Of a DNA stretch of 64,000 nt, positions 1-64,000 are shown piece after piece (positions within the stretch are counted from its first letter, which is position 1; each line of letters starts with the position of its first letter). This DNA is from Marivirga aurantiaca. GTDB lineage: Bacteria; Bacteroidota; Bacteroidia; Cytophagales; Cyclobacteriaceae. The notes under the pieces are model-generated. The model saw only the letters and a program-made list of their open reading frames with translations. It had not been told where the DNA came from and did no database searches. Location of the stretch: contig NZ_JAEQBW010000010.1 of NCBI RefSeq assembly GCF_016679925.1, positions 62,001 to 126,000 of the forward strand, written 5' to 3'. The translations under genes and the position numbers were made by a program.

Positions 1-47
1 ATGGCAGCTTTCTTTCTCCTTCATTATCCCATTTAAATAAAAATTAT

Positions 48-1175
48 ATGAAAACAAGAATATGGATGACCACATTCGCTGCTGTTATAATGGCCGCGTT
101 TATCGGTGGTTGCAAAGATGAAAATGTTGAAATGACTGGCATCTGCCCAGAGGTAGTTTCAACCACACCGGAAGATTTGGAAACAAATGTGGTGCGTAAC
201 GAAATTGTAACTGTAACCTTTAATGGTGCTATCAATCCGGAATCGATAACTCCGGCAGCTTTTGGTTTAAGTGTAACTGCCAATACAAACGGTAGAGATA
301 TTGCTGCACAAGCTGTTACAGGCGACATGGCTTATGATGCAAGTACTTTTACTTTATCATTTACTCCCTCAAACCTGCTTTCCCCCAATACAAACTATAC
401 GGGTACTATATTTTCCTCTATAGAAGATTTAATGGGCAACGAAATGCAGGCGGATTATACCTGGAGCTTTACAACTAATGCAAACATCAGTACTGGAACA
501 GGAACAGAGGTAATAGCTGTTGATTTAAAATCCGTTGAAAGATTTGGCATAATTGCCGGAGTTGGCGTGAGTAATGAAGCCGGCTTTAGTGAGATCCGTA
601 ATCTGGATGTAGGTATCAGCCCCGGTCTTCGATCTTCAATTACAGGTTTTCCACCTGCTATTATTGTAAATGGCGATATGTTTGCTTCTGATGATTTAGC
701 ACCGGCCGGAGTGGCAGATATGCTCACAGAAGCAAAGCTGCACCTGGAAGAAGTCTATCTTTTTACTGAAGGAGCATCTTCACCTGCCCCTGCTACTGTA
801 GAAGGTGACCAAGGTGGTAAAACATTGGCTCCCGGCATATATAAATCAACATCAACACTTTTGATACAATCAGGTGACTTAACCCTGGACGCAAAGGGTG
901 ACCCTAATGCTGTTTGGATTTTCCAGATTGCTTCTGATTTTACAACAGTAGGCGGAGCCGGAGGAAGTATAATTCTAACGGATGGCGCACAAGCCAAAAA
1001 TATTTTTTGGCAGGTAGGAAGTTCTGCTACAATAGGGGATTTCACCATATTCAAAGGAAACGTATTGGCTTTAACTTCAATTACCATGAATTCAGGAGCT
1101 GTTGCAGAAGGTAGAATGTTGGCCAGAAATGGTTCAGTAACTATGACCGACACCAACATAATCGAGAAGCCTTAA
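48..1175 (+). CDS. DUF3494 ice-binding-like lipoprotein with N-terminal Ig-like domain
   Basis: Predicted exported, lipid-anchored protein. Residues 1-22 are a lipoprotein signal ending in a lipobox Cys (FIGGC, Cys22). Residues about 35-145 look like a bacterial Ig-like (Big_5) domain (VVSTTPEDLETNVV, ending YTWSFTT). Residues about 160-375 carry the landmarks of DUF3494, the beta-solenoid family that includes ice-binding proteins: NAVWIFQIASDF, AKNIFWQVGSSATIG and GRMLARNGSVTM. Members of the family bind ice in some polar microbes, but many have other or unknown adhesive roles, so ice binding is only inferred. It ends 13 bp before the OmpA-family gene and is probably co-transcribed with it. 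A short frame closed by TAA at 34-36 just before it could be the tail of an upstream gene; this is not provable here. Confidence 0.85.
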   Translation: MKTRIWMTTFAAVIMAAFIGGCKDENVEMTGICPEVVSTTPEDLETNVVRNEIVTVTFNGAINPESITPAAFGLSVTANTNGRDIAAQAVTGDMAYDASTFTLSFTPSNLLSPNTNYTGTIFSSIEDLMGNEMQADYTWSFTTNANISTGTGTEVIAVDLKSVERFGIIAGVGVSNEAGFSEIRNLDVGISPGLRSSITGFPPAIIVNGDMFASDDLAPAGVADMLTEAKLHLEEVYLFTEGASSPAPATVEGDQGGKTLAPGIYKSTSTLLIQSGDLTLDAKGDPNAVWIFQIASDFTTVGGAGGSIILTDGAQAKNIFWQVGSSATIGDFTIFKGNVLALTSITMNSGAVAEGRMLARNGSVTMTDTNIIEKP

Positions 1176-1188
1176 TTAAAAAACTATT

Positions 1189-3234
1189 ATGAAAAAAATA
1201 ACTACCAATACAAACGAGAAACCCTTAGGGTTTCTCGTTAACAGACTGAATATTAAATGCTTTATTTTCAGTCTTTTGATTTTAATAGGTATACAAGTGC
1301 CATTAATGGCACAAGATGCAGAATACACTAAACCCTCATTCCGTTTTGGTTTGGCGGCAGGTGGAAACTTCAACTTTTATACTGGTACTACACAACGTTT
1401 AAATCAGGACTTAACAGTACCTACTGCATTCCGACAAGGTAATGGCATAGGACTTTATGTGGCTCCCTTAATTGAGTACCACCGTCCAGGCTCCCTTCTG
1501 GGAGTTATGTTGCAGGCAGGTTATGATAGTCGCAGAGGCTCATTCGATCAGGTGATGACACCTTGTAATTGTGAGGCCGACTTAAAAACAGAGCTTAGTT
1601 ACATTACAATAGAACCCAGTTTACGTTTTGCCCCATTCAGGTCTTCATTTTATATTTATGCAGGCCCACGCTTTGCATTTAATATGGAAAAAGCATTCAC
1701 TTATAGCCAAAAAGCAAATGCCGATTTTCCCGAACAAGAAGACAAAGAAGATGTAAATGGAGATTTCAGTAATATGAATTCTGTACTTCTTTCTATGCAA
1801 ATAGGTGCAGGATACGATATTGAATTATCATCCAAAGAAAATAAAACGCAGTATGTCATTTCTCCCTTTGTAGCTTTTCATCCTTACATTGGTCAGGAGC
1901 CTCGTTCCATCGAAACATGGAATGTAACTACCTTAAGAGCGGGTGTAGCATTTAAGATAGGTAGTGGACAAAAAATTGACGAAAAGGAAAATACCGCAAC
2001 TATTGGTCTTGCTGAGGCCCCTTCTGCTTCCAGAGTCAAATTTTCAGTGATTTCTCCGGAGAACATTCCTGTTGAACGAAGAGTAAGAGAAACATTCCCT
2101 TTGCGTAATTATGTGTTTTTCGACATGGGTTCTAATAACATTCCTGAGCGATATGTATTGTTGACTAAAGATCAGGTGAAAGATTTTAAAGAGGATCAAC
2201 TGGAAGTTTTTACACCTAAAAAGTTGTCAGGGCGTTCAGAAAGAGCCATGGTTGTATATTACAACCTGATCAATATTGTGGGTGACAGAATGGGCAAAAA
2301 CCCTCAGGCTACAATTACCCTGGTAGGTTCATCAGAAACCAGTAATGCTGATGGAAGAGCCATGGCAGAATCAGTTAAGCAATATCTTACAAGTGTATTC
2401 TCCATTGATCCGGCAAGGATAAAGGTTGAAGGACGTGAAAAACCAAAAGTTGTGTCAGGGCCGGAAGGTGGCACTATGGATCTCGCACTTCTTAGTGAAG
2501 ATGACCGCAGGGTATCTATCGAAAGCAATTCACCTGCTATGCTAATGGAATTTCAAAGCGGGCCGGAAGCTCCTCTTAAACCGGTGCAATTTGAAGCCGT
2601 ACAGATAGCACCACTTGACAGTTATATCACTTTTATAGCTGAAGGTTCAAATAAAGCATTTTCATCATGGTCGGTAGAAACAGAAGGCAAAAATGGTGAG
2701 GTTAAATACTTTGGTCCTTTTAATCAGGAAAAAGTGAGTATCCCTGGCAAATCCGTTATGGGCACACGTCCTGAGGGAGAATACAAAGTAACCATGGTGG
2801 GGAAAACCAATAATAATGAAGTTGTAAAAGAAAAAAAGACAGTTAATATGGTTCTTTGGACACCCGCAGAAGATGAAATAGGCATGCGATATAGTGTGAT
2901 CTATGAATTCAATGAATCCAAATCTATCCGTATTTACGAAAAATATCTTACAGAAATAGTAGCTCCAAAAATACCTGCAAACGGTAAAGTTATTATTCAT
3001 GGGTATTCTGACAAAATAGGAGACAAAGAAAACAACAAGGAATTATCTGAGGCCAGAGCTAATGATGTAAGGCAAATTTTGAAAAAAGCTTTAGCTAAAG
3101 CAGGTAAAAAGGATGTTCGATTTGAAGTGTATGGTTTTGGTGAAGATACTCAATTGGCACCATTTGATAATGAATTACCGGAAGGACGTTTCTATAACCG
3201 TACGGTAGTGATTGATATCATACCCAACAAGTAA
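1189..3234 (+). CDS. OmpA family outer-membrane protein
   Basis: Outer-membrane protein of 681 aa. The signal peptide lies unusually far in: a 23-residue polar stretch precedes the hydrophobic segment CFIFSLLILIGIQVPLMAQ. No ATG, GTG or TTG nearer the hydrophobic core leaves a usable signal, so the start at 1189 is kept. The N-terminal half (residues about 45-265) reads as an outer-membrane beta-barrel of the porin/PorT type, with a CNCE motif. A middle region (about 300-460) contains a first OmpA-like stretch (ATITLVGSSETS), and the C-terminus (about 570-681) is an OmpA peptidoglycan-binding domain (VIIHGYSDKIGDKENN, LSEARANDVRQIL, FYNRTVVIDI). It follows the DUF3494 gene by 13 bp, suggesting a shared operon and cell-surface role. 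Confidence 0.88.
   Translation: MKKITTNTNEKPLGFLVNRLNIKCFIFSLLILIGIQVPLMAQDAEYTKPSFRFGLAAGGNFNFYTGTTQRLNQDLTVPTAFRQGNGIGLYVAPLIEYHRPGSLLGVMLQAGYDSRRGSFDQVMTPCNCEADLKTELSYITIEPSLRFAPFRSSFYIYAGPRFAFNMEKAFTYSQKANADFPEQEDKEDVNGDFSNMNSVLLSMQIGAGYDIELSSKENKTQYVISPFVAFHPYIGQEPRSIETWNVTTLRAGVAFKIGSGQKIDEKENTATIGLAEAPSASRVKFSVISPENIPVERRVRETFPLRNYVFFDMGSNNIPERYVLLTKDQVKDFKEDQLEVFTPKKLSGRSERAMVVYYNLINIVGDRMGKNPQATITLVGSSETSNADGRAMAESVKQYLTSVFSIDPARIKVEGREKPKVVSGPEGGTMDLALLSEDDRRVSIESNSPAMLMEFQSGPEAPLKPVQFEAVQIAPLDSYITFIAEGSNKAFSSWSVETEGKNGEVKYFGPFNQEKVSIPGKSVMGTRPEGEYKVTMVGKTNNNEVVKEKKTVNMVLWTPAEDEIGMRYSVIYEFNESKSIRIYEKYLTEIVAPKIPANGKVIIHGYSDKIGDKENNKELSEARANDVRQILKKALAKAGKKDVRFEVYGFGEDTQLAPFDNELPEGRFYNRTVVIDIIPNK
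1213..1239 (+). repeat. Perfect 12-bp inverted repeat inside the start of the OmpA-family gene
   Basis: AACGAGAAACCC at 1213-1224 and its exact reverse complement at 1228-1239, separated by TTA. It begins 24 bp downstream of the ATG, within codons upstream of the signal peptide. No T-run follows on either strand, so it is not a classical terminator. It could be an mRNA hairpin that modulates translation of the second gene of the operon, or a protein-binding palindrome. Confidence 0.9.
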
Positions 3235-3253
3235 AATCCACAACTTATAGATT

Positions 3254-3284
3254 AAGAGGCTGCCTTCCTGGTAGCCTCTTTTTT
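3254..3284 (+). terminator. Rho-independent terminator after the OmpA-family gene
   Basis: Stem AGAGGCT / AGCCTCT (3255-3261 with 3273-3279) followed by a run of six T, 20 bp after the OmpA-family stop codon. Confidence 0.85.
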
Positions 3285-3416
3285 ATTTCTAATGGTTTTA
3301 CACAAATGATAAGGCTTCGATTTTCCCGGAATCAGTCAACTATATAAGTTTTGAAAGCTTCTATGTAATAGAATGAAGGTGAAATATCTCCAACTTTACA
3401 AAAAATAAAAGCTATC

Positions 3417-3752
3417 ATGAACATGAACCAACAATTTCCTGATGTTTCTTTTGACAGACGCCCGAAAGTCAAAGAAATGAAAAAATTAAACCTTATAGAA
3501 TTATTCCCTAATGTTTCAACGGAAAGGCTTCCGAAAATTAAAAATGCCTTCCACGGGAAGCTGTCTCAACTATTTCCTGACATCTCAGGGGAGATACGCA
3601 GCAGAACCGAATTTAAACAAAAAATTTACAAAGAGAGAGCCTTACAGTCTTCTGACTTAATAGATAATAAAAACTTAAAATGGATACTGGTTATTTTTAC
3701 ATTATCAATAACTCTTTACGTATGTTTTAATACTTTCAGTCTTAGTATTTAA
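3417..3752 (+). CDS. Small tail-anchored protein with a triplicated FP(D/N)(V/I)S motif
   Basis: Function not recognised. The 111-aa protein repeats a short unit three times: FPDVSFDRRPK, FPNVSTERLPKIK and FPDISGEIRSR, each preceded by a Q/L-rich turn. A single hydrophobic segment near the C-terminus (WILVIFTLSITLYVCF) suggests a tail anchor with the repeats facing the cytoplasm. Charge is strongly basic outside the membrane segment. It stands alone between the OmpA-gene terminator and a convergent hydrolase. The regular repeat pattern and plausible start (ATG at 3417, with another at 3423) make a real gene likely, but no family is known to me. Confidence 0.6.
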   Translation: MNMNQQFPDVSFDRRPKVKEMKKLNLIELFPNVSTERLPKIKNAFHGKLSQLFPDISGEIRSRTEFKQKIYKERALQSSDLIDNKNLKWILVIFTLSITLYVCFNTFSLSI

Positions 3753-3812
3753 TTCGAAATCCGCTTAAAATAGTGCGTATTGAATCTCAGGCTCATTCTT
3801 ATAAAGTAAGCT

Positions 3813-3836
3813 GTAGTTCGCTGCGCTTAAAACTAC
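3813..3836. repeat. Short inverted repeat between convergent genes
   Basis: GTAGTT (3813-3818) and AACTAC (3831-3836) around a CGCTGCGC-containing loop. It lies between two convergent genes (3752 and 3853). There is no T-run, so terminator function is uncertain. Confidence 0.45.
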
Positions 3837-3852
3837 GGATAGAAAGAGGTTT

Positions 3853-4887
3853 TTATAATTTTTCCTTAAACCAATCTATGAGCAATTCATCTCTTTCTTT
3901 TACCTTATCAGAAAATTTGTGGTCAGTTTTAAATTTTTTAAGTGTAAAATCGTAATTGATTTCAGTCAGTTTACTGGCTATTTTATCTGATTGATTTGGA
4001 TTTACCCGTTTGTCTTCTGTACCGCATAGGATAAGTAAACTAGCACTTTTATCTAATTCGTCAGCCCAATATATAACAGAACGTTTTTTCAGTTCTTCTT
4101 CTTTATTTTTTTCATAATTGGGTACTAATTTGGCATACACCTTAGTTTCCATTTCCGGTCTTTCCTTAATTAGCGCTTCTATATCTGATGGACCATTACC
4201 TATTACTGCTGTTTTTATTTTATCAGTGTGTTTTAGGGATAAATAAGTCATCATTCCACCTCTTGACCAACCGAACATACCAATTCTATTGGCATCCCCT
4301 TTTTCTATTTCTTTAGCAGTTTCAATTAAATTGAGGACATCATGAATATCATTACCTCCAAATTCATCATTTTCTCTATAACAACTGGCCATTACAACAT
4401 AACCTTCATTTACTAATTTAGAGGTGGCAAATAGTAATGCATAAAGTGTCTTAGCCTTCGCCATTTTACCAATTTCTTTATTTCCACCCCGGTTAAAAAT
4501 AATTACGGGAAATTTTCCTTCTCTTTTTGGCTCAGCAATTATTCCATTTACCAATAATGAATCACTTTTATAAACTATTACATAAAAATTAATTTGATTC
4601 AAATATTCATAAGTTTTTAATAGTGAATTGTTTTCGGAAATTTTATTCCAAATAGGTGGTATCTCAGAAAGATTAAAACTTTCTTTCGAGAGAATTTGTC
4701 CGTTTTTAAGATTTTTCGCTCTTTTAATATCTTTATCCTGGATTTCTTTATCCAAAATTGTATTGGAAAGTGCCTTTTCATTTTTATAAGATGTATAGTA
4801 CTTGTTGCCGAACTTAAAGCCAATAAAGAGGCAAATAAATATTATAATTACTCCAATAAAAATTCCAATTCGTTTAACTATTTTCAT
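3853..4887 (-). CDS. Membrane-anchored alpha/beta hydrolase of the prolyl oligopeptidase (S9-like) type
   Basis: 344-aa protein with an N-terminal membrane segment (residues about 7-27, IGIFIGVIIIFICLFIGFKF) and an alpha/beta hydrolase domain facing the periplasm. The nucleophile elbow is GWSRGG, the catalytic Asp lies in CGTEDKRVNP, and the His in TDHKF, in the order expected for a dienelactone hydrolase/prolyl oligopeptidase fold. The beta-strand KFPVIIFNRGG matches the oxyanion-hole region. There is no beta-propeller, so it is probably a small esterase or peptidase; the substrate is unknown. The coding sequence is very AT-rich compared with housekeeping genes of the window and is flanked by non-coding DNA with degenerate inverted repeats, so recent acquisition is possible. 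Confidence 0.8.
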   Translation of the reverse strand: MKIVKRIGIFIGVIIIFICLFIGFKFGNKYYTSYKNEKALSNTILDKEIQDKDIKRAKNLKNGQILSKESFNLSEIPPIWNKISENNSLLKTYEYLNQINFYVIVYKSDSLLVNGIIAEPKREGKFPVIIFNRGGNKEIGKMAKAKTLYALLFATSKLVNEGYVVMASCYRENDEFGGNDIHDVLNLIETAKEIEKGDANRIGMFGWSRGGMMTYLSLKHTDKIKTAVIGNGPSDIEALIKERPEMETKVYAKLVPNYEKNKEEELKKRSVIYWADELDKSASLLILCGTEDKRVNPNQSDKIASKLTEINYDFTLKKFKTDHKFSDKVKERDELLIDWFKEKL

Positions 4888-5346
4888 AAATTTTATTTTT
4901 ATGGTATGACTCCTGAACTATTTGTTTGTTACACATTACGCATAAAAAAAGTTGAATTTGTAAATTTGCTGAGTTAACTAAACATAGCAAGCAGGTCCAA
5001 AAAACTGAACCTCTTTTAACGGGTCTCGCTGAAAAGCCACCAACAAAGAGCCCGCGTCAAAAAGCAGAGTGTCTGCGTAAGCAAGGGGATTCCTGATAAT
5101 TTATTTACCGTTTCCTTCGTCACGGCTCACAAATTTCAGGAATGACAGTAGCGGTGAGACAAAGAGGTCAGATAAGCTTGTTAGTAATTTCATTTTGCCT
5201 TTTTATGTAGCAAAAGTCTAACTACTATATCAATGAACAGGAACAACGATCCGGATATAGACTCTGGACTTTTCTAATGATCAAACAAAGTATCTACTTT
5301 ACACATGAGTTTCACATAGCTAAGAAGTATGTGCTATATCGTTATG
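4888..5346. other. 459-bp non-coding stretch with a separated inverted repeat
   Basis: No convincing gene, tRNA or promoter. The only structure seen is ATTCCTGA at 5089-5096 facing TCAGGAAT at 5136-5143, around 39 bp. The base composition is less AT-rich than that of the flanking genes, and the sequence looks like decayed repeat or gene remnant DNA. Confidence 0.4.
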
Positions 5347-6183
5347 TCACCTAGTTTTTTCGTAGTTTGTGTATTTGGCTGTGTTTTCAAGCATATATTT
5401 AGGGCTATTCCCGATAAAAATATCGAAGTATGCTGTATGAGTTGCCCCCATTATTATTAAAACCCTGTCATCCTTAGTTAATGGAATGTCTGAAAAATTG
5501 GTGTACATTCTCAAATTTCTTTTATAAAACTCAGCTATGATATCCGATCCTTCAAAATTTCCAGGAGTATGCATAGTGGCTAAAAAGTTGTAAAAGTCAA
5601 AAGTTTCCGCCTTATACTCCTTTGTATTTATCTCTCTATATTGTTCTAGCAAAGGTTCTTTATTTACTTTTTCGTATTTATCCATAATACTTTGAACATA
5701 AAGACTGTCTGATGCTTTTTGATTAGCAATACTTATTAAACTAGGGTAGTCAAAACCAATTGGATTGTCAATTCCATAAATTTTTTTCGTGCCACTTAAT
5801 CGCGCTACTTCAAGTCCAATAACATTTACTTCTTCCGAATAATTAATTCTATTGCTTTGGTCGTTCTTGTATTTTTGGTACGTTTCGTTAATAAAACCGG
5901 TGCTTTCAGGGGGTATTTCTACACAAATAATTGTTGGTTTGAAATCTACCAAACGGTCAACAATTAGTTTTATGTCTGCTTTAACTGTTGGGTTGTTTAT
6001 GTCCGTAATTGAAGAATGAGCATCTGTGCTTCCACTTAAATGTATAGAACCAAAATTTAGCACTCTAATTTTGTCAGTGATGCTATTTTCAATTTTTGAT
6101 TTATTTTTTACATCTTCTTTTCTTTCCGAATTACAGGCCAAAAAGGATAAGATTAAAATTCCTAATAGAAAAGGTTTCCTCAT
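5347..6183 (-). CDS. DUF5694 domain lipoprotein (TraB/ChaN-like fold)
   Basis: 278-aa lipoprotein: the signal ends at a lipobox Cys (ILSFLAC, Cys17). The body matches DUF5694, a family I link to the TraB/ChaN (EreA/ChaN-like) fold by its conserved pieces: VLNFGSIHLSG near residue 45, IICVEIPPE, YGIDNPIGFDYP, and the C-terminal RVLIIMGATHTAYF block. Related proteins include haem-binding or putative metallo-hydrolases, but the biochemical function of DUF5694 is not established. It is a single gene with non-coding DNA on both sides. The composition is AT-rich like the hydrolase next to it. Confidence 0.75.
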   Translation of the reverse strand: MRKPFLLGILILSFLACNSERKEDVKNKSKIENSITDKIRVLNFGSIHLSGSTDAHSSITDINNPTVKADIKLIVDRLVDFKPTIICVEIPPESTGFINETYQKYKNDQSNRINYSEEVNVIGLEVARLSGTKKIYGIDNPIGFDYPSLISIANQKASDSLYVQSIMDKYEKVNKEPLLEQYREINTKEYKAETFDFYNFLATMHTPGNFEGSDIIAEFYKRNLRMYTNFSDIPLTKDDRVLIIMGATHTAYFDIFIGNSPKYMLENTAKYTNYEKTR

Positions 6184-6473
6184 AATTATTTAGATTGGTT
6201 TTGAGTTAAGTACAATGCTTAGGCTTTGATGATTGGGACTAGAAAGCACTAAGCTTGCCATCTGCTGTAAGCCGCAACACCAAATTATATAGCGGAATAA
6301 ATTTACGAATTGTGGTGAACTTTCCAACTACTACAAAACATTCCTGAACCTCATTTAGGCTTGAAATCACTTCCATTCATAGCCAAAACAACAGCCCCAA
6401 ACTACCGTAACAATACATGACATTAGTCATCTTTTTCACCATTTATAATCAATAAATTGCAGACTATAGCCGG
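6184..6473. other. Non-coding stretch upstream of the CoA-transferase gene
   Basis: Divergent intergenic region with no gene seen. A small palindrome ATGAC-ATTA-GTCAT at 6417-6430 lies 44 bp before the -7 promoter element of the downstream gene and could be an operator; the evidence is weak. Confidence 0.35.
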
Positions 6474-6481
6474 TAAATTTG
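6474..6481 (+). promoter_or_regulatory. Bacteroidota -7 promoter element (TAAATTTG)
   Basis: Exact match to TAnnTTTG, 33 bp before the ATG at 6515. It rules out the in-frame TTG at 6479 as the start of the CoA-transferase because that codon overlaps the promoter. Confidence 0.65.
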
Positions 6482-6514
6482 TACTATCAATCTAAAATTA
6501 AAAACGAAAATACT

Positions 6515-7798
6515 ATGTCCCATTCCATCAAAATAGTAAAACCTGAAGAAGCCGTTTCTCATGTAAAATCCAACCAGCGGATATTTATTCAAGGTGCTGC
6601 CATGACACCCGTTGCCCTCATAGATGCACTGGTAGCCAGGCACAGTGAATTAACCAATGTGGAAATTATGCATTTACATACGGAAGGCAGAGCCGGCTAT
6701 ACAGATGAACAATATCGCATGGCATTTCATATCAACAGTTGTTTTGTTGGAGGTAATGTGAGAAAATGCATACAGGAAGGAAGAGGAGATTACATTCCCA
6801 TTTTCCTGAGCGAGGTGCACTGGTTGTTCAGAAGAAACATCCTGCCTTTAGATGTAGCCTTTATCCAGGTTTCCCCACCTGACATTCATGGCTATTGCTC
6901 TTTGGGCGTTTCAGTAGATATTACTTTACCTGCTATCGAAAATGCCAAAATTGTAATCGCACAAATCAATCCACGGGTTCCCAGAACACATGGAGATGGT
7001 ATTATCCACGTTAGCAAAATCCATTATGCCATTGAAGTAAATGAACCTATCCATGCACACGACCTCACGGAGGCTACAGATATTGAAAAACAAATTGGGG
7101 CGCATGTTGCAGGCTTAGTGGAAGATGGAGCTACACTTCAAATGGGAATTGGGGCCATTCCGAATGCAGCCCTTGAGAATTTACATAACCACAAAAACCT
7201 GGGCATACACACAGAAATGTTTTCAGATGGTATTTTACCTTTGGTTGAAAAGGGCATCATTACTGGAAGCAATAAAGTAGTTAAAAACGGCAAGTTGGTT
7301 ACCTGCTTTGCAGTGGGTTCTCAAAAGCTGTACGACTTCATGAACGACAATCCTATTGTTCATATGAAAGAAGCAGCCTATACCAATGATACAGCCATCA
7401 TCAGGAGAAATCCAAAAGTAACTGCTATTAATTCCGCTATTGAAATTGATATCACCGGTCAGGTTTGTGCGGACACCATTGGCAAATACCAATTTTCAGG
7501 TGTTGGCGGACAAATGGATTTTATAAGGGGAGCATCGCTTTCCGAAGGCGGTAAAGCCATTTTAGCCATGCCTTCCATCACCAATAAAGGGATCAGTAAA
7601 ATAGTGCCTTATTTACGAGAAGGAGCCGGGGTAACCACAACACGGGCGCATGTGCATTACATAGCCACTGAATATGGCGTAGTAGATTTGTTTGGAAAAA
7701 ATCTGAAACAACGTGCTAAAGCCTTAATTTCTATTGCCCATCCTGATGCCAGGGAAGCACTGGACAAAGAAGCTTTTGAGCGGTTTAAGAGTAAATAA
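6515..7798 (+). CDS. Acetyl-CoA hydrolase/transferase family protein
   Basis: 427-aa cytoplasmic enzyme of the acetyl-CoA hydrolase/transferase family (succinyl-CoA:acetate or 4-hydroxybutyrate CoA-transferase type), which moves CoA between short-chain acyl-CoA and a carboxylic acid. The catalytic Glu is expected in GIHTEMFSDG. Other family blocks are FIQGAAMTP near the N-terminus, QMGIGAIPNAAL, GVGGQMDFIRGA and the C-terminal TEYGVVDLFGKN. The length agrees with the family. The start at 6515 (MSHSIKIV) is chosen over an upstream TTG because a promoter element overlaps the latter. Single-gene transcription unit, ending in a hairpin terminator shared with the convergent gene. The exact acyl substrate cannot be read from sequence. 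Confidence 0.9.
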   Translation: MSHSIKIVKPEEAVSHVKSNQRIFIQGAAMTPVALIDALVARHSELTNVEIMHLHTEGRAGYTDEQYRMAFHINSCFVGGNVRKCIQEGRGDYIPIFLSEVHWLFRRNILPLDVAFIQVSPPDIHGYCSLGVSVDITLPAIENAKIVIAQINPRVPRTHGDGIIHVSKIHYAIEVNEPIHAHDLTEATDIEKQIGAHVAGLVEDGATLQMGIGAIPNAALENLHNHKNLGIHTEMFSDGILPLVEKGIITGSNKVVKNGKLVTCFAVGSQKLYDFMNDNPIVHMKEAAYTNDTAIIRRNPKVTAINSAIEIDITGQVCADTIGKYQFSGVGGQMDFIRGASLSEGGKAILAMPSITNKGISKIVPYLREGAGVTTTRAHVHYIATEYGVVDLFGKNLKQRAKALISIAHPDAREALDKEAFERFKSK

Positions 7799-7804
7799 AA
7801 TTTG

Positions 7805-7843
7805 AATCAGAAAAGCCTTTGCATTACAGAGGTTTTTCTGATT
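7805..7843. terminator. Bidirectional terminator between convergent genes
   Basis: Near-perfect 16-bp arms (7805-7820 and 7828-7843, AATCAGAAAAGCCTTT facing AGAGGTTTTTCTGATT) with A-rich and T-rich sides, so it can work on both strands. It overlaps the stop codon of the minus-strand gene. Confidence 0.75.
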
Positions 7844-8318
7844 ATTTTCTTTTTCTATAACTGACTGCTTCAATAGAATCATCCTCTTTCTTGATGTTAG
7901 TTTCTTTTCCTGGTACTATATCAGTATTATGAGCAGATACACAAAACCATTCACTGCCGGTTTTCTGCGCCACAAAAGTAAAAATAGTGTCTCTACTTTT
8001 GAGGTGCTGGTTTCCAATTGCTGTTTGTCCTTCTAAATGAAGTTTAGCATTTACTACAGCAACAGTATCTGAAAGATATTTGGTTTTGATTTTTCTTATG
8101 GAAAGTTTCGAGTTATTGAATAAATATCTCAATCCATAATCATGGGCTTTAAATATATCTTTTTTATTATGCCACCACAGACCTACTACATTAACAAATT
8201 CAGCATCTTCAGCAAATAAATTGGCTATACCTTCTGGCGCTCTGGCATTCCAGGCAGCTACAAAATTTTCCGGCAAGTTCTCAGGTTTTTTTACTTGATT
8301 ATTAGATGGCATATGCAA
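7842..8318 (-). CDS. SnoaL-like / SgcJ-EcaC family protein, copy 2
   Basis: 158-aa protein with a SnoaL-like (DUF4440) alpha+beta cone fold of the NTF2 superfamily. Recognisable parts are FVAAWNARAPEGIANLFAED near residue 19, the GLWWHNK segment, and the DTVAVVNAKLHLEG and RDTIFTFVAQKTG strands. Such small proteins range from polyketide cyclases and isomerases to ligand-binding proteins of unknown role; no catalytic set is evident. The paralogue 129 bp upstream on the same strand shares the layout (FV-AWN-R, GLW-H-K, DT-A-V-A-L-L), so the pair arose by tandem duplication. This copy has an extra charged C-terminal tail of about 20 residues. Met3 is an alternative start. Confidence 0.75.
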   Translation of the reverse strand: MHMPSNNQVKKPENLPENFVAAWNARAPEGIANLFAEDAEFVNVVGLWWHNKKDIFKAHDYGLRYLFNNSKLSIRKIKTKYLSDTVAVVNAKLHLEGQTAIGNQHLKSRDTIFTFVAQKTGSEWFCVSAHNTDIVPGKETNIKKEDDSIEAVSYRKRK

Positions 8319-8446
8319 GTTCTTTATTACCTTAACTTATTTCAATCCATTTTGTGTTAATACAATTTTCTAAAGCATCTGAGAAGACTCATACGCTAAC
8401 ATTATGGAAAAATCTACAACATAAGATACATCGACTGGAGCGATTT

Positions 8447-8842
8447 TTAATTGGTATGCAGTGAAATGCACTGCCAGTCATCCCCAGATTTCTGAACCAC
8501 AAAGTTGAAAACCATATCTTTCCTTTGGATTTTATTTTTCGCAGAAGGATGGCTATCCAAATACAATTGGGCTTTTACCTCAGCAATTGTATCTGTAATA
8601 TATTTAGTGCTAACATTCTTAACAGAAAGCCTTACCTCTTTAAAATTAAACTTGAGGCCGTTGTCATAAGCACTGAAGAATTCTTTGTTCTTATGCCTCC
8701 ATAGCCCTTCCACATTCTCCAATTCAGCACTTTCATCAAACAAGTCTATCAATTCATAGGTATCCCTGTCGTTCCAGGCTGTCACGAATGTATCGGGAAT
8801 GTCCTCGGGAGATCTTGGCTTTTGGTTCTTTAATGGTTCCAT
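8447..8842 (-). CDS. SnoaL-like / SgcJ-EcaC family protein, copy 1
   Basis: 131-aa SnoaL-like (DUF4440) protein, the shorter member of the tandem pair. Shared landmarks are FVTAWNDRDTYELIDLFDES, GLWRHKNKEF, DTIAEVKAQLYLD and KDMVFNFVVQKSGDDW. It ends right after the last predicted strand, where its paralogue carries a basic tail. Cytoplasmic, with no signal peptide. The first gene of a possible two-gene unit on the minus strand, lying just upstream (in minus-strand terms) of its paralogue and after the infB terminator. Function unknown beyond fold. Confidence 0.75.
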   Translation of the reverse strand: MEPLKNQKPRSPEDIPDTFVTAWNDRDTYELIDLFDESAELENVEGLWRHKNKEFFSAYDNGLKFNFKEVRLSVKNVSTKYITDTIAEVKAQLYLDSHPSAKNKIQRKDMVFNFVVQKSGDDWQCISLHTN

Positions 8843-8922
8843 TTTAAAATATTTTGTTCAGGTAAAATGTAAAGGTAGTTTGCCTGCATTAAATTATATT
8901 CTTACTCGAAAAAATAAAATAA

Positions 8923-8958
8923 AAAACCCCTGATCAATTGAAATCGAACAGGGGTTTT
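8923..8958 (-). terminator. Rho-independent terminator of the rimP-nusA-infB operon
   Basis: AAAACCCCTG (8923-8932) pairs with CAGGGGTTTT (8949-8958), 18 bp beyond the infB stop codon. On the minus strand the stem is followed by a T-rich run. Confidence 0.85.
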
Positions 8959-8976
8959 GATCTATTTTGAATCAGC

Positions 8977-11900
8977 TTATTTAAGCTTCCTTTTCACTTC
9001 TTTTTCTTCAAATCCTTCGATTATATCACCAATCTCAATGTCATTATACCCTTTGATACTGATACCACACTCATAGCCTTTCTTCACTTCAGCCACATCG
9101 TCTTTGTATCGTTTCAATTGGTCAATTTCACCGGTATACTTCACAATTCCATCTCTGATCAATCGGATTTGGTTATTACGTTTCACATAACCATCAGTCA
9201 CCATACAACCTGCAACAGTTCCCACTTTAGTAATTTTGAAGACTTCTCTCACTTCAATATTACCTGTAATGACTTCTTCAGTAGTTGGTGCCAGCATACC
9301 TTCCATCGCATCTTTGATTTCATTGATAGCATCATAGATGATAGAATATAACCTGATTTCAATCTCCTCTGCCTCTGCAATTTTCCTTGCATTTTGTGAA
9401 GGCCTTACCTGGAAACCGATAACAATCGCATCGGAAGCCGAAGCTAACAATACATCTGATTCTGAAATCTGACCAACTGCTTTGTGAATGATCTTCACCT
9501 GGATCTCTTCATTGGACAACTTCAATAATGAATCTGCCAAAGCCTCAATAGAACCATCCACATCACCCTTAATAATCACATTCAGTTCTTTAAACGAACC
9601 TATTGCCAATCTACGGCCAATTTCATCCAAAGTAATGTGCTTCTTGGTACGCATGCTTTGTTCACGCTGGATTTGCTCACGCTTATTAGCGATTTCTCTG
9701 GCTTCACGATCATTATCCATGACGTTAAACCTGTCTCCAGCCTGAGGAGCACCATCCAATCCCAGCATTAATACCGGAGTTGAAGGACCTGCTTCCTGTA
9801 GCTTTTTGCCGCGGTGATCAAACATGGCTTTCACCTTACCATAGTGAGAGCCTGCTAATAATACATCTCCCACTTTCAAAGTACCACTTTGCACCATAAT
9901 GGTGGTTACATAACCTCTACCTTTATCAAGCTCGGCTTCTACTACTGTACCGGTAGCATTTCTGTTAACATTGGCTGTCAGTTCTAAAACCTCAGCTTCC
10001 AACAATACCTTCTCAAGTAAGTCGTCAATACCTTGTCCGGTTTTAGCAGAAATTTCCTGACACTGATATTTTCCTCCCCAATCTTCCACCAATATATTGA
10101 TATTCGCTAATTCTTCTTTTATTTTATCAGGATTAGCATTAGGCCTGTCTATTTTGTTAATGGCAATTACCATTGGCACACCTGCAACCTGTGCATGATT
10201 GATGGCCTCTTTGGTTTGCGGCATCACGGCATCATCAGCGGCCACTACAATTACGACCACATCGGTAATTTTGGCACCCCTTGCACGCATGGCCGTAAAG
10301 GCTTCGTGACCCGGAGTATCTAAGAAAGCTACTCTTTTACCAGATTCTGTCTCCACAGAGTAGGCTCCAATATGCTGCGTAATACCACCTGCTTCACCTT
10401 CTGTAACTTTTGCTTCACGTATATAATCCAGTAAAGATGTTTTACCATGATCTACGTGACCCATTATAGTTACAATAGGCGCTCTTTCTGTTAAATCTTC
10501 TGGGTTATCAACTGTTTCAGTTACTTCTGTTTCATCATCGGCTTCTGTGAATTTCACATCGAAACCAAATTCATCAGCAATAATAGTGATTGTCTCTGCA
10601 TCCAAACGCTGGTTAATAGAAGCAAAAATACCCAATGCCATACATTTGGCAATGACATCATTTACGCTCACATCCATCATTGAAGCCAAATCATTGGCCG
10701 AAATAAATTCTGTGGTTCGTAGTACTTTTGATTGTTCTTCCTGCTCCTGTAAATCGCCCTCTCTTCTATCTGCCTGACTTTGTCTTTTTTCTTTTCTGTA
10801 TTTTGATCTGTTACCTCCAGCGCCTCCGGTATTACCTTTGCCACTTAGGCGAGCCATCGTTTGTTTGATTTGCTCCTGAATTTCCTTTTCAGTAGGTTCC
10901 ACTTTTTCTACACGACCTCTTCTTCCACCTGCTGCTGCGCCTCCTCTTTGGTCAGGTCTTCCTCCTCTTTGATCGCCTCTGGCTGCACCACCACCACCGG
11001 CTGTGGCGCCAGTTCCTGAACCTGCACCTCTAGATTCTTGAGGCTTGGTAGCTCCAGGAGCATTGGTAGCAATTCTTTTCCTTGGACGTTTGCCTCTACG
11101 CGCTTCTTTCTTATCATCAGATGAAGCAACAGGTTTTACGCCTTTTTTACCTTTTCTATCTTTTTCCTTAGGCAATTCAATTTTCCCTAAAACAGTAAGA
11201 CCTTTTAAAGCATCCGCTCTGGCTGCAATGGTTTTTTCTTCTACTTTCTCTTCCTCTTTAGGAGTCTCCTTAGGTGTTTCTTCTTTAGCAGCAGGTTGAG
11301 CTTCCTCCGGCTTTTTGGCCTCTTCCTGAGCTTTAGGTGTTTCTTTTACCTCTGCTTTATCATCAGCTTTTTCTTCTTTAGCGCCATCCGCTTTTGGAGT
11401 CTCAACTGGCTTGTCTGTTTCCTTTGTAGGTTGAACTTCCTCTTTAGGTTTTTCGGCCGATGGACTGATTTCTTCTTTTTTGGGCTCTTCTGGCTTCTTA
11501 GTATCCTCAGGTTTAGCTGCTTTCTCAGCAGTCGGCTCCTCTTTTTTCACAGGAGCTTCGGGTTCTTTATTTTTCTTAGGTCCTAAGTCTATTTTACCCA
11601 ATACTTTAATCCCCTGAAGTTTTGGAGCTTCGGATTTATAAGAATCATCATCTTCCTTTTTAGCTGGAGATGGTTCTTCTTCTTTTGCAGGGGTTTTTGG
11701 TGCTTCCTGACTCTGCTTACTGGAACCAGCCCCTGTATTTTTAATCAGAATATTATCCTCTTCTTCCTCTTTTTCAACAGCATCACCATCTGAATCAATA
11801 GTAACATTGCTATTATGCTTTTTACCTATGGTAAGGCCGGAAGCCTCTTCTTTTTCCATAGCGGATGAAGCAAACTCTTTAGCAAGCATGTTAAATTGCT

Positions 11901-12033
11901 CTTCAGAGATTTTAGAATTTGGTTTGCTATCCACCTCAAAACCTTTTTTACTCAGGAAATCCGTGATTGTAGATAATCCTACATTCAACTTCCTTGCAGC
12001 AAGGTTGAGACGCATCATTTTTTCTTCTGACAT
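8977..12033 (-). CDS. infB: Translation initiation factor IF-2
   Basis: 1018-aa GTPase that places initiator tRNA on the 30S subunit and promotes subunit joining. An IF2_N module opens the protein ([20 protein letters not shown]). It is followed by about 400 residues of Lys/Glu/Pro-rich low-complexity sequence and a Gly-rich RGG-like patch, which make it longer than the E. coli protein, as is common in Bacteroidota. The G domain begins near residue 520: GHVDHGKTS (G1), DTPGHEAF (G3) and NKID (G4). Domains II, III and IV follow, ending in the tRNA-binding C2 region ([14 protein letters not shown]). Last gene of the operon, 48 bp after nusA, followed by a strong terminator. Confidence 0.98.
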
Positions 12034-12081
12034 AAATGCTTTGTATTCTTCTTAATATTATTAATTCGAGCCTATTAAAAT

Positions 12082-13323
12082 TTACTCGAATTCCTGACTA
12101 AATATGTTAAATATTTCGTCTATAGTTTCTTCTTCCATATCGGTTCTTCTGATAAGCTCTTCCCTACCAACTTCCAACACTCTCTTAGCTGTATCCAAAC
12201 CAATTTTTTTCAATTCAACAATTACCCAATCTTCAAGTACATCGCTGAATTCATCTATCAATACATCCTCTTCTTCGGCAGCAGATAGTTCTCTGAAAAC
12301 ATCAATTTCCATACCTACCAATTTACTGGCCAATTTAATGTTTTGTCCACCTTTTCCAATCGCTAAAGATACTTGATCTGGCTTTAAATAAACAGAAACA
12401 CGCTTTTTATCTTCCTCAATTTTGATAGAACCGATTTTAGCGGGGCTTAATGCTCGCTGGATATATAGCTCTAAGTTTTCTGTATAGTTAATTACATCGA
12501 TATTCTCATTCTGTAATTCACGCACTATACTGTGAATTCTTGAACCCTTCATCCCTACACAAGCTCCTACAGGATCAATTCTGTCATCATAAGACTCCAC
12601 CGCTACTTTAGCCCTTTCTCCAGGTTCCCTAACGATTTTCTTAATAGTGATCAATTCATCATATACTTCCGGTACTTCCTGCTCAAACAATCTTTCCAGA
12701 AAAACAGGTGATGTTCTTGAAAGGATAATTTTCGGATTGCCATTGCTCATTTCTACTCTGTGAACAATCGCACGCACGCTATCTCCTTTTCGGAATCTAT
12801 CCTTTGGTATCTGCTCAGATTTTAAAAGCACTAACTCATTACCATCTGAATCGGTCAATAAAGTTTCACGACTTAAAATCTGGTACACTTCACCAGCAAT
12901 GATTTCACCCACCAATTCTTTATACTTGGCAAAAAGAATATCTTTCTCCAAATCCTTTACTTTTTGGATAAGGGTTTGTCGTGCAGTGGTAACAGCTCTT
13001 CTACCAAAATCCAGTAACTTCACTTCTTCCGCTACTTCTTCACCAATTTCAAAGTCAGGCTCTATTTTCTTGGCTTCTGACAAACTGATTTTATCATGTT
13101 CCCAGATGTCTTCGGAATTATCATCCACAATTTCACGGAAACGCCAGATTTCCAAATCACCTTTATCGGCATTTATAATAATATCAAAATTATCATCCGT
13201 TTCGTATTTTTTACGGATCATAGTTCTGAACACGTCTTCCAGGATACGGATCATGGTAGGACGATCAATGTTTTTCTGCCTTGCAAAATCGGCAAACGAT
13301 TCTATTAGATTTAATGTGTCCAT
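12082..13323 (-). CDS. nusA: Transcription termination/antitermination protein NusA
   Basis: 413-aa RNA polymerase-associated factor for pausing, termination and antitermination. Order: N-terminal polymerase-binding domain (residues 1-125), S1 RNA-binding domain (about 130-200, GEIIAGEVYQILSRETLL), then KH1 and KH2 (GACVGMKGSRIHSIVREL and SLAIGKGGQNIKLASKL). A short acidic C-terminus stands in place of the extended AR repeats of E. coli. Begins 3 bp after the rimP stop codon, so it is translationally linked to rimP and belongs to the conserved rimP-nusA-infB operon. Confidence 0.97.
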   Translation of the reverse strand: MDTLNLIESFADFARQKNIDRPTMIRILEDVFRTMIRKKYETDDNFDIIINADKGDLEIWRFREIVDDNSEDIWEHDKISLSEAKKIEPDFEIGEEVAEEVKLLDFGRRAVTTARQTLIQKVKDLEKDILFAKYKELVGEIIAGEVYQILSRETLLTDSDGNELVLLKSEQIPKDRFRKGDSVRAIVHRVEMSNGNPKIILSRTSPVFLERLFEQEVPEVYDELITIKKIVREPGERAKVAVESYDDRIDPVGACVGMKGSRIHSIVRELQNENIDVINYTENLELYIQRALSPAKIGSIKIEEDKKRVSVYLKPDQVSLAIGKGGQNIKLASKLVGMEIDVFRELSAAEEEDVLIDEFSDVLEDWVIVELKKIGLDTAKRVLEVGREELIRRTDMEEETIDEIFNIFSQEFE

Positions 13324-13326
13324 GTG

Positions 13327-13800
13327 TTACTTAAATGAAACCAAGACTTTAGTTTTCTTTATTGATTGAAAAGGAATACTTACTTCCTCTTCCTTGATTT
13401 TCTTACTTCCTTTTTCTTTTATTTGTTGGCTCACCAGGATAAAACCCGGTTCAACCTTTAATAATTCACCCGTTATGATAGTATCATCAATTGTTTCAAC
13501 TTTCACCTCCCTGCCAATATTCTTTTTATATTGACGCTCATTTGCCAACGGATGATCCAGGCCCGGAGACGACACTTCTAAAATATAAGGTTGTTCACCC
13601 ATTACTTCATCCTCTTCCAGCCGTGCACTTAACTGGCGACTCACGCTCGCGCAAAAGTCAATATCCACTCCCTCATCACCATCCAACAAGATCATAATCT
13701 TTCTTTTATCGCTACCCGATATCACAATATCTACGATAAAGTAGTTCGGATCAGTAATGATTTCCTGCAAATAAGCATTTATTTTCGCTTCTAAATCCAT
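13327..13800 (-). CDS. rimP: Ribosome maturation factor RimP
   Basis: 157-aa factor for 30S subunit maturation. N-terminal alpha/beta domain with VDIDFCASVSRQLSARLEE and the family signature YILEVSSPGLDHPL, followed by an SH3-like C-terminal domain (GREVKVETIDDTIITGELL). First gene of the operon with nusA and infB. The 5' leader contains a terminator-like hairpin just before the start codon, with a -7 promoter element further upstream. In E. coli the equivalent operon is autoregulated at termination sites by NusA, so attenuation here is plausible but not shown. Confidence 0.96.
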   Translation of the reverse strand: MDLEAKINAYLQEIITDPNYFIVDIVISGSDKRKIMILLDGDEGVDIDFCASVSRQLSARLEEDEVMGEQPYILEVSSPGLDHPLANERQYKKNIGREVKVETIDDTIITGELLKVEPGFILVSQQIKEKGSKKIKEEEVSIPFQSIKKTKVLVSFK

Positions 13801-13813
13801 TATTCTACGATAA

Positions 13814-13842
13814 AAAAGAGGGGACTAAAAGCCCCCTCTTTT
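13814..13842 (-). promoter_or_regulatory. Terminator-like hairpin in the rimP leader (candidate attenuator)
   Basis: AAAAGAGGGG (13814-13823) pairs perfectly with CCCCTCTTTT (13833-13842), with a 9-nt loop. Read on the minus strand the stem runs into TTTTTTAT and then the rimP ATG at 13800, so it has the form of an intrinsic terminator inside the leader. Confidence 0.7.
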
Positions 13843-13863
13843 ATTTGTTTACTAACTTTGTTG

Positions 13864-13871
13864 CAAATTTA
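13864..13871 (-). promoter_or_regulatory. -7 promoter element for rimP-nusA-infB (TAAATTTG)
   Basis: Exact TAnnTTTG match on the minus strand, 64 bp from the rimP ATG. Transcription would start near 13857, putting the hairpin at 13814-13842 in the leader RNA. TTTG-type -33 bases lie upstream. Confidence 0.65.
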
Positions 13872-14150
13872 GAAGAAAATTCTGAGCAAAACAAATAGCA
13901 TGTATTTATATACATCAATTAAACTCAAATAATGCTATAATCAGTTAAAAGCCTTATTAATAAGTGCTTATTCACACAAATCTGACTTAAAATAGTTCCT
14001 CTTATTCTACTGATATGACAATTAAACCGTTTTAGGCAAACAGGATGATGGGAATTATTATGCCAATGTCTTTTCAGATGATTTATTCTTTTATTTCACA
14101 AGAACAAGGAAAGAAACTTCAAAATATTCCTAAAAAGAAAATCAAATTTT
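13872..14150. other. Non-coding divergent region between rimP and cysS
   Basis: AT-rich spacer between two divergent promoters. No gene, repeat or RNA was recognised in it. Confidence 0.5.
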
Positions 14151-14158
14151 TAATTTTG
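14151..14158 (+). promoter_or_regulatory. -7 promoter element for cysS (TAATTTTG), 4 bp from the ATG
   Basis: Exact TAnnTTTG match ending 4 bp before the cysS start at 14163. With the usual start site about 7 bp downstream of the element, the mRNA would begin at or next to the ATG, i.e. be leaderless. Confidence 0.6.
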
Positions 14159-14162
14159 CAGC

Positions 14163-15650
14163 ATGATAAAAGATTTAAAAATCCATAACTCACTCACTCG
14201 TAAGAAAGAAGTATTTAAGCCTATCAATCCACCTTTTGTGGGGTTATATGTCTGTGGGCCTACTGTATACAGTGATGTACATATGGGTAATGTCAGAACT
14301 TTCATGAGTTTTGATGTGATTAATCGTTATCTGAGACACCTCGATTACAAAGTGCGTTACGTGAGAAACATCACAGATGTAGGCCATTTGGTAAATGATG
14401 CGGATGATGGTGAAGATAAAATTGGAAAAAAAGCCAAGTTAGAAAATCTTGAACCCATGGAAATTGTACAACGTTACGCCAATGGTTTCCACCAGGTAAT
14501 GGACATGTTCAATAACTTGCCTCCAGATATTGAACCATCAGCCACAGGGCACATAGTTGAGCAAATAGAAATCACTAAAAAGCTACTGGAAAATGGATGG
14601 GCCTATGAGAAAAATGGTTCTGTTTATTTTAATGTAGAGAAATATAACAATTCCCACGAATATGGGGTGCTAAGTGGAAGGAAAATTGAAGATTTGCAAA
14701 GCAATACCAGAACATTGGACGGTCAGGACGACAAGAAAAGCCCGCTGGATTTTGCCTTATGGAAAAGAGCTTCTGATGAGCATATCATGCGCTGGCCATC
14801 ACCCTGGGGAGATGGTTTCCCGGGATGGCATTTGGAATGTACTGTAATGAGTACTAAATATTTAGGAGAAACGTTCGATATCCATGGCGGTGGAATGGAT
14901 TTGAAATTCCCACACCACGAATGTGAAATAGCGCAAGCTGTTGGAGCCACAGGAAAACCACCGGTCAATTATTGGATCCATACCAATATGCTGACTGTGA
15001 ATGGCCAGAAAATGAGTAAATCATTAGGCAACTCATTTCTTCCAACTGAATTAATTTCAGGGGATCATGAAATGCTCGAGCAAGGGTACTCTCCTATGTC
15101 TGTCAGATTTTTTATGCTCCAGACACACTATTCCAGTACATTGGATTTTAGCAATGAAGCACTTAAGGCTGCCCAAAAAGGCTACAGGAAATTGGCCAAT
15201 GGATTAAAAGTATTGAAAACCCTTCACTTTGTGGCCGATGATGGTGTGGAAAATGAGCAAACAATTTCTCAGATCAATCAGCTTTGTGATGAGTGTTACC
15301 GCTCCATGAACGATGATTTCAATACAGCAAAAACCGTTGCGCAATTGTTTGATTTGCTAAAAAAAATCAATTCACTTCATGCAGGCCAGTTAAAATACAG
15401 TGAAATTGGATCAGCTGTTTTTGAAAAAATGGTTAACACATATCGCTCATTCATGGTGGATATTTTAGGTCTAAAAGAAGAAAACCCTGCTGAGGTGGAT
15501 CCTATTATCAATGCATTGTTGGATATCTATAGGAAAGCAAAAGTTGAAAAAAACTATGCCCAGGTAGACGAAATACGTGCTATTTTGAAGAGCAACAAAC
15601 TCCTGATAAAAGACATGAAAACCGGGGTAGACTGGGCTTACGAGGAATAA
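14163..15650 (+). CDS. cysS: Cysteinyl-tRNA synthetase
   Basis: 495-aa class Ia synthetase that charges tRNA-Cys. The catalytic Rossmann fold shows the zinc-binding Cys in [15 protein letters not shown], which also carries the HIGH-like motif HMGN near residues 39-42. Further zinc ligands lie in HLECTVMS and PHHECEIAQ, and the KMSKS loop is [10 protein letters not shown] near residue 283. The DALR and anticodon-binding regions follow. Length and motif order are normal. Transcribed divergently from rimP; its promoter element sits almost against the start codon. Confidence 0.98.
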
Positions 15651-15739
15651 TCCAATCCTTTGTAAAACCATCAACATCAATTTTGAGCTGTTTCTTCATT
15701 TGAGAAAAATAGCATTTTCCTTTTTAAAAACAGAAAGAA

Positions 15740-16201
15740 ATGGATGGGATAAGCAAAAAACTCACAGTTGAAATAAATGCTAAAAAAGCTTTTCGGAAAT
15801 TTGTTCATGAATTCAATCAATGGTGGCCGAAAGAATATACCTGGTCGCAGGATTTTCTCAGGGAAATTAAAATAGACCCGAAAATAGATGGGCTATGTAC
15901 AGAAATTGGCCCTTATGGATTCCGAATTGATTGGGGACGAGTAACAAATCTTACTGAGAATGAAAGTATAGAATTTAAGTGGCAAATTAGCCCAAAAAGA
16001 GAACCTATTCCCAATCCTGATGCTGCAAGTGATATAAAAATCAATTTTACCCAGCAGAATGGTTCAGCTACAAGTATTGAATTTGAGCATTACAATTTTA
16101 GAAATCACGCTGATGGAGGCAAGGAGTATCAGGAAATGATGGATTCTGAGTATGGTTGGGATTATATTTTAGGTCAGTTTATAAATTATTGCAAGGAATA
16201 A
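15740..16201 (+). CDS. SRPBCC / AHSA1-like domain protein
   Basis: 153-aa cytoplasmic protein with a START/SRPBCC (Bet v1-like, AHSA1) fold: KLTVEINAKKAFRKFVHEF at the N-terminus, then WW, the GPYGFRIDWGRVTNL strand pair and ESIEFKWQISP, and a C-terminal helix (SEYGWDYILGQFINYC). AHSA1-like proteins bind hydrophobic ligands; no enzymatic residues are visible. Lies 89 bp after cysS on the same strand and is convergent with tamL. Ligand unknown. Confidence 0.75.
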   Translation: MDGISKKLTVEINAKKAFRKFVHEFNQWWPKEYTWSQDFLREIKIDPKIDGLCTEIGPYGFRIDWGRVTNLTENESIEFKWQISPKREPIPNPDAASDIKINFTQQNGSATSIEFEHYNFRNHADGGKEYQEMMDSEYGWDYILGQFINYCKE

Positions 16202-16273
16202 TTCTTGCTTGACAGCCTTACCGGAGCCATTATTTTTACAGCCAATTGTTTTTAAAAGCACGCTGGCTCAAAT

Positions 16274-18598
16274 TTAGAAAGGATATCCAATTCCAAAGTT
16301 CCAGATCACGTTATCCCTGCGCCAACTCTTGTCTCCATAGCGGAAATCATCCTGCCAAAAGAAATCACCATTTTCATCAGGCTTTCTCAAAGGTGTGGCC
16401 ACATCAAGCCGAATTACAAAAAATTCAATGTCCACTCTGAGGCCGACCCCTGCGCCAACCGCAACCTGATCTATCCAACCTGAGCTAAACTTTCTGCCGT
16501 CCCCTTCAACATCTTCTACATTCCTGAGCCATACATTACCTGCATCGGTGAAAACAGCTCCTTTTAAAACTGAAACTATTGGGAAACGATATTCTAAATT
16601 GGCTTCCAGTTTAATATCCCCTGCCTGATCAAAGAAAGAACCTGTTCTACTTCTGCTTTCTTCAGGTACGTACCCACCGGGACCAAGAGATCTAATCCGG
16701 AAAGCCCTTACACTATTGGGACCACCTGAAAAATATTGTTTCGAGAAAGGAAGGTTATCGGAATTACCATACGGCAAACCAAAACCTGCAAAAACCCTGC
16801 TCACTAATCGTGGCTCATCTCCAAGGTTCAGATAGTGGCGGACATCCACATCAAACTTTGAATATTGGGCATACTGCTGACCTAAAAACTCTCTGTCTTC
16901 ACCTTCTATACCACCAATATTTTGTCCCAATGCAATTGTATTACCAGCAAAATCCGCAGTGAAAAGCAGAAAAAAGCGGCTTTTTTGTTCCTGCTTCAGT
17001 AATTTATTATACTGAAATGAATAAGTTAAGCCTGCTATAAACTGTTGCTCAAAGCTACGTTCCAGCAGTGGGTTATCATCCAATATACCTTCAAATTCCG
17101 CAGTGGTATTGGAAAGATTAATCAAATTAATGGATATAGGATTTAAGTTGTGACTTACATATCGGTTGGCATTCCATGTGTAACCCATTTGTGCCAGAAA
17201 TGAATTTAGAGAAAATAACTGTGACCTCCGGAGCAAATCATAGGACAAAACAAATTTGGTTTTAGGCACAGAATAACGGAAATACTGCTCCAGATTAAAA
17301 GGAGCAATTATCCTTGGCACCAGCAGCTCTCCTTTTATACCTGTTTCCAAACTACTTAAACCAGAAAGGTCACCTCCTGATATTTGTGCTTCATAACCAA
17401 TTTTACCTGTTACAGTGAAACTTTCGCCTCCACGAAATAAATTTCGATTTTCATATTCCATATTAAAGGTGGGGCCGGCAAAATTATTCGATTTTGACAC
17501 TAGCTGTAATTCAGTCCTAAAAGCTCTTTTTCTCATTGGAGAAAGGTAGATTGAGGTATTCAACTGTCCCAACCCATCTTTCTGAACTGAATCTTCCTGA
17601 AAACGAATACTCACAAATCTATAGGTTCGTAAAGAATTTAACCTACGGCTTGTGTGATCTTCATTTGTCTGATTATAATAGTCTCCCTCATTCAATAACA
17701 AGTAAGGATGCAGACGGTCTGGCCGGAAAAACTCTTCTTCCTGAATGAATCTCACTCCTTCATACTCTGTAGAGTCCAACGAAACCTCAGAGCTGTCCAT
17801 CTTTACCTGGTAATTAGGGTAAACTTTTATGTCTCCTATAACATATCTCAAAAGTGCGTCTTCAGGAGTGGTTCTTTTAATTGAAAGGGTAAGTGAAACT
17901 TGATTGTCCAACTCCGTACTTAAAGTATCCGCATCAAAAAACAAGTAGTTGTCTGTAAAATAGTAAAAGCCATAATCCTTCAGTAATTGAGCAATCTCCC
18001 CTCGTTCTTCGGTCAATTTATCAAGCGTATAAGGCTGGCCTTCCCTCAATATTTTTTGATCCCGGATATGCTGCACTATTAGCGTATCCAATGCTGAGTC
18101 TCCTCTTTGTGTGTATTGATAATCTGCAATCATCAAACGATCTCCAGGTCGAATAACATAAAAAGCTTCTCCGGTTTTCTCTTCATGAATGGTATCGGAA
18201 TCGATCTCACTATAGAAAAACCCCAGGTTTTCCAGCCTGTTAAACATTAGTTTTTCAACTGTTCCTGTTTCTACATCACTCATTAAAACAGGCTCCTCCC
18301 CAATTTTTTTATTTACCCATTTGGCAAAAAAACCGGCTTCATCACGCTCTACTTTTTGGTATGCCCACAGCCCGATCCTCATCCCTGCAATTTTATTATT
18401 GGGCTCGGGAATCAATACATCCTCTACTTTATCGAGGATTTCATTTTTATATTTATTGGGCACACCACCCTCAAAAGAAATATCTGCACCCAAGTATAAA
18501 CGTTCGTTTTCAGGTAAGTGCTTTAAGGTATTGCAACTCAACATAGTTGTTAGCAATAATAAAATCAGTACTATATTTTTTGCAAACGATTTATTCAT
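16274..18598 (-). CDS. tamL: TamL, lipidated Omp85-family translocation and assembly protein
   Basis: Omp85-family outer-membrane protein of about 774 aa, the Bacteroidota lipoprotein form of TamA. The start at 18598 (MNKSFAKNIVLILLLL) is preferred over an upstream in-frame ATG because it gives a clean signal peptide ending in the lipobox LLTTMLSC and overlaps the tamB stop by 8 bp. N-terminal POTRA-like domains (about residues 30-370) precede a 16-stranded barrel of the bacterial surface antigen type, with FSKQYFSGGPNSVRAFRIRS near the barrel middle, GDIKLEANLEYRFP, and a terminal aromatic (NFGIGYPF). Together with TamB it is thought to insert or transport envelope components. Confidence 0.92.
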   Translation of the reverse strand: MNKSFAKNIVLILLLLTTMLSCNTLKHLPENERLYLGADISFEGGVPNKYKNEILDKVEDVLIPEPNNKIAGMRIGLWAYQKVERDEAGFFAKWVNKKIGEEPVLMSDVETGTVEKLMFNRLENLGFFYSEIDSDTIHEEKTGEAFYVIRPGDRLMIADYQYTQRGDSALDTLIVQHIRDQKILREGQPYTLDKLTEERGEIAQLLKDYGFYYFTDNYLFFDADTLSTELDNQVSLTLSIKRTTPEDALLRYVIGDIKVYPNYQVKMDSSEVSLDSTEYEGVRFIQEEEFFRPDRLHPYLLLNEGDYYNQTNEDHTSRRLNSLRTYRFVSIRFQEDSVQKDGLGQLNTSIYLSPMRKRAFRTELQLVSKSNNFAGPTFNMEYENRNLFRGGESFTVTGKIGYEAQISGGDLSGLSSLETGIKGELLVPRIIAPFNLEQYFRYSVPKTKFVLSYDLLRRSQLFSLNSFLAQMGYTWNANRYVSHNLNPISINLINLSNTTAEFEGILDDNPLLERSFEQQFIAGLTYSFQYNKLLKQEQKSRFFLLFTADFAGNTIALGQNIGGIEGEDREFLGQQYAQYSKFDVDVRHYLNLGDEPRLVSRVFAGFGLPYGNSDNLPFSKQYFSGGPNSVRAFRIRSLGPGGYVPEESRSRTGSFFDQAGDIKLEANLEYRFPIVSVLKGAVFTDAGNVWLRNVEDVEGDGRKFSSGWIDQVAVGAGVGLRVDIEFFVIRLDVATPLRKPDENGDFFWQDDFRYGDKSWRRDNVIWNFGIGYPF

Positions 18599-21500
18599 TT
18601 TCCTCAACTTCTTCTGTATTCTCCGGCTCATCAAGTTCCTCTTCTTTCGACCAAAGTTCACTAAGTTTATCAAACTCTTTAGTAAACTTAACTGATACCC
18701 CGGTTACTATTACTTGCCCATCCAAAAGCCCTTCAAATTCATTCCTACGGAAACCAGTTAACATATACCGACCATCTTCAGTGAGTAAATATTCCACTAA
18801 AACATTGCCCAATACATCTGTGGCGCTTTGTCTCTCTCTTTGCTCCCCTTCAAGGTCTACCTGGCTACCTACTTTTACCCTGAACCTGTCGTCAAAAAGT
18901 GACTTACTTAAACTAACATCCAATTGCGTTCTATCTTGTGCCGTTCCCGTTTCATAATCTTCATAGCTCTTTAAGTCCATTTCCAAATCAACTCCTTTTA
19001 TGTATCGGTCGCTTAGCTTATTGAGTTGGTTTGATAGTATCTGACTGGCACTATTTCGTGCTATCGCCTCGGAATCGGGGCCACTACTTTCGCTTCCGGC
19101 CGGGAAAAATTGATTTAACACCAATAATGAGAAAACCTGCTTGTTTAATCTTGTTTCATTTTCATTAATAGCCTGAATTTGTTGGTATACGGTTCCACCT
19201 ATTGCTCCTCTTGAATTTTGTGGCATGTCCAATCCAAATGAAATTTCCGGCTTGGAGATAGACCCATCCACAAATAACTGCACTATAAACGGTAGTTTCT
19301 GACGGTAGCGGTTTTGCACCTGCGTGGCCGATCCGGAAATCTGGTCTTCCATAAGGCTATTTGGAGCTGTTTCCACATTGTATTGAGCTGTAATATCCAG
19401 GGAAGCTCCCATAGGATCTCCCGTCCAGCTTATTTCGCTTCCACTTTTAATTTCAAATTTCCTTTTTACCAAGTCGTATAAACTAAGTTGATAAAAGCCA
19501 CTATTCACAAGATAGTTACCACTCAAGGTTAGTGTGCCGTTTTTCCTTAAGTTTAATAACAGGTCTGCTTCTCCTGAAACTGTTAAATAATCACCCCTTC
19601 TTTCATCTACAATAATGTTGAAAGCGGCATTCTTATCAGTTTTGATATTGGCTGTAATTTCCATACCGGAGAGCTGAGTACTTTGAACCTCCTCTTCATT
19701 TTTCACTGTATCAGCCGGTTCATAAGGACTTTTAAATTCTACAATACCTTCTCTTTCTACCATATCAACTTCTGAATCGGGAATAACATAGGAGAAATCA
19801 GTGTCCTCATTAAGGCTCACAGTGGCACTTATTTTCGCATTACTCACTCTACCTTTCCAGTCAGCATTTATATCTACAAAAGCTTTCCCATAAAATAGTT
19901 CATTATCCTCTTTGGTGGAATTCATTAATTGAAAGTTTTTAGCATTTACCTGCAGGTCTATTTCCGGATCAGTAAAATCATCCGTCAGTATGGTACCATT
20001 AAGCTGCATTTTCTGTCCCTGCCGATCTACTAATGTAAAGTTATTTAACGCTATTTTCTCCTTTTCCAGGGTAATGGTTTCATTTGGCAAGCCAAATGAA
20101 GTATTCAAATCGGTCAGTAATAGTGAGGCTTTCTGAAACTGTAACTTTCCAGAATAAGTAAAATCAGAAGGCGTTCCATTTATATCAAAATTTCCTGTTA
20201 ATGCCCCTTCTGCTTCCTTAATTAAGCCTTCAGTAAAAGTGGTTATAAAAGGCAAAGACAATTCGTTAATTTTAGATGCCATTTCAAATTGCAAAGTGTC
20301 GGAAGAGGTATCAAACCAACCTTTATTATCCATATTTAATGGACCATTGATGTTCAAATTCAATGCATAACGGCCGGCACTCTCTTCTTTCACATCAAGG
20401 TAAAGGTTGCCTGCATCCTCCTGTAATACTTTAATATCATTTAAATTCAAAGAGGCATAAAGGTTTAACGGTTGTGTAAAATCATCCATTTTTACCTCTC
20501 CTTTAAGAACTCCCTTTAGCGGACTTTCTTCGGCATTGATAATGGCGAAGAAATTCTGGATTTTGAAATTCTCAAAATTAAATAACATAGCGGTAGTCTC
20601 CCCACTTTCAGTGCTTAAGCTGAAAAGCTGTTGATTCCTTTCAAAAGCCAGGTTCCGGATCATAGGTGCTTCTTTATCAAAATACAATTGGTTGTTCTCA
20701 TCCAAATTCCAATCTCCCCCATTCAGTATCAGGTTTTGGGGAGAAATATTCCAGACGAGTGAATCATTATTGTTCCTTGCTTCGGCACTTACATGGAAAA
20801 GGCTATCTTCCTCTTCATCTTGCATATAAAAATTAAACACTGCTTGTTGCTCACTAACGGTAGCCCTCAATCGGGTAGGATATATATCCATAATGCCTGA
20901 TGTTATTCTATTGATAGTGGTAGTAGCTTCTAAATTTTCAGCATCAGAAACAATGTCCACCTGCAGGCTGTCAATTTTGATATCCTGAAAAGTTAGCATA
21001 GGCATATCCAAAAAGATTTCCAATGCCTCATCTTGTGCTGAGTATTCCCCAACAAGTAATAAAGGCTCAAAGTGAAGGTCAAAAGGAAGGAAATTTTCAA
21101 TATTATTACTCAGGGCTGCATCTAGTTTAAAATCCACATACAACCCTTGCGAAGTGGTATCCTCTTCAAATAATTGCATTGCCAGTAAGCTGCCAAGGCT
21201 AAAATCAATGTTGGACAATACTTCTAAAGATTGATTGATGTGTGTATTAAAAGCTATTTCTTCCCAATTTAAATTGATCATGCTTGAATCAGGAGAGTTA
21301 TATAAATTAAACTGAAGATCATTAAAAGGATAAGCTTCCTCCTCAGTTCCAAAGGAGAAATTATTGATTTTCAAATCTGCAAACTGCTCGTTTTCATTCA
21401 TTCTTAAGTTGGCAAAGGCATTCATTTGCAGATATGCCAATGAATCAGCTATTCCAAAAGCCAACAGATTCATTCTTTTTATTTTGGTTGCTACCCTAAT

Positions 21501-23561
21501 TGACTGATCCAGACTGTCAATATTTCCTGAAACATCCAGCATGAAATCCAGAACGCTATTAGTATACTCTGTATGTAAGGAGACCTCATTATCTATTAAT
21601 TCAGCATGTAACTCTATTGGTTTAAAATCATTTTGTAGGTAGGAAAGGTTATCTATTTTTAAATCGGCTTCCGCCTTAATGTTCGCTAATTCTATTCCCT
21701 GACCTTTTACAGTTAGCATTAAATCTACCGGTTTATAAGTGGCTGTATCCTGAAGCCATTTGTCCAGAGCCAGGTCCTCTCCATTTAATTTGAGATTGTA
21801 ATTTTTCGGTTCGTTCATATTGAAGTTCCCACTTAACCGGATTTTGGAAATATCATCTATCACAGTTCGTAAATCAGCTCTTGCTTTACCTTTGTCCCAT
21901 GAAGCCTGACCCGTCATCTGGAGTTTCTGAGGGTAATGAGAGGGGTAATCCGAAGGTAAAAAACCCTTGAAATCAGAGGTTCTGCCTTTCAAATTGATAT
22001 TATCCAGGAAAACCGATAGATTTTCCGTGGAAAGAATTTGTTCGGCACGACCATTTATGGCCAAAGAAAAGTGTTGCCCATAGAATAGTTTTATTTGACT
22101 CAAATTCATCTGCTCAGTTGAGCCTTCTATATTTCCATATAATTTGAAAGGGTGTTTGGCCAAATCCCTAAAGGAGGTATCAGTTCTTAATTCCGGGGCA
22201 AAATAGTAGGCGTCAGTAAGGTTGATTTGTGTACCTAAACCAATTTTTAAATCCACATCGCTTCCATAAAGGCTACCTTGCATCAAAGAGTCCAGCTCTT
22301 CATAATTAAGTACCAAATTAGTTTCAAAAACAGATTGGTTTGTTCGCAACACAAAATCAGATATAACGACTTGGTTTTGATCAAAAGCAATGCCTGTAGT
22401 GAGTTCTTTCAATTGAAATTGATTAGAATCTTTCACTGATAATCCTATACTATTCAAATCAAGAAGCTTCTGCTTATAATTTAACTCCTCCAGCTCCAGG
22501 CTTAAATCCTGAAATTCCATATGCGCTGCATTAAACCCTTGCCGGTTTTCCGGTTTTTGTCCCTGGTGAAAGCTTAAATCAGCAATATTAAAATCAAATT
22601 GGTTTATCTGGATGTTCCAATCAGGCCAGTCAAAGCTTTCGGAAGAATCAGAGGTGCTCGTGGTATCCTGTGTACCCGTACTTTCTGCCATTTGAAAATG
22701 AAAATATTCCTGCTCGTTTAAAAAGCTTTCTACAAAAACATGGTTTTTATTGAGATCAATACCGGATTCTTTAAGTGCCAATTCTTTCCAAAGGGCACTG
22801 ATTGACATGCTGTCAAATTTTGTCTCATAGTTGATGGCAATATCTTGCAACTGTAAGTCTTCAATGGTAATGTGGGGCAATAGTCCTGTGGTATCCTGGC
22901 TTTCTTCCGTCTCAGCAAATTCCTGCTTCTGGCTATAATTAAGGACTACATTTGAAAGGTTTAAATTGTCTACTGAAAATATGAGGCTGTCCAAATCAAA
23001 CTCATCCATGGCTATTTCCAGTTTGCCCAATTGCAAAGAAGTATTTAAACCTATAGTGTAATCCGAGTAGGTGAGTGCGATATCTTCTAAATCAACATCG
23101 CGGACTTTAAAAGTGGTATTTGATTCTTTTTGCTTTTCCTCCTTAGGAGGCTCCTCATTCTCTCCTGCAAATGCATCAATGATAAACTGGTAGTTAAATG
23201 TTGTATCCTGTGGACTGTTGTGCACATTTGCCCTTAAACCTTCCAGTTCAAGGTTCTTCAAAATATATTTCCCTAAAAGCATTGGGCGCCACGCCATATC
23301 TACTAATAAAGATTCTGAATAAATAAGAGTGTCCTGTTGTTGATCCTCCACATAAAGACCCTCAACAATGGCTTCTCCAAGAAAGGAAATATAAAGTTTG
23401 TCTATTTTTACCTCTGTGTTGGTTTTCTCACTTACAAAATCTGTAGCATAATCTGTAATCTTCTGTTGTACGACAGGCAATCGTAACAACAATAGGATGA
23501 CAATCAGTAACAAAAGCAGAATACTGAAAGTATATAAGACTATCTTTCCAAATTTTTTCAA
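18591..23561 (-). CDS. tamB: TamB, inner-membrane-anchored translocation and assembly protein
   Basis: 1656-aa AsmA/TamB-family protein, a long periplasmic beta-taco bridge to the outer-membrane partner TamL. One N-terminal membrane segment (IVLYTFSILLLLLIVILLLL), many repeated amphipathic strands with conserved DFNIADLSF-like and LKLNGEDLALDKW-like pieces, and a C-terminal TamB (DUF490) domain (about residues 1250-1640) with SGSATQVQNRYRQKLPFIV and LSKSLFDDRFRVKVGS. The start codon appears to be TTG at 23561, because the following MKKFGK begins directly before the membrane segment and no ATG fits. Overlaps tamL by 8 bp (ATGAATAA), so the two are co-translated. Confidence 0.93.
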   Translation of the reverse strand: MKKFGKIVLYTFSILLLLLIVILLLLRLPVVQQKITDYATDFVSEKTNTEVKIDKLYISFLGEAIVEGLYVEDQQQDTLIYSESLLVDMAWRPMLLGKYILKNLELEGLRANVHNSPQDTTFNYQFIIDAFAGENEEPPKEEKQKESNTTFKVRDVDLEDIALTYSDYTIGLNTSLQLGKLEIAMDEFDLDSLIFSVDNLNLSNVVLNYSQKQEFAETEESQDTTGLLPHITIEDLQLQDIAINYETKFDSMSISALWKELALKESGIDLNKNHVFVESFLNEQEYFHFQMAESTGTQDTTSTSDSSESFDWPDWNIQINQFDFNIADLSFHQGQKPENRQGFNAAHMEFQDLSLELEELNYKQKLLDLNSIGLSVKDSNQFQLKELTTGIAFDQNQVVISDFVLRTNQSVFETNLVLNYEELDSLMQGSLYGSDVDLKIGLGTQINLTDAYYFAPELRTDTSFRDLAKHPFKLYGNIEGSTEQMNLSQIKLFYGQHFSLAINGRAEQILSTENLSVFLDNINLKGRTSDFKGFLPSDYPSHYPQKLQMTGQASWDKGKARADLRTVIDDISKIRLSGNFNMNEPKNYNLKLNGEDLALDKWLQDTATYKPVDLMLTVKGQGIELANIKAEADLKIDNLSYLQNDFKPIELHAELIDNEVSLHTEYTNSVLDFMLDVSGNIDSLDQSIRVATKIKRMNLLAFGIADSLAYLQMNAFANLRMNENEQFADLKINNFSFGTEEEAYPFNDLQFNLYNSPDSSMINLNWEEIAFNTHINQSLEVLSNIDFSLGSLLAMQLFEEDTTSQGLYVDFKLDAALSNNIENFLPFDLHFEPLLLVGEYSAQDEALEIFLDMPMLTFQDIKIDSLQVDIVSDAENLEATTTINRITSGIMDIYPTRLRATVSEQQAVFNFYMQDEEEDSLFHVSAEARNNNDSLVWNISPQNLILNGGDWNLDENNQLYFDKEAPMIRNLAFERNQQLFSLSTESGETTAMLFNFENFKIQNFFAIINAEESPLKGVLKGEVKMDDFTQPLNLYASLNLNDIKVLQEDAGNLYLDVKEESAGRYALNLNINGPLNMDNKGWFDTSSDTLQFEMASKINELSLPFITTFTEGLIKEAEGALTGNFDINGTPSDFTYSGKLQFQKASLLLTDLNTSFGLPNETITLEKEKIALNNFTLVDRQGQKMQLNGTILTDDFTDPEIDLQVNAKNFQLMNSTKEDNELFYGKAFVDINADWKGRVSNAKISATVSLNEDTDFSYVIPDSEVDMVEREGIVEFKSPYEPADTVKNEEEVQSTQLSGMEITANIKTDKNAAFNIIVDERRGDYLTVSGEADLLLNLRKNGTLTLSGNYLVNSGFYQLSLYDLVKRKFEIKSGSEISWTGDPMGASLDITAQYNVETAPNSLMEDQISGSATQVQNRYRQKLPFIVQLFVDGSISKPEISFGLDMPQNSRGAIGGTVYQQIQAINENETRLNKQVFSLLVLNQFFPAGSESSGPDSEAIARNSASQILSNQLNKLSDRYIKGVDLEMDLKSYEDYETGTAQDRTQLDVSLSKSLFDDRFRVKVGSQVDLEGEQRERQSATDVLGNVLVEYLLTEDGRYMLTGFRRNEFEGLLDGQVIVTGVSVKFTKEFDKLSELWSKEEELDEPENTEEVEENE

Positions 23562-23680
23562 ATTAGCAAATAGAGGTTTTAAGGAAATATAAATTAAAAG
23601 AAAAATTAACTGGAATTACCTAAGTTATAAGGCAATGAGTTTGTTTAATAAACGGAAAAGAAAAAAAAAGATTGGCTATT

Positions 23681-24223
23681 TTATTTCTTAATATCTAAAT
23701 CTTCATAAAATTCCTGCTCTTTATAAGGGTGCTTAATATTAAATATTGATATCAGAATATTTTCAAAAATAGGACCCAGCCAAATTAACAGAAGCCCGGA
23801 AATCCCTAAAATAATAGATTCATTTTTCAAGGTTTGCATATTCTCCAACCAAAACAAGCTATGGAGTATAGAAGTGACAATCCGAAGGATCAATGTCCAG
23901 TTTTTACGCCAGGTAATGATTATTAAAGTATTTTGAAGAACTATAAGCACACCAAATACCAGGACATAATCATTCACAAACCAATCCAAAAATAGGTTTT
24001 CGAACACCGTTCTTTCAGTAGACAACCCGAAAATGGATTCTGAGAGCCACAAAAATCTATAGACGCAATAAAACAGTAATATCTGAATCAGACTGATTAG
24101 AAAACCAACAAAAACCCTCTTTTTTAACATGTGCTTCCAATTTGGCTTAAAAGATACAAAAAGGAAAGAAAGCAGCCATTTTTTTTTTAATTCTAAAGTT
24201 GGTGCAATCCAAAAATTCATCAA
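23681..24223 (-). CDS. Predicted integral membrane protein, four membrane segments
   Basis: Not recognised. Up to 180 aa with four hydrophobic segments: FVGFLISLIQILLFYCVYRF, YVLVFGVLIVLQNTLIII, TLILRIVTSILHSLFWLENM and IILGISGLLLIWLGPIFENI. A basic N-terminus precedes the first segment. Start uncertain: the longest frame opens at 24223, but Met at 24130 (MLKKRVFVG) sits just before the first membrane segment and looks more natural. It lies 119 bp upstream of tamB on the same strand and could be expressed with it. The extreme AT-richness and low complexity around it limit confidence. Confidence 0.6.
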   Translation of the reverse strand: MMNFWIAPTLELKKKWLLSFLFVSFKPNWKHMLKKRVFVGFLISLIQILLFYCVYRFLWLSESIFGLSTERTVFENLFLDWFVNDYVLVFGVLIVLQNTLIIITWRKNWTLILRIVTSILHSLFWLENMQTLKNESIILGISGLLLIWLGPIFENILISIFNIKHPYKEQEFYEDLDIKK

Positions 24224-24401
24224 ATATCACATCCATATATTTCTAAAAAAAACCGTTATATGAAATTAGCCTCTTGTGAATAAGACCATTAGTTACATCA
24301 TTTATTGCTTACTTCCGTATCTAAAATAACGGAAAACAAATCCCCCAGGGGTATGAAAACCCATGTATAACTCTTAAATTGGGATACCAACTTTAATAAT
24401 T

Positions 24402-26576
24402 ATGGCAAAAACTATCATTGTATCCAATAGATTACCGATTAGAATAGAAAAAGAAGAGGAAGAACTAATTTATAAAACCAGTGAAGGCGGCCTGGCTACC
24501 GGCCTCGGTTCCATTTATAAAGAAAATGATAATATCTGGATTGGCTGGCCAGGTATTTCCCTGGAAAAGGAAGAGGAACAAGAGGTAGAGGAAGAACTCA
24601 TCAATAGGAATATGCGCCCCGTATTTCTTTCAGAAAGTGAAGTACAGGAGTTCTATTTAGGGTTTAGCAACCAAACCTTATGGCCTGCTTTCCATTATTT
24701 CATTCATCATATGCGCTTTAAAGAGAAAGAATGGATAGCCTATATGCAAGCCAATCAGAAATTTGCAGATGCTATTTCTAAATGGCTTGAGCCTGATGAT
24801 ACTATTTGGGTACATGATTACCAATTAATGCTTGTTCCGGAATTGCTCAGAAACAAATTCCCTAATGTGACTATAGGATTCTTTCAACACATTCCTTTCC
24901 CTTCATATGAAGTTTTTAGAATGATCCCCTGGAGGAAAAAACTTTTAAATGGTCTTTTAGGAGCAGACTTTATAGGTTTTCATACTTATGATGATATGCG
25001 GCACTTTTTAAGTAGCTGCCATAGGCTGGCCGGCTATAGCTATAACAGAAATCAGATTCTTGTGAAAAACCGTCTGGTAGAAGTGGACTCCTTACCTATG
25101 GGGATTGATTATGACAAATATGCTGAATCGGCAGGAAGTCAACTTGCCAAAGCCAAGGAAATTAGTTACCGTGATTCCCTTGGTCCACAGGATTTAATTC
25201 TCTCCATGGACAGACTGGATTATTCCAAAGGAATTCCCGGCAGGTTAAGGGCTTTTGAAAAATTCCTGGGAGAATACCCTGAATATCAGGGAAGGGTCTC
25301 CATGTTTTTGATAGTGGTTCCTTCTCGCGATAAAGTACCTAGCTATAAAGAGCTTAAGGAAGAAGTAGAATTTCTGGTGGGCCACATCAATGGAAAGTAT
25401 GGCACCATTAATTATGTACCTATTCATTTTTATTACAGGAGTTTCCCTCTTGATGATTTATCGGCTTTTTACAGAATGTGCAAAATCGCTATGATTACTC
25501 CCAACAGAGACGGGATGAACCTTGTCTCCAAAGAATACATTGCCTCTCGTGAAAATGTGGATGGCGTGCTCATATTGAGTGAGATGGCAGGTGCCTCCAA
25601 AGAGCTTTCTGATGCCTTGCTGGTAAACCCTAATGACGAAGCACAGATGGTGCTTTCCATAAAGACTGCATTGGAAATGCCTCTGTCGGAGCAGAAAAGG
25701 AGAATGAGCAGTATGCAAAAAACAGTACAAAAATACACCATTTTTCAATGGGTAGATTTGTTTATCAACAACCTCAAAGACCTGAAAAAACGACAATTAG
25801 CTATGGCCACTAAGAAGTTGAATAGTGGTTTGAAAGAAAAATTAGTTGAAGAATTTAAAAAGGCAAAAGAACCAATCATCTTTTTAGATTATGATGGCAC
25901 ATTGGTTCCATTCCATGAAGACCCGAATGATTGCGCACCAGATGAAGAGTTGACAGGGATTCTGAAGAAGCTTTCCAAAATAGCCCAATTGGTTATTATT
26001 AGTGGAAGAAAAGCAGGTAACCTTGATCTGTGGCTTTCCGATCTGGACATTGATTTGATTGCTGAACATGGTATAAAAGTAAAAAGAGCGGGTAAAGATT
26101 GGGAGGAAAATGAGAATCTGATTTCCAATGAATGGAAAACAGAAGCCAGAAGCATTATGGAGTTCTATATTCAGAGAACACCTGGGGCATTTTTAGAAGA
26201 GAAAGATCATACGTTGGTTTGGCACTACAGAAAAGTAGAAAAAGGTTTGGGAGATTTACGTTCAAGGGAATTGTCAAGTCATTTAAAGCATTTTATGACC
26301 AATAAAGACCTTAATGTGATAGATGGTGACCATGTAGTAGAAGTAAAGCCTTCTGCAATTAATAAAGGAAAGGCCTCACTCGAAAGAATTAAAGGACAGA
26401 ATTATGACTACATCATGGTTTTTGGAGACGATCGTACGGATGAGGATACTTTTGAAGCCTTAACTGATAAAGCTCATACTATAAAAGTAGGAAGTGGATT
26501 TTCTTTTGCCAAGTTTGCCGTAGAAAACCATGAAGAAGTAAGAAGTTTACTACAGGATATGATTGATGCGAAATAG
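24402..26576 (+). CDS. Fused trehalose-6-phosphate synthase / trehalose-6-phosphatase
   Basis: 724-aa bifunctional enzyme that makes trehalose from a nucleotide sugar and glucose-6-phosphate. Residues about 1-465 are an OtsA-type GT20 glycosyltransferase: IVSNRLP, GWPG, WPAFHYF, VHDYQLMLVP, GFFQHIPFPS, MDRLDYSKGIPGRLRAF and NRDGMNLVSKEYI. Residues about 490-724 are an OtsB-type HAD phosphatase with the nucleophile motif FLDYDGTLVP, IISGRK, and GDDRTDEDTF. Both active sites appear complete. The fused order otsA-otsB is common in Bacteroidota. Trehalose is a compatible solute, so a role in osmotic or desiccation stress is likely. Monocistronic, convergent with asnB. Confidence 0.95.
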   Translation: MAKTIIVSNRLPIRIEKEEEELIYKTSEGGLATGLGSIYKENDNIWIGWPGISLEKEEEQEVEEELINRNMRPVFLSESEVQEFYLGFSNQTLWPAFHYFIHHMRFKEKEWIAYMQANQKFADAISKWLEPDDTIWVHDYQLMLVPELLRNKFPNVTIGFFQHIPFPSYEVFRMIPWRKKLLNGLLGADFIGFHTYDDMRHFLSSCHRLAGYSYNRNQILVKNRLVEVDSLPMGIDYDKYAESAGSQLAKAKEISYRDSLGPQDLILSMDRLDYSKGIPGRLRAFEKFLGEYPEYQGRVSMFLIVVPSRDKVPSYKELKEEVEFLVGHINGKYGTINYVPIHFYYRSFPLDDLSAFYRMCKIAMITPNRDGMNLVSKEYIASRENVDGVLILSEMAGASKELSDALLVNPNDEAQMVLSIKTALEMPLSEQKRRMSSMQKTVQKYTIFQWVDLFINNLKDLKKRQLAMATKKLNSGLKEKLVEEFKKAKEPIIFLDYDGTLVPFHEDPNDCAPDEELTGILKKLSKIAQLVIISGRKAGNLDLWLSDLDIDLIAEHGIKVKRAGKDWEENENLISNEWKTEARSIMEFYIQRTPGAFLEEKDHTLVWHYRKVEKGLGDLRSRELSSHLKHFMTNKDLNVIDGDHVVEVKPSAINKGKASLERIKGQNYDYIMVFGDDRTDEDTFEALTDKAHTIKVGSGFSFAKFAVENHEEVRSLLQDMIDAK

Positions 26577-26595
26577 TAGTTAGCAATTGGGGCTT

Positions 26596-28491
26596 TTATT
26601 TCATAAATACATTCCACCATTCCTGGAAACAAATAAGTGCCCAAACATGCGCATGGCTGTCACCCGGATCGGATGAAAAAAGCTTTCTCTTAAGTTTTTC
26701 AACACCTTCCACATCAAAAATGGCTTGGGACTCAATAAAGTCCTGGCTGAGCCATTTATTATTGATATCTCCTTTTAACTGGTTTTGCAACCAACTTAAA
26801 AGCGGTACTTCAAATCCATGCTTGGGCCTATTGTAAATTTTGGCTGGTAATTTATCACGGAATGTATCTTGTAATATTCTCTTTTTCATACTGCCATTCA
26901 CCTTAAATCCTTCAGGAAGGCTATTGGCAAAAGCCACCAGTTCATGATCCAGAAAAGGCACACGTACTTCCAAAGCATGCGCCATGCTCATCAAGTCCAC
27001 TTTTTGAAGCATATCTCCTTGTAGCACCAATTGCTGATCCAATTGTAAGGCCTGATTAATTGAGGGTTGGGTGATATGGTTAAGTGTGCCAGACTTCCAT
27101 AAGTCAAAAGCTTCAAAATCTATCTCCTCCAACATATCATCAGATAAAATATCCGTTACTCCTCTGCCTGACTGTAAGCTTGCCAGTAACCAGACTTGTT
27201 CTGAAACATCTAATTTTGAGGCCTCCGCAAATTTACTTAATTGCCTGGCTTTATTAGCTAATGGATTATTTCGGGACTTAGGCAATAAATTCCATAGAAA
27301 GCCTAAAGACCCTGCCAATTTTTCTTTTAAGCCGGGATGCCATAAACGGTATAAAGCAGCATGTTTATTGTATCCGCCAAATAGTTCATCTGCTCCATCA
27401 CCTGACAATGCAACTGTCACCTTTTCTTTTGTCAGCTGACTAAGGGCATAAACAGGCAGGGCAGAACTGTCAGCAAAAGGCTCTGAAAATTGCCTGAGCA
27501 TTTTAGGTAAATAAGTGTATAAATCATCCAGACTAAGTTGAAAAACCTGATGCTCTGAGCCTATATGTTTGGCTACAGCATTGGCATATTCTGTTTCGTC
27601 AAAGTAAGAATGACCTTTATAGCCTATGGAGAAAGTATGAAGATGGTTGGTTTTTTCTGCAACCAGTGCCGATATAATGGAAGAATCCACTCCTCCACTT
27701 AAAAATGTACCTAAGGGGACATCAGCCACCAATCTGCGTTCTACAGACTGATTCATCAGTAACCTCAGCTTTTCCTGAGCTTCATTATAAGTGCCGCTAA
27801 ATTGTTGCCCAAAAGTATCTTTCAGCTGGTACCAATTGTTAATCTCTACCGATTTCTTTTTTACTACAGCATATTGGCCAGGCATTAACTTTTTAACACC
27901 TTTCACCATGCTCATGGGAGCAGGCAAGTAGTTTAATTGTAAATAGGTAAACAAGGCATTGGCATCTACTTTTTTTTCAATCCCAAATTTCATTATTGCT
28001 TTTAACTCGCTACCGAAAATGAAACGATCTTCATCCTTAAAATAATAAAGAGGTTTAATACCATAGCGATCCCTTGCCAGGAGGATTTCCTGTTTTTGCA
28101 CATCATAAAAGGCAAAAGCAAAAAATCCATTGAGTTGAGGGAGTGCATCTGCCCCATGATGAATAAGCATCTGTAGCAATACTTCAGTATCACTTTCAGT
28201 TTGGAAAGTTACTCCCCGGGAAGTGAGATCTTGCCTGAGTTGCTTGTAATTGTATATTTCCCCATTAAAAACAATTTGATACCTGCCATCATGAGCGGAC
28301 ATAGGTTGGTTTCCTGCAGAGGAAAGATCTATAACGGATAGGCGTCTGTGTCCCAACCCCACAAATTCATCTACATAAATATTTTGATGATCAGGTCCAC
28401 GATGGCTTAACTCTTCAGTAGCCAAAGATAAATTGGGGAGATTAAACCTTCCGATCTCATTAAAAGCAAATATTCCTGTTATGCCGCACAT
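26596..28491 (-). CDS. asnB: Asparagine synthase (glutamine-hydrolysing)
   Basis: 631-aa class II glutamine amidotransferase/asparagine synthetase. Cys2 of MCGITGIF is the glutaminase nucleophile, with HRRLSVIDLS and NGEIYNY in the N-terminal Ntn domain. The synthetase domain has the PP-loop SGGVDSS near residue 266 and ALSGDGADELFGGY. The length (about 630 aa) fits the subgroup often found with polysaccharide or capsule genes, as well as true asparagine synthetases, so the amide acceptor is uncertain. It starts 38 bp after the TolC-family gene on the same strand and may be the last gene of the TetR-ABC-HlyD-TolC operon. Confidence 0.92.
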   Translation of the reverse strand: MCGITGIFAFNEIGRFNLPNLSLATEELSHRGPDHQNIYVDEFVGLGHRRLSVIDLSSAGNQPMSAHDGRYQIVFNGEIYNYKQLRQDLTSRGVTFQTESDTEVLLQMLIHHGADALPQLNGFFAFAFYDVQKQEILLARDRYGIKPLYYFKDEDRFIFGSELKAIMKFGIEKKVDANALFTYLQLNYLPAPMSMVKGVKKLMPGQYAVVKKKSVEINNWYQLKDTFGQQFSGTYNEAQEKLRLLMNQSVERRLVADVPLGTFLSGGVDSSIISALVAEKTNHLHTFSIGYKGHSYFDETEYANAVAKHIGSEHQVFQLSLDDLYTYLPKMLRQFSEPFADSSALPVYALSQLTKEKVTVALSGDGADELFGGYNKHAALYRLWHPGLKEKLAGSLGFLWNLLPKSRNNPLANKARQLSKFAEASKLDVSEQVWLLASLQSGRGVTDILSDDMLEEIDFEAFDLWKSGTLNHITQPSINQALQLDQQLVLQGDMLQKVDLMSMAHALEVRVPFLDHELVAFANSLPEGFKVNGSMKKRILQDTFRDKLPAKIYNRPKHGFEVPLLSWLQNQLKGDINNKWLSQDFIESQAIFDVEGVEKLKRKLFSSDPGDSHAHVWALICFQEWWNVFMK

Positions 28492-28529
28492 GCCGCGAAG
28501 ATAATGAAATTCTGCTGAGATAGTTATAA

Positions 28530-29945
28530 TTATTCATTCAACCAAAGTGAAGTATCCGCTCCTAAGCTGTGTAACCACTGTCTGTAATAGTACCTGTATT
28601 TCGATTGCAGCTCAATATATTTCAACCGCGCATCAACAAGGCTCATCTGACGGTAATTGATAAGGAAAATACTACTTTCACCCATCTCAAATTTTCTTAA
28701 TTCCGCAGTAAGCAATTGTTCATATTGCCTTACTACTTGTTGATACGTTTCCAATTGAGTGCTTATATTTTGAAAAGTATTTTCATACTGCCGGGCTTTA
28801 TTCAATATTTCCAGGCGTTTTTGTTGCACTTGCAAGTTGGCATTTTCAAATTTTAGCTCATTCAACCTCAAAGCACCTCTTTCTGAACGTAATAAAAGAG
28901 GAACACTAAAAGTGAGTCCCCAATTATAATTATCCAATCCTGCCACTTCACTTATATCATTGGCAGGATTTTGCAGGACATTATATTCCAGGTCTAATTT
29001 AGGTTTTAATTTTTCTCTTTTCAGCCTGCTATCTATCCGAATCATCTGCATTTTGAATTCGTAAGATCTTATCTCCGGATGATCTTGCACAAAAATGGGA
29101 AGGGTAGCCCTTAAGCTATCAATTTGATCTTCGGAAATAGTATTAACGTCTGACGGATAAAAATCTCCTTCCTCTAAAGGATTGCGTTCATCTCCCCAGA
29201 GGAAAGTGTACAAATTTAACCTTGCCGTTTCCAAATCATTATCTAACTGCTGATTTTGAATGGATAAGTTTTGTAGCTGGATAGAAGCTTCCAGTGTATC
29301 CACCGCGGGTTTATCTCCTTGCCTAAAAGCTATTTTGAAATTCTGAAAATTATCTGCAGCCAATTCTATGGCCTCCTCCACAACAATTTTCTGATATTTG
29401 TACTGCACCCATTGCCAATAATTTCGACTGGCTTGTAACATGACATCAATCAATAAAAGCCTTGCCTCATTTTCAAAATTTTGTCTTTCAATAAATGCTT
29501 GCTGAAGTGCGGCCCTGCGCTCATCTATTATTAATCCTTGAAGTACAGGTACAGAAACACCTGCATACCATAAGCCTTGAGGAGGAAGTGTTCTTTCCCG
29601 GCTAATATATTCACCTTCATTCCAATCGTACCCAGCCTGTACTTTAATTCCAGTACGGGTGGGCAAGGTAATACCTGAGTTGCTGTAAAGGTAATAATTA
29701 GTGCCATTGTAAAATTTCTGCTTATTCTTAGAGAATAAATAGGGATCAAATCCTCCCCTGGCCTGAAGTACAGCAAATTCTCCCATTTCCATTAAGTTCT
29801 GGGCCTGTTGAGCCATAGGGTGATTTTCCAAAACCAAGCGAAGGAATTGTTCCTCCGTTAGTTCCCCGGAAAGTTCCTGGGCCCGGGCTTTCTGATTACC
29901 TATAAAAATTATGGCACATAAGATAAGACAAAAGAAATTTCTCAT
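28530..29945 (-). CDS. TolC family outer-membrane efflux protein
   Basis: 471-aa outer-membrane channel. Signal peptide at residues 1-22 (LILCAIIFIGNQKARAQ), then two outer-membrane-efflux repeats with long helices: LTEEQFLRLVLENHPMAQQA, NFKIAFRQGDKPAVDTLEAS and QYEQLLTAELRKFEMGESSI. Overlaps the adaptor gene by 4 bp (ATGA), so it is the exit duct of the same tripartite exporter. Substrate unknown. Confidence 0.9.
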   Translation of the reverse strand: MRNFFCLILCAIIFIGNQKARAQELSGELTEEQFLRLVLENHPMAQQAQNLMEMGEFAVLQARGGFDPYLFSKNKQKFYNGTNYYLYSNSGITLPTRTGIKVQAGYDWNEGEYISRERTLPPQGLWYAGVSVPVLQGLIIDERRAALQQAFIERQNFENEARLLLIDVMLQASRNYWQWVQYKYQKIVVEEAIELAADNFQNFKIAFRQGDKPAVDTLEASIQLQNLSIQNQQLDNDLETARLNLYTFLWGDERNPLEEGDFYPSDVNTISEDQIDSLRATLPIFVQDHPEIRSYEFKMQMIRIDSRLKREKLKPKLDLEYNVLQNPANDISEVAGLDNYNWGLTFSVPLLLRSERGALRLNELKFENANLQVQQKRLEILNKARQYENTFQNISTQLETYQQVVRQYEQLLTAELRKFEMGESSIFLINYRQMSLVDARLKYIELQSKYRYYYRQWLHSLGADTSLWLNE

Positions 29946-31315
29946 TTTTTTTCCTTTCCTTTCTCTTCATATACTACATTATTATCCTCATTCTCAGGAT
30001 TATAATAATTAGGTGGAAAGCCATTAATTTGTCTCCAGATCTCATACCATATTGGCACATCATGCAATAATGCCAGGGTATTGGCTCCGCCTCCTACTCT
30101 AATTGCCTCAGGCCACTCCGGTTCTTCAGGATCTTGTTTTACCAACAGCCTGTACATCCCATTATCACTGATAAACCTATCTATAGCAACTACCTCTCCG
30201 CCAAATGTTCCATAAGAAATGTTGGGCCAGCCAGAAAATACAATAGTAGGCCAGCCATCAAAAATTATTCTTACATCATTTCCAACATGCATAAGGGGTA
30301 AATTCATTGGCTTCACATACATCTCCACAGCATACTCAATATTATCAGGCATTAATGTAATTAATGGTTCTCCTGCTTTTATGTTTTCCCCAATTCCCGT
30401 ACTTACCGCTTCAGTTATATAACCATCCTGAGGAGCTGTCACATAATAATAACCTGCCCTTACCTGGTAATTTGTCAACTGATTCTCAATTTTCACTACT
30501 TCCATTCTGGCATCCTGAAGGTTAGAGCGCGTGCTAAATTGCTCTGAATATGCTTTTTGTAATTTATCAGTATATTCATTGTATACGGAATTAAGTTCTA
30601 TCTGCGCATTCAGAAATTGGTTTTGACTACTTAAAAGCTTGCTTTCAGCACTGATTTTTTTTGCCAATGCTTCCTGTAACTTTAGCCTCCTGCTTTCCAG
30701 ATCCGTAAGGGATTTCAAACCCTCTTCATATAATTCTTCCTGCCTTTCAAGCTGTCGTTGAGCTATTTCAAGGTTAGTTATTGCAGCCTGATAGTCAATA
30801 CTGTCTGCCTGAATTTTTAATTCAGCCTGCCTTAAATAGTTTCTTGCTTGCTCTTGTTTGAGTCTTCTATTCTGTTCAATAGCCTTTATTTGGTTGTCCA
30901 ATGCTTTTATTTTGTCTTCATAAAAATCAAGCGATTGACGTTTTGCTGCTAATTGCTCCTGCGTACGTTCAATTAAACGCGGATCAAAATAAGATTCCTT
31001 TGTTTCAGAAATAAACAATAAACTATCTCCCTTTTTCACCTTTTGTCCTTCCTGAACAAACCATTCCTCTATTCTTCCATCAATTAATGAATTTAACTCT
31101 TGTGGCCTGTGGGAGGGAGATAAAGCAGTTACTTTCCCTTTACTTCTCACATTCTGGGTCCATGGAAGAAAGGAAATAAAGATAAAACTGACGAAAAGTG
31201 CTACTAACAAACGTTTCAACAATTTGTCAGGTTCGGTATCATCAAAAAGGCCAAATGAACGAAAGTCTTTCTCTTTAACTTTATTCCTAATAGAATATGG
31301 GCTGATATTAAGCAT
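29942..31315 (-). CDS. HlyD-family periplasmic adaptor subunit
   Basis: 457-aa membrane-fusion protein. One membrane segment near residues 34-51 (RLLVALFVSFIFISFLPW), a first half-lipoyl stretch (GRIEEWFVQEGQKVKKGDSL), a long coiled coil (about residues 115-275, rich in Gln, Glu and Leu), then APQDGYITEA and the beta-barrel domain. It bridges the inner-membrane ABC protein and the TolC-like channel. Overlaps the ABC gene by 8 bp and the TolC gene by 4 bp. The WPTIVFSGWPNISYGTFGG motif before the C-terminus is conserved in the adaptor subgroup, as far as I recall. Confidence 0.9.
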   Translation of the reverse strand: MLNISPYSIRNKVKEKDFRSFGLFDDTEPDKLLKRLLVALFVSFIFISFLPWTQNVRSKGKVTALSPSHRPQELNSLIDGRIEEWFVQEGQKVKKGDSLLFISETKESYFDPRLIERTQEQLAAKRQSLDFYEDKIKALDNQIKAIEQNRRLKQEQARNYLRQAELKIQADSIDYQAAITNLEIAQRQLERQEELYEEGLKSLTDLESRRLKLQEALAKKISAESKLLSSQNQFLNAQIELNSVYNEYTDKLQKAYSEQFSTRSNLQDARMEVVKIENQLTNYQVRAGYYYVTAPQDGYITEAVSTGIGENIKAGEPLITLMPDNIEYAVEMYVKPMNLPLMHVGNDVRIIFDGWPTIVFSGWPNISYGTFGGEVVAIDRFISDNGMYRLLVKQDPEEPEWPEAIRVGGGANTLALLHDVPIWYEIWRQINGFPPNYYNPENEDNNVVYEEKGKEKK

Positions 31316-33038
31316 TTTTACTTAAAGCTATTTCTTGAAACCAATTATGATTTTTAGCATCCAAACCTGGGATATCATATAACAATTTACCCTTCTCCAT
31401 TCCTATTACACGATCACATTTTTCTATCACATCCATATTATTACTTACTAATACAACTGTTTTCTTACTGTTTGTAAGATATTTGACAAAATCTAATTTC
31501 TCTTTATACGAAACCATACCAAATGCATCTTCCCAAAGTATAAGGGATTTATTACCTAAAATCCCTCTAGCCCATAACAACTGTTGTTTAGCTCTTTTGG
31601 GCAAGGTTTTATCACCAGGAAACAATATTTTCTGAAAACCTGAGGGTTCTGATTCCAGGTACTCGCTCAATCCGGTAACTTCACATGCTTCCTGTAATTC
31701 ATCGAAAGAAATTGATTCAACCCCCATACTTAAGTTTTCTGCTACAGTACCGTGAAAAATTCCTTCCGTTGACATACAATCACCTATTTTTTTACGCAAT
31801 TGCGTTAAATTGATATCTTGTAATGGAACCCCATTAAATGATATATTTCCCTCATAAAAATCAAACCACCCTGCCAATAATTGAAGTATAATAGTTTTAC
31901 CTGCATTGGAAGTACCGGTAAGGCAAATTTTCTCTCCCGGTTTTATATCAAGAGTAATATTATTAAGAAATTTATGCGTAGAACCATTCTGAGCCAAAGT
32001 TAAATTCTTTAATTTCACCTCTATCCCTTCTTCATCTACTTTAAAATCCCTATACCCAGTTGCCATATCTTCTAAAGGCAAATCGGTCACTACTGCCAAC
32101 TTATCGACTGAGGTAAGGATATCATAAATTGATTCTAGCGTAAAGATCATTTTCTCCACAGAATTAATGATAAGAATGATGATGATTTCAGCAGCCACAA
32201 ACTGACCAATATTCATTTGTTGCTGAAAAACCAACAGACCTCCAATCAGAAGCAAACCTGCGGTGACTACTGCTTTAAATATGATAAGCAGGTTATATTG
32301 ATTTTTTAACACATTAAAGTGAGAACGTCTGGCTTTAATGTAGGCTTCGGTATTCTCATCATTCTTCTCCAAAGGCAATTTTGAATCCGATGCCATTTTG
32401 AAGGTTTCTACATTTCGGGCCAACTCCTCCAGCCAATGAGCGGTAGCATATTTGTGGTGTGATTCAATAATACTTGTTTCAAGTCCTTTGGGAAAAGTAA
32501 ACCGAACAATTAGAAATATGAGTATCACTAAAAATATAGAGAACAATATAAAGAAAGGGTGGTAAAAAGAAATAAGCAATAAGCCAAAAACAATCTGGAA
32601 GAAGGCAGTTGTAAAATCAATTAGAATCTTTGATAAGCCTTTTTGTATGGAGGCAGTATCAAAAAAGCGATTAATTAATTCCGGCAAATAGGTTCCTTTT
32701 ATCTGGTCCAGTTTGAATTTTGGTATTCTGTAGGCAAATTCAAAAGAAGCACGTGTAAAAATCTTTTGTTGCAAAATTTCATTTATGGATAACTGCCTGA
32801 CTTGCAAGAACCCAAAAACAATTACTCCGATAATGACTAATGCAACTAGTACTATCCAGGAGGTGCTTACTTGTCCACCTAAAATAAGGTTGATGATAGC
32901 CTGAATGCCAAGCGGCAAAGTAAGGCTAACTAATCCAGCGAAAATTGCATAGATATAGATAGTTAATACAAGCTTCTTTTCAGGCTTTAGTAAAGCAATA
33001 AATCTTTTTAACGGATGAATGGATGTTTCTGAAGCCAT
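31308..33038 (-). CDS. ABC transporter with fused membrane domain and degenerate ATPase motifs
   Basis: 576-aa half-transporter: an exporter-type membrane domain with about six helices (residues 20-310), then a nucleotide-binding domain (about 335-576). The Walker A loop is present (GTSNAGKT near 374-381), but the signature LSGGQ is replaced by LPKRAKQQ, and the Walker B region reads SLILWEDAF instead of hhhhDEPT, leaving a Trp at the position of the Asp. There is no C39 peptidase domain. Forms the inner-membrane part of the export system with the overlapping HlyD and TolC genes. ATP hydrolysis may be weak or use an unusual geometry. Shares one base of TAATG with the tetR stop codon. Confidence 0.88.
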   Translation of the reverse strand: MASETSIHPLKRFIALLKPEKKLVLTIYIYAIFAGLVSLTLPLGIQAIINLILGGQVSTSWIVLVALVIIGVIVFGFLQVRQLSINEILQQKIFTRASFEFAYRIPKFKLDQIKGTYLPELINRFFDTASIQKGLSKILIDFTTAFFQIVFGLLLISFYHPFFILFSIFLVILIFLIVRFTFPKGLETSIIESHHKYATAHWLEELARNVETFKMASDSKLPLEKNDENTEAYIKARRSHFNVLKNQYNLLIIFKAVVTAGLLLIGGLLVFQQQMNIGQFVAAEIIIILIINSVEKMIFTLESIYDILTSVDKLAVVTDLPLEDMATGYRDFKVDEEGIEVKLKNLTLAQNGSTHKFLNNITLDIKPGEKICLTGTSNAGKTIILQLLAGWFDFYEGNISFNGVPLQDINLTQLRKKIGDCMSTEGIFHGTVAENLSMGVESISFDELQEACEVTGLSEYLESEPSGFQKILFPGDKTLPKRAKQQLLWARGILGNKSLILWEDAFGMVSYKEKLDFVKYLTNSKKTVVLVSNNMDVIEKCDRVIGMEKGKLLYDIPGLDAKNHNWFQEIALSKNA

Positions 33039-33733
33039 TATTTACCTTGTTGTTTCAAATTGTTATATATAATGTGAAAAAAAATATCTGCCAATTGATC
33101 GGAGTCCTTACTTACATCTGATAATGATGGCAAATGCCGGGCAAAATAATATTGATGTAATATACCTTCAATACAGGTAGAGACCAAAGTATGGGCGTGA
33201 GGATAATTGGGATCAATTTCGTGAACTATCTTAACAAGCCTTTTAACCACTGTTTTAAATGCCAGAAAAAAACCAGCTTTGTTTTCCTCATCAACTTCTT
33301 TAATTAAATAAGCTTTAGATGATTCGGAAATAACAATATTAATTAAACTTCGAAGCGAAAAAGAGATGTTTTCTCTTTCCGCTTTCTCGTTTTTAATAGG
33401 CTGACATATTATTTCAATTGCCTTTTTTAATTTAGAAGAAGAAGGCTCAATATTATTAGTGCCAAAAACTATTTTGTATTCAAGCCAGGCCCAATACCAG
33501 TTATAAAAATAAAGAAGTAGCTTATGTTTACTTTCAAAATACCGATAAATGGAGCTTTCCGTAGTCTTTAATTCTTTTGCTAATTTACGAAACGTAAAAT
33601 GCTCCATACCCAACTCATCAATCATCGTTAAAGATGTTGAAAGTATTTTTCTACCTAAATCTGATGATTCAGGGTCTTTTAGATAGATAAGGGGGTTCAC
33701 TTCAATTTTAATCGAAGATAATAAATCGCTCAT
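33038..33733 (-). CDS. TetR-family transcriptional regulator
   Basis: 231-aa repressor-type protein. The N-terminal helix-turn-helix lies at about residues 28-75 (ILSTSLTMIDELGMEHFT, FRKLAKELKTTESSIYRYFE). The ligand-binding C-terminal domain is not assignable to a known inducer. First gene of the export operon; its stop overlaps the ABC start codon by one base, so it is expected to control its own operon. Near-repeats TATTACTTTTAA and AATACTTTTAAA occur upstream of its start (33738-33775) and might be the operator. Confidence 0.9.
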   Translation of the reverse strand: MSDLLSSIKIEVNPLIYLKDPESSDLGRKILSTSLTMIDELGMEHFTFRKLAKELKTTESSIYRYFESKHKLLLYFYNWYWAWLEYKIVFGTNNIEPSSSKLKKAIEIICQPIKNEKAERENISFSLRSLINIVISESSKAYLIKEVDEENKAGFFLAFKTVVKRLVKIVHEIDPNYPHAHTLVSTCIEGILHQYYFARHLPSLSDVSKDSDQLADIFFHIIYNNLKQQGK

Positions 33734-33808
33734 TTTAAAAGTATTTCCTTCTTAATTAAAAGTAATACTATCAAAAACGATAATCCTTAAGAATTGTTCA
33801 TTTTTATT

Positions 33809-35221
33809 TTAAAAAATTTTATCAGGGTTAAGAATACCATTGGGATCAAACACTTTTTTAATACCTCTCATCAAATTAAGATTTACATCACCCAGAGCCA
33901 TTTGCATATAAGGTCTTTTAGCAATGCCTATTCCATGCTCCCCGGAAAGCGTACCTCCCAATGCTACTACTTCTTCAAAAATCTCACGTATGCCTTCATT
34001 TACTTCATTATTCCAGTAAGCATCACTCAGGTTTTCTTTCATGATATTGATATGAAGATTACCATCCCCTGCATGACCATAGCATACTGAATTAAATCCG
34101 TATTTAGCACCTACTTCTTTTATAAAAACTATTAATGCTGGCAAGTTTCCACGAGGTACCACTACATCCTCTGCCTTAGTAAGAGAATAGGCATTAACAG
34201 CCGGACTTACATTGCGCCTTAGTTTCCAAAGCTCATCCTTACGTGATTGGTTATCTGCAAATAAAATTTCCCCTGTATCAAAATCTTCCAAAACATTCAG
34301 GATCACTTCCGCTTCATTCATTAAAACTTCATCATCATTTCCATCGAGCTCAATGAGTAAATGTGCTTTAATGTTATCAGGCAATTCAATATTCACCTTC
34401 TGTCCCATATGTTCCAAAAGATATTTTTGAGTTTTCTCGATGGCATCCCTTTCCATAAATTCCATTCCTGAAGGAGATACTCCTGCTTTAAAGATGGCGG
34501 CTATAGCCCTGCAAGCTTCTTCATTACTGGTAAATGGTGCCAGAAGTGTTACATCTTTCTTGGGAAAAGGCCTTAATTTAAAAACTATTTTAGTCACAAT
34601 GCCCAAAGTACCTTCGCTGCCACACATTAACTGAGTAAGGTTATAACCTGTACTATTCTTTAGTACATTGGCACCTGTCCAGATAATCTCCCCGCTTGGC
34701 AAAACCACTTCCATATTGATTACATAATCCCGGGTAACGCCATACTTTACAGCTTTAGGACCGCCAGCATTTTCAGCCAGATTTCCACCTAAGAAACAGG
34801 TACCTTTGCTGGATGGATCAGGCGGATAAAATAATCCTTTTTCCTTTACTGCATTCTGGAAAACCTCAGTAATTACACCAGGCTCTACAGTGGCTTGCAG
34901 GTTTAATTCATCAATGGACAGTATGTTATTAAAACGCTCCATACTGATTACTACTCCATTTTTAGTAGGCAAAGCACCTCCGCTCAATCCTGTGCCTCCT
35001 CCACGTGGAGTAACCGGAATTAAGTGTTCATTACATTTTTTTAATATGTTGCTGATTTGTTCAGGAGTATGTGGTTTAACCACCAAATCTGGCATAAAAG
35101 AATAGTCTTCCGTCTCATCATGACCATACTTTAATTTGTCTACGTCCAATAAAAAGGCATTTTCTTTACCTACAATACTGGCTATTTCTTCAAAAATGCT
35201 TTGATTTGTAACAGATTCCAT
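33809..35221 (-). CDS. FAD-binding oxidoreductase, GlcD / D-lactate dehydrogenase type
   Basis: 470-aa flavoprotein of the VAO/PCMH family. The N-terminal FAD domain contains the pyrophosphate loop RGGGTGLSGGALP, and NLAENAGGPKAVKYG. The C-terminal FAD-oxidase domain has the GHAGDGNLHINI motif and GTLSGEHGIGIAKR near the end. Such enzymes oxidise glycolate, D-lactate or other 2-hydroxy acids, with electrons passed to a quinone or a partner. The usual GlcE/GlcF partners are absent nearby, so a single-subunit D-2-hydroxyacid dehydrogenase is more likely. Divergent from the NlpC/P60 gene with about 19 bp between start codons. Confidence 0.92.
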   Translation of the reverse strand: MESVTNQSIFEEIASIVGKENAFLLDVDKLKYGHDETEDYSFMPDLVVKPHTPEQISNILKKCNEHLIPVTPRGGGTGLSGGALPTKNGVVISMERFNNILSIDELNLQATVEPGVITEVFQNAVKEKGLFYPPDPSSKGTCFLGGNLAENAGGPKAVKYGVTRDYVINMEVVLPSGEIIWTGANVLKNSTGYNLTQLMCGSEGTLGIVTKIVFKLRPFPKKDVTLLAPFTSNEEACRAIAAIFKAGVSPSGMEFMERDAIEKTQKYLLEHMGQKVNIELPDNIKAHLLIELDGNDDEVLMNEAEVILNVLEDFDTGEILFADNQSRKDELWKLRRNVSPAVNAYSLTKAEDVVVPRGNLPALIVFIKEVGAKYGFNSVCYGHAGDGNLHINIMKENLSDAYWNNEVNEGIREIFEEVVALGGTLSGEHGIGIAKRPYMQMALGDVNLNLMRGIKKVFDPNGILNPDKIF

Positions 35222-35240
35222 TTGAATGCTTCGTTAATTG

Positions 35241-35741
35241 ATGATGACACAACACAAAAGTAGTAAATTATATTTCTTTCAATTATTAATTACAATTTTA
35301 GTACTCACCACCCTATCAAGTTGTATAACAAGCAAAAAAGCTAAAATCAGGGAGAGGAAATTAGACACTATAATTGCTACTTCAAGATCGTATATAGGTA
35401 CGCCCTACAAGTGGGGAGGGGTCAACCGATCAGGAATGGATTGTTCGGGCTTGCTTTATGTGAGTTTTAAATCAGCAGGGATGACAATTCCTCGCACATC
35501 AGCCGAACAAAGTAAAACCGGTGGCAAGGTAAAATTCAGAAAGTTAAAAAAAGGTGACCTGGTTTTCTTTGCCATGGGTAAAAGAAGAAGGAAAATCACC
35601 CATGTGGGCTTAGTAACTGAAGTAAGAAGCAAAAATGATGTACGATTTATCCATGCTTCTTCCAGCCTGGGAGTAATTGAAACAAATATTTATACTGATT
35701 ATTACACAAAAAAATTCAGGAAAGCCCGTAGATATTTTTAA
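35241..35741 (+). CDS. NlpC/P60 (C40) peptidoglycan hydrolase lipoprotein
   Basis: 166-aa exported peptidase predicted to cut the peptide stems of peptidoglycan. Lipoprotein signal with lipobox TTLSSC, then an NlpC/P60 domain: Cys nucleophile in MDCSGLLYVSF, catalytic His in KITHVGLVTEV and the polar third residue near FIHASSS. The YIGTPYKWGGVNRSG block before the Cys is typical. An in-frame TTG three bases upstream is rejected in favour of ATG at 35241; the next ATG at 35244 is equally possible. The gene precedes tRNA-Ala on the same strand. Confidence 0.92.
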   Translation: MMTQHKSSKLYFFQLLITILVLTTLSSCITSKKAKIRERKLDTIIATSRSYIGTPYKWGGVNRSGMDCSGLLYVSFKSAGMTIPRTSAEQSKTGGKVKFRKLKKGDLVFFAMGKRRRKITHVGLVTEVRSKNDVRFIHASSSLGVIETNIYTDYYTKKFRKARRYF

Positions 35742-35757
35742 GATTGGTTTTTTTTCA

Positions 35758-35765
35758 TAGATTTG
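35758..35765 (+). promoter_or_regulatory. -7 promoter element for tRNA-Ala (TAGATTTG)
   Basis: Exact TAnnTTTG match ending 14 bp before the mature tRNA 5' end. Confidence 0.6.
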
Positions 35766-35779
35766 CATGCCCAATTACC

Positions 35780-35853
35780 GGGGCATTAGCTCAGCTGGCT
35801 AGAGCGCTTCGCTGGCAGTGAAGAGGTCATCGGTTCGACTCCGATATGCTCCA
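35780..35853 (+). tRNA. tRNA-Ala (anticodon GGC)
   Basis: 74-nt cloverleaf: acceptor GGGGCAT pairs with ATGCTCC, D arm GCTC/GAGC, anticodon loop CTGGCAG (anticodon GGC) in stem CTTCG/TGAAG, T arm ATCGG-TTCGACT-CCGAT, discriminator A. CCA is not encoded. A promoter element lies upstream and a terminator follows. Confidence 0.97.
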
Positions 35854-35854
35854 C

Positions 35855-35884
35855 AAAGCCACCCAAACAGGGTGGCTTTTTTTG
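35855..35884 (+). terminator. Rho-independent terminator after tRNA-Ala
   Basis: AAAGCCACCC (35855-35864) pairs with GGGTGGCTTT (35870-35879), followed by more T residues. Confidence 0.9.
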
Positions 35885-35990
35885 TTTCATATTTCTTTAC
35901 GGCAATACTTTACCGATTTTGTAATTTAAAAGGTGTGTAGGGTGCTTTATTCATAAAACCAGCAATCTATTGCCGGAAATTTATTTTACT

Positions 35991-36043
35991 TGTTCACAAA
36001 AGCAGGGTGTTCACGTTACGTGAACAAATAAAATATGTGAACA
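35991..36043. repeat. Symmetric cluster of four TGTTCAC/GTGAACA sites
   Basis: Four identical 7-mers in mirror arrangement: TGTTCAC at 35991 and 36008, GTGAACA at 36020 and 36037. The gaps are 10, 5 and 10 bp, so the array is symmetric about 36017; the inner pair forms GTTCACGT-T-ACGTGAAC. It lies between the terminators of two convergent tRNA genes, away from any protein promoter. Confidence 0.85.
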
Positions 36044-36066
36044 AACTATTAAATCATAGCTCATAA

Positions 36067-36098
36067 AAAAACCCTGACAGTTTTCACTATCAGGGTTT
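36067..36098 (-). terminator. Rho-independent terminator after tRNA-Ser
   Basis: AAACCCTGA (36069-36077) pairs with TCAGGGTTT (36090-36098). On the minus strand a run of T follows the stem. Confidence 0.88.
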
Positions 36099-36106
36099 GA
36101 ATCTTG

Positions 36107-36191
36107 CAGAGGAGGAGGGATTCGAACCCCCGGTACCTCGCGGTACATTGGTTTTCAAGACCAACGCGATCGACCACTCTGCCACTCCTCT
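36107..36191 (-). tRNA. tRNA-Ser (anticodon TGA)
   Basis: 85-nt class II tRNA. Acceptor AGAGGAG/CTCCTCT, D arm, anticodon loop CTTGAAA (anticodon TGA) in stem TTGGT/ACCAA, a normal-size variable arm (TACCGCGAGGTA), T arm with TTCGAAT loop, discriminator G, no encoded CCA. A useful contrast with the tRNA-like array at 43.4-44.0 kb, whose variable arms are several times longer. Confidence 0.96.
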
Positions 36192-36228
36192 ATAATCAAA
36201 ATCCGGAATCCTTTCCCGAATTGGAATG

Positions 36229-36236
36229 CAAATGTA
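36229..36236 (-). promoter_or_regulatory. -7 promoter element for tRNA-Ser (TACATTTG)
   Basis: Exact TAnnTTTG match on the minus strand, 38 bp before the tRNA 5' end. Confidence 0.6.
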
Positions 36237-36279
36237 GGCGAAATTTATTTCAGTGCAAATAAAAAGCGCAAAAAAAATA

Positions 36280-37209
36280 TCACTTCAGTGGCTTTCCTTT
36301 TTTGGCATGGTCCAGACTCACATTTAACTCCAGTCCTACAATCAGGAAAAGAGAGAGGAATGAAAACCAGATCATAAGAGCTATTAAGGCCCCAATCGAG
36401 CCATATAACTTATTGTACGTTCCGAAATTATTAATGTAAAATGAGAATCCGAATGAAGCTGCCAAACATAACAGAGTAGCTAAAATAGAACCGGGATTGA
36501 AAAAATGCCATTTTTCCTGTACTGCCGGAGCAATGTAGTATATTACTGAAATGGCAATCTGGAATAAGAAAAACACTACCAGAAACCTTAAAACAACAAA
36601 TAAATATATCTCGAAGGAATCGTTAAAGAGCCCCCAACTCTCCAGGTAGTTTATAGCTAATTGTGCAACAATCAATAAAATAATGGAAGTGAACAATACA
36701 AATGCCAACAGAAATGTAAGGGATAGAGCCACCAATTTTGACCTGAGAAAACTACGCCTTTCTTTTGTTCGGTAAGTTCGGTTAAATGCATTGATCAAAG
36801 CTGTAGTACCGTTGGTTGCAAAGTACAAAGCAAAAATAAAACCCACTGAAAGCAATCCTCCCCTGGATTTTGACAGAATATCCTCTATGGTTGTTTCTGC
36901 TTCAGCATAAATGGAAGCCGGCATAGTGCTTTCCAACAATGTCATCACTTCTTCCGTAAGGTTCTCTATAGGCAGTTCCGGAATTAAGGTGAAGAGGAAA
37001 ATAATGGCCGGGAAAATCGCCAGTGTAAAATGAAAAGCCACATTATTAGCTCTTTCAATAATGTTCTGATCCCTTAACTCTTCCCCGAAAATTTGAAACA
37101 ATTTAAAATAAGATACGCCACTTGTCTTTAGCTTTTTTCTCTTCAGAAAGTGAATGAAGTCTCTTAGAAAAGGAATGGACAATATGATTCGTAAGTATTT
37201 ATACTTCAT
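36280..37209 (-). CDS. YihY/BrkB family inner-membrane protein
   Basis: 310-aa frame, here started at ATG 37209 (309 aa) rather than the adjacent TTG. Six predicted membrane segments with family blocks NNVAFHFTLAIFPAIIFLFTLIP, ATNGTTALINAFNRTYRTKERR and YNKLYGSIGALIALMIWFSFLS (quoted in part). YihY/BrkB proteins were once called ribonuclease BN by mistake; their function is unknown, possibly transport. Overlaps the upstream thioesterase gene by 11 bp, so the two are translationally coupled. Confidence 0.88.
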   Translation of the reverse strand: MKYKYLRIILSIPFLRDFIHFLKRKKLKTSGVSYFKLFQIFGEELRDQNIIERANNVAFHFTLAIFPAIIFLFTLIPELPIENLTEEVMTLLESTMPASIYAEAETTIEDILSKSRGGLLSVGFIFALYFATNGTTALINAFNRTYRTKERRSFLRSKLVALSLTFLLAFVLFTSIILLIVAQLAINYLESWGLFNDSFEIYLFVVLRFLVVFFLFQIAISVIYYIAPAVQEKWHFFNPGSILATLLCLAASFGFSFYINNFGTYNKLYGSIGALIALMIWFSFLSLFLIVGLELNVSLDHAKKGKPLK

Positions 37210-37609
37210 CAAAAAAAGGATTTAGTACATCTGCCAAAAGTGGGGGGATTTGACAGGGTTTCCCGCTTGCCTTGTTCACAAACACAAGTACGGTGTAGCC
37301 TTTGTGTATCAATACCTCTTCTTTAAAAATCTCATAATGGTATTTGATCTTCACCCCGGGCTTTTCATGAATGCTTAACCTAATAAGAAGTTCATCGTCA
37401 TACAAAGCAGGCCTGAAAAATTTAGAATGATTCTCAAAAACCGGCATGATTACACCCTCTTCCTCAATTTTCTTATAGGACAATCCATGGCTTCTAATGG
37501 ATTCCACACGAGCAACTTCGTAGTAAGTAGAGTAGTTACCGTAATAGCAATAGCCCATCTGGTCTGTTTCAGCATATCGCACACGTAATTTATGTTCAAA
37601 CAGATACAT
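37199..37609 (-). CDS. Acyl-CoA thioesterase, YbgC/4HBT hotdog family
   Basis: 136-aa hotdog-fold thioesterase. The N-terminal signature is VRYAETDQMGYCYYGNYSTY with the catalytic Asp of the 4HBT type, followed by RVESIRSHGLSYKKIEEEG and a long central sheet strand (KIKYHYEIFKEEVLIHKGYT). Hydrolyses short or aromatic acyl-CoA in family members; in Gram-negatives YbgC relatives are linked to envelope phospholipid metabolism. Sits between mltG (5 bp upstream) and the YihY gene (overlap), suggesting an envelope-related operon. Confidence 0.9.
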   Translation of the reverse strand: MYLFEHKLRVRYAETDQMGYCYYGNYSTYYEVARVESIRSHGLSYKKIEEEGVIMPVFENHSKFFRPALYDDELLIRLSIHEKPGVKIKYHYEIFKEEVLIHKGYTVLVFVNKASGKPCQIPPLLADVLNPFFDEV

Positions 37610-37614
37610 CTACC

Positions 37615-38649
37615 CTATTTATAAATTCTTGACTTGTTCAACTCATTTTGATATCTGGCTGCATTTTTATTATGTTCCCTCAAATTGGTAGCAAATGCAT
37701 GGTAGCCGGAAAAATCTGGTTTTGCACAGAAATAAAGATACTTGTGATCTTCAGCATTTAACACAGCATCAATTGAGTTTATTTCAGGTAAGTTAATTGG
37801 CCCGGGAGGCAGCCCTCGGTGCTTATATAAATTATAAGGAGAATCAACCTCCTTATGAACATTCAGCACTCGCTTCATTGTAAAATCGCCAATGGCAAAT
37901 ACCAGAGATGGATCTGCCTGCAGGGCCATATTCCTTTCCAGTCTGTTAAGATAAACACCTGCAATCCTGGGTTTTTCATCTGATTTTATACTTTCAGCCT
38001 GCACAATAGAAGCCAAAATACTTACTTCTTTAGGAGTCAGTCCAAGTGCTTTTGCTTTTGCTTTTCTTTCTTCATTCCAGAATTTCTCATATTCTAAGTA
38101 CATCCGGTCAAAAATCCCCTTTGCCGAAGTAGTGTAATACACTTCATATGTATTAGGAATAAACATGGTCATGATGTTATCACTCGTGAAGCCATATCTG
38201 TTTATCAGGGAATCATTTTCAAGCAACGCCAGAAATTCAGTGGAGTCCGCTCCTACATTATCTGTAATTTTGGCAGCAAGCTCCGATTTCAACCTCACAT
38301 TGTTAAATGTAATTTGGGTTGGAATTTGATTTCCGGAACGTAAAAGACGGATAGCCTGAAGGTTGGTCATATCTTTTTCCAACAAATATAATCCGGGCTT
38401 CATGTTGTCCTGATAGCTCAATATTTTGGCAACAAAACTGAAAGATAGCATATCGTTGACTATTCCCCGATCATATACTTTATCTTGTAAATCTTTGAAA
38501 GACATGTCTTCCTCTATTATTATTACTTCATCACCTTTTTCAACCAAAATGTTCTCAGTAAAAAAAACCTGGTAAAAATAAAAAACAAAAGAAGTGATCA
38601 GGACTGAGGATACAATCACAAAGCCTACTAGGAATTTATTTTTATTCAT
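37615..38649 (-). CDS. mltG: Endolytic transglycosylase MltG
   Basis: 344-aa inner-membrane lytic transglycosylase that cleaves nascent peptidoglycan strands. The start at 38649 (MNKNKFLVGFVIV) is chosen because the membrane segment follows directly and a promoter element at 38712-38719 lies downstream of the longer frame's first codon. After the anchor comes a LysM-like region, then the YceG/MltG domain with the catalytic Glu in SILASIVQAESIKSDEKPRIA and VYLNRLERNMALQADPSLVF. The C-terminal HRGLPPGPINLPE and YLYFCAKPDFSGYHAFAT blocks are typical. First gene of mltG-thioesterase-yihY. Confidence 0.94.
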   Translation of the reverse strand: MNKNKFLVGFVIVSSVLITSFVFYFYQVFFTENILVEKGDEVIIIEEDMSFKDLQDKVYDRGIVNDMLSFSFVAKILSYQDNMKPGLYLLEKDMTNLQAIRLLRSGNQIPTQITFNNVRLKSELAAKITDNVGADSTEFLALLENDSLINRYGFTSDNIMTMFIPNTYEVYYTTSAKGIFDRMYLEYEKFWNEERKAKAKALGLTPKEVSILASIVQAESIKSDEKPRIAGVYLNRLERNMALQADPSLVFAIGDFTMKRVLNVHKEVDSPYNLYKHRGLPPGPINLPEINSIDAVLNAEDHKYLYFCAKPDFSGYHAFATNLREHNKNAARYQNELNKSRIYK

Positions 38650-38711
38650 AAATAATATTTTTTTTGATCCTTTGAATTTTTCAGATCGTAATATATGTAA
38701 ATAGCAAAATG

Positions 38712-38719
38712 CAAATTTA
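38712..38719 (-). promoter_or_regulatory. -7 promoter element for the mltG operon (TAAATTTG)
   Basis: Exact TAnnTTTG match on the minus strand, 62 bp before the chosen mltG start. Confidence 0.6.
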
Positions 38720-38766
38720 AGTATTTTGTTTTTATGATTAACCACTACAGATTGAAGCAATTTTAT

Positions 38767-38774
38767 TATTTTTG
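38767..38774 (+). promoter_or_regulatory. -7 promoter element (TATTTTTG), 4 bp from the ATG at 38779
   Basis: Exact TAnnTTTG match. The 4-bp distance to the start codon is the same as at cysS and again suggests a leaderless mRNA. Confidence 0.5.
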
Positions 38775-38778
38775 ATTT

Positions 38779-39399
38779 ATGGCAGCGGAATTTATCAAAT
38801 TATACGAGCAAAATCCTGATGAAAGAAAAATCAAACACATAGTAGATTTATTGAAAAATGGGGCAGTCATTATTTACCCTACTGATACAATTTACGGGTT
38901 GGGCTGTGATTTATCTAATCGTAAAGCCATTGATAAACTGTGTTGGGTAAAAGGTATTAAACCGGGGAAAATCAATCTCTCATTTATTTGTGAGGACATG
39001 AGCCATATTTCTGATTACGTGCGAAACTTATCTACTCCCACATTCAAATTGATGAAGAAAAACCTGCCTGGGCCATTTACTTTTATTTTACCGGCCAACA
39101 GCAACGTACCCAAGATTGTCAATGCCAATAAAAAAACAGTGGGGATTCGTATTCCGAACCATCAAATTCCACTTAGCATAGTCAATCATTTAGGAAATCC
39201 TTTAATCACCACTTCCATTAAAGAGGATGATATCGTAGAATATCCTACTGATCCTGAAGAGATTTATGAAGCATTTAAAAATTTGGTAGACGTAGTAATT
39301 GACGGTGGATTTGGCAAAAACATACCCTCCACTATCATTGATTGTACAGTTGAACCTGCAGTGATTTTACGTGAGGGCTTGGGTGAACTCATCCATTAA
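38779..39399 (+). CDS. Sua5/YciO/YrdC family, probable L-threonylcarbamoyladenylate synthase
   Basis: 206-aa protein of the Sua5/YciO/YrdC family. The TsaC-type domain has [18 protein letters not shown], the [14 protein letters not shown] stretch, [12 protein letters not shown] and [11 protein letters not shown], and a closing PSTIIDCT. Sua5-type members make the threonylcarbamoyl-AMP used for t6A37 of tRNA. YciO-like members share the fold but may have another role, and this short protein without the Sua5 C-terminal domain resembles YciO in length. Therefore the t6A function is likely but not certain. Confidence 0.85.
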
Positions 39400-39474
39400 G
39401 CTAATTTTTCTTCAGGCTTCCTACTATACTCATAATTAAAGACTTTGCTTCAACATCTTAACAAAAAATGATCC

Positions 39475-40125
39475 ATGTCGGATAAAAGTACCCCAAAGAA
39501 AGTTCTTATAGAATTACAATATTTACCTCCAATTGCTTATTTCACTTTATTGGATGGAAAAGAGGAAATAATACTGGAGGCGCATGAAAATTTCGAAAAA
39601 CAGACTTACAGGAACAGGTGTGAAATACTGTCATCCCAACAAGTGGAAACTTTAACTATACCTCTGAAAGGTGCTAATAAAAAAATCCGAACAAAGGACA
39701 TTAGGATTGACTCAGACCAGACATGGCAGATAAAACATTGGCGCAGCCTGAAAACCTGTTATGGAAAAACACCCTTTTTTGAGTTTTTCGCAGATGAGTT
39801 TGAACCTCATTATCATAAAAAATATGAATTTTTGTGGGACCTCAATTGGGACTTGCTGACAAAGTGTCTGAAAATCATTCAATTGCCCATTAAAGTAACC
39901 GAGACTGACAGTTTTGAAAAGGAAATAAATAATAACGTTATTGATGCCCGATCGTTAATTAATCATAAAAGTAAGGAATCAATAAAGGGTTTTTTCGTGC
40001 CACGGGAATATTTTCAAAACTTTGGCAACAATTTTGAGAAAAATCTGAGTGTGATAGATTTATTGATGAATGAAGGACCCAATGCAAGAAATGTCATTCA
40101 GGAGTCAAAAGCAGTAAAAATTTAA
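39475..40125 (+). CDS. WbqC family protein
   Basis: 216-aa protein with the WbqC family pattern: VLIELQYLPPIAYF at the N-terminus (normally a Q-P-x-YLP-Y motif), NRCEILSSQQVETLTIPLKG, the RIDSDQTWQIKHWRSLKTCY block and PFFEFFADEF. WbqC-like proteins occur in O-antigen or other glycan clusters and are suspected acyl- or aminoacyl-transfer proteins, but here the gene stands alone between a Sua5-family gene and clpC. Start ATG at 39475 beats an out-of-frame ATG at 39469. Function unproven. Confidence 0.85.
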   Translation: MSDKSTPKKVLIELQYLPPIAYFTLLDGKEEIILEAHENFEKQTYRNRCEILSSQQVETLTIPLKGANKKIRTKDIRIDSDQTWQIKHWRSLKTCYGKTPFFEFFADEFEPHYHKKYEFLWDLNWDLLTKCLKIIQLPIKVTETDSFEKEINNNVIDARSLINHKSKESIKGFFVPREYFQNFGNNFEKNLSVIDLLMNEGPNARNVIQESKAVKI

Positions 40126-40301
40126 TGTCTTTAAATTAGCCCCTTTAAACCAATCAATCTTTGTATTTATGATTTAAAGCAAGCTTAAGGCGGTTATTCA
40201 GTTTATTTTATACTAAAAGGTCAATTTAATTACATTGAATCAAAATAAGATAATTTAAAAACTTTAGTTTTTTTATTTAGTTTTTAATATAGTTACATTT
40301 A

Positions 40302-40318
40302 GTTATGCGTTGCATAAC
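40302..40318. promoter_or_regulatory. Palindrome upstream of clpC (candidate operator)
   Basis: GTTATGC-GTT-GCATAAC, perfect 7-bp arms with a 3-bp centre, ending 29 bp before the clpC start. A promoter-like TACATTTA at 40294-40301 abuts it, so a bound protein would block transcription. The spacing and sequence resemble MarR-type operators in general form. Confidence 0.5.
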
Positions 40319-40333
40319 AAGTATTATTTATAC

Positions 40334-40340
40334 AAGGAGA
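40334..40340 (+). promoter_or_regulatory. Strong Shine-Dalgarno sequence before clpC
   Basis: AAGGAGA, ending 7 bp before the ATG at 40348. It fixes the clpC start and is notable because most genes in this window lack such a site. Confidence 0.7.
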
Positions 40341-40347
40341 TAGAATT

Positions 40348-42912
40348 ATGGAAGCAAAATTTTCAAATAGAGTAAAAGAAGTTATTTCTTTGAGTCGTGA
40401 AGAGGCATTGCGCTTGGGGCATGATTATATAGGTACGGAACATTTGTTATTAGGCATGGTAAGAGAAGGCGAAGGCGTTGCCATTAGTTTGCTTAAAAAA
40501 TTAGGTATTTCCCTGGATGAGTTAAGAAGCGAGCTGGAAAGAAGTACAAGGGGAACTGCCACCAATAATGTAAAAAACCTGGCCAATATCCCTTTGACAA
40601 AGCAATCAGAAAAAGTATTGAAAATTACTTATCTGGAAGCCAAAATATTTAAAAGTCAATTAATCGGAACAGAGCATTTATTACTTTCCATTTTAAGAGA
40701 CGAAGATAATATTGCTTCTCAAGTGATGGATAAGTTTGATGTCAATTACGATGTAATCAAAGAATTACTTGAGTACCAAACACAAAACCCAATGGCATCT
40801 TCTGACACAGATGATAGTGATGAAGATTCAGGCAAGCTGTTTGGTGGAGGTCCACGTGACACTGGCAGTTCCGGAGGAAGCAAAACAGCTGAAAAATCTA
40901 AAACTCCTGTTTTAGATAACTTTGGACGGGATTTGACCAAATTGGCTGAAGACGATAAGTTGGATCCTATAGTGGGTCGTGAAAAAGAAATAGAAAGAGT
41001 GGCTCAAATTCTTTCAAGAAGAAAAAAGAACAATCCTATACTAATTGGTGAGCCGGGAGTAGGTAAAACGGCCATTGCAGAAGGTCTGGCACTCAGGATT
41101 ATTCAAAGGAAAGTTTCTCGTGTCTTATTCAATAAAAGGGTTGTTACCTTGGATTTAGCTTCATTAGTAGCAGGCACAAAATACCGTGGACAGTTTGAGG
41201 AGCGAATGAAAGCAGTCATGAATGAATTGGAAAAATCACCTAATGTGATCCTTTTCATTGATGAGTTACACACTATTGTAGGAGCTGGCGGGGCGTCTGG
41301 ATCACTGGATGCCAGCAATATGTTCAAACCGGCTTTAGCAAGGGGTGAAATACAATGTATTGGTGCCACCACTTTGGATGAGTACAGACAATACATTGAA
41401 AAAGATGGTGCTCTGGCAAGACGTTTCCAAATGGTAATGATTGATGCTACCACTGTAGAGGAAACAATGGAAATTCTTGATAACATCAAAGATAAATATG
41501 AGGATCACCACAACGTAAACTTTACTCCTGAAGCAATAGAAGCCTGTGTGCGATTAAGTGACAGGTATATTTCTGACCGATTCCTGCCTGATAAAGCCAT
41601 TGATGTAATGGATGAAGCCGGTGCAAGAGTACACATCAATAACATACACGTGCCTGATGACATAGTGAAACTGGAAGCGGCCATAGAGGATGTGAAGAAA
41701 GAGAAAAATTTGGTGGTAAGGAGCCAGAAATATGAAGAGGCTGCCCGATTAAGGGATAGTGAGAAAAAATTATTAGATGAGCTGGAAACTGCTAAACGTA
41801 AATGGGAAGAGGAAACAAAAACCAAACGTTATAAAGTAACCGAAGATAATGTGGCAGAAGTAATTGCCATGATGACAGGCGTACCTACTAAAAGAGTTGC
41901 GCAAAATGAAGGCGCAAAGCTTAAAGGAATGGGCGATGATTTGAAAGGTCAAGTAATCGGACAAGATGAAGCTATCACCAAATTATCTAAAGCTATTCAA
42001 AGAACTCGTATAGGCCTTAAAGATCCTAAAAAACCAATTGGTTCTTTTGTTTTCTTAGGTCCGACAGGGGTAGGTAAAACAGAACTTGCCAAAGTATTGT
42101 CTCTATATTTATTCGATAAGGAAGATGCCTTAATCAGAATAGATATGAGTGAGTACATGGAAAAATTCTCTGTATCCAGATTGGTAGGAGCGCCTCCGGG
42201 ATATATTGGATATGAAGAAGGTGGTCAGCTAACTGAAAAAGTAAGAAGAAAACCTTATTCAGTAGTGCTGTTGGATGAGATCGAAAAAGCACACCCGGAT
42301 GTATTCAATATCTTATTGCAAGTGTTGGACGATGGAATTTTAACTGACGGATTGGGAAGAAGGGTCGATTTTCGTAATACAATCATTATCATGACTTCCA
42401 ATATTGGGGTTCGTGACTTGAAGGATTTCGGTGCGGGAATTGGTTTTGCTACTCAGGATAAGATGAACAATTCCAATGATGTGATGAAATCAACTATTCA
42501 GAATGCGTTGAAAAAGGCATTTAGTCCTGAATTCTTAAACAGGCTGGATGACGTAATTGTTTTCAATACACTGGAAAGAGAGCATTTACATAAAATTATT
42601 GATCTTTCATTGAAGAAAGTATTTGATAGGATGTTGTCTTTGGGATACGATATTGAGTTAACTGACAAAGCCAAAGATTTCTTATCTGAAAAAGGATACG
42701 ATCAACAGTATGGAGCACGACCTCTTAACAGGGCCATACAGAAATATTTAGAAGACTTAGTAGCAGAAGAAATACTAAGTGAAAATATTAAAGTAGGTGA
42801 TTCCATTATTGCTGACCATGAAGATAAGAGTGACAAACTCTTTATTAAAAAGAAGAAAAAGAAGAAGGATGATAATCCTGAAAATAAGGAAGACCAAAAA
42901 AAGGCTGATTAA
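40348..42912 (+). CDS. clpC: ATP-dependent Clp protease ATP-binding subunit ClpC
   Basis: 854-aa Hsp100 unfoldase that feeds proteins to ClpP. Two N-terminal Clp_N repeats (residues about 1-145), a Ser/Asp/Gly-rich linker, AAA+ domain 1 with Walker A GEPGVGKTA near residue 234, a UVR-type middle coiled coil (YEEAARLRDSEKKLLDELE), AAA+ domain 2 with GPTGVGKTE near 571 and an Arg-rich C-terminal D2 domain. Ends in a Lys-rich tail (about residues 830-854). The strong Shine-Dalgarno and the palindrome upstream suggest special expression control, perhaps stress-related. Monocistronic: its terminator overlaps the stop codon. Confidence 0.97.
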   Translation: MEAKFSNRVKEVISLSREEALRLGHDYIGTEHLLLGMVREGEGVAISLLKKLGISLDELRSELERSTRGTATNNVKNLANIPLTKQSEKVLKITYLEAKIFKSQLIGTEHLLLSILRDEDNIASQVMDKFDVNYDVIKELLEYQTQNPMASSDTDDSDEDSGKLFGGGPRDTGSSGGSKTAEKSKTPVLDNFGRDLTKLAEDDKLDPIVGREKEIERVAQILSRRKKNNPILIGEPGVGKTAIAEGLALRIIQRKVSRVLFNKRVVTLDLASLVAGTKYRGQFEERMKAVMNELEKSPNVILFIDELHTIVGAGGASGSLDASNMFKPALARGEIQCIGATTLDEYRQYIEKDGALARRFQMVMIDATTVEETMEILDNIKDKYEDHHNVNFTPEAIEACVRLSDRYISDRFLPDKAIDVMDEAGARVHINNIHVPDDIVKLEAAIEDVKKEKNLVVRSQKYEEAARLRDSEKKLLDELETAKRKWEEETKTKRYKVTEDNVAEVIAMMTGVPTKRVAQNEGAKLKGMGDDLKGQVIGQDEAITKLSKAIQRTRIGLKDPKKPIGSFVFLGPTGVGKTELAKVLSLYLFDKEDALIRIDMSEYMEKFSVSRLVGAPPGYIGYEEGGQLTEKVRRKPYSVVLLDEIEKAHPDVFNILLQVLDDGILTDGLGRRVDFRNTIIIMTSNIGVRDLKDFGAGIGFATQDKMNNSNDVMKSTIQNALKKAFSPEFLNRLDDVIVFNTLEREHLHKIIDLSLKKVFDRMLSLGYDIELTDKAKDFLSEKGYDQQYGARPLNRAIQKYLEDLVAEEILSENIKVGDSIIADHEDKSDKLFIKKKKKKKDDNPENKEDQKKAD

Positions 42913-42928
42913 TCAGCCTTTTTTTTTG
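42896..42928 (+). terminator. Terminator overlapping the clpC stop codon
   Basis: Perfect 15-bp arms with AAGGCTGATT facing AATCAGCCTT (centre 42910/42911), flanked by A and T runs. The TAA at 42910-42912 lies in the centre of the palindrome, so the last codons of clpC are part of the stem. Confidence 0.88.
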
Positions 42929-43060
42929 GCTTGTAGTCAGGTAAATTGTTTTATTGATAGAATTAATTTAGCAACTAAACGATAATTCTTAGTCTTTTCG
43001 GATGATTACACAAAGTATGATCATTTTAGGGTTATATTTATAAAAAAAACACCTATAACC

Positions 43061-43324
43061 ATGCAGTTCCAAATAGCCGACAAAGAAGTTATCCTCAATA
43101 AGTTAAATACTCTTATCAAAGAAAGCAACACATCAGTTTCTGACTGGAAAGTTGGAATAGCCTCTTTGCAAAGGGTTTCTTTATTAAATGTGCAAGAGGA
43201 AATTTATTATCAAAACTGTGAGAAGGAAATAGCCATTGAAATTATGTTTAATTTGATTGCCGCAGGAGTTCAAACTTGTAAAATGAGCAAATCAAATTTC
43301 AACGGGATATACCTTTACAGATAG
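43061..43324 (+). CDS. Hypothetical 87-aa protein
   Basis: Not recognised. An 87-aa soluble protein, amphipathic, with predicted helices (KEVILNKLNTLIKESNTS, QEEIYYQNCEKEIAIEIMFN) and two Cys residues. The ATG is preceded by a near-consensus -7 element (TATATTTA, about 43033). It stands alone between clpC and the terminator of the tRNA-like array. The codon use is ordinary for the window. I could not link it to the array. Confidence 0.5.
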   Translation: MQFQIADKEVILNKLNTLIKESNTSVSDWKVGIASLQRVSLLNVQEEIYYQNCEKEIAIEIMFNLIAAGVQTCKMSKSNFNGIYLYR

Positions 43325-43325
43325 G

Positions 43326-43351
43326 AAAAACGGGGAAATCATTTTGTCCCC
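43326..43351 (-). terminator. Terminator of the tRNA-like RNA array
   Basis: Minus-strand stem GGGGA/TCCCC (43332-43336 with 43347-43351) followed by a GTTTTT run. It is placed 29 nt beyond the 3' end of the last tRNA-like copy. It could also serve the short plus-strand gene ending at 43324. Confidence 0.65.
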
Positions 43352-43379
43352 ATTCATACTCATTGAATATAGTATTTAG

Positions 43380-43532
43380 CTGTAGAGGGAGGATTCGAAC
43401 CTCCAGGAAGAAGTTAGGCTTAGACATTCATCATAAACTGCGGAAACAGATTATCGTGAGTGCACTGAGCTTTATTCCATAGCCTTCACCCCCGAGATAG
43501 GAGGGCATGTTTGCCAGTTTCATCACCCTACA
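43380..43532 (-). ncRNA. tRNA-Leu-like RNA with giant variable arm, copy 1 (promoter-distal)
   Basis: 153 nt from acceptor to base 73, exactly the length of copies 2 and 3 but the most diverged. Acceptor TGTAGGG pairs with CTCTACA (one G-U); T8-G9; D arm ATG/CAT with a Leu-type loop; anticodon stem CCCTC/GGGGG with loop CTATCTC (anticodon AUC at 43498-43496); 84-nt variable region; T arm GGAGG-TTCGAAT-CCTCC; discriminator G; no encoded CCA. The long arm folds into a three-part stem. Compared with copies 2 and 3, T-stem and variable-arm pairs have changed on both sides, keeping the pairing. Function unknown. Confidence 0.8.
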
Positions 43533-43615
43533 AAGTACTCCACCGTAGCTTTAGCGAGGTGGATAGTTTAAAACTTTAACATTCAGCACTTTTTTAAACG
43601 CCTCTATGGCATTAG
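43533..43615 (-). ncRNA. Spacer/leader between tRNA-like copies 2 and 1
   Basis: Includes a conserved leader hairpin on the minus strand (TCCACC facing GGTGGA around a GCTAAAGC-containing loop) directly upstream of copy 1, and the shared trailer sequence after copy 2. The same leader hairpin precedes all three copies, so it may be needed for processing. Confidence 0.5.
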
Positions 43616-43768
43616 CTGTAGGGGAAGGAGTCGAACCTTCACGAAGAAGTTAGGCCCTGGAATTCACGATAAATTATAGAAACAAATTATCGCGAATTTT
43701 CAGAGCTTTATACTTAGGTCTTCACCCCCGAGATAGGAGGGCATGTCTGCCAGTTTCATCACCCTACA
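43616..43768 (-). ncRNA. tRNA-Leu-like RNA with giant variable arm, copy 2
   Basis: 153 nt. Acceptor TGTAGGG/CCCTACA (43768-43762 with 43623-43617), T8-G9, D arm 43759-43743 with an AAACTGGCAGA loop as in tRNA-Leu, G26, anticodon stem-loop 43741-43725 (loop CTATCTC, anticodon position 34-36 = AUC), variable region 43724-43641 (84 nt), T arm GAAGG-TTCGACT-CCTTC, discriminator G at 43616, no CCA. The variable region forms a basal GAAGA/TCTTC stem, a GCTCTG/CAGGGC stem and a distal hairpin of about 14 pairs. All tRNA tertiary-contact bases I could check are present (GG in the D loop, TTC in the T loop). Confidence 0.85.
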
Positions 43769-43865
43769 AGATACTCCACCATAGCTTTAGCGTAGGTGGA
43801 TAATTTAAAATCTTAACATTCAGCACTTTTTGCTGAACAGAATCTAAACGCCTCTATGGCATTAG
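43769..43865 (-). ncRNA. Spacer/leader between tRNA-like copies 3 and 2
   Basis: Carries the conserved leader hairpin before copy 2 and, unlike the other spacer, an extra complete hairpin TTCAGCA-loop-TGCTGAA at 43819-43837. The extra 14 bp explain why copies 2 and 3 are 250 bp apart while copies 1 and 2 are 236 bp apart. Confidence 0.5.
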
Positions 43866-44018
43866 CTGTAGGGGAAGGAGTCGAACCTTCACGAAGAAGT
43901 TAGACCCTGGAATTCACGATAAATTATAGAAACAAATTATCGCGAATTTTCAGAGCTTTATACTTAGGTCTTCACCCCCGAGATAGGAGGGCATGTCTGC
44001 CAGTTTCATCACCCTACA
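43866..44018 (-). ncRNA. tRNA-Leu-like RNA with giant variable arm, copy 3 (promoter-proximal)
   Basis: 153 nt and identical to copy 2 except for one base (43904, A where copy 2 has G at 43654 on the plus strand). That change turns a G-C pair of the GCTCTG/CAGGGC stem into G-U, so pairing is kept. First to be transcribed: the -7 promoter element is 65 bp upstream of its 5' end. Confidence 0.85.
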
Positions 44019-44050
44019 AAGTACTCCACCGTAGCTTTAGCGTAGGTGGA
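44019..44050 (-). promoter_or_regulatory. Leader hairpin before tRNA-like copy 3
   Basis: On the minus strand TCCACC pairs with GGTGGA around a GCTAAAGC-containing loop. The same element lies directly before copies 1 and 2, forming part of the repeated unit. Confidence 0.5.
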
Positions 44051-44082
44051 TTCAGTCAACACTTTTTGCTGTTCTGATATTT

Positions 44083-44090
44083 CAAAGGTA
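44083..44090 (-). promoter_or_regulatory. -7 promoter element of the tRNA-like array (TACCTTTG)
   Basis: Exact TAnnTTTG match on the minus strand. The predicted start near 44076 gives a short leader to copy 3. The -33 region falls inside the palindrome at 44102-44128. Confidence 0.65.
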
Positions 44091-44101
44091 ATAAAAAGAT
44101 C

Positions 44102-44128
44102 AATATGTTGAATTATATTCAACATATT
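44102..44128. promoter_or_regulatory. Perfect palindrome between lrp and the tRNA-like array (candidate Lrp operator)
   Basis: AATATGTTGAAT and its exact reverse complement ATTCAACATATT separated by TAT: 12-bp arms. It lies 71 bp before the lrp ATG and covers the -33 region of the array promoter, a position suited to shared control of both divergent units. AT-rich dyads of this size are typical of Lrp/AsnC sites. Confidence 0.65.
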
Positions 44129-44199
44129 TTGAAAATAAATACAGATAATGTAATTTATAGTTTATCTTGTTGATTATTTAATAATTATGACCTAAAATA

Positions 44200-44670
44200 A
44201 TGGAAGAAAATTATCAACTTGACAATACTGATTTAGCCATTTTAAATATTTTAATGCATGACGCACGCAAACCATTTACCGAAGTAGCAGAAGAAGTGTT
44301 TGTTTCTCCGGGAACAGTTCATGTAAGGATGCGGAAAATGGAAAAACTGGGCTTGATTAAAAATGCGCAGTTACAAGTGGATTTGGCAAAGTTAGGAATG
44401 GATGTTACAGCTTTTCTAGGGGTTTATTTACAGAAAAGCTCGCTTTACGACCATGTGGTAACAGCACTCAAAGCAATTCCTGAGATTGTAGACTGCCACT
44501 ATACAACAGGAGCCTATTCTATGTTTGTAAAGGTGATTTGCAAAGACACCAATCATTTAAAGAATATTCTGCATGATCATATTCAACCCATCGAAGGTAT
44601 TGAACGGACAGAAACTTTTATATCTTTGGAAGAGAGTATCAACCGACCTCTTGTATTGTCAAAGCAATAA
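44200..44670 (+). CDS. Lrp/AsnC family transcriptional regulator
   Basis: 156-aa feast/famine regulator. Helix-turn-helix at residues about 8-50 (LDNTDLAILNILMHDARK, VFVSPGTVHVRMRKMEKLGL), then the RAM/AsnC ligand-binding domain (ALKAIPEIVDCHYTTGAYSMFVKV). The ligand is probably an amino acid. The gene lies divergent from the tRNA-like array and a perfect palindrome sits between them, so it is the natural candidate to control both itself and the array. Followed by a MITE-like repeat. Confidence 0.93.
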   Translation: MEENYQLDNTDLAILNILMHDARKPFTEVAEEVFVSPGTVHVRMRKMEKLGLIKNAQLQVDLAKLGMDVTAFLGVYLQKSSLYDHVVTALKAIPEIVDCHYTTGAYSMFVKVICKDTNHLKNILHDHIQPIEGIERTETFISLEESINRPLVLSKQ

Positions 44671-44684
44671 TTTGATTCATATAA

Positions 44685-44774
44685 CAATGTCGTTTAGTTA
44701 AGACAAACATCCTTCTCCTTTGGAGAAGGACGGAAGGTTGAGGTTTTAGTTTAAAGCTTAACTAAACGACATTG
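44685..44774. mobile_element. 90-bp MITE-like element with 18-bp terminal inverted repeats
   Basis: CAATGTCGTTTAGTTAAG at 44685-44702 and its exact reverse complement at 44757-44774. Inside is a perfect hairpin TCCTTCTCC-TTT-GGAGAAGGA (44710-44730) followed by GGAAGGTTGAGG. No coding sequence. The layout is that of a small non-autonomous element. Similar CCTTCTCC/GGAGAAGG hairpins recur in other Bacteroidota genomes as I recall. No clear target duplication was seen. Confidence 0.65.
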
Positions 44775-44850
44775 ACTTACATATTATTAAAATTATATTT
44801 TCGTTAGTTTGCAGTGGTTTTTAAATTTTAGACAAATCCTTACTTCTTCT

Positions 44851-45678
44851 ATGTTCAATTATATTATCTGGAACCCTGATGGAATTATCGTTGATCTGGG
44901 TTTCTACCAGCTTCGTTGGTATTCAGTCCTTTTTGGACTTGGCTTTATATTGGGATATCTCTTTGTCAAGTGGCGCTTTAAACGGAAGCAATTGGATGTT
45001 AAATTATTGGATAATTTAGCTGTTTATTTAGTAGTAGCCACTGTTATTGGAGCCAGGTTGGTACATTGTTTTTTTTATGACTGGGATTATTATCAGAACC
45101 ACCTTTTGGAAATCCTGCTTCCCTTCCGTTTTACTCCTGAATTTGAATTTACAGGTTTCATGGGGCTTGCCAGCCATGGTGGTGGTGTAGCCGTAATTAT
45201 TGCCTTATTAATTTTCGCCAGAAAATATGATTTAAAAAAACTATGGTTGCTGGATACCATCGCTTTGGTAGCTCCATTGGTCGGAGCCTGTATTCGCCTT
45301 GGGAACTTGATGAATTCAGAGATTCTAGGCCAGCCTACTAATGTAGCCTGGGCATTTATATTCAAACAAGTTGATGCCTTGCCAAGGCATCCGGCTCAAT
45401 TATACGAGGCTATCTCCTATCTATTTATATTTATGTTGCTTTTTATAATTGATAAAAAAAGACAAGTGAAAGACGGATTTATTCTTGGAGTAATGCTGGT
45501 AGGTGTATTTATTGCCAGGTTCCTGATCGAATTTGTAAAGGCAGATCAATCTGATTTTGAAGCAGGTATGACCATCAATATGGGGCAGTGGTTAAGTATC
45601 CCTTTTATTATTGTTGGTATTGTTTTTATAGTATGGTCAATAAAAAGTGACAAATCTGGTGAGAAAACAATCAACTAG
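44851..45678 (+). CDS. lgt: Prolipoprotein diacylglyceryl transferase
   Basis: 276-aa inner-membrane enzyme that adds diacylglycerol to the lipobox Cys of prolipoproteins, needed for the many lipoproteins seen here. The start at 44851 (MFNYIIWNPDG) is chosen over an in-frame TTG 42 bp upstream. Seven predicted membrane helices; family signature blocks LRWYSVLFGLGFILGY, GLASHGGGVAV, RLGNLMNSEILGQPT and RHPAQLYEA, then GMTINMGQWLSIPFI. Likely own promoter (TTAGTTTG, near 44802). Downstream of the MITE-like element and upstream of uvrA. Confidence 0.95.
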   Translation: MFNYIIWNPDGIIVDLGFYQLRWYSVLFGLGFILGYLFVKWRFKRKQLDVKLLDNLAVYLVVATVIGARLVHCFFYDWDYYQNHLLEILLPFRFTPEFEFTGFMGLASHGGGVAVIIALLIFARKYDLKKLWLLDTIALVAPLVGACIRLGNLMNSEILGQPTNVAWAFIFKQVDALPRHPAQLYEAISYLFIFMLLFIIDKKRQVKDGFILGVMLVGVFIARFLIEFVKADQSDFEAGMTINMGQWLSIPFIIVGIVFIVWSIKSDKSGEKTIN

Positions 45679-45830
45679 ATCAGTTTATGAATCCAGTTTT
45701 GTTTGATGGTTTGCTTTCTACTACAAACTTCTAACTCTTTTGTAATCAAGCAATTTATATTATTTCAAGAAAGATCACTGATTCCACAATATATCTTTCC
45801 TTTCTTCAAACAATACACTATCATAATTTG

Positions 45831-45838
45831 TAAATTTG
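45831..45838 (+). promoter_or_regulatory. -7 promoter element for uvrA (TAAATTTG)
   Basis: Exact TAnnTTTG match ending 9 bp before the uvrA ATG at 45848, so the leader would be only a few bases long. Confidence 0.6.
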
Positions 45839-45847
45839 CAGGTTTAA

Positions 45848-48721
45848 ATGTTGAAAATGAATTTACCCAATCAATCTGTGATATCGGATAATAAAAACAC
45901 CATTGCTACTTCCGAAGAATACCTGGAGGTAATTGGTGCAAGAGAACATAATTTAAAAAATATAGATATTTCCATTCCAAGGAATAAGCTGGTGGTGATT
46001 ACCGGTATTAGCGGGAGTGGTAAATCGAGCCTGGCTTTTGATACTATTTACGCTGAAGGTCAAAGGCGTTACATGGAAAGCTTCTCAGCTTATGCACGTT
46101 CTTTCATAGGCAATATGGAAAGACCTGACGTGGATAAAATTAATGGCCTTTCACCGGTTATTTCTATTGAGCAAAAAACCACTTCCAAAAACCCTCGCTC
46201 TACAGTAGGTACACTTACCGAAATTTATGATTTCCTGCGGGTACTTTATGCCAGAGCCGGAGAAGCTTATTCCTATAATACAGGAAAAAAGATGCAGCGC
46301 CAGACGGAAGATCAAATCATTGGCCATTTGATTGGTGAATTCGATCAGGCTAAGTTGAGTATTCTTGCACCTGTAGTGAAAGGCAGAAAAGGACATTACA
46401 GAGAGCTTTTTCAACAAATCAGGAAAATGGGCTTTAACAAAGCCAGAGTGGATGGTGTGATAATGGATATTGATGATCGAATGCAGGTGGATCGCTACAA
46501 AACCCATGACATTGAAATAGTAGTAGATCGTATTGTAGTAGATGAAAAAGATAAATTTCGTATTACACAATCTGTGAAAACTGCTTTAAAACATGGGAAT
46601 GGCATTATGATGGTGCGTGATACGGAAGGAAATATTCAGCACTTCTCTAAAAACCTGATGGATCCGGAGACAGGTTTGGCCTACGATGAGCCGGCACCTA
46701 ATAGTTTCTCTTTCAACTCTCCCTATGGTGCATGTCCTACCTGCAATGGTTTAGGAGAAATTGAACATATTACAGAGGAAACCATTATTCCTGATCCGAA
46801 ATTAAGTATTAGCAGAGGAGGAATAGCTCCCCTGGGCGAATACCGGGATATCTGGATTTTCAAGAAAATAGAAGCCATTCTAAAAAACACCAAAGTCAAC
46901 TTATCCACTCCATTGGAAAAATTCCCGGAAGAAGTGATCAATGTGTTGCTTTATGGGAGTAAAATGAAAGTGGAAGTGCCTTCCGTAAAATATCCGGGTA
47001 CTAATTGGGCTACTAGTTTTGAAGGAATAATCAATTTTCTGGAGAAACAGCAGGAAAGTGGATCAGATAAAATGCGCGATTGGCTGGCAGATTATATGGT
47101 AGTGCAAACCTGCCCTGACTGCAACGGTTATCGCTTGAAAAAGGAATCGCTTCACTTCCTGATAGACAAAACCAATATTTCAGAGTTAGCCATGAAGAGC
47201 ATTACTGAGTTGAGTCATTGGCTGGAAAATGTGGAGGAAAGGCTGACAGAAAAACAGCAATTGATTGGTGCAGAAGTACTGAAGGAAGTAAGAAAAAGAG
47301 TAGGTTTCCTTTTAGATGTCGGTTTGGATTATCTCTCATTAAACAGAACTCTAAAATCTTTATCTGGTGGTGAAGCACAAAGGATCAGACTTGCTACTCA
47401 AATAGGAACACAGTTAGTAGGCGTATTGTATATTCTGGATGAGCCAAGTATTGGCTTGCATCAGCGGGACAATATGAAATTAATCTCTGCCTTGAAAGAA
47501 TTGCGAGATTTGGGCAATACTGTTATGGTAGTGGAGCATGACAAAGATATGATGTTGGCCTCAGACTTTATTCTGGATATTGGTCCGGGAGCCGGCAGGC
47601 ATGGTGGCAGGATTGTGGCAGCGGGGGATCCTGATAGTTTTTTAAAACAAGGAAGTAAAACAGCCAAGTATTTAATGGGGGAATTAGCTATTGAAATCCC
47701 TCAGGAGAGAAGAAAAGGAAATGGCAAAAAACTAAAGCTAAAAGGAGCCACCGGAAATAACCTGAAGAATGTTTCAGTTGATTTCCCTTTGGGAACCATG
47801 ATTTGTGTGACAGGTGTTTCAGGAAGTGGCAAGTCTACTTTAATTCATGACACACTCTATCCTATTCTCAACCAGAAATTTTATCGATCCAAACGAGAGC
47901 CGATGCCTCACAAAAGCATTAGTGGACTGGAGCATTTGGATAAAGTAATAGAAGTAGATCAATCTCCCATTGGTCGTACACCAAGATCAAACCCGGCAAC
48001 CTATACAGGCGTATTTACTGATATTCGTGCGCTGTTCAGTAATTTGCCTGAAGCAAAAATAAGAGGTTATAAACCGGGTAGGTTCTCTTTTAATGTAAAA
48101 GGTGGCCGCTGTGAAACCTGTGAGGGAGGTGGAATGAAACTCATTGAAATGGATTTTTTGCCGGACGTGCATGTACCTTGTGAAACCTGCAAAGGTAAAC
48201 GTTATAACAGGGAAACATTGGAAGTGCGGTTCAAGGGAAAATCAATCTCTGATGTATTAGACATGACTGTGGAGCAAGCAGTAGATTTTTTTGAAAACCA
48301 GCCAAAAATATTGCGGAAAATTCAGACTTTATCAGAAGTTGGTTTAGGTTATATCACTTTAGGACAGCATGCCACAACACTTTCCGGAGGGGAAGCTCAA
48401 AGAGTGAAATTAGCAACTGAATTATCTAAAAAAGATACAGGAAATACATTTTATATATTGGATGAACCGACTACTGGCTTGCATTTTCAAGACATCCAAC
48501 ATTTACTGGATGTACTAAAAAAGCTGGTAGACAAAGGTAATACAGTGCTTATTATTGAACACAATATGGATGTAATTAAAGTGTCAGATCATTTAATTGA
48601 TCTGGGGCCGGAAGGCGGAAACGAAGGAGGCAATATTGTATTTACCGGAACTCCTGAAAACATACTAAAGAAGAAAGATAGCTATACAGGAAAATTCCTG
48701 AAATTGGAGATGAAAGAGTGA
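45848..48721 (+). CDS. uvrA: Excinuclease ABC subunit A
   Basis: 957-aa damage-recognition ATPase of nucleotide excision repair. Two ABC-type domains: Walker A GISGSGKSS near residue 55 and GVSGSGKST near 655; signature motifs SLSGGEAQRIRLATQIG and TLSGGEAQRVKLATELS; zinc-binding CPTCNGLGE and CETCEGGGM clusters with partner Cys pairs (CPDCNGY, CETCKGKRY). The interrupted architecture and length are standard. Monocistronic with its own close promoter element. Confidence 0.98.
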   Translation: MLKMNLPNQSVISDNKNTIATSEEYLEVIGAREHNLKNIDISIPRNKLVVITGISGSGKSSLAFDTIYAEGQRRYMESFSAYARSFIGNMERPDVDKINGLSPVISIEQKTTSKNPRSTVGTLTEIYDFLRVLYARAGEAYSYNTGKKMQRQTEDQIIGHLIGEFDQAKLSILAPVVKGRKGHYRELFQQIRKMGFNKARVDGVIMDIDDRMQVDRYKTHDIEIVVDRIVVDEKDKFRITQSVKTALKHGNGIMMVRDTEGNIQHFSKNLMDPETGLAYDEPAPNSFSFNSPYGACPTCNGLGEIEHITEETIIPDPKLSISRGGIAPLGEYRDIWIFKKIEAILKNTKVNLSTPLEKFPEEVINVLLYGSKMKVEVPSVKYPGTNWATSFEGIINFLEKQQESGSDKMRDWLADYMVVQTCPDCNGYRLKKESLHFLIDKTNISELAMKSITELSHWLENVEERLTEKQQLIGAEVLKEVRKRVGFLLDVGLDYLSLNRTLKSLSGGEAQRIRLATQIGTQLVGVLYILDEPSIGLHQRDNMKLISALKELRDLGNTVMVVEHDKDMMLASDFILDIGPGAGRHGGRIVAAGDPDSFLKQGSKTAKYLMGELAIEIPQERRKGNGKKLKLKGATGNNLKNVSVDFPLGTMICVTGVSGSGKSTLIHDTLYPILNQKFYRSKREPMPHKSISGLEHLDKVIEVDQSPIGRTPRSNPATYTGVFTDIRALFSNLPEAKIRGYKPGRFSFNVKGGRCETCEGGGMKLIEMDFLPDVHVPCETCKGKRYNRETLEVRFKGKSISDVLDMTVEQAVDFFENQPKILRKIQTLSEVGLGYITLGQHATTLSGGEAQRVKLATELSKKDTGNTFYILDEPTTGLHFQDIQHLLDVLKKLVDKGNTVLIIEHNMDVIKVSDHLIDLGPEGGNEGGNIVFTGTPENILKKKDSYTGKFLKLEMKE

Positions 48722-48824
48722 TATAGTAAATTAATAATGTTCATCATTCTCCAATCCATAAGGAATGCCCGTATATAAAATTCCGATTTGTTTTATCTAA
48801 CTTTATAACTTAATCTGATTTAAA

Positions 48825-49508
48825 ATGGAAAAACTTTTAATTCTACACGGTGCCTTAGGTTCTAAATCTCAATTTGAGGCATTAATCAGCTCATTTTCCA
48901 ATCAACTGGATGTGTATTTTTTAGAATTTTCAGGTCATGGAATTCAAAAATTCCGTAAAGATTTTTCAGTGCCTCAATTTAGTAACGAACTCAGTCAATT
49001 TATCCAGACTAACTCATTGCTGGGCTGTCATGTTTTTGGCTATAGTATGGGAGGATATGTGGCTCTGTATAATGCACTTTCTCATCCTGAACATTTCAGA
49101 TCTCTTCAAACATTAGCTACAAAGTTTTCCTGGAATCCGGATATAGCAGAAAAGGAAATAAAAATGCTTGACCCTGATAGAATTGTGGAGAAGATTCCTG
49201 CATTTGCAGAAGTACTAGATAAAAGACACGGGAACTGGAGAAAATTAATGGAATCTACCCAAGACCTGATGAAACAATTGGGCGAAAATCCTTTGCTTGA
49301 CACTTCAAATCTTCCAACGCTTCAAATTCCTGTGAAAATAATGCGAGGGAGTTTAGATACAATGGTTTCGGAAGAAGAAAGTAAATGGGCGGTTGAAAAC
49401 CTCAATAAGGCAAGATATATTGAAATCCCTGAAGCAAAGCATCCAATTGAAAAATATGATCCAGCCAGTTTAGCAGCTTTGATTGAAAGGAACCTCTTAG
49501 ATGTTTAA
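48825..49508 (+). CDS. Alpha/beta-fold hydrolase
   Basis: 227-aa cytoplasmic hydrolase. N-terminal strand LLILHGALGS (oxyanion region), nucleophile elbow GYSMGGY near residues 70-76, Asp candidate in VKIMRGSLDTMVSEEES, and His in IPEAKHPIEKY. The pattern resembles MhpC/BioH-type esterases. No substrate can be assigned. It lies 103 bp downstream of uvrA on the same strand and probably has its own transcript. Confidence 0.85.
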   Translation: MEKLLILHGALGSKSQFEALISSFSNQLDVYFLEFSGHGIQKFRKDFSVPQFSNELSQFIQTNSLLGCHVFGYSMGGYVALYNALSHPEHFRSLQTLATKFSWNPDIAEKEIKMLDPDRIVEKIPAFAEVLDKRHGNWRKLMESTQDLMKQLGENPLLDTSNLPTLQIPVKIMRGSLDTMVSEEESKWAVENLNKARYIEIPEAKHPIEKYDPASLAALIERNLLDV

Positions 49509-49782
49509 AGTACTTTTCACACCAAAACTTATCAATATTTATTCTATTCACTCAGAATTCTGTCTCGATTAATCAATTTATTACTTACCATAAACCGACC
49601 GCTTTAAATATTTTTTTTTATGCTGTTAGCTGGCCATATTGTTTTCTTCGGCCAACATTCCATTTTATGGGATGTAATTATAGTCCTCAAATGTAAATAT
49701 TCATTTTAATCCTTTTTATCTCTTCTCAATTTTGGTGTAACTTATTGAGAATCATTAGAATTATTTAAATAGATGGATTAAG
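49509..49782. other. Non-coding stretch before the STAS-like gene
   Basis: AT-rich, no gene or RNA recognised. No strong hairpin. Confidence 0.4.
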
Positions 49783-49790
49783 TAATTTTG
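49783..49790 (+). promoter_or_regulatory. -7 promoter element (TAATTTTG)
   Basis: Exact TAnnTTTG match, 16 bp before the ATG at 49807. Confidence 0.55.
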
Positions 49791-49806
49791 GATAAATCAT
49801 ACGGAT

Positions 49807-50196
49807 ATGTCACAAACAACATTAGAATTGCCCGAAGTTATAGTAGAACAGCAACCGGAGATTTCGGCAGCTGTGATCACATTAAGAGGAACTCTTACAA
49901 GCGAAGACTACAGAAGAGCCATGGAAGCAAACTATGATCTGTGCAAGTTCCCTCATATAAAAAATTGGCTTCAAGATAATACTGAGGCAGGTTTATTGTC
50001 AATAGAAGACCAACAATGGGTGTCCAACGTACTTATACCATTAGCCGCCCAGTTTGTAGATAAAATAGCTATAGTTATTTCGAAAGATGTCTTCAGGAAG
50101 TTTGCAGCTAAAAATATTCTTGATAAAAAAAGAGGGGAGTTAAATTTTCAATATTTTCCCAACCTGGAAGAAGCTAAAAATTGGTTGAAATCATAA
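49807..50196 (+). CDS. STAS/SpoIIAA-like small protein
   Basis: 129-aa soluble protein. The alternation of strands and helices (AAVITLRGTLTSEDYRRAME, HIKNWLQDNTEAGLLSIEDQ, KIAIVISKDVFRKFAAKN, FPNLEEAKNWLKS) fits the SpoIIAA-like/STAS-like proteins common in Bacteroidota, which often act as uncharacterised signalling partners. Homology is inferred from pattern only; no phosphorylatable Ser is obvious. Own promoter element. Followed by a hairpin shared with the convergent MFS gene. Confidence 0.6.
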   Translation: MSQTTLELPEVIVEQQPEISAAVITLRGTLTSEDYRRAMEANYDLCKFPHIKNWLQDNTEAGLLSIEDQQWVSNVLIPLAAQFVDKIAIVISKDVFRKFAAKNILDKKRGELNFQYFPNLEEAKNWLKS

Positions 50197-50214
50197 TATT
50201 TAGATTAGGGGAAG

Positions 50215-50254
50215 AAGTGAGAGGGCAAAAGAGTTAAATCTCGTTTTCTCACTT
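50215..50254. terminator. Hairpin between convergent genes (possible bidirectional terminator)
   Basis: AAGTGAGA (50215-50222) and TCTCACTT (50247-50254), with a T-rich tract on the plus side. The loop is long (24 nt), so efficiency is uncertain. It overlaps the stop of the MFS gene. Confidence 0.45.
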
Positions 50255-51448
50255 TACTTTTTTTATTCTGAAGCTTAATAATATAACCAGGCCAATACCC
50301 ACTGCATTTCTGAGAAAAACCTCATTAAAAGTATAATTTGCATCCACCAGAATGCCAAATAAAAGAGGACCCAAAGCAGTACTTAATACCATTACTGTCA
50401 CAAACAGGCTTCTCACCTTACCAATTATTTCCACTCCAAATATTTCAGCAAAGAGGGCGTTTTTTATTGTGCTTCCTGAGCCATTGGCAAAACCCATAAG
50501 TGCCAAAGCTAAGGGATAAATGATAGGAGCGTCTGATGTTAATAGGACTAACACTCCTGCCAGATAGGGAATAAGAATAAAAGGAAATAACATTTTTGCA
50601 CTTAGCCTATCCACTAACGGGCCGGCAACAAACATTCCCAGGGCGCTGGTTCCTGCAAAGGCCGCTAATGAAGATGAAACCCATGCGTCACTCCAGCCTT
50701 TAGCAGCTCCTAATTTTAATTGGAAAAAGAAAATAGCGGTATTGGTAAACCCCAATGCAAATACAGCCGGAGCAATGATCACAAAAGCTTTATTAGAAAT
50801 TATATCCCAGACTGTCGTTTTTGAAGGTTCAATACCAATATCTTTATCAGAAAGCACCTGTTGTTTCTTTTTCTTCCTGTAAAGCCAATAAACGACTGGC
50901 ATAATAAACAGTAAGACAAGCGCGGCATTTAATTGTAGGGATCCTCTCCAGCCTAACCAGCCAATGCATAAGGTAATTAGAACAGGTAGAGTAGCTTCAC
51001 CAAAAGGATGCCCTGTAGTAGCAATTCCTATAGCTTTGCCCCTGTTTTTGTCAAAATAGCGGGTCATGGTGGAAACAGCCGTATGGCTCATCAGTCCCTG
51101 CCCGAACAAACGCAGCAAGTAAAAGCTAATACCTACCACTATTACATGAAAAGCAAATGATAAAGAGATTAAGGCCACAAATAAACCAATCAAAATCATA
51201 GCCATATATTTCCCCAAACTCATTCGATCAAACAGACTGCCTAAATAAGGCAGTGTAAGAGCTGAGGCAACAGTAGCGGCTGCATATAAACTACCCATAG
51301 CAGCATTCGACATTCCAAATACTTTCTCAATGGAAGGAATATATAGAGAGATCAGAAAAGTTTGACCAAAACTGGAGAAATAGGCGAAAATAAAGCCAAT
51401 GATTAAAATATAATAATATTGAGAAAATAGTTTTTTCCAACTTCCCAT
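50249..51448 (-). CDS. MFS transporter
   Basis: 399-aa major facilitator with 12 predicted membrane helices. Landmarks are the first helix FAYFSSFGQTFLISLYIPSI, GSLYAAATVASALTLPYLG with DRMSLGKYM in the first intracellular loop, and TGHPFGEATLPVLI in helix 5. The second half starts after a charged central loop (KKKKQQVLSDKD). Resembles the nitrate/oxalate-type or generic drug MFS proteins, but no substrate motif is diagnostic. Encoded alone between a convergent STAS-like gene and lpdA. Confidence 0.9.
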   Translation of the reverse strand: MGSWKKLFSQYYYILIIGFIFAYFSSFGQTFLISLYIPSIEKVFGMSNAAMGSLYAAATVASALTLPYLGSLFDRMSLGKYMAMILIGLFVALISLSFAFHVIVVGISFYLLRLFGQGLMSHTAVSTMTRYFDKNRGKAIGIATTGHPFGEATLPVLITLCIGWLGWRGSLQLNAALVLLFIMPVVYWLYRKKKKQQVLSDKDIGIEPSKTTVWDIISNKAFVIIAPAVFALGFTNTAIFFFQLKLGAAKGWSDAWVSSSLAAFAGTSALGMFVAGPLVDRLSAKMLFPFILIPYLAGVLVLLTSDAPIIYPLALALMGFANGSGSTIKNALFAEIFGVEIIGKVRSLFVTVMVLSTALGPLLFGILVDANYTFNEVFLRNAVGIGLVILLSFRIKKVK

Positions 51449-51499
51449 GAATGGATTTTTACAGTTTTTCTTCTTGTGATTTAGCTGTGGTGGTAATAA

Positions 51500-51535
51500 A
51501 AAAAGGAAATCACTTTCGCAATTTCCTTTTTATTG
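51500..51535 (-). terminator. Rho-independent terminator of lpdA
   Basis: AAAAGGAAAT (51501-51510) pairs with ATTTCCTTTT (51521-51530). Read on the minus strand it is followed by TTTTTTTATT. It lies 23 bp beyond the lpdA stop. Confidence 0.85.
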
Positions 51536-51557
51536 AAAATCAATTGCAATTTTTCAC

Positions 51558-52961
51558 TTACATATGAATAGGCCTGTTTTCAGTAGCCGTCAAACAAGCT
51601 TCTTTTACAGCCTCCATATAAGTAGGGTGTGCATGAGACATGCGTGAAACATCCTCAGCTGAAGCACGGAATTCCATGGCAGTAACCGCACTGGCAATCA
51701 TATCAGCTGCCCTGGCTCCAATAATATGGATACCTAAAATCTCATCTGTTGCTTTATCAGCTATAACTTTTACCAATCCGTCAGTATCCATACTAGCCCT
51801 TGCTCTTCCTAATGCTTTGTAAGGAAAAGATCCGGTTTTGTATGCACGACCTTCTTCTTTCAATTCCTCTTCGGTAAACCCTGCTCCGGCTACTTCTGGC
51901 CAGGTATACACTACATTAGGAATCAGTTTATAATTAATGTGAGGTTTCTGTCCAACCATAGTCTCTGCAACAAAAACACCTTCTTCTTCAGCTTTATGTG
52001 CCAACATAGCACCTCTCACTACATCGCCAATTGCATAAATATTATCGGATTCAGTTTTTAAATGGTTATCAACTGGAATTCGGCCTCTTTCATCTGCTTT
52101 AATGCCAGCTTTTTCCAAATCAAGCCCTGCTGTATAAGGCTTTCTTCCAACTGAAACCAGGCAATAATCCCCTTTGATGGTTTGACTTTCGCCTTTTTCG
52201 TTTTCGAAAGTCACTTCTACTTCTTTGCCTTTATTTTCAACCTTGGTTACTTTATGTTTCAGTTTCACATCCATACCAAGCTTCTTCATGCTTTTCTTCA
52301 TCTCTTTGCCCATGGTGCCATCCATAGTAGCAATTAGGCTATCAAGAAACTCAATCACCGTAACATCGGAACCGATTCTTTTATACACAGAACCTAGTTC
52401 TAAACCAATTACACCTCCACCAATCACAATCATGTGCTTCGGAACTTCTTTTAACTCCAAAGCCTCTGTACTGCTGATAATTCTTTTCTTATCAAATTTC
52501 GCAAAAGGCAATTCAACAGGTTTTGAGCCTGTGGCAATGATTACTTTATCGGTAGAAATTTCAGTGGCTTTACCTTTAGAGTCAGTTACTTTGATAGTAT
52601 TTTTATCAATAAAAGAACCTACTCCTGTATGCACATCAATTTTATTTTTCTTCATGAGAAAGGCAATTCCTTCCACATTTTGCTTCACTACCTCTGCTTT
52701 ACGACCAATCATTTGCTTGATGTCTACTTTTAAATTGCTCAGGTTAATTCCGTGTTCTTTAAAAGTAGTTTCTGCATTGTGAAAATGCTCAGAAGAATCC
52801 AATAAAGCTTTTGAAGGGATACAACCTACATTTAAACAGGTTCCTCCTAAAGTATCATATTTTTCTATAATAGCGGTTTTCATTCCCAGCTGTGCACAAC
52901 GAATAGCTGCTACATATCCTCCAGGGCCTGATCCTATTACTGTTACATCGTATTTTGACAT
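51558..52961 (-). CDS. lpdA: Dihydrolipoyl dehydrogenase (E3)
   Basis: 467-aa FAD enzyme that reoxidises the lipoyl groups of 2-oxo acid dehydrogenases. N-terminal FAD motif VIGSGPGGYVAA, the redox-active disulfide in GGTCLNVGCIPSK (Cys42-Cys47), the NAD motif VIGGGVIGLELGSVYKRIG, AIGDVV, and the C-terminal HAHPTYMEA with the active-site His-Glu pair. Lies downstream of sucA and sucB on the same strand, with a four-helix-bundle gene between, so it probably serves the 2-oxoglutarate dehydrogenase complex. Confidence 0.97.
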   Translation of the reverse strand: MSKYDVTVIGSGPGGYVAAIRCAQLGMKTAIIEKYDTLGGTCLNVGCIPSKALLDSSEHFHNAETTFKEHGINLSNLKVDIKQMIGRKAEVVKQNVEGIAFLMKKNKIDVHTGVGSFIDKNTIKVTDSKGKATEISTDKVIIATGSKPVELPFAKFDKKRIISSTEALELKEVPKHMIVIGGGVIGLELGSVYKRIGSDVTVIEFLDSLIATMDGTMGKEMKKSMKKLGMDVKLKHKVTKVENKGKEVEVTFENEKGESQTIKGDYCLVSVGRKPYTAGLDLEKAGIKADERGRIPVDNHLKTESDNIYAIGDVVRGAMLAHKAEEEGVFVAETMVGQKPHINYKLIPNVVYTWPEVAGAGFTEEELKEEGRAYKTGSFPYKALGRARASMDTDGLVKVIADKATDEILGIHIIGARAADMIASAVTAMEFRASAEDVSRMSHAHPTYMEAVKEACLTATENRPIHM

Positions 52962-53031
52962 ATTTTTTTATTTTATGTACAAAGTAGCGAGTACTGAGTA
53001 CAGAGATTTTATATTTTTATTTATTGTCTTG

Positions 53032-53478
53032 AGTTATAAGTTTTAGGTATTAAGTTTCTTCTGAAAAAGGAAAATCATCTTTTTAAGTTGAGTTATTTTT
53101 TCAAGAATTTCATTATAATTTTCAACTTGCATAAATCTAAAGTTATAAGATAATTCAACTTGCATATCTAATTCAAAAAGTGAGCCCATTGTAATTCCTA
53201 AGAAATTATTGAACTCTTTATTGCCATTTCTACCAGCTCCTTCTGCAATATTGGAAGGGACAGAAACAGCACATCTCCTCATTTGAGAAGTAAGTCCATA
53301 TTTTTCTTCGGTAGGAAAAGTTTTAGTTAGCTCATAAATGTTTTTAGTCAATTCCTTTGCCAATAGCCAAATTCTCAATTTTCTGTAGTCCTGCATATCA
53401 TATTTTGTTTTGTTTGAAAATTAATATAATATTTTACAGAAAATTAACGGTAATTATTAAGTCCTAAAACCTACAACT
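53032..53478. repeat. Imperfect 22-bp inverted repeats bounding the four-helix-bundle gene
   Basis: The left repeat at 53032-53053 (AGTTATAAGTTTTAGG, then TATTAA) and the right repeat at 53457-53478 read in the opposite strand (AGTTGTAGGTTTTAGG, then ACTTAA) agree at 18 of 22 positions. Between them lies only the 117-aa gene. The right repeat continues into a near-tandem AAACCTACAAC repeat (53466-53492). Confidence 0.6.
53043..53396 (-). CDS. Four-helix-bundle protein (23S rRNA intervening-sequence protein family)
   Basis: 117-aa protein of the family named after genes inside 23S rRNA intervening sequences. Typical pieces are LRIWLLAKELTKNIYELTKT, LTSQMRRCAVSVPSNIAEGA and the GRNGNKEFNNFLGITMGSL block, followed by the C-terminal helix pair. 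The fold is a four-helix bundle; some relatives (Avd) bind nucleic acid in diversity-generating retroelements. No reverse transcriptase or variable repeat is nearby. Inserted between lpdA and sucB and bounded by imperfect inverted repeats. Confidence 0.85.
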   Translation of the reverse strand: MQDYRKLRIWLLAKELTKNIYELTKTFPTEEKYGLTSQMRRCAVSVPSNIAEGAGRNGNKEFNNFLGITMGSLFELDMQVELSYNFRFMQVENYNEILEKITQLKKMIFLFQKKLNT

Positions 53479-53494
53479 TAAAACCTACAACCTA

Positions 53495-55093
53495 TTAAAT
53501 TCCCAACAACAATCTTGTCGGATCCTCAAGCAATTCTTTCACTCTAACCAGGAAGCTCACAGACTCTTTTCCATCAATAATTCTATGGTCATAACTCAAG
53601 GCTACATACATAATTGGTCTGATTTTTACTTCACCATTAACAGCTACTGGCCTTTCTACAATATTATGCATTCCTAAAATGGCTGATTGTGGCGCATTAA
53701 TTATTGGAGTAGACAACATCGAGCCAAAAATACCACCATTGGTAATAGTAAAGGTTCCGCCGGTCATCTCATCTATACTTAATTTTCCATCTCTGGCTTT
53801 TTTAGCTAATCGGATTACCTCAGCCTCAACTTCATTGAAAGATAATTTCTCAGCATTTCTAATCACCGGAACCACCAATCCCTTTGGAGAGGAAACGGCA
53901 ATAGACATATCAACATAGTCGCTGAAAACCATTTCATTTCCGTCTATTTGAGCATTTACAGCCGGAAATTCTTTTAATGCCAGAGTACATGCTTTTGTAA
54001 AGAAGGACATAAAGCCTAAACCAACCTCATATTTTTCTTTAAACTGCTCTTTGTATTTCTTCCTGATCTCCATGATAGGCTGCATATCCACTTCGTTAAA
54101 AGTAGTAAGCATAGCCGTTTCATTTTTCACGCTTACCAACCTGCGGGCAACGGTTTTTCTCAGGCTTGACATTTTTTCCCTATGCTGATTGCGCTCACCT
54201 TTAGGTGCAGAAGGAGTTTCTTGCTTCTTTTCTTCCTGCTTAGCAGCTTCAGGTGCTTTTGCTTGTTGCTTTTCAGCATTCTCAGCATCTTCTTTGGTAA
54301 TTCTGCCATCACGGCCGGTTCCTTTAATATTAGAAGGATCGATTCCTTTCTCCTTCAATATTTTAGCAGCCGCAGGGGAAGCATGCCCTGTTGCATAGGT
54401 TTCTTCTCCTGAAGTGGTGACTTCAGATGATTTAGATTCAGATTGATCAGCACTTCCCTCTTTTTTAGCAGATGGAGCACCTCCTTCAGTCACTTCAATT
54501 TTACAGATAGTCGCACCAATTTCTAAGGTGTCACCTTCCTGAGCAATGATTTTTAATATTCCGTTAGCTTCTGCCGGCAATTCGAACGTAGCTTTGTCTG
54601 ATTCAACCTCTGCAATAATTTCATCCAACTCCACATAATCGCCATCTGACTTCAACCATGAGCTGATGGTTACTTCCGTGATAGATTCACCCACAGTAGG
54701 CACTACCATTTCGTGTACTTCACCTGTTTTTTTTGAGCCGGATCCTGAAGAAGAGGGTTTACTTTCTTCTTTTTCAGCTTTCTTTTCCTCCTTCTTAGGT
54801 TCAGCTTTCACTTGTTCCTTTTTATCAGAAGAAGCTGACGATTTAGATCCTTCTTTTGCTTCAGTATCTATTTCACAAATTACAGCGCCTACCTCAACGG
54901 TATCTTCTTCATTTGCTATAATTTTTAACACTCCGGCAGCTTCAGCAGGTAGTTCAAAAGTAGCTTTATCTGACTCTAATTCAGCTATAATTTCATCTTG
55001 TTCTACATAGTCACCATCTTTTTTTAACCAGCTGGCTATGGTTACTTCGGTTATCGATTCACCTACTTCAGGAACTTTAATTTGTAAACTCAT
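53495..55093 (-). CDS. sucB: 2-oxoglutarate dehydrogenase E2, dihydrolipoyl succinyltransferase with two lipoyl domains
   Basis: 532-aa E2 subunit of the 2-oxoglutarate dehydrogenase complex. Two lipoyl domains, each with the [12 protein letters not shown] attachment motif (Lys43 and Lys167), are joined by a Lys/Glu/Ser-rich linker. Then come a peripheral-subunit-binding domain ([20 protein letters not shown], about 235-275), an Ala/Lys linker, and the catalytic domain with [11 protein letters not shown] and the active-site SYDHRIIDG. Most succinyltransferases have a single lipoyl domain, so the duplicate explains its larger size. 24 bp downstream of sucA. Confidence 0.95.
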
Positions 55094-55117
55094 TGCTTTA
55101 TCGGTTGCGTAAAAATT

Positions 55118-57862
55118 TTATTTCTTTAAGTCGAATGCTTTATTCACTAATGCTTCTTGTTCTGTTTTGTGTACTTTGGCATAACCTGTGGCAGGCGAAG
55201 CGCTTGATTTTCTTGAAATCAACCTAATAGCCCCTCTTTCTGTTACTGTTCTTAAAATATATGTCCAGTAACCCATGTTGGAAGGCTCTTCCTGTACCCA
55301 TATAATTTCAGGATCATTAAATTTAGCCAAAGCTTCATCAACCTGCTTCATTGGGAAAGGATGTAATTGCTCTATTCTGATAATCGCTACATCTTTCCTT
55401 TTGTCCGCTTGTTGTTTTTCTAACAGGTCATAATACACCTTTCCGGCACAAAGTACCACACGTTTAACCTTCTTATTGTCCACATAAGGATCAGTATAGA
55501 TTTCTTTGAACCCTCCTTCAGTAAAATCTTTTACTGGTGAAATTACTTTTGGATGTCTTAAAAGAGATTTAGGAGAAAACTGGACTAAAGGCTTTCTGAA
55601 TTCCCATGCTACCTGTCTTCTGAACATATGGAATAAATTAGCCGGAGTTGTAATATTGGTTACGATTAAATTCTCCTCTGCCGCTAATTGTAAAAACCTT
55701 TCCGGTCTTGCATTAGAATGTTCCGGTCCCTGGCCTTCATAACCATGAGGAAGCAACATTACTAAACCATTCATACGTTGCCATTTACTTTCCGCTGAGG
55801 TGATAAACTGGTCAATCATCACCTGGGCACCATTGGCGAAGTCACCAAATTGCGCTTCCCAAATTACCAGGGCACTTGGTGTAGCCATTGCATAACCATA
55901 TTCAAAACCTAAAACACCAAATTCAGATAATAATGAATTGTATATTTTAAACTTTTGTCCCTGTTTATCATCAATATGATCCAGGTTGCAATAAGGCTCA
56001 TTGGTTTCCGCATCAAAAACATAAGAATGCCTGTGAGAGAAAGTACCTCTTTTCACATCCTGCCCGGACATACGAACAATGTTACCATCCATTAGGAGAG
56101 AACCATAAGCCAATAATTCTGCATCAGCCCAATTCAAATTTTCATCTTCAAAAAAGTTTTTCTTCCTCTCTTTAAAAAGCTTATCAATTTGCTTTAAAGG
56201 TTTAAATCCTTTTGGTAATGTAGTAAGGGCTTTACCTATTTTTTCCAGTAACTCTTTAGAAATAGCTGTTTGAGGAGATTTCAGGAAGTCATCTGATTTA
56301 GCCCTCCTTAGTTGTTCCCATTCCTCTTCAATTTTTTGCGGTTTATAAGGAAGAGGCTTTTGTTTCACTTCATTCAGCCTGTCCTGAAGTTGCTTTTTAA
56401 AAGTTTTCTCCATGTCCTTTATTGTCCCGGAGTCAAAATCGCCTCTTTCTGTTAATTTCCTCACATAAACCTCTCTTGGGCTAGGGTGTTTGGCAATTTT
56501 ATTATAAAGTTTAGGCTGAGTGAATTTAGGTTCATCACTTTCATTATGCCCATGTCTTCTGTAGCATAACAAATCAATAAAGATGTCTTTATTAAATGCT
56601 GCTCTATACTCAACGGCTAAATTAGCTGCGAAATTGACAGCTTCCGCATCATCCCCGTTTACATGAAGTACCGGTGCATCGATCATTTTAGCGATATCAG
56701 TACAATAAATGCTTGATCGTGCATCATCATAATCAGTAGTAAAACCAACCTGATTGTTAATAACAAAATGAATAGTACCACCCGTTGAGAAACCTTCCAG
56801 CAATGACATCTGGGTGGTTTCGTAAACAATTCCTTGCCCAGCAATGGCTGCATCACCATGAATCAGAATAGGAATAGTAGAGTTAACATCACCTTTATAC
56901 TCATCATCAATTTGCGCCCTTGCATAACCTAAAACCACGGAGTTCACGGCTTCCAGGTGAGATGGGTTAGGCGTAAGCTTTACATACATTTTCTTGCCAT
57001 TGCTCAGTTCGAAATGGCTGGAATAACCCATGTGATATTTCACATCACCATCACCCATAGTGAGATCAGGATCGGTATTTCCTTCAAATTCATTGAAAAT
57101 TTCTTCATAAGTTTTGCCCATTATATTGGTCAAAACATTTAAGCGGCCCCTGTGAGCCATTCCTATTACTACTTCTTTAGTGCCTAAATCAGATGAGCGA
57201 TTGATAACTTTATCTAGAAAAGGAATAGTGTTCTCTCCACCTTCAAGTGAAAATCTTTTTTGCCCTAAAAATTTGGTGTGCAGAAAATTCTCGAATACAA
57301 CTGCCTCATTTAATTTAGATAAAATTCTTTTCTTATCTTCTTTAGCTGGCTGGTAGTTGCCTTGAGGTTTTTCAGTTTTATCAATAAACCAATCCACGAT
57401 TTTAGGATCACGGATGTGCATGTATTCAAAACCAATAGAGCCAATATATATTTTATCTAAGGTATCCAGGATTTTCTTCAAACTGGCTTTCCCAATTCCA
57501 ATCTCACTGCCAATGGTGAATTCTTCTTTCAAATCGGCTTCAGTAAGACCAAATTCTTCCAAGCTAATTCTGGCATCATGTGCCCTTCTTTCCCTTACCG
57601 GATTAGTTTTGGATTTGAGATGGCCTCTCATCCTATAGGCTTGTATCAGGTTACGAACCTTAGTTTCTTTAGAGGATACTTTCGCATCTTCTTTTTCGAT
57701 ACCATCTATACCATTAGACCCAAAATCACGCTGAGAAAATTCAAATCCTTCGAAGAATCTTTGCCATGAATCATCTACTGATTGCGGGTCTTTTTTGTAA
57801 GACTGATATAATTCGTCTAAATAATTACTATGAGCATTGGCAATGTATGAATACTTATCCAT
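55118..57862 (-). CDS. sucA: 2-oxoglutarate dehydrogenase E1
   Basis: 914-aa thiamine diphosphate-dependent subunit that decarboxylates 2-oxoglutarate. N-terminal YIANAHSNYLDELYQSYKKD binding segment, EVVIGMAHRGRLNVLTNIMGK, the GDGDVKYHMGY pyruvate-site region, PILIHGDAAIAGQGIVYETT, and the C-terminal HPFPMKQVDEAL and WVQEEPSNMGYW. Length and motif order match E1 of the OdhA/SucA family. First gene of the sucAB-(4HB)-lpdA group, behind a -7 promoter element. Confidence 0.97.
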   Translation of the reverse strand: MDKYSYIANAHSNYLDELYQSYKKDPQSVDDSWQRFFEGFEFSQRDFGSNGIDGIEKEDAKVSSKETKVRNLIQAYRMRGHLKSKTNPVRERRAHDARISLEEFGLTEADLKEEFTIGSEIGIGKASLKKILDTLDKIYIGSIGFEYMHIRDPKIVDWFIDKTEKPQGNYQPAKEDKKRILSKLNEAVVFENFLHTKFLGQKRFSLEGGENTIPFLDKVINRSSDLGTKEVVIGMAHRGRLNVLTNIMGKTYEEIFNEFEGNTDPDLTMGDGDVKYHMGYSSHFELSNGKKMYVKLTPNPSHLEAVNSVVLGYARAQIDDEYKGDVNSTIPILIHGDAAIAGQGIVYETTQMSLLEGFSTGGTIHFVINNQVGFTTDYDDARSSIYCTDIAKMIDAPVLHVNGDDAEAVNFAANLAVEYRAAFNKDIFIDLLCYRRHGHNESDEPKFTQPKLYNKIAKHPSPREVYVRKLTERGDFDSGTIKDMEKTFKKQLQDRLNEVKQKPLPYKPQKIEEEWEQLRRAKSDDFLKSPQTAISKELLEKIGKALTTLPKGFKPLKQIDKLFKERKKNFFEDENLNWADAELLAYGSLLMDGNIVRMSGQDVKRGTFSHRHSYVFDAETNEPYCNLDHIDDKQGQKFKIYNSLLSEFGVLGFEYGYAMATPSALVIWEAQFGDFANGAQVMIDQFITSAESKWQRMNGLVMLLPHGYEGQGPEHSNARPERFLQLAAEENLIVTNITTPANLFHMFRRQVAWEFRKPLVQFSPKSLLRHPKVISPVKDFTEGGFKEIYTDPYVDNKKVKRVVLCAGKVYYDLLEKQQADKRKDVAIIRIEQLHPFPMKQVDEALAKFNDPEIIWVQEEPSNMGYWTYILRTVTERGAIRLISRKSSASPATGYAKVHKTEQEALVNKAFDLKK

Positions 57863-57888
57863 TATGGGATTTCTGTTTATTGATAAGG

Positions 57889-57896
57889 CAAATATA
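57889..57896 (-). promoter_or_regulatory. -7 promoter element for sucAB (TATATTTG)
   Basis: Exact TAnnTTTG match on the minus strand, 26 bp before the sucA start. Confidence 0.6.
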
Positions 57897-58349
57897 ATCG
57901 GTTATAAAATAAGGTAAAAATTGCTTACGCGATTAAGCAAATTAAATTGATAATGAATTAATTAGTCTAGCGAAAAAATGTATTTAAACATTAAAATACG
58001 ACTCAGGTCAATAATGGTTTATTTAGCGGGACAATCAATTTTGTGAGCTATCTACCATTCGCTCACTAAAAGATATGTATAAAGGATAATAACTGTTTCT
58101 ACTTTGTTAATTTCATGTGTATAAGTTTATTGTCAATGGTCACATGGAATTCAATAAATTTTATTCATCCTCGGTTGGTATGTTAAGGATTCTAAAATTT
58201 ATGCTCATTTCATGTTTTTCACACTTCCTTCTCTTTATGTTTTCATAAAAACCACAAGGATCTCATTATTAAGAATTTATTTATCTTAAAATGTAGTTTC
58301 ACAGAAACATTTCTAGAGAATGACGCTACGGAATAATAATTTTTTTTAT
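57897..58349. other. Non-coding divergent region between sucA and rpsP
   Basis: About 450 bp of AT-rich DNA with no ORF of note, RNA gene or strong palindrome. It separates two divergent operons whose -7 elements lie at its edges. Confidence 0.5.
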
Positions 58350-58357
58350 TACCTTTG
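58350..58357 (+). promoter_or_regulatory. -7 promoter element for rpsP-rimM-trmD (TACCTTTG)
   Basis: Exact TAnnTTTG match, 58 bp before the rpsP ATG; the start site would be near 58364. Confidence 0.65.
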
Positions 58358-58372
58358 CAGACCTAAAGACAA

Positions 58373-58389
58373 GAAGGACGTGATCCTTC
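58373..58389 (+). promoter_or_regulatory. Leader hairpin of rpsP
   Basis: GAAGGA-CGTGA-TCCTTC: a perfect 6-bp stem with a 5-nt loop, close to the predicted 5' end of the mRNA. Ribosomal protein leaders often bind their own product. Confidence 0.5.
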
Positions 58390-58415
58390 AGTTATTTGCT
58401 AAATAAATATAAAAA

Positions 58416-59042
58416 ATGGCAGTAAAAATTAGATTGGCCCGAAGAGGCCGAAAAAAACTGGCAATGTACGATGTAGTCGTAGCTGATGCCCGTGCGCCAC
58501 GCGATGGCCGCTTTATTGAAAAAATCGGAACTTATAATCCGAATGCACCTGTAGCCGCAATTGAGCTTAATAATGAAAAAGCTTTTCAGTGGTTAATGAA
58601 TGGAGCACAACCAACGGATACTGTGAAAGCAATGCTTTCCTACCGTGGAATCCTTTACAGAAAGCACTTACAAATTGGTGTGATCAAAGGAGCGTTAACT
58701 CAGGAAGAGGCAGATAAGAAATTAGAAGCCTGGACTAAAGAAAAAGGTGTTCAGATAGAAGGCAAAGAGAAAGAACTCGCTGATAAGAAAGCTGCTGACA
58801 AGCAAGCAAGATTAGACGCTGAAACCAAAGTGAACGAAGCAAGAGCTGAAAGCATCCGTAAGAGACAAGAAGATGCTGAAGCGGCTTTAAAAGCTGAAGA
58901 AGAGGCTAATAAACCTCAGCCTGAAGCTGCTGCGGAAGAAGCTCCAAGTGCAGAAGCACCTGCTGAGGAAACTCCAAAAGCAGAAACTCCTACTGAAGAG
59001 GCTCCAAAGGAAGAACCTTCTGAAGAGAAAAAAGAAGATTAA
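58416..59042 (+). CDS. rpsP: 30S ribosomal protein S16 with acidic tail
   Basis: 208-aa protein. The first ~80 residues are ordinary bacterial S16 ([33 protein letters not shown]). The remainder is a long Lys/Glu/Ala/Pro-rich extension ending in repeated [13 protein letters not shown]-like units, a tail seen in other Bacteroidota S16 proteins, as I recall. The role of the tail is unknown. First gene of rpsP-rimM-trmD; the following gene begins 10 bp later. Confidence 0.96.
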
Positions 59043-59052
59043 TATTTAAGCC

Positions 59053-59580
59053 ATGAAGCCATCACAATGCTTTCAATTAGGTATTGTATCACGACCTCAT
59101 GGCTTGAAAGGGGAAGTTTATGTTGCATTAGATACAGATTTCCCTCAAGAATATGCTGAAATGGAATCGGTTTTTTTGTTGCAAAACGGAAAACTGGTTC
59201 CATTTTTCATTGAATCATTGCAAATCAGGGGATCAGAAGCCCTGATTAAATTTGAAGAAATAGATGATAAAGATGCAGCCTTAAGCATTAAAGGTTTGTC
59301 CTTACATCTTCCTTTGGATCAATTGCCTGAATTGGACAGTGATCAATTCTATTTCCATGAAATAATTGGATATCAGATCATTGATCAAAATTTGGGAGAA
59401 TTGGGCAAAGTAGCACAAGTTTATGAGGCAGGACATCAGGATTTGATAGGCATGGACTACAAAGAGAAAGAAGTGTTGATTCCTATTAATGATGATATCA
59501 TTATTTCAGTGGATAGGGAAAAGGAGACAATGGAAGTGAATCTTCCGGACGGGCTTCTGGAGCTTTACCTGGAAGAGTAA
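59053..59580 (+). CDS. rimM: Ribosome maturation factor RimM
   Basis: 175-aa 16S rRNA-processing factor. N-terminal RimM domain (LGIVSRPHGLKGEVYVALDT) and C-terminal PRC-barrel (FYFHEIIGYQIIDQNLGELG, KEVLIPINDDII, LPDGLLELYL). Binds S19 in the 30S head in family members. Middle gene of the rpsP-rimM-trmD operon. Confidence 0.96.
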   Translation: MKPSQCFQLGIVSRPHGLKGEVYVALDTDFPQEYAEMESVFLLQNGKLVPFFIESLQIRGSEALIKFEEIDDKDAALSIKGLSLHLPLDQLPELDSDQFYFHEIIGYQIIDQNLGELGKVAQVYEAGHQDLIGMDYKEKEVLIPINDDIIISVDREKETMEVNLPDGLLELYLEE

Positions 59581-59589
59581 TACTTTGCC

Positions 59590-60270
59590 ATGAGGATTGA
59601 TATAATTACATGTTTGCCAAAATTACTGGAAGGTCCTTTTTCTGACAGCATATTAAAACGCGCCCAGGAAAAAGGATTGGTAGAGATAGAAGTTCATGAT
59701 TTACGCAAGTATTCTACTAACAAGCATCATAAAATAGATGATTACGCTTTTGGTGGTGGTGCAGGAATGGTACTTCAGGTTGAACCGATAGCCAATGCGA
59801 TTGATGATTTAAAATCTCAAAGGACTTATGATGAAATCATATTCATGAGTCCGGATGGAGAAAGTTTTAGCCAGAATATAGCAAACGAACTTTCTTTAAA
59901 AGGAAATCTAATCATTCTTTGCGGGCACTATAAGGGGGTTGATGAACGTGTCAGAACCCATTTCATCACTCGTGAAATCAGTATTGGAGATTATGTAATT
60001 TCAGGTGGGGAGTTGGCAGCAGCAGTGGTTACAGATGCAGTGGTAAGGTTGTTGCCTGGTGTTTTGTCTGATGAAACTTCTGCGCTAACAGATTCTTTTC
60101 AGGATGGGTTATTGGCACCCCCGGTTTACACGCGACCAGCTGATTTCAATGGAATGAAAGTACCGGATGTATTACTATCCGGCCATGAAAAAAAGATTGA
60201 GCAATGGCGGTTTGACCAGGCAGTTGATAAAACTAAGCGGAGAAGACCTGATTTACTTAAAAAAGATTAA
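59590..60270 (+). CDS. trmD: tRNA (guanine-N1)-methyltransferase TrmD
   Basis: 226-aa SPOUT-family methyltransferase that makes m1G37 in tRNA. Trefoil-knot motifs [15 protein letters not shown] and [18 protein letters not shown]; the catalytic Asp is in the [17 protein letters not shown] region; [19 protein letters not shown] is also diagnostic. Third gene of the operon, 9 bp after rimM. Of interest here because the tRNA-like RNAs at 43.4-44.0 kb have a U instead of a purine at position 37, so they would not be a TrmD substrate. Confidence 0.97.
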
Positions 60271-60310
60271 ATATTTTTAACAATTGAGTGCAATCGATAG
60301 AAAAATTTTT

Positions 60311-60318
60311 TATATTTG
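60311..60318 (+). promoter_or_regulatory. -7 promoter element for rplS (TATATTTG)
   Basis: Exact TAnnTTTG match, 53 bp before the rplS start; shows that L19 is transcribed separately from rpsP-rimM-trmD. Confidence 0.65.
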
Positions 60319-60339
60319 CACTCCATTTTTCGGACAAGG

Positions 60340-60357
60340 ATTCGAATGATATCGAAT
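60340..60357 (+). promoter_or_regulatory. Leader hairpin of rplS (candidate L19 leader)
   Basis: ATTCGA-ATGATA-TCGAAT in the short leader 14 bp before the ATG. A conserved L19 leader motif has been described for Flavobacteria; this short hairpin may be its equivalent, though I could not check the match. Confidence 0.45.
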
Positions 60358-60370
60358 AAAAGCAAGAGCA

Positions 60371-60721
60371 ATGAGTGATCTAATCAAATTTATAGAGAAC
60401 GAATACAAAGAAGCAGTAAGTAAACTTCCTGATTTCAAATCAGGTGACACTGTGAATGTTCACGTAAAAATTACCGAAGGTAATAAAGAACGTATTCAGC
60501 AATACCAGGGTACAGTAATACAAAGAAGAGGTGCTGGTAATTCAGCTACTTTCACAGTAAGAAAAGTATCAAGTGGTGTTGGTGTAGAAAGAATTTTCCC
60601 AATAATATCACCTGCTATTGAAAAAATAGAAGTGGTAAGAAGAGGATCTGTAAGAAGAGCTAAACTTTATTACCTAAGAGGTAAAATGGGTAAGGCGGCT
60701 AGAATCAAAGAAAAGATTTAA
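60371..60721 (+). CDS. rplS: 50S ribosomal protein L19
   Basis: 116-aa ribosomal protein at the 30S-50S interface. Family blocks [55 protein letters not shown], and [20 protein letters not shown]. Own promoter, leader hairpin and terminator: single-gene unit. Confidence 0.97.
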
Positions 60722-60743
60722 TCTGCTTACAGAAAAATTTTCC

Positions 60744-60781
60744 AAAAAGGCTATCATGCAATGCGTGATAGCCTTTTTTTG
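60744..60781 (+). terminator. Rho-independent terminator after rplS
   Basis: AAAAAGGCTATCA (60744-60756) pairs perfectly with TGATAGCCTTTTT (60766-60778), followed by more T residues. Confidence 0.92.
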
Positions 60782-60854
60782 TTCTCTCCACCGCCAATGG
60801 TTTATTTCACAATATTTAATGTATAAATATTAGATTTATCGTAATTTTAGATGA

Positions 60855-61691
60855 ATGTTTTCAAAAGCCTATCAGTATATCAGAGCTTTCAGCCTGGATG
60901 TAGTTGCAGGTGCTGCCATTAGTGCGCGATGGATAGGTAATTATTTCGGAGCCGAAATTCCCTTTTCTTCTATTTTAGCTTTGAGTTTAACAGTCTGGTT
61001 GATTTATACTGTCGATCATTTGCTTGATGCAAGGAAAATTCGTCCTAATGAAGCTCTCTTTCGACATTTTATTCACCTAAAAATAGCTCCTTACATTATA
61101 GGGCTGGTGATAGTAGCAATTCTGCTATTGATTTACACCATCCAGTATCTGAAAGCAGAACTTATCTGGTATGGCCTTGGACTTGGGGCTGCTGTTATTA
61201 TATACCTGGTACTGGTTCATTTTATTGGGAAAAAGCCTTATTGGGGTAAGGAATGGTTTATTTCTATAGTTTATGCTACAGGCATTTGCTTACCTACCTA
61301 TGCTAACCTGGGTGAGTTTCCTCTCATACTGGGCTATTTCTGGATTCAACTTTTCATGCTTGCCTCAATCAATTTATTAATGTTTAATATGTTTGAGTAC
61401 AAACAGGACAAATTACAGGGGTTCAATTCCTTTGCCACTGTTTGGGGATTCGACATCTCGCGAAAAGTTATTCTGGCCCTCTTTCTATTCTTTACCATTA
61501 TCTGGTCTGTTGCCTTTCTGTTATTTAAACAAGCCAACTTCCTGGATTATCAGGCGATACTTATCTTCATGGGGTCTGTATTGGCGATGGTATTAAGTAA
61601 GGAGTCTGCGTTGAAAGAGGAAGAATGGTATCGGGTGATTGGAGATATTGTCTTTGTTTTGCCCTTAATTGAACTTCTTATTGATGGCTGA
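60855..61691 (+). CDS. UbiA-superfamily-like membrane protein
   Basis: 278-aa integral membrane protein with about eight helices. Two Asp-rich regions at the positions expected for UbiA prenyltransferases: YTVDHLLDARKI near residue 50 and NMFEYKQDKLQGFNSFATVWG near 180, the second resembling the D-x-x-D...G-x-x-T pattern. The first motif lacks the usual Asn, so activity and substrate are uncertain. Its end overlaps the start of a methyltransferase by 8 bp, hinting that the two act in sequence on a lipid or quinone-like molecule. An in-frame-shifted ATG at 60851 is out of frame and rejected. Confidence 0.7.
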   Translation: MFSKAYQYIRAFSLDVVAGAAISARWIGNYFGAEIPFSSILALSLTVWLIYTVDHLLDARKIRPNEALFRHFIHLKIAPYIIGLVIVAILLLIYTIQYLKAELIWYGLGLGAAVIIYLVLVHFIGKKPYWGKEWFISIVYATGICLPTYANLGEFPLILGYFWIQLFMLASINLLMFNMFEYKQDKLQGFNSFATVWGFDISRKVILALFLFFTIIWSVAFLLFKQANFLDYQAILIFMGSVLAMVLSKESALKEEEWYRVIGDIVFVLPLIELLIDG

Positions 61692-62292
61692 TTTCAATAG
61701 GATTGCCCCTTTTTATGATCAACTCAAAAAGTTAGTTTTCCGCGATCGATTGGAGAAAGCTAGCATGGTATTTTTAGAAAATATTCCTGAAAATAGCCAT
61801 ATCCTAATAGTTGGCGGAGGATCAGGAAAGCTATTATCTTTCCTGAAAGAAAGTCACACTGTCAGTTATGTTGAATTATCAGAAAAGATGATGGAACTGG
61901 CTAAAAAAAGAGACTTTAGAGCAACTGTCAATTTTATTCACTCCGATATTAAATATTTTTCCTGCCAAAGTAGTTTTGATGTCATTATCACCCCTTTTGT
62001 TTTGGATTGCTTTGTTGAAGAGGAACTTTTTCATGTTTTTGAAAAAATGAACGATCTATTAAAAAAAAATGGGCTCTGGATACATGCTGATTTCTATCCT
62101 CAGAATTTTCGACAAAAGTTATTTATTCGATTAATGTACTGGTGTTTTAAACTAAGTACTGGTATAAAAGCAAAAAAAATCGCTGATTTGAAAGGAATAT
62201 TCTCATCTGAAAAATTTTCAGAAGAAAAAAAAGCCCTCTTCCTGAACGATATGGTACATTCTTACATTTATAGAAAGATTGCTTCGCCATAG
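61684..62292 (+). CDS. Class I SAM-dependent methyltransferase
   Basis: 202-aa methyltransferase. The start at 61684 (MADFNRIAPFYDQLKK) gives the usual FNRIAPFYD opening of UbiE-like enzymes and an 8-bp overlap with the UbiA-like gene; an upstream ATG at 61669 adds five residues. SAM-binding motif I is ILIVGGGSGKLLSFL, motif II VSYVELSEKMMELAKK, and motif post-I FDVIITPFVLDCF. The C-terminal part is basic and amphipathic, suggesting contact with the membrane. Likely partner of the upstream membrane protein; substrate unknown. Confidence 0.85.
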   Translation: MADFNRIAPFYDQLKKLVFRDRLEKASMVFLENIPENSHILIVGGGSGKLLSFLKESHTVSYVELSEKMMELAKKRDFRATVNFIHSDIKYFSCQSSFDVIITPFVLDCFVEEELFHVFEKMNDLLKKNGLWIHADFYPQNFRQKLFIRLMYWCFKLSTGIKAKKIADLKGIFSSEKFSEEKKALFLNDMVHSYIYRKIASP

Positions 62293-62317
62293 GCTTTTCT
62301 TTCTAACTTTATACTCT

Positions 62318-62325
62318 TAATTTTG
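62318..62325 (+). promoter_or_regulatory. -7 promoter element for carB (TAATTTTG)
   Basis: Exact TAnnTTTG match, 41 bp before the carB ATG. Confidence 0.55.
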
Positions 62326-62366
62326 CCCAATTTATTTAAGCCCTAACTGCAAATAAAAATTTTATC

Positions 62367-64000
62367 ATGCCCAAAGATAACAGCATCAAATCAGTACTTA
62401 TCATCGGATCAGGCCCTATTATTATAGGTCAGGCTTGTGAATTCGATTATTCCGGATCGCAGGCTTCCAAATCATTAAGAGAGGAAGGAATTGAGGTTAC
62501 TTTAATTAATTCCAATCCCGCCACTATTATGACAGATAAGGTAACAGCTGATAATATTTATTTGAAGCCCCTTACCAAAAAATCCATTATAGAAATCCTG
62601 GAGAAACACCAGATAGATGCTGTATTACCTACAATGGGCGGACAAACTGCATTGAACCTTGCGATGGAATGCGATAAGGCCGGTGTATGGAAGAAGTATG
62701 GCTGTAAAATGATTGGAGTGGATATTGATGCGATTGATACCACAGAAAACCGTGAGCTTTTCAGGTTGAGAATGAAAGAATTGAATGTAGGTGTTTGTGA
62801 TGGCGAAACCGCTACCTCATTTCTACAAGGTAAAGAGATAGCTCAAAAAATAGGTTTCCCTTTGGTAATTCGTTCGTCTTTTACTTTAGGTGGATTAGGA
62901 GGGGCAATTGTAAAAGACCCTGCCGAATTTGATAATGCATTAAAAGATGGGCTACATTCCTCTCCAATTCATGAAGTATTAATTGAGCAAAGTATCCTGG
63001 GCTGGAAAGAATATGAACTAGAAATCCTAAGGGATAATAATGGAAATGTAATTGTAATTTGTTCTGTAGAGAATTTTGATCCTATGGGCATTCATACAGG
63101 GGACTCTATTACTGTAGCCCCAGCTCAAACGCTGCCCGATACAGTGTATCAGGAAATGCGGAATCTGGCAATCAAAATGATCAAAGGGATAGGGAACTTT
63201 GCAGGAGGCTGTAATGTGCAGTTTGCCGTAAATCCGGAGAATGATGATATCATTGGAGTGGAAATTAATCCCCGTGTATCTCGTTCTTCAGCATTGGCTT
63301 CCAAAGCTACGGGGTATCCTATCGCAAAAATTGCCGCCAAGTTAGCTATAGGATATAATCTGGACGAGTTAAAAAATCAAATTACAAAAACTACTTCTGC
63401 TTTCTTCGAGCCTTCACTTGATTATGTAATTGTAAAAATACCACGTTGGAACTTTGATAAATTCCCGGGTTCTGACAGAAGGTTGGGCTTTTCAATGAAA
63501 TCTGTGGGAGAAACCATGGGAATTGGCCGTAATTTTCAGGAGGCCTTGCAAAAGGCTTGTCAGTCTTTGGAGATTAAAAGAAATGGTCTTGGAGCTGACG
63601 GTAAAGAATTGACCAAACAAGATGAAATATTGTATAGTTTGGAAAACCCGAGTTGGAACAGGCTCTTCCATATTTATGATGCCTTTAAACTAGGAATCCC
63701 ATTCAAGACAATCCAAAAGCTAACCATGATTGACAAATGGTTTCTGGAACAGATTGAAGAGTTGGTGGTACTTGAGAAAGAGATTTCAAAATATTCTATA
63801 GATCAACTGCCTGTACACTTAATGCGGGAAGCCAAAAGCAAAGGCTATGCCGACAGGCAAATTGCTCATTTGGTGCGATGCCTGGAGAGTGAGGTATTTA
63901 AGAAAAGACATGAGATGAATATTAAGCGTGTCTATAAATTAGTAGACACATGTGCTGCGGAATTTGAGGCGAAAACCCCTTATTACTATTCTACTTTTCA
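62367..64000 (+). CDS. carB: Carbamoyl-phosphate synthase large subunit (5' part, runs off the window)
   Basis: First ~544 codons of an approximately 1070-codon gene. N-terminal ATP-grasp synthetase half with KSVLIIGSGPIIIGQACEFD, the INSNPATIMTD loop, LPTMGGQTALNLAMECD, FPLVIRSSFTLGGLGGAIV, EYELEILRDNNGNVIVICS and the NVQFAVNPENDDIIGVEINP metal site. The oligomerisation domain starts near residue 405. Supplies carbamoyl phosphate for arginine and pyrimidine synthesis. The start follows from the IIIGQACEFDYSG context and a promoter element. The C-terminal half is outside the window, so fusion with carA or truncation cannot be judged. Confidence 0.96.
   Translation, partial: MPKDNSIKSVLIIGSGPIIIGQACEFDYSGSQASKSLREEGIEVTLINSNPATIMTDKVTADNIYLKPLTKKSIIEILEKHQIDAVLPTMGGQTALNLAMECDKAGVWKKYGCKMIGVDIDAIDTTENRELFRLRMKELNVGVCDGETATSFLQGKEIAQKIGFPLVIRSSFTLGGLGGAIVKDPAEFDNALKDGLHSSPIHEVLIEQSILGWKEYELEILRDNNGNVIVICSVENFDPMGIHTGDSITVAPAQTLPDTVYQEMRNLAIKMIKGIGNFAGGCNVQFAVNPENDDIIGVEINPRVSRSSALASKATGYPIAKIAAKLAIGYNLDELKNQITKTTSAFFEPSLDYVIVKIPRWNFDKFPGSDRRLGFSMKSVGETMGIGRNFQEALQKACQSLEIKRNGLGADGKELTKQDEILYSLENPSWNRLFHIYDAFKLGIPFKTIQKLTMIDKWFLEQIEELVVLEKEISKYSIDQLPVHLMREAKSKGYADRQIAHLVRCLESEVFKKRHEMNIKRVYKLVDTCAAEFEAKTPYYYSTF

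Follow-up and report, generated by a model that had tools for sequence, protein, structure and literature searches.

The window (the whole 64,000-nt stretch of Marivirga aurantiaca DNA analysed here) carries on its minus strand a tandem array of three tRNA-like RNA genes with repeated spacers, divergent from a gene for an AsnC-type regulator (Table 1). There are three copies of exactly 153 nt, as an initial sequence-only reading had it. In each, the acceptor stem has 7 bp and the D stem 3 bp, the latter with a Leu-like loop; an anticodon stem of 5 bp closes the 7-nt loop CUAUCUC; and the 84-nt variable region is followed by a T stem of 5 bp with the loop UUCGA(A/C)U. Units 1 and 2 are 99% identical and unit 3 is about 80% identical to unit 1, so that unit 3 holds nearly all of the variation among the window copies.

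Table 1. Features of the array and its upstream region, in window coordinates.
Feature	Position	Strand	Basis or remark
Unit 1, tRNA-like RNA gene, 153 nt	43866..44018	-	Sequence, homologues in relatives, folding
Unit 2, tRNA-like RNA gene, 153 nt	43616..43768	-	Sequence, homologues in relatives
Unit 3, tRNA-like RNA gene, 153 nt	43380..43532	-	Sequence, homologues in relatives, folding
TACCTTTG, -7-like element (TAnnTTTG), putative array promoter	44083..44090	-	About 65 nt upstream of unit 1
AsnC-type regulator of the Lrp/AsnC family	44200..44670	+	Divergent from array; NCBIfam AsnC, PDB, locus comparison

Neither ARAGORN nor Rfam 15 at its gathering scores reports any of the three units (there is no match to the tRNA family, RF00005, above gathering), the sole calls of both in the window being a tRNA-Ala and a tRNA-Ser. 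Folding of single copies gave a divided answer to the check originally suggested: unit 1 is far more stable than expected (z = -4.43, with none of 200 dinucleotide shuffles equally stable), but unit 3 only slightly outdoes its shuffles (z = -1.17, with 28 of 200 doing as well), and the lowest-energy structure predicted for it differs from the cloverleaf. Because unit 3 folds so weakly, single-sequence folding is no proof by itself and comparative data are needed. A tmRNA reading was rejected: a full anticodon arm is present, and ARAGORN calls no tmRNA anywhere in the window. A hairpin repeat resembling CCACCTACGCTAAAGCTACGGTGG stands before each unit (43540-43562, 43776-43799 and 44026-44049, minus strand), and similar repeats also come before units of a related genome (L005). 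Downstream of the array is an 87-aa open frame (43061-43324, plus strand) with no NCBIfam match.

Homologues proved abundant in Bacteroidota, where the absence of any had been named in advance as grounds for abandoning the idea. A DNA search found matches in 28 of 39 relatives. A covariance model built from 33 units was applied to 241 genomes from the GTDB order and 395 from the phylum. At E < 1e-17 it places the RNA in 173 of the 241 order genomes, in 23 genomes from three other families of the class (f23, f24 and f27), and in three genomes from another family of the phylum (f67); these large searches used stricter filters and may lose weak matches. A first tally of 225 of 241 had included weak model hits of 82-86 nt scoring under about 60 bits; judged by length and score these resemble ordinary tRNA-Leu and were rejected as members, so only hits with E < 1e-17 were counted. 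The set of 173 includes a 76-nt form in G036 and probably similar forms in G245 and G255, which have similar E-values, and omits G038, in which a contig end truncates the unit. Scanning named GTDB contigs by pattern yielded at least 119 stretches with a unit, from genera and families including Marivirga (M. sericea, L118, among them), Hymenobacter, Dyadobacter, Spirosoma, Algoriphagus, Cyclobacterium, Pontibacter, Flammeovirga and Saprospiraceae. The number of tandem copies ranges from one to at least six, the latter in G058. By blastn, a window unit had no match in the plasmid collection, nor did a window unit or one viral unit in the INPHARED phages, and no degenerate copies were found by the model or ARAGORN beside AsnC in eight stretches from genomes lacking the RNA (L268-L275).

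The alignments support the cloverleaf. On the 33-unit alignment, 99.4% of its pairs are standard, nine of 24 pairs have changed on both sides, and the covariation score was reached by none of 500 shuffles (a shuffle that ignores relatedness); six slid versions of the structure were all far worse. Acceptor (7 bp), D, anticodon and T arms (the last 5 bp, with a TTC(G/A)A loop) are thus those of a tRNA and are backed by covariation, and the stem at the base of the variable arm covaries clearly as well, appearing as GGAG/CUCC, GAAG/CUUC, GGGG/CCCC or GGUG/CACC. In 24 units of the Marivirga group together with two further relatives, at least one compensatory change was seen in 16 of 44 predicted pairs, many of them in the long arm. 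The view that this is a selected RNA, in which changes keep pairing, therefore holds in both alignments, and the units almost certainly form a real, conserved RNA family. That they are tandem tRNA pseudogenes or a selfish repeat, as the repeated copies and spacers of the array might suggest, is barely credible: compensatory changes, positions fixed across families, and the broad spread over related genomes refute it as a general account. The family appears to be previously undescribed, as had been supposed, as far as the literature and Rfam show: no Rfam family matched units in the window or in ten other loci, and no print description of such an RNA was found in the open full-text literature by title and start of abstract (subscription papers and preprints lying outside this scope).

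The variable arm was at first taken as the hallmark of the class. This did not hold: its length differs widely among relatives, and one relative is only 76 nt long, so the giant arm is not a family hallmark. The variable region is 39-123 nt long in 219 of 221 parsed host units; one of the other two has 7 nt, and the second, with 130 nt, contains a run of N. The short relative (G036, L217) has the loop CTATCTC and the same TGT...ACAG ends, and ARAGORN calls it a tRNA-Asp. Long arms nevertheless have recurring sequence: a loose GGxATAAA is found in 88 of 95 units and a loose CTAAC in 91, and many contain a sequence like GGGTTGACCAC. One unit with normal acceptor and loop (L025 1433-1550, minus strand) has an AT-rich variable region lacking both GGxATAAA and CTAAC.

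Fixed positions were read from 95 distinct units obtained by BLAST or the covariance model (the latter trained on 33 family units) with no loop pattern imposed: 99 hits, less two that were cut off and two that were identical. In the larger set of parsed units (221 host, 13 viral), loop conservation is in part imposed by the parse pattern. U1-A72, G2-C71, U3-A70, G73, U35, C36 and C38 are each present in all 95, as is a loop ending in TC(T/C)C. At position 34, 81 units have G, 12 have A and two have C; all three window units have A. Position 37 is U in 87, C in eight and a purine in none. At position 33, 77 units have U, which in the other 18 is replaced by G, A or C. Decoding tRNAs typically keep U33 and a purine at position 37; the units depart from them at position 37 in every case and at position 33 in these 18.

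The description tRNA-Leu-like thus fits the body of these RNAs but not their identity: the discriminator is G73 rather than A73 in 95 of 95 units, there is no Leu anticodon, and the commonest unit loop, CUGUCUC, resembles the CUGUCAC of host tRNA-Asp with a pyrimidine at position 37. The bacterial Asp determinants listed in one review are G73, G10, G34, U35, C36 and C38, with the second base pair minor, and G1-C72 is given there as strictly conserved in bacterial tRNA-Asp (PMC9976931). The units agree with this list in G73, U35, C36, C38 and the minor G2-C71 without exception; they disagree in G10, which just 12 of the 221 parsed host units have, and in having U1-A72 in place of G1-C72. U1-A72 is described as the pair recognised by GatCAB (PMC4206432), and among 34 distinct host tRNAs extracted it was seen only in tRNA-Asn and two tRNA-Gln. 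The fixed positions therefore combine marks for charging with aspartate and a mark for the amidotransferase on a loop with neither a kept U33 nor a purine 37. The RNA probably has Asp identity, and it is fairly likely to be a substrate of GatCAB.

Another possibility is that the RNA is charged with serine, for some use off the ribosome. SerRS is described as reading the long arm and G73 in tRNA-Ser and tRNA-Sec (PMC7609411), and the listed bacterial Ser determinants include G2-C71 (PMC9976931). The same list has C72, in place of which the units have A72 (PMC9976931); the base of the arm has the geometry of host tRNA-Leu, not tRNA-Ser; the 76-nt relative is nearly armless; and U35, C36, C38 and U1-A72 are not required by serine identity. 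Together these make a serine-charged RNA very improbable.

Units are also present in all 30 stretches found in IMG/VR, on which their viral status rests. In 26 of the 30, ARAGORN calls one or more further tRNAs, and 21 have at least three tRNA or tmRNA genes; five (L189, L191, L198, L207 and L208) have 20-26 such genes, with a tmRNA in three of the five. All of the 13 distinct units kept by the viral parse have the loop CUGUCUC with U33 and G34, the loop being partly imposed by the parse pattern; many other viral units have an insert in the D loop. In L183, L184, L189, L191, L195, L196, L197, L204 and L209, such an insert lies before the GG, and in several of these it forms a clear hairpin. 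One of the viral tRNA arrays includes a permuted tmRNA (RF04321; L208 634-855, minus strand).

The company of tRNAs and tmRNA in viral contigs, and the uniform U33 and G34 of the parsed viral units, could mean that the RNA is a special Asp or Asn tRNA used in translation and kept by viruses for that reason. A decoding role nonetheless appears decidedly unlikely for the family, given the pyrimidine at position 37 throughout the 95 units, the replacement of U33 in 18 of them and the variable position 34; moreover, the host already has a tRNA-Asp GUC. Of the two uses first suggested, in translation or as a charged tRNA put to non-ribosomal purposes, the second is the better supported.

If GatCAB acts on this RNA, the two might be expected in the same genomes, and for the most part they are. 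GatCAB was scored by a GatB search in the same genome samples as the RNA. In the order sample (241 genomes), 168 have both RNA and GatB, five RNA only, 46 GatB only and 22 neither (Fisher 1.2e-9, a test that ignores phylogeny). Fifteen of the 22 with neither are reduced genomes of family f8, and without them the association is much weaker (p = 0.008). The five exceptions with RNA and no GatB (G120, G162, G181, G194 and G202) are assemblies of at least 220 contigs each, two of which (G181 and G194) also lack AsnRS; the 46 with GatB only include G038, the genome with the truncated unit. Of the genomes with the RNA in the remaining orders of the class, 23 of 23 have GatB; in f67, three of three do. 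The rest of the class also includes genomes with GatB and no RNA (G305, G413 and G457) and, within two of the families that have the RNA, genomes lacking both (G266 and G382 in f23; G281 and G375 in f24). Elsewhere in the phylum many genomes have GatB and few have the RNA, so that GatB looks necessary for the RNA, not sufficient.

AsnRS and GlnRS were scored in 80 genomes hand-picked for contrast, which are no random sample: 78 of them have an AsnRS above cut-off, and 45 a GlnRS. Among the 45 with GlnRS, 24 have RNA and GatB, three RNA only, two GatB only and 16 neither (Fisher 1.9e-7, ignoring phylogeny and selection). One genome, G112, whose GatB match falls short of the cut-off, was taken as GatB-negative here and GatB-positive in the order table; counting it otherwise gives 24, three, three and 15 (Fisher 1.4e-6). 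The window's own genome has GlnRS, AsnRS and GatB together, so that GatCAB there would be without its standard duty. Such a combination was found in 67-68 of the 547 genera of one survey, which suggested that GatCAB may be vestigial in delta-proteobacteria having GlnRS, AsnRS and asparagine synthetase (PMC4206432).

Could GatCAB simply be acting on ordinary tRNA-Asn, charged by a non-discriminating AspRS? This route is documented for Bdellovibrio bacteriovorus (PMC4206432), host tRNA-Asn has U1-A72, and GatB occurs without the RNA in 46 of the order genomes. The RNA would then be a bystander, its association with GatB due to common descent and to the loss of both where a lineage had gained AsnB. 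Left unexplained would be the retention of U1-A72 in the RNA together with an Asp-type loop, and the fact that some members of f23 and f24 lack RNA and GatB together; on balance such an incidental association appears quite unlikely.

For asparagine synthetase, the comparison uses the hand-picked genomes. Among the matches listed (about 320 bits and up), canonical AsnB is present in none of 43 hand-picked genomes with the RNA vs 11 of 36 without it (Fisher 6.6e-5, ignoring phylogeny and selection); matches weaker than about 320 bits would be missed. This table omits G036, which has the short form of the RNA and no AsnB among the matches listed. The 11 genomes were first flagged by a match pattern in which TIGR01536 extends to about position 385 only; the AsnB equivalog model confirms seven (G266, G220, G285, G035, G382, G031 and G276), and the match pattern is the basis for the other four (G252, G356, G331 and G293, the last a frame with a stop). 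The broad asparagine-synthase family is absent, over cut-off, from four genomes with the RNA (G029, G034, G053 and G523) and six without. The window's genome has seven matches to it, of which the best four score 251-328 bits against an AsnB cut-off of 499 and are closer to amidotransferases of the exopolysaccharide type. The window itself encodes, at 26596-28491 (minus strand), an AsnB-like amidotransferase of this type that scores under the canonical AsnB cut-off.

The regulator beside the array scores 163 bits on the NCBIfam AsnC model (cut-off 227) vs 54 on Lrp, and its nearest PDB chain is E. coli AsnC (2cg4). A Lrp/AsnC-family gene lies divergently upstream of the RNA in 61 of 117 host loci (several of them from the same genera and so not independent), always in the same geometry and in 60 cases at a distance of 112-245 nt. 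Ten further regulators from different loci also score best on the AsnC model, at 155-179 bits and below the cut-off of 227, making 11 of 11 scanned. The other 56 loci have no AsnC-type gene within the 8-kb stretch, 15 of them ending before any upstream gene; no partner gene is common to these 56, one gene group recurring in about ten. Other recurrent neighbors are SufB/D (30 loci), acyl-CoA ligase (24, and also in four loci without AsnC), SufC (20) and SufS (12). The putative promoter element of the array fits TAnnTTTG, the Bacteroidota -7 consensus. Within 80 nt upstream, this motif is found in 114 of 217 host units vs a mean of 11.5 in mononucleotide shuffles, an approximately tenfold enrichment, and together with a -33 element in 40 units vs 1.3.

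The conserved divergent AsnC-type gene, with the loose GGxATAAA and CTAAC of the structured arm, raises the possibility that the RNA is a sensor or regulator, its charging state (with Asp, perhaps then Asn) being read by AsnC or another factor, as opposed to a source of asparagine in bulk. This seems unlikely: nearly half of the host loci are without an AsnC-type gene in the stretch, viral contigs carry the RNA among tRNA genes, and sensing alone would not explain the association with GatB.

The structure, the fixed elements, the AsnC-type neighbor and the co-occurrence with GatB can be read directly from the genomes. The best model for their combination, whose chances we put at roughly even, is that the RNA is a tRNA-Leu-derived, non-decoding carrier on which asparagine is made from aspartate. 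AspRS would load it with aspartate, reading G73 as discriminator and the GUC-type loop with its C38; GatCAB would then recognise U1-A72 and amidate the bound aspartate to asparagine. The loaded RNA would stay off the ribosome and take no part in decoding, because of the invariable pyrimidine 37, the U33 that is not kept, and the large variable arm. Asparagine would finally be released or passed on to the pool drawn on by AsnRS, and the divergent AsnC-type regulator may tune transcription of the RNA to asparagine.

Several observations count against this carrier model: the A34 of the window's copies and the 14 of 95 units without G34, the rarity of G10, the replacement of G1-C72 by U1-A72, the five genomes with the RNA and no GatB, and the 46 genomes of the order with GatB and no RNA. 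In addition, the exopolysaccharide-type AsnB-like amidotransferases of genomes with the RNA might themselves make asparagine. That asparagine supply is the purpose of the RNA is accordingly put forward only tentatively. About equally tentative is the fullest version, in which the RNA would be a dedicated cofactor of amino-acid biosynthesis, with AspRS and GatCAB making and releasing asparagine for general use under AsnC feedback.

Were this fullest version true, the RNA would take the place of the canonical asparagine synthetase (AsnB, in the comparison made here) in much of Bacteroidota; GatCAB would have a role in organisms that already possess GlnRS and AsnRS, and viruses would be carrying such an RNA beside their tRNA sets. 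The RNA is a concrete candidate for a GatCAB substrate in Bacteroidota, and offers an alternative to the vestigial GatCAB proposed for delta-proteobacteria (PMC4206432). It would also be a widespread RNA gene family whose 153-nt version escapes ARAGORN and Rfam; its tRNA body is apparently decoupled from decoding, and both hosts and viral contigs with tRNA arrays have kept it.

Among known RNAs, the units are closest in body to class II tRNA-Leu, sharing with the host's tRNA-Leu the D arm and loop, the 3-bp D stem and the base of the variable arm, where 4 bp are followed by GT ahead of the T stem. They differ from it in G73 for A73, in the first pair U1-A72, in the Asp-type loop with pyrimidine 37, and in the long structured insert that replaces the loop of the arm. 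With host tRNA-Asp they share G34 (in most units), U35, C36, C38, G2-C71 and G73, whereas the body is not that of tRNA-Asp, U1-A72 stands for G1-C72, position 37 is a pyrimidine and G10 is mostly missing.

The Bacillus cereus pseudo-tRNA and other non-decoding tRNAs are tRNA-like genes outside decoding. The former, likened here by description only, has another host and another proposed use, whereas the present RNA is conserved over several families. A separate case of tRNA remodeling was seen in contig C32 of G000 (L044 324-403, 716-795 and 1108-1187, minus strand): three tandem pseudo-tRNAs derived from tRNA-Asn, 392 nt apart and beside a real tRNA-Asn, have the anticodon arm replaced by ATCCCGCTTGAGCGGGA, and ARAGORN calls them Gly-CCC. 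A class II body is shared also with tRNA-Sec and the allo-tRNAs as described in PMC7609411, and G73 with tRNA-Sec; the units differ in their 7/5 acceptor branch, in the anticodon loop and in a variable region of up to 123 nt.

The nearest functional parallel is tRNA-dependent asparagine synthesis by AspRS and GatCAB on tRNA-Asn, with which the family has in common U1-A72, Asp-type charging elements and the presence of GatB in 168 of 173 genomes of the order that have the RNA. The difference is that the carrier here would be a separate, non-decoding RNA, so that the product would have to leave it and not enter the ribosome. Both tRNA-dependent asparagine synthesis and non-decoding tRNAs are known kinds; what would be new is a non-decoding carrier dedicated to GatCAB.
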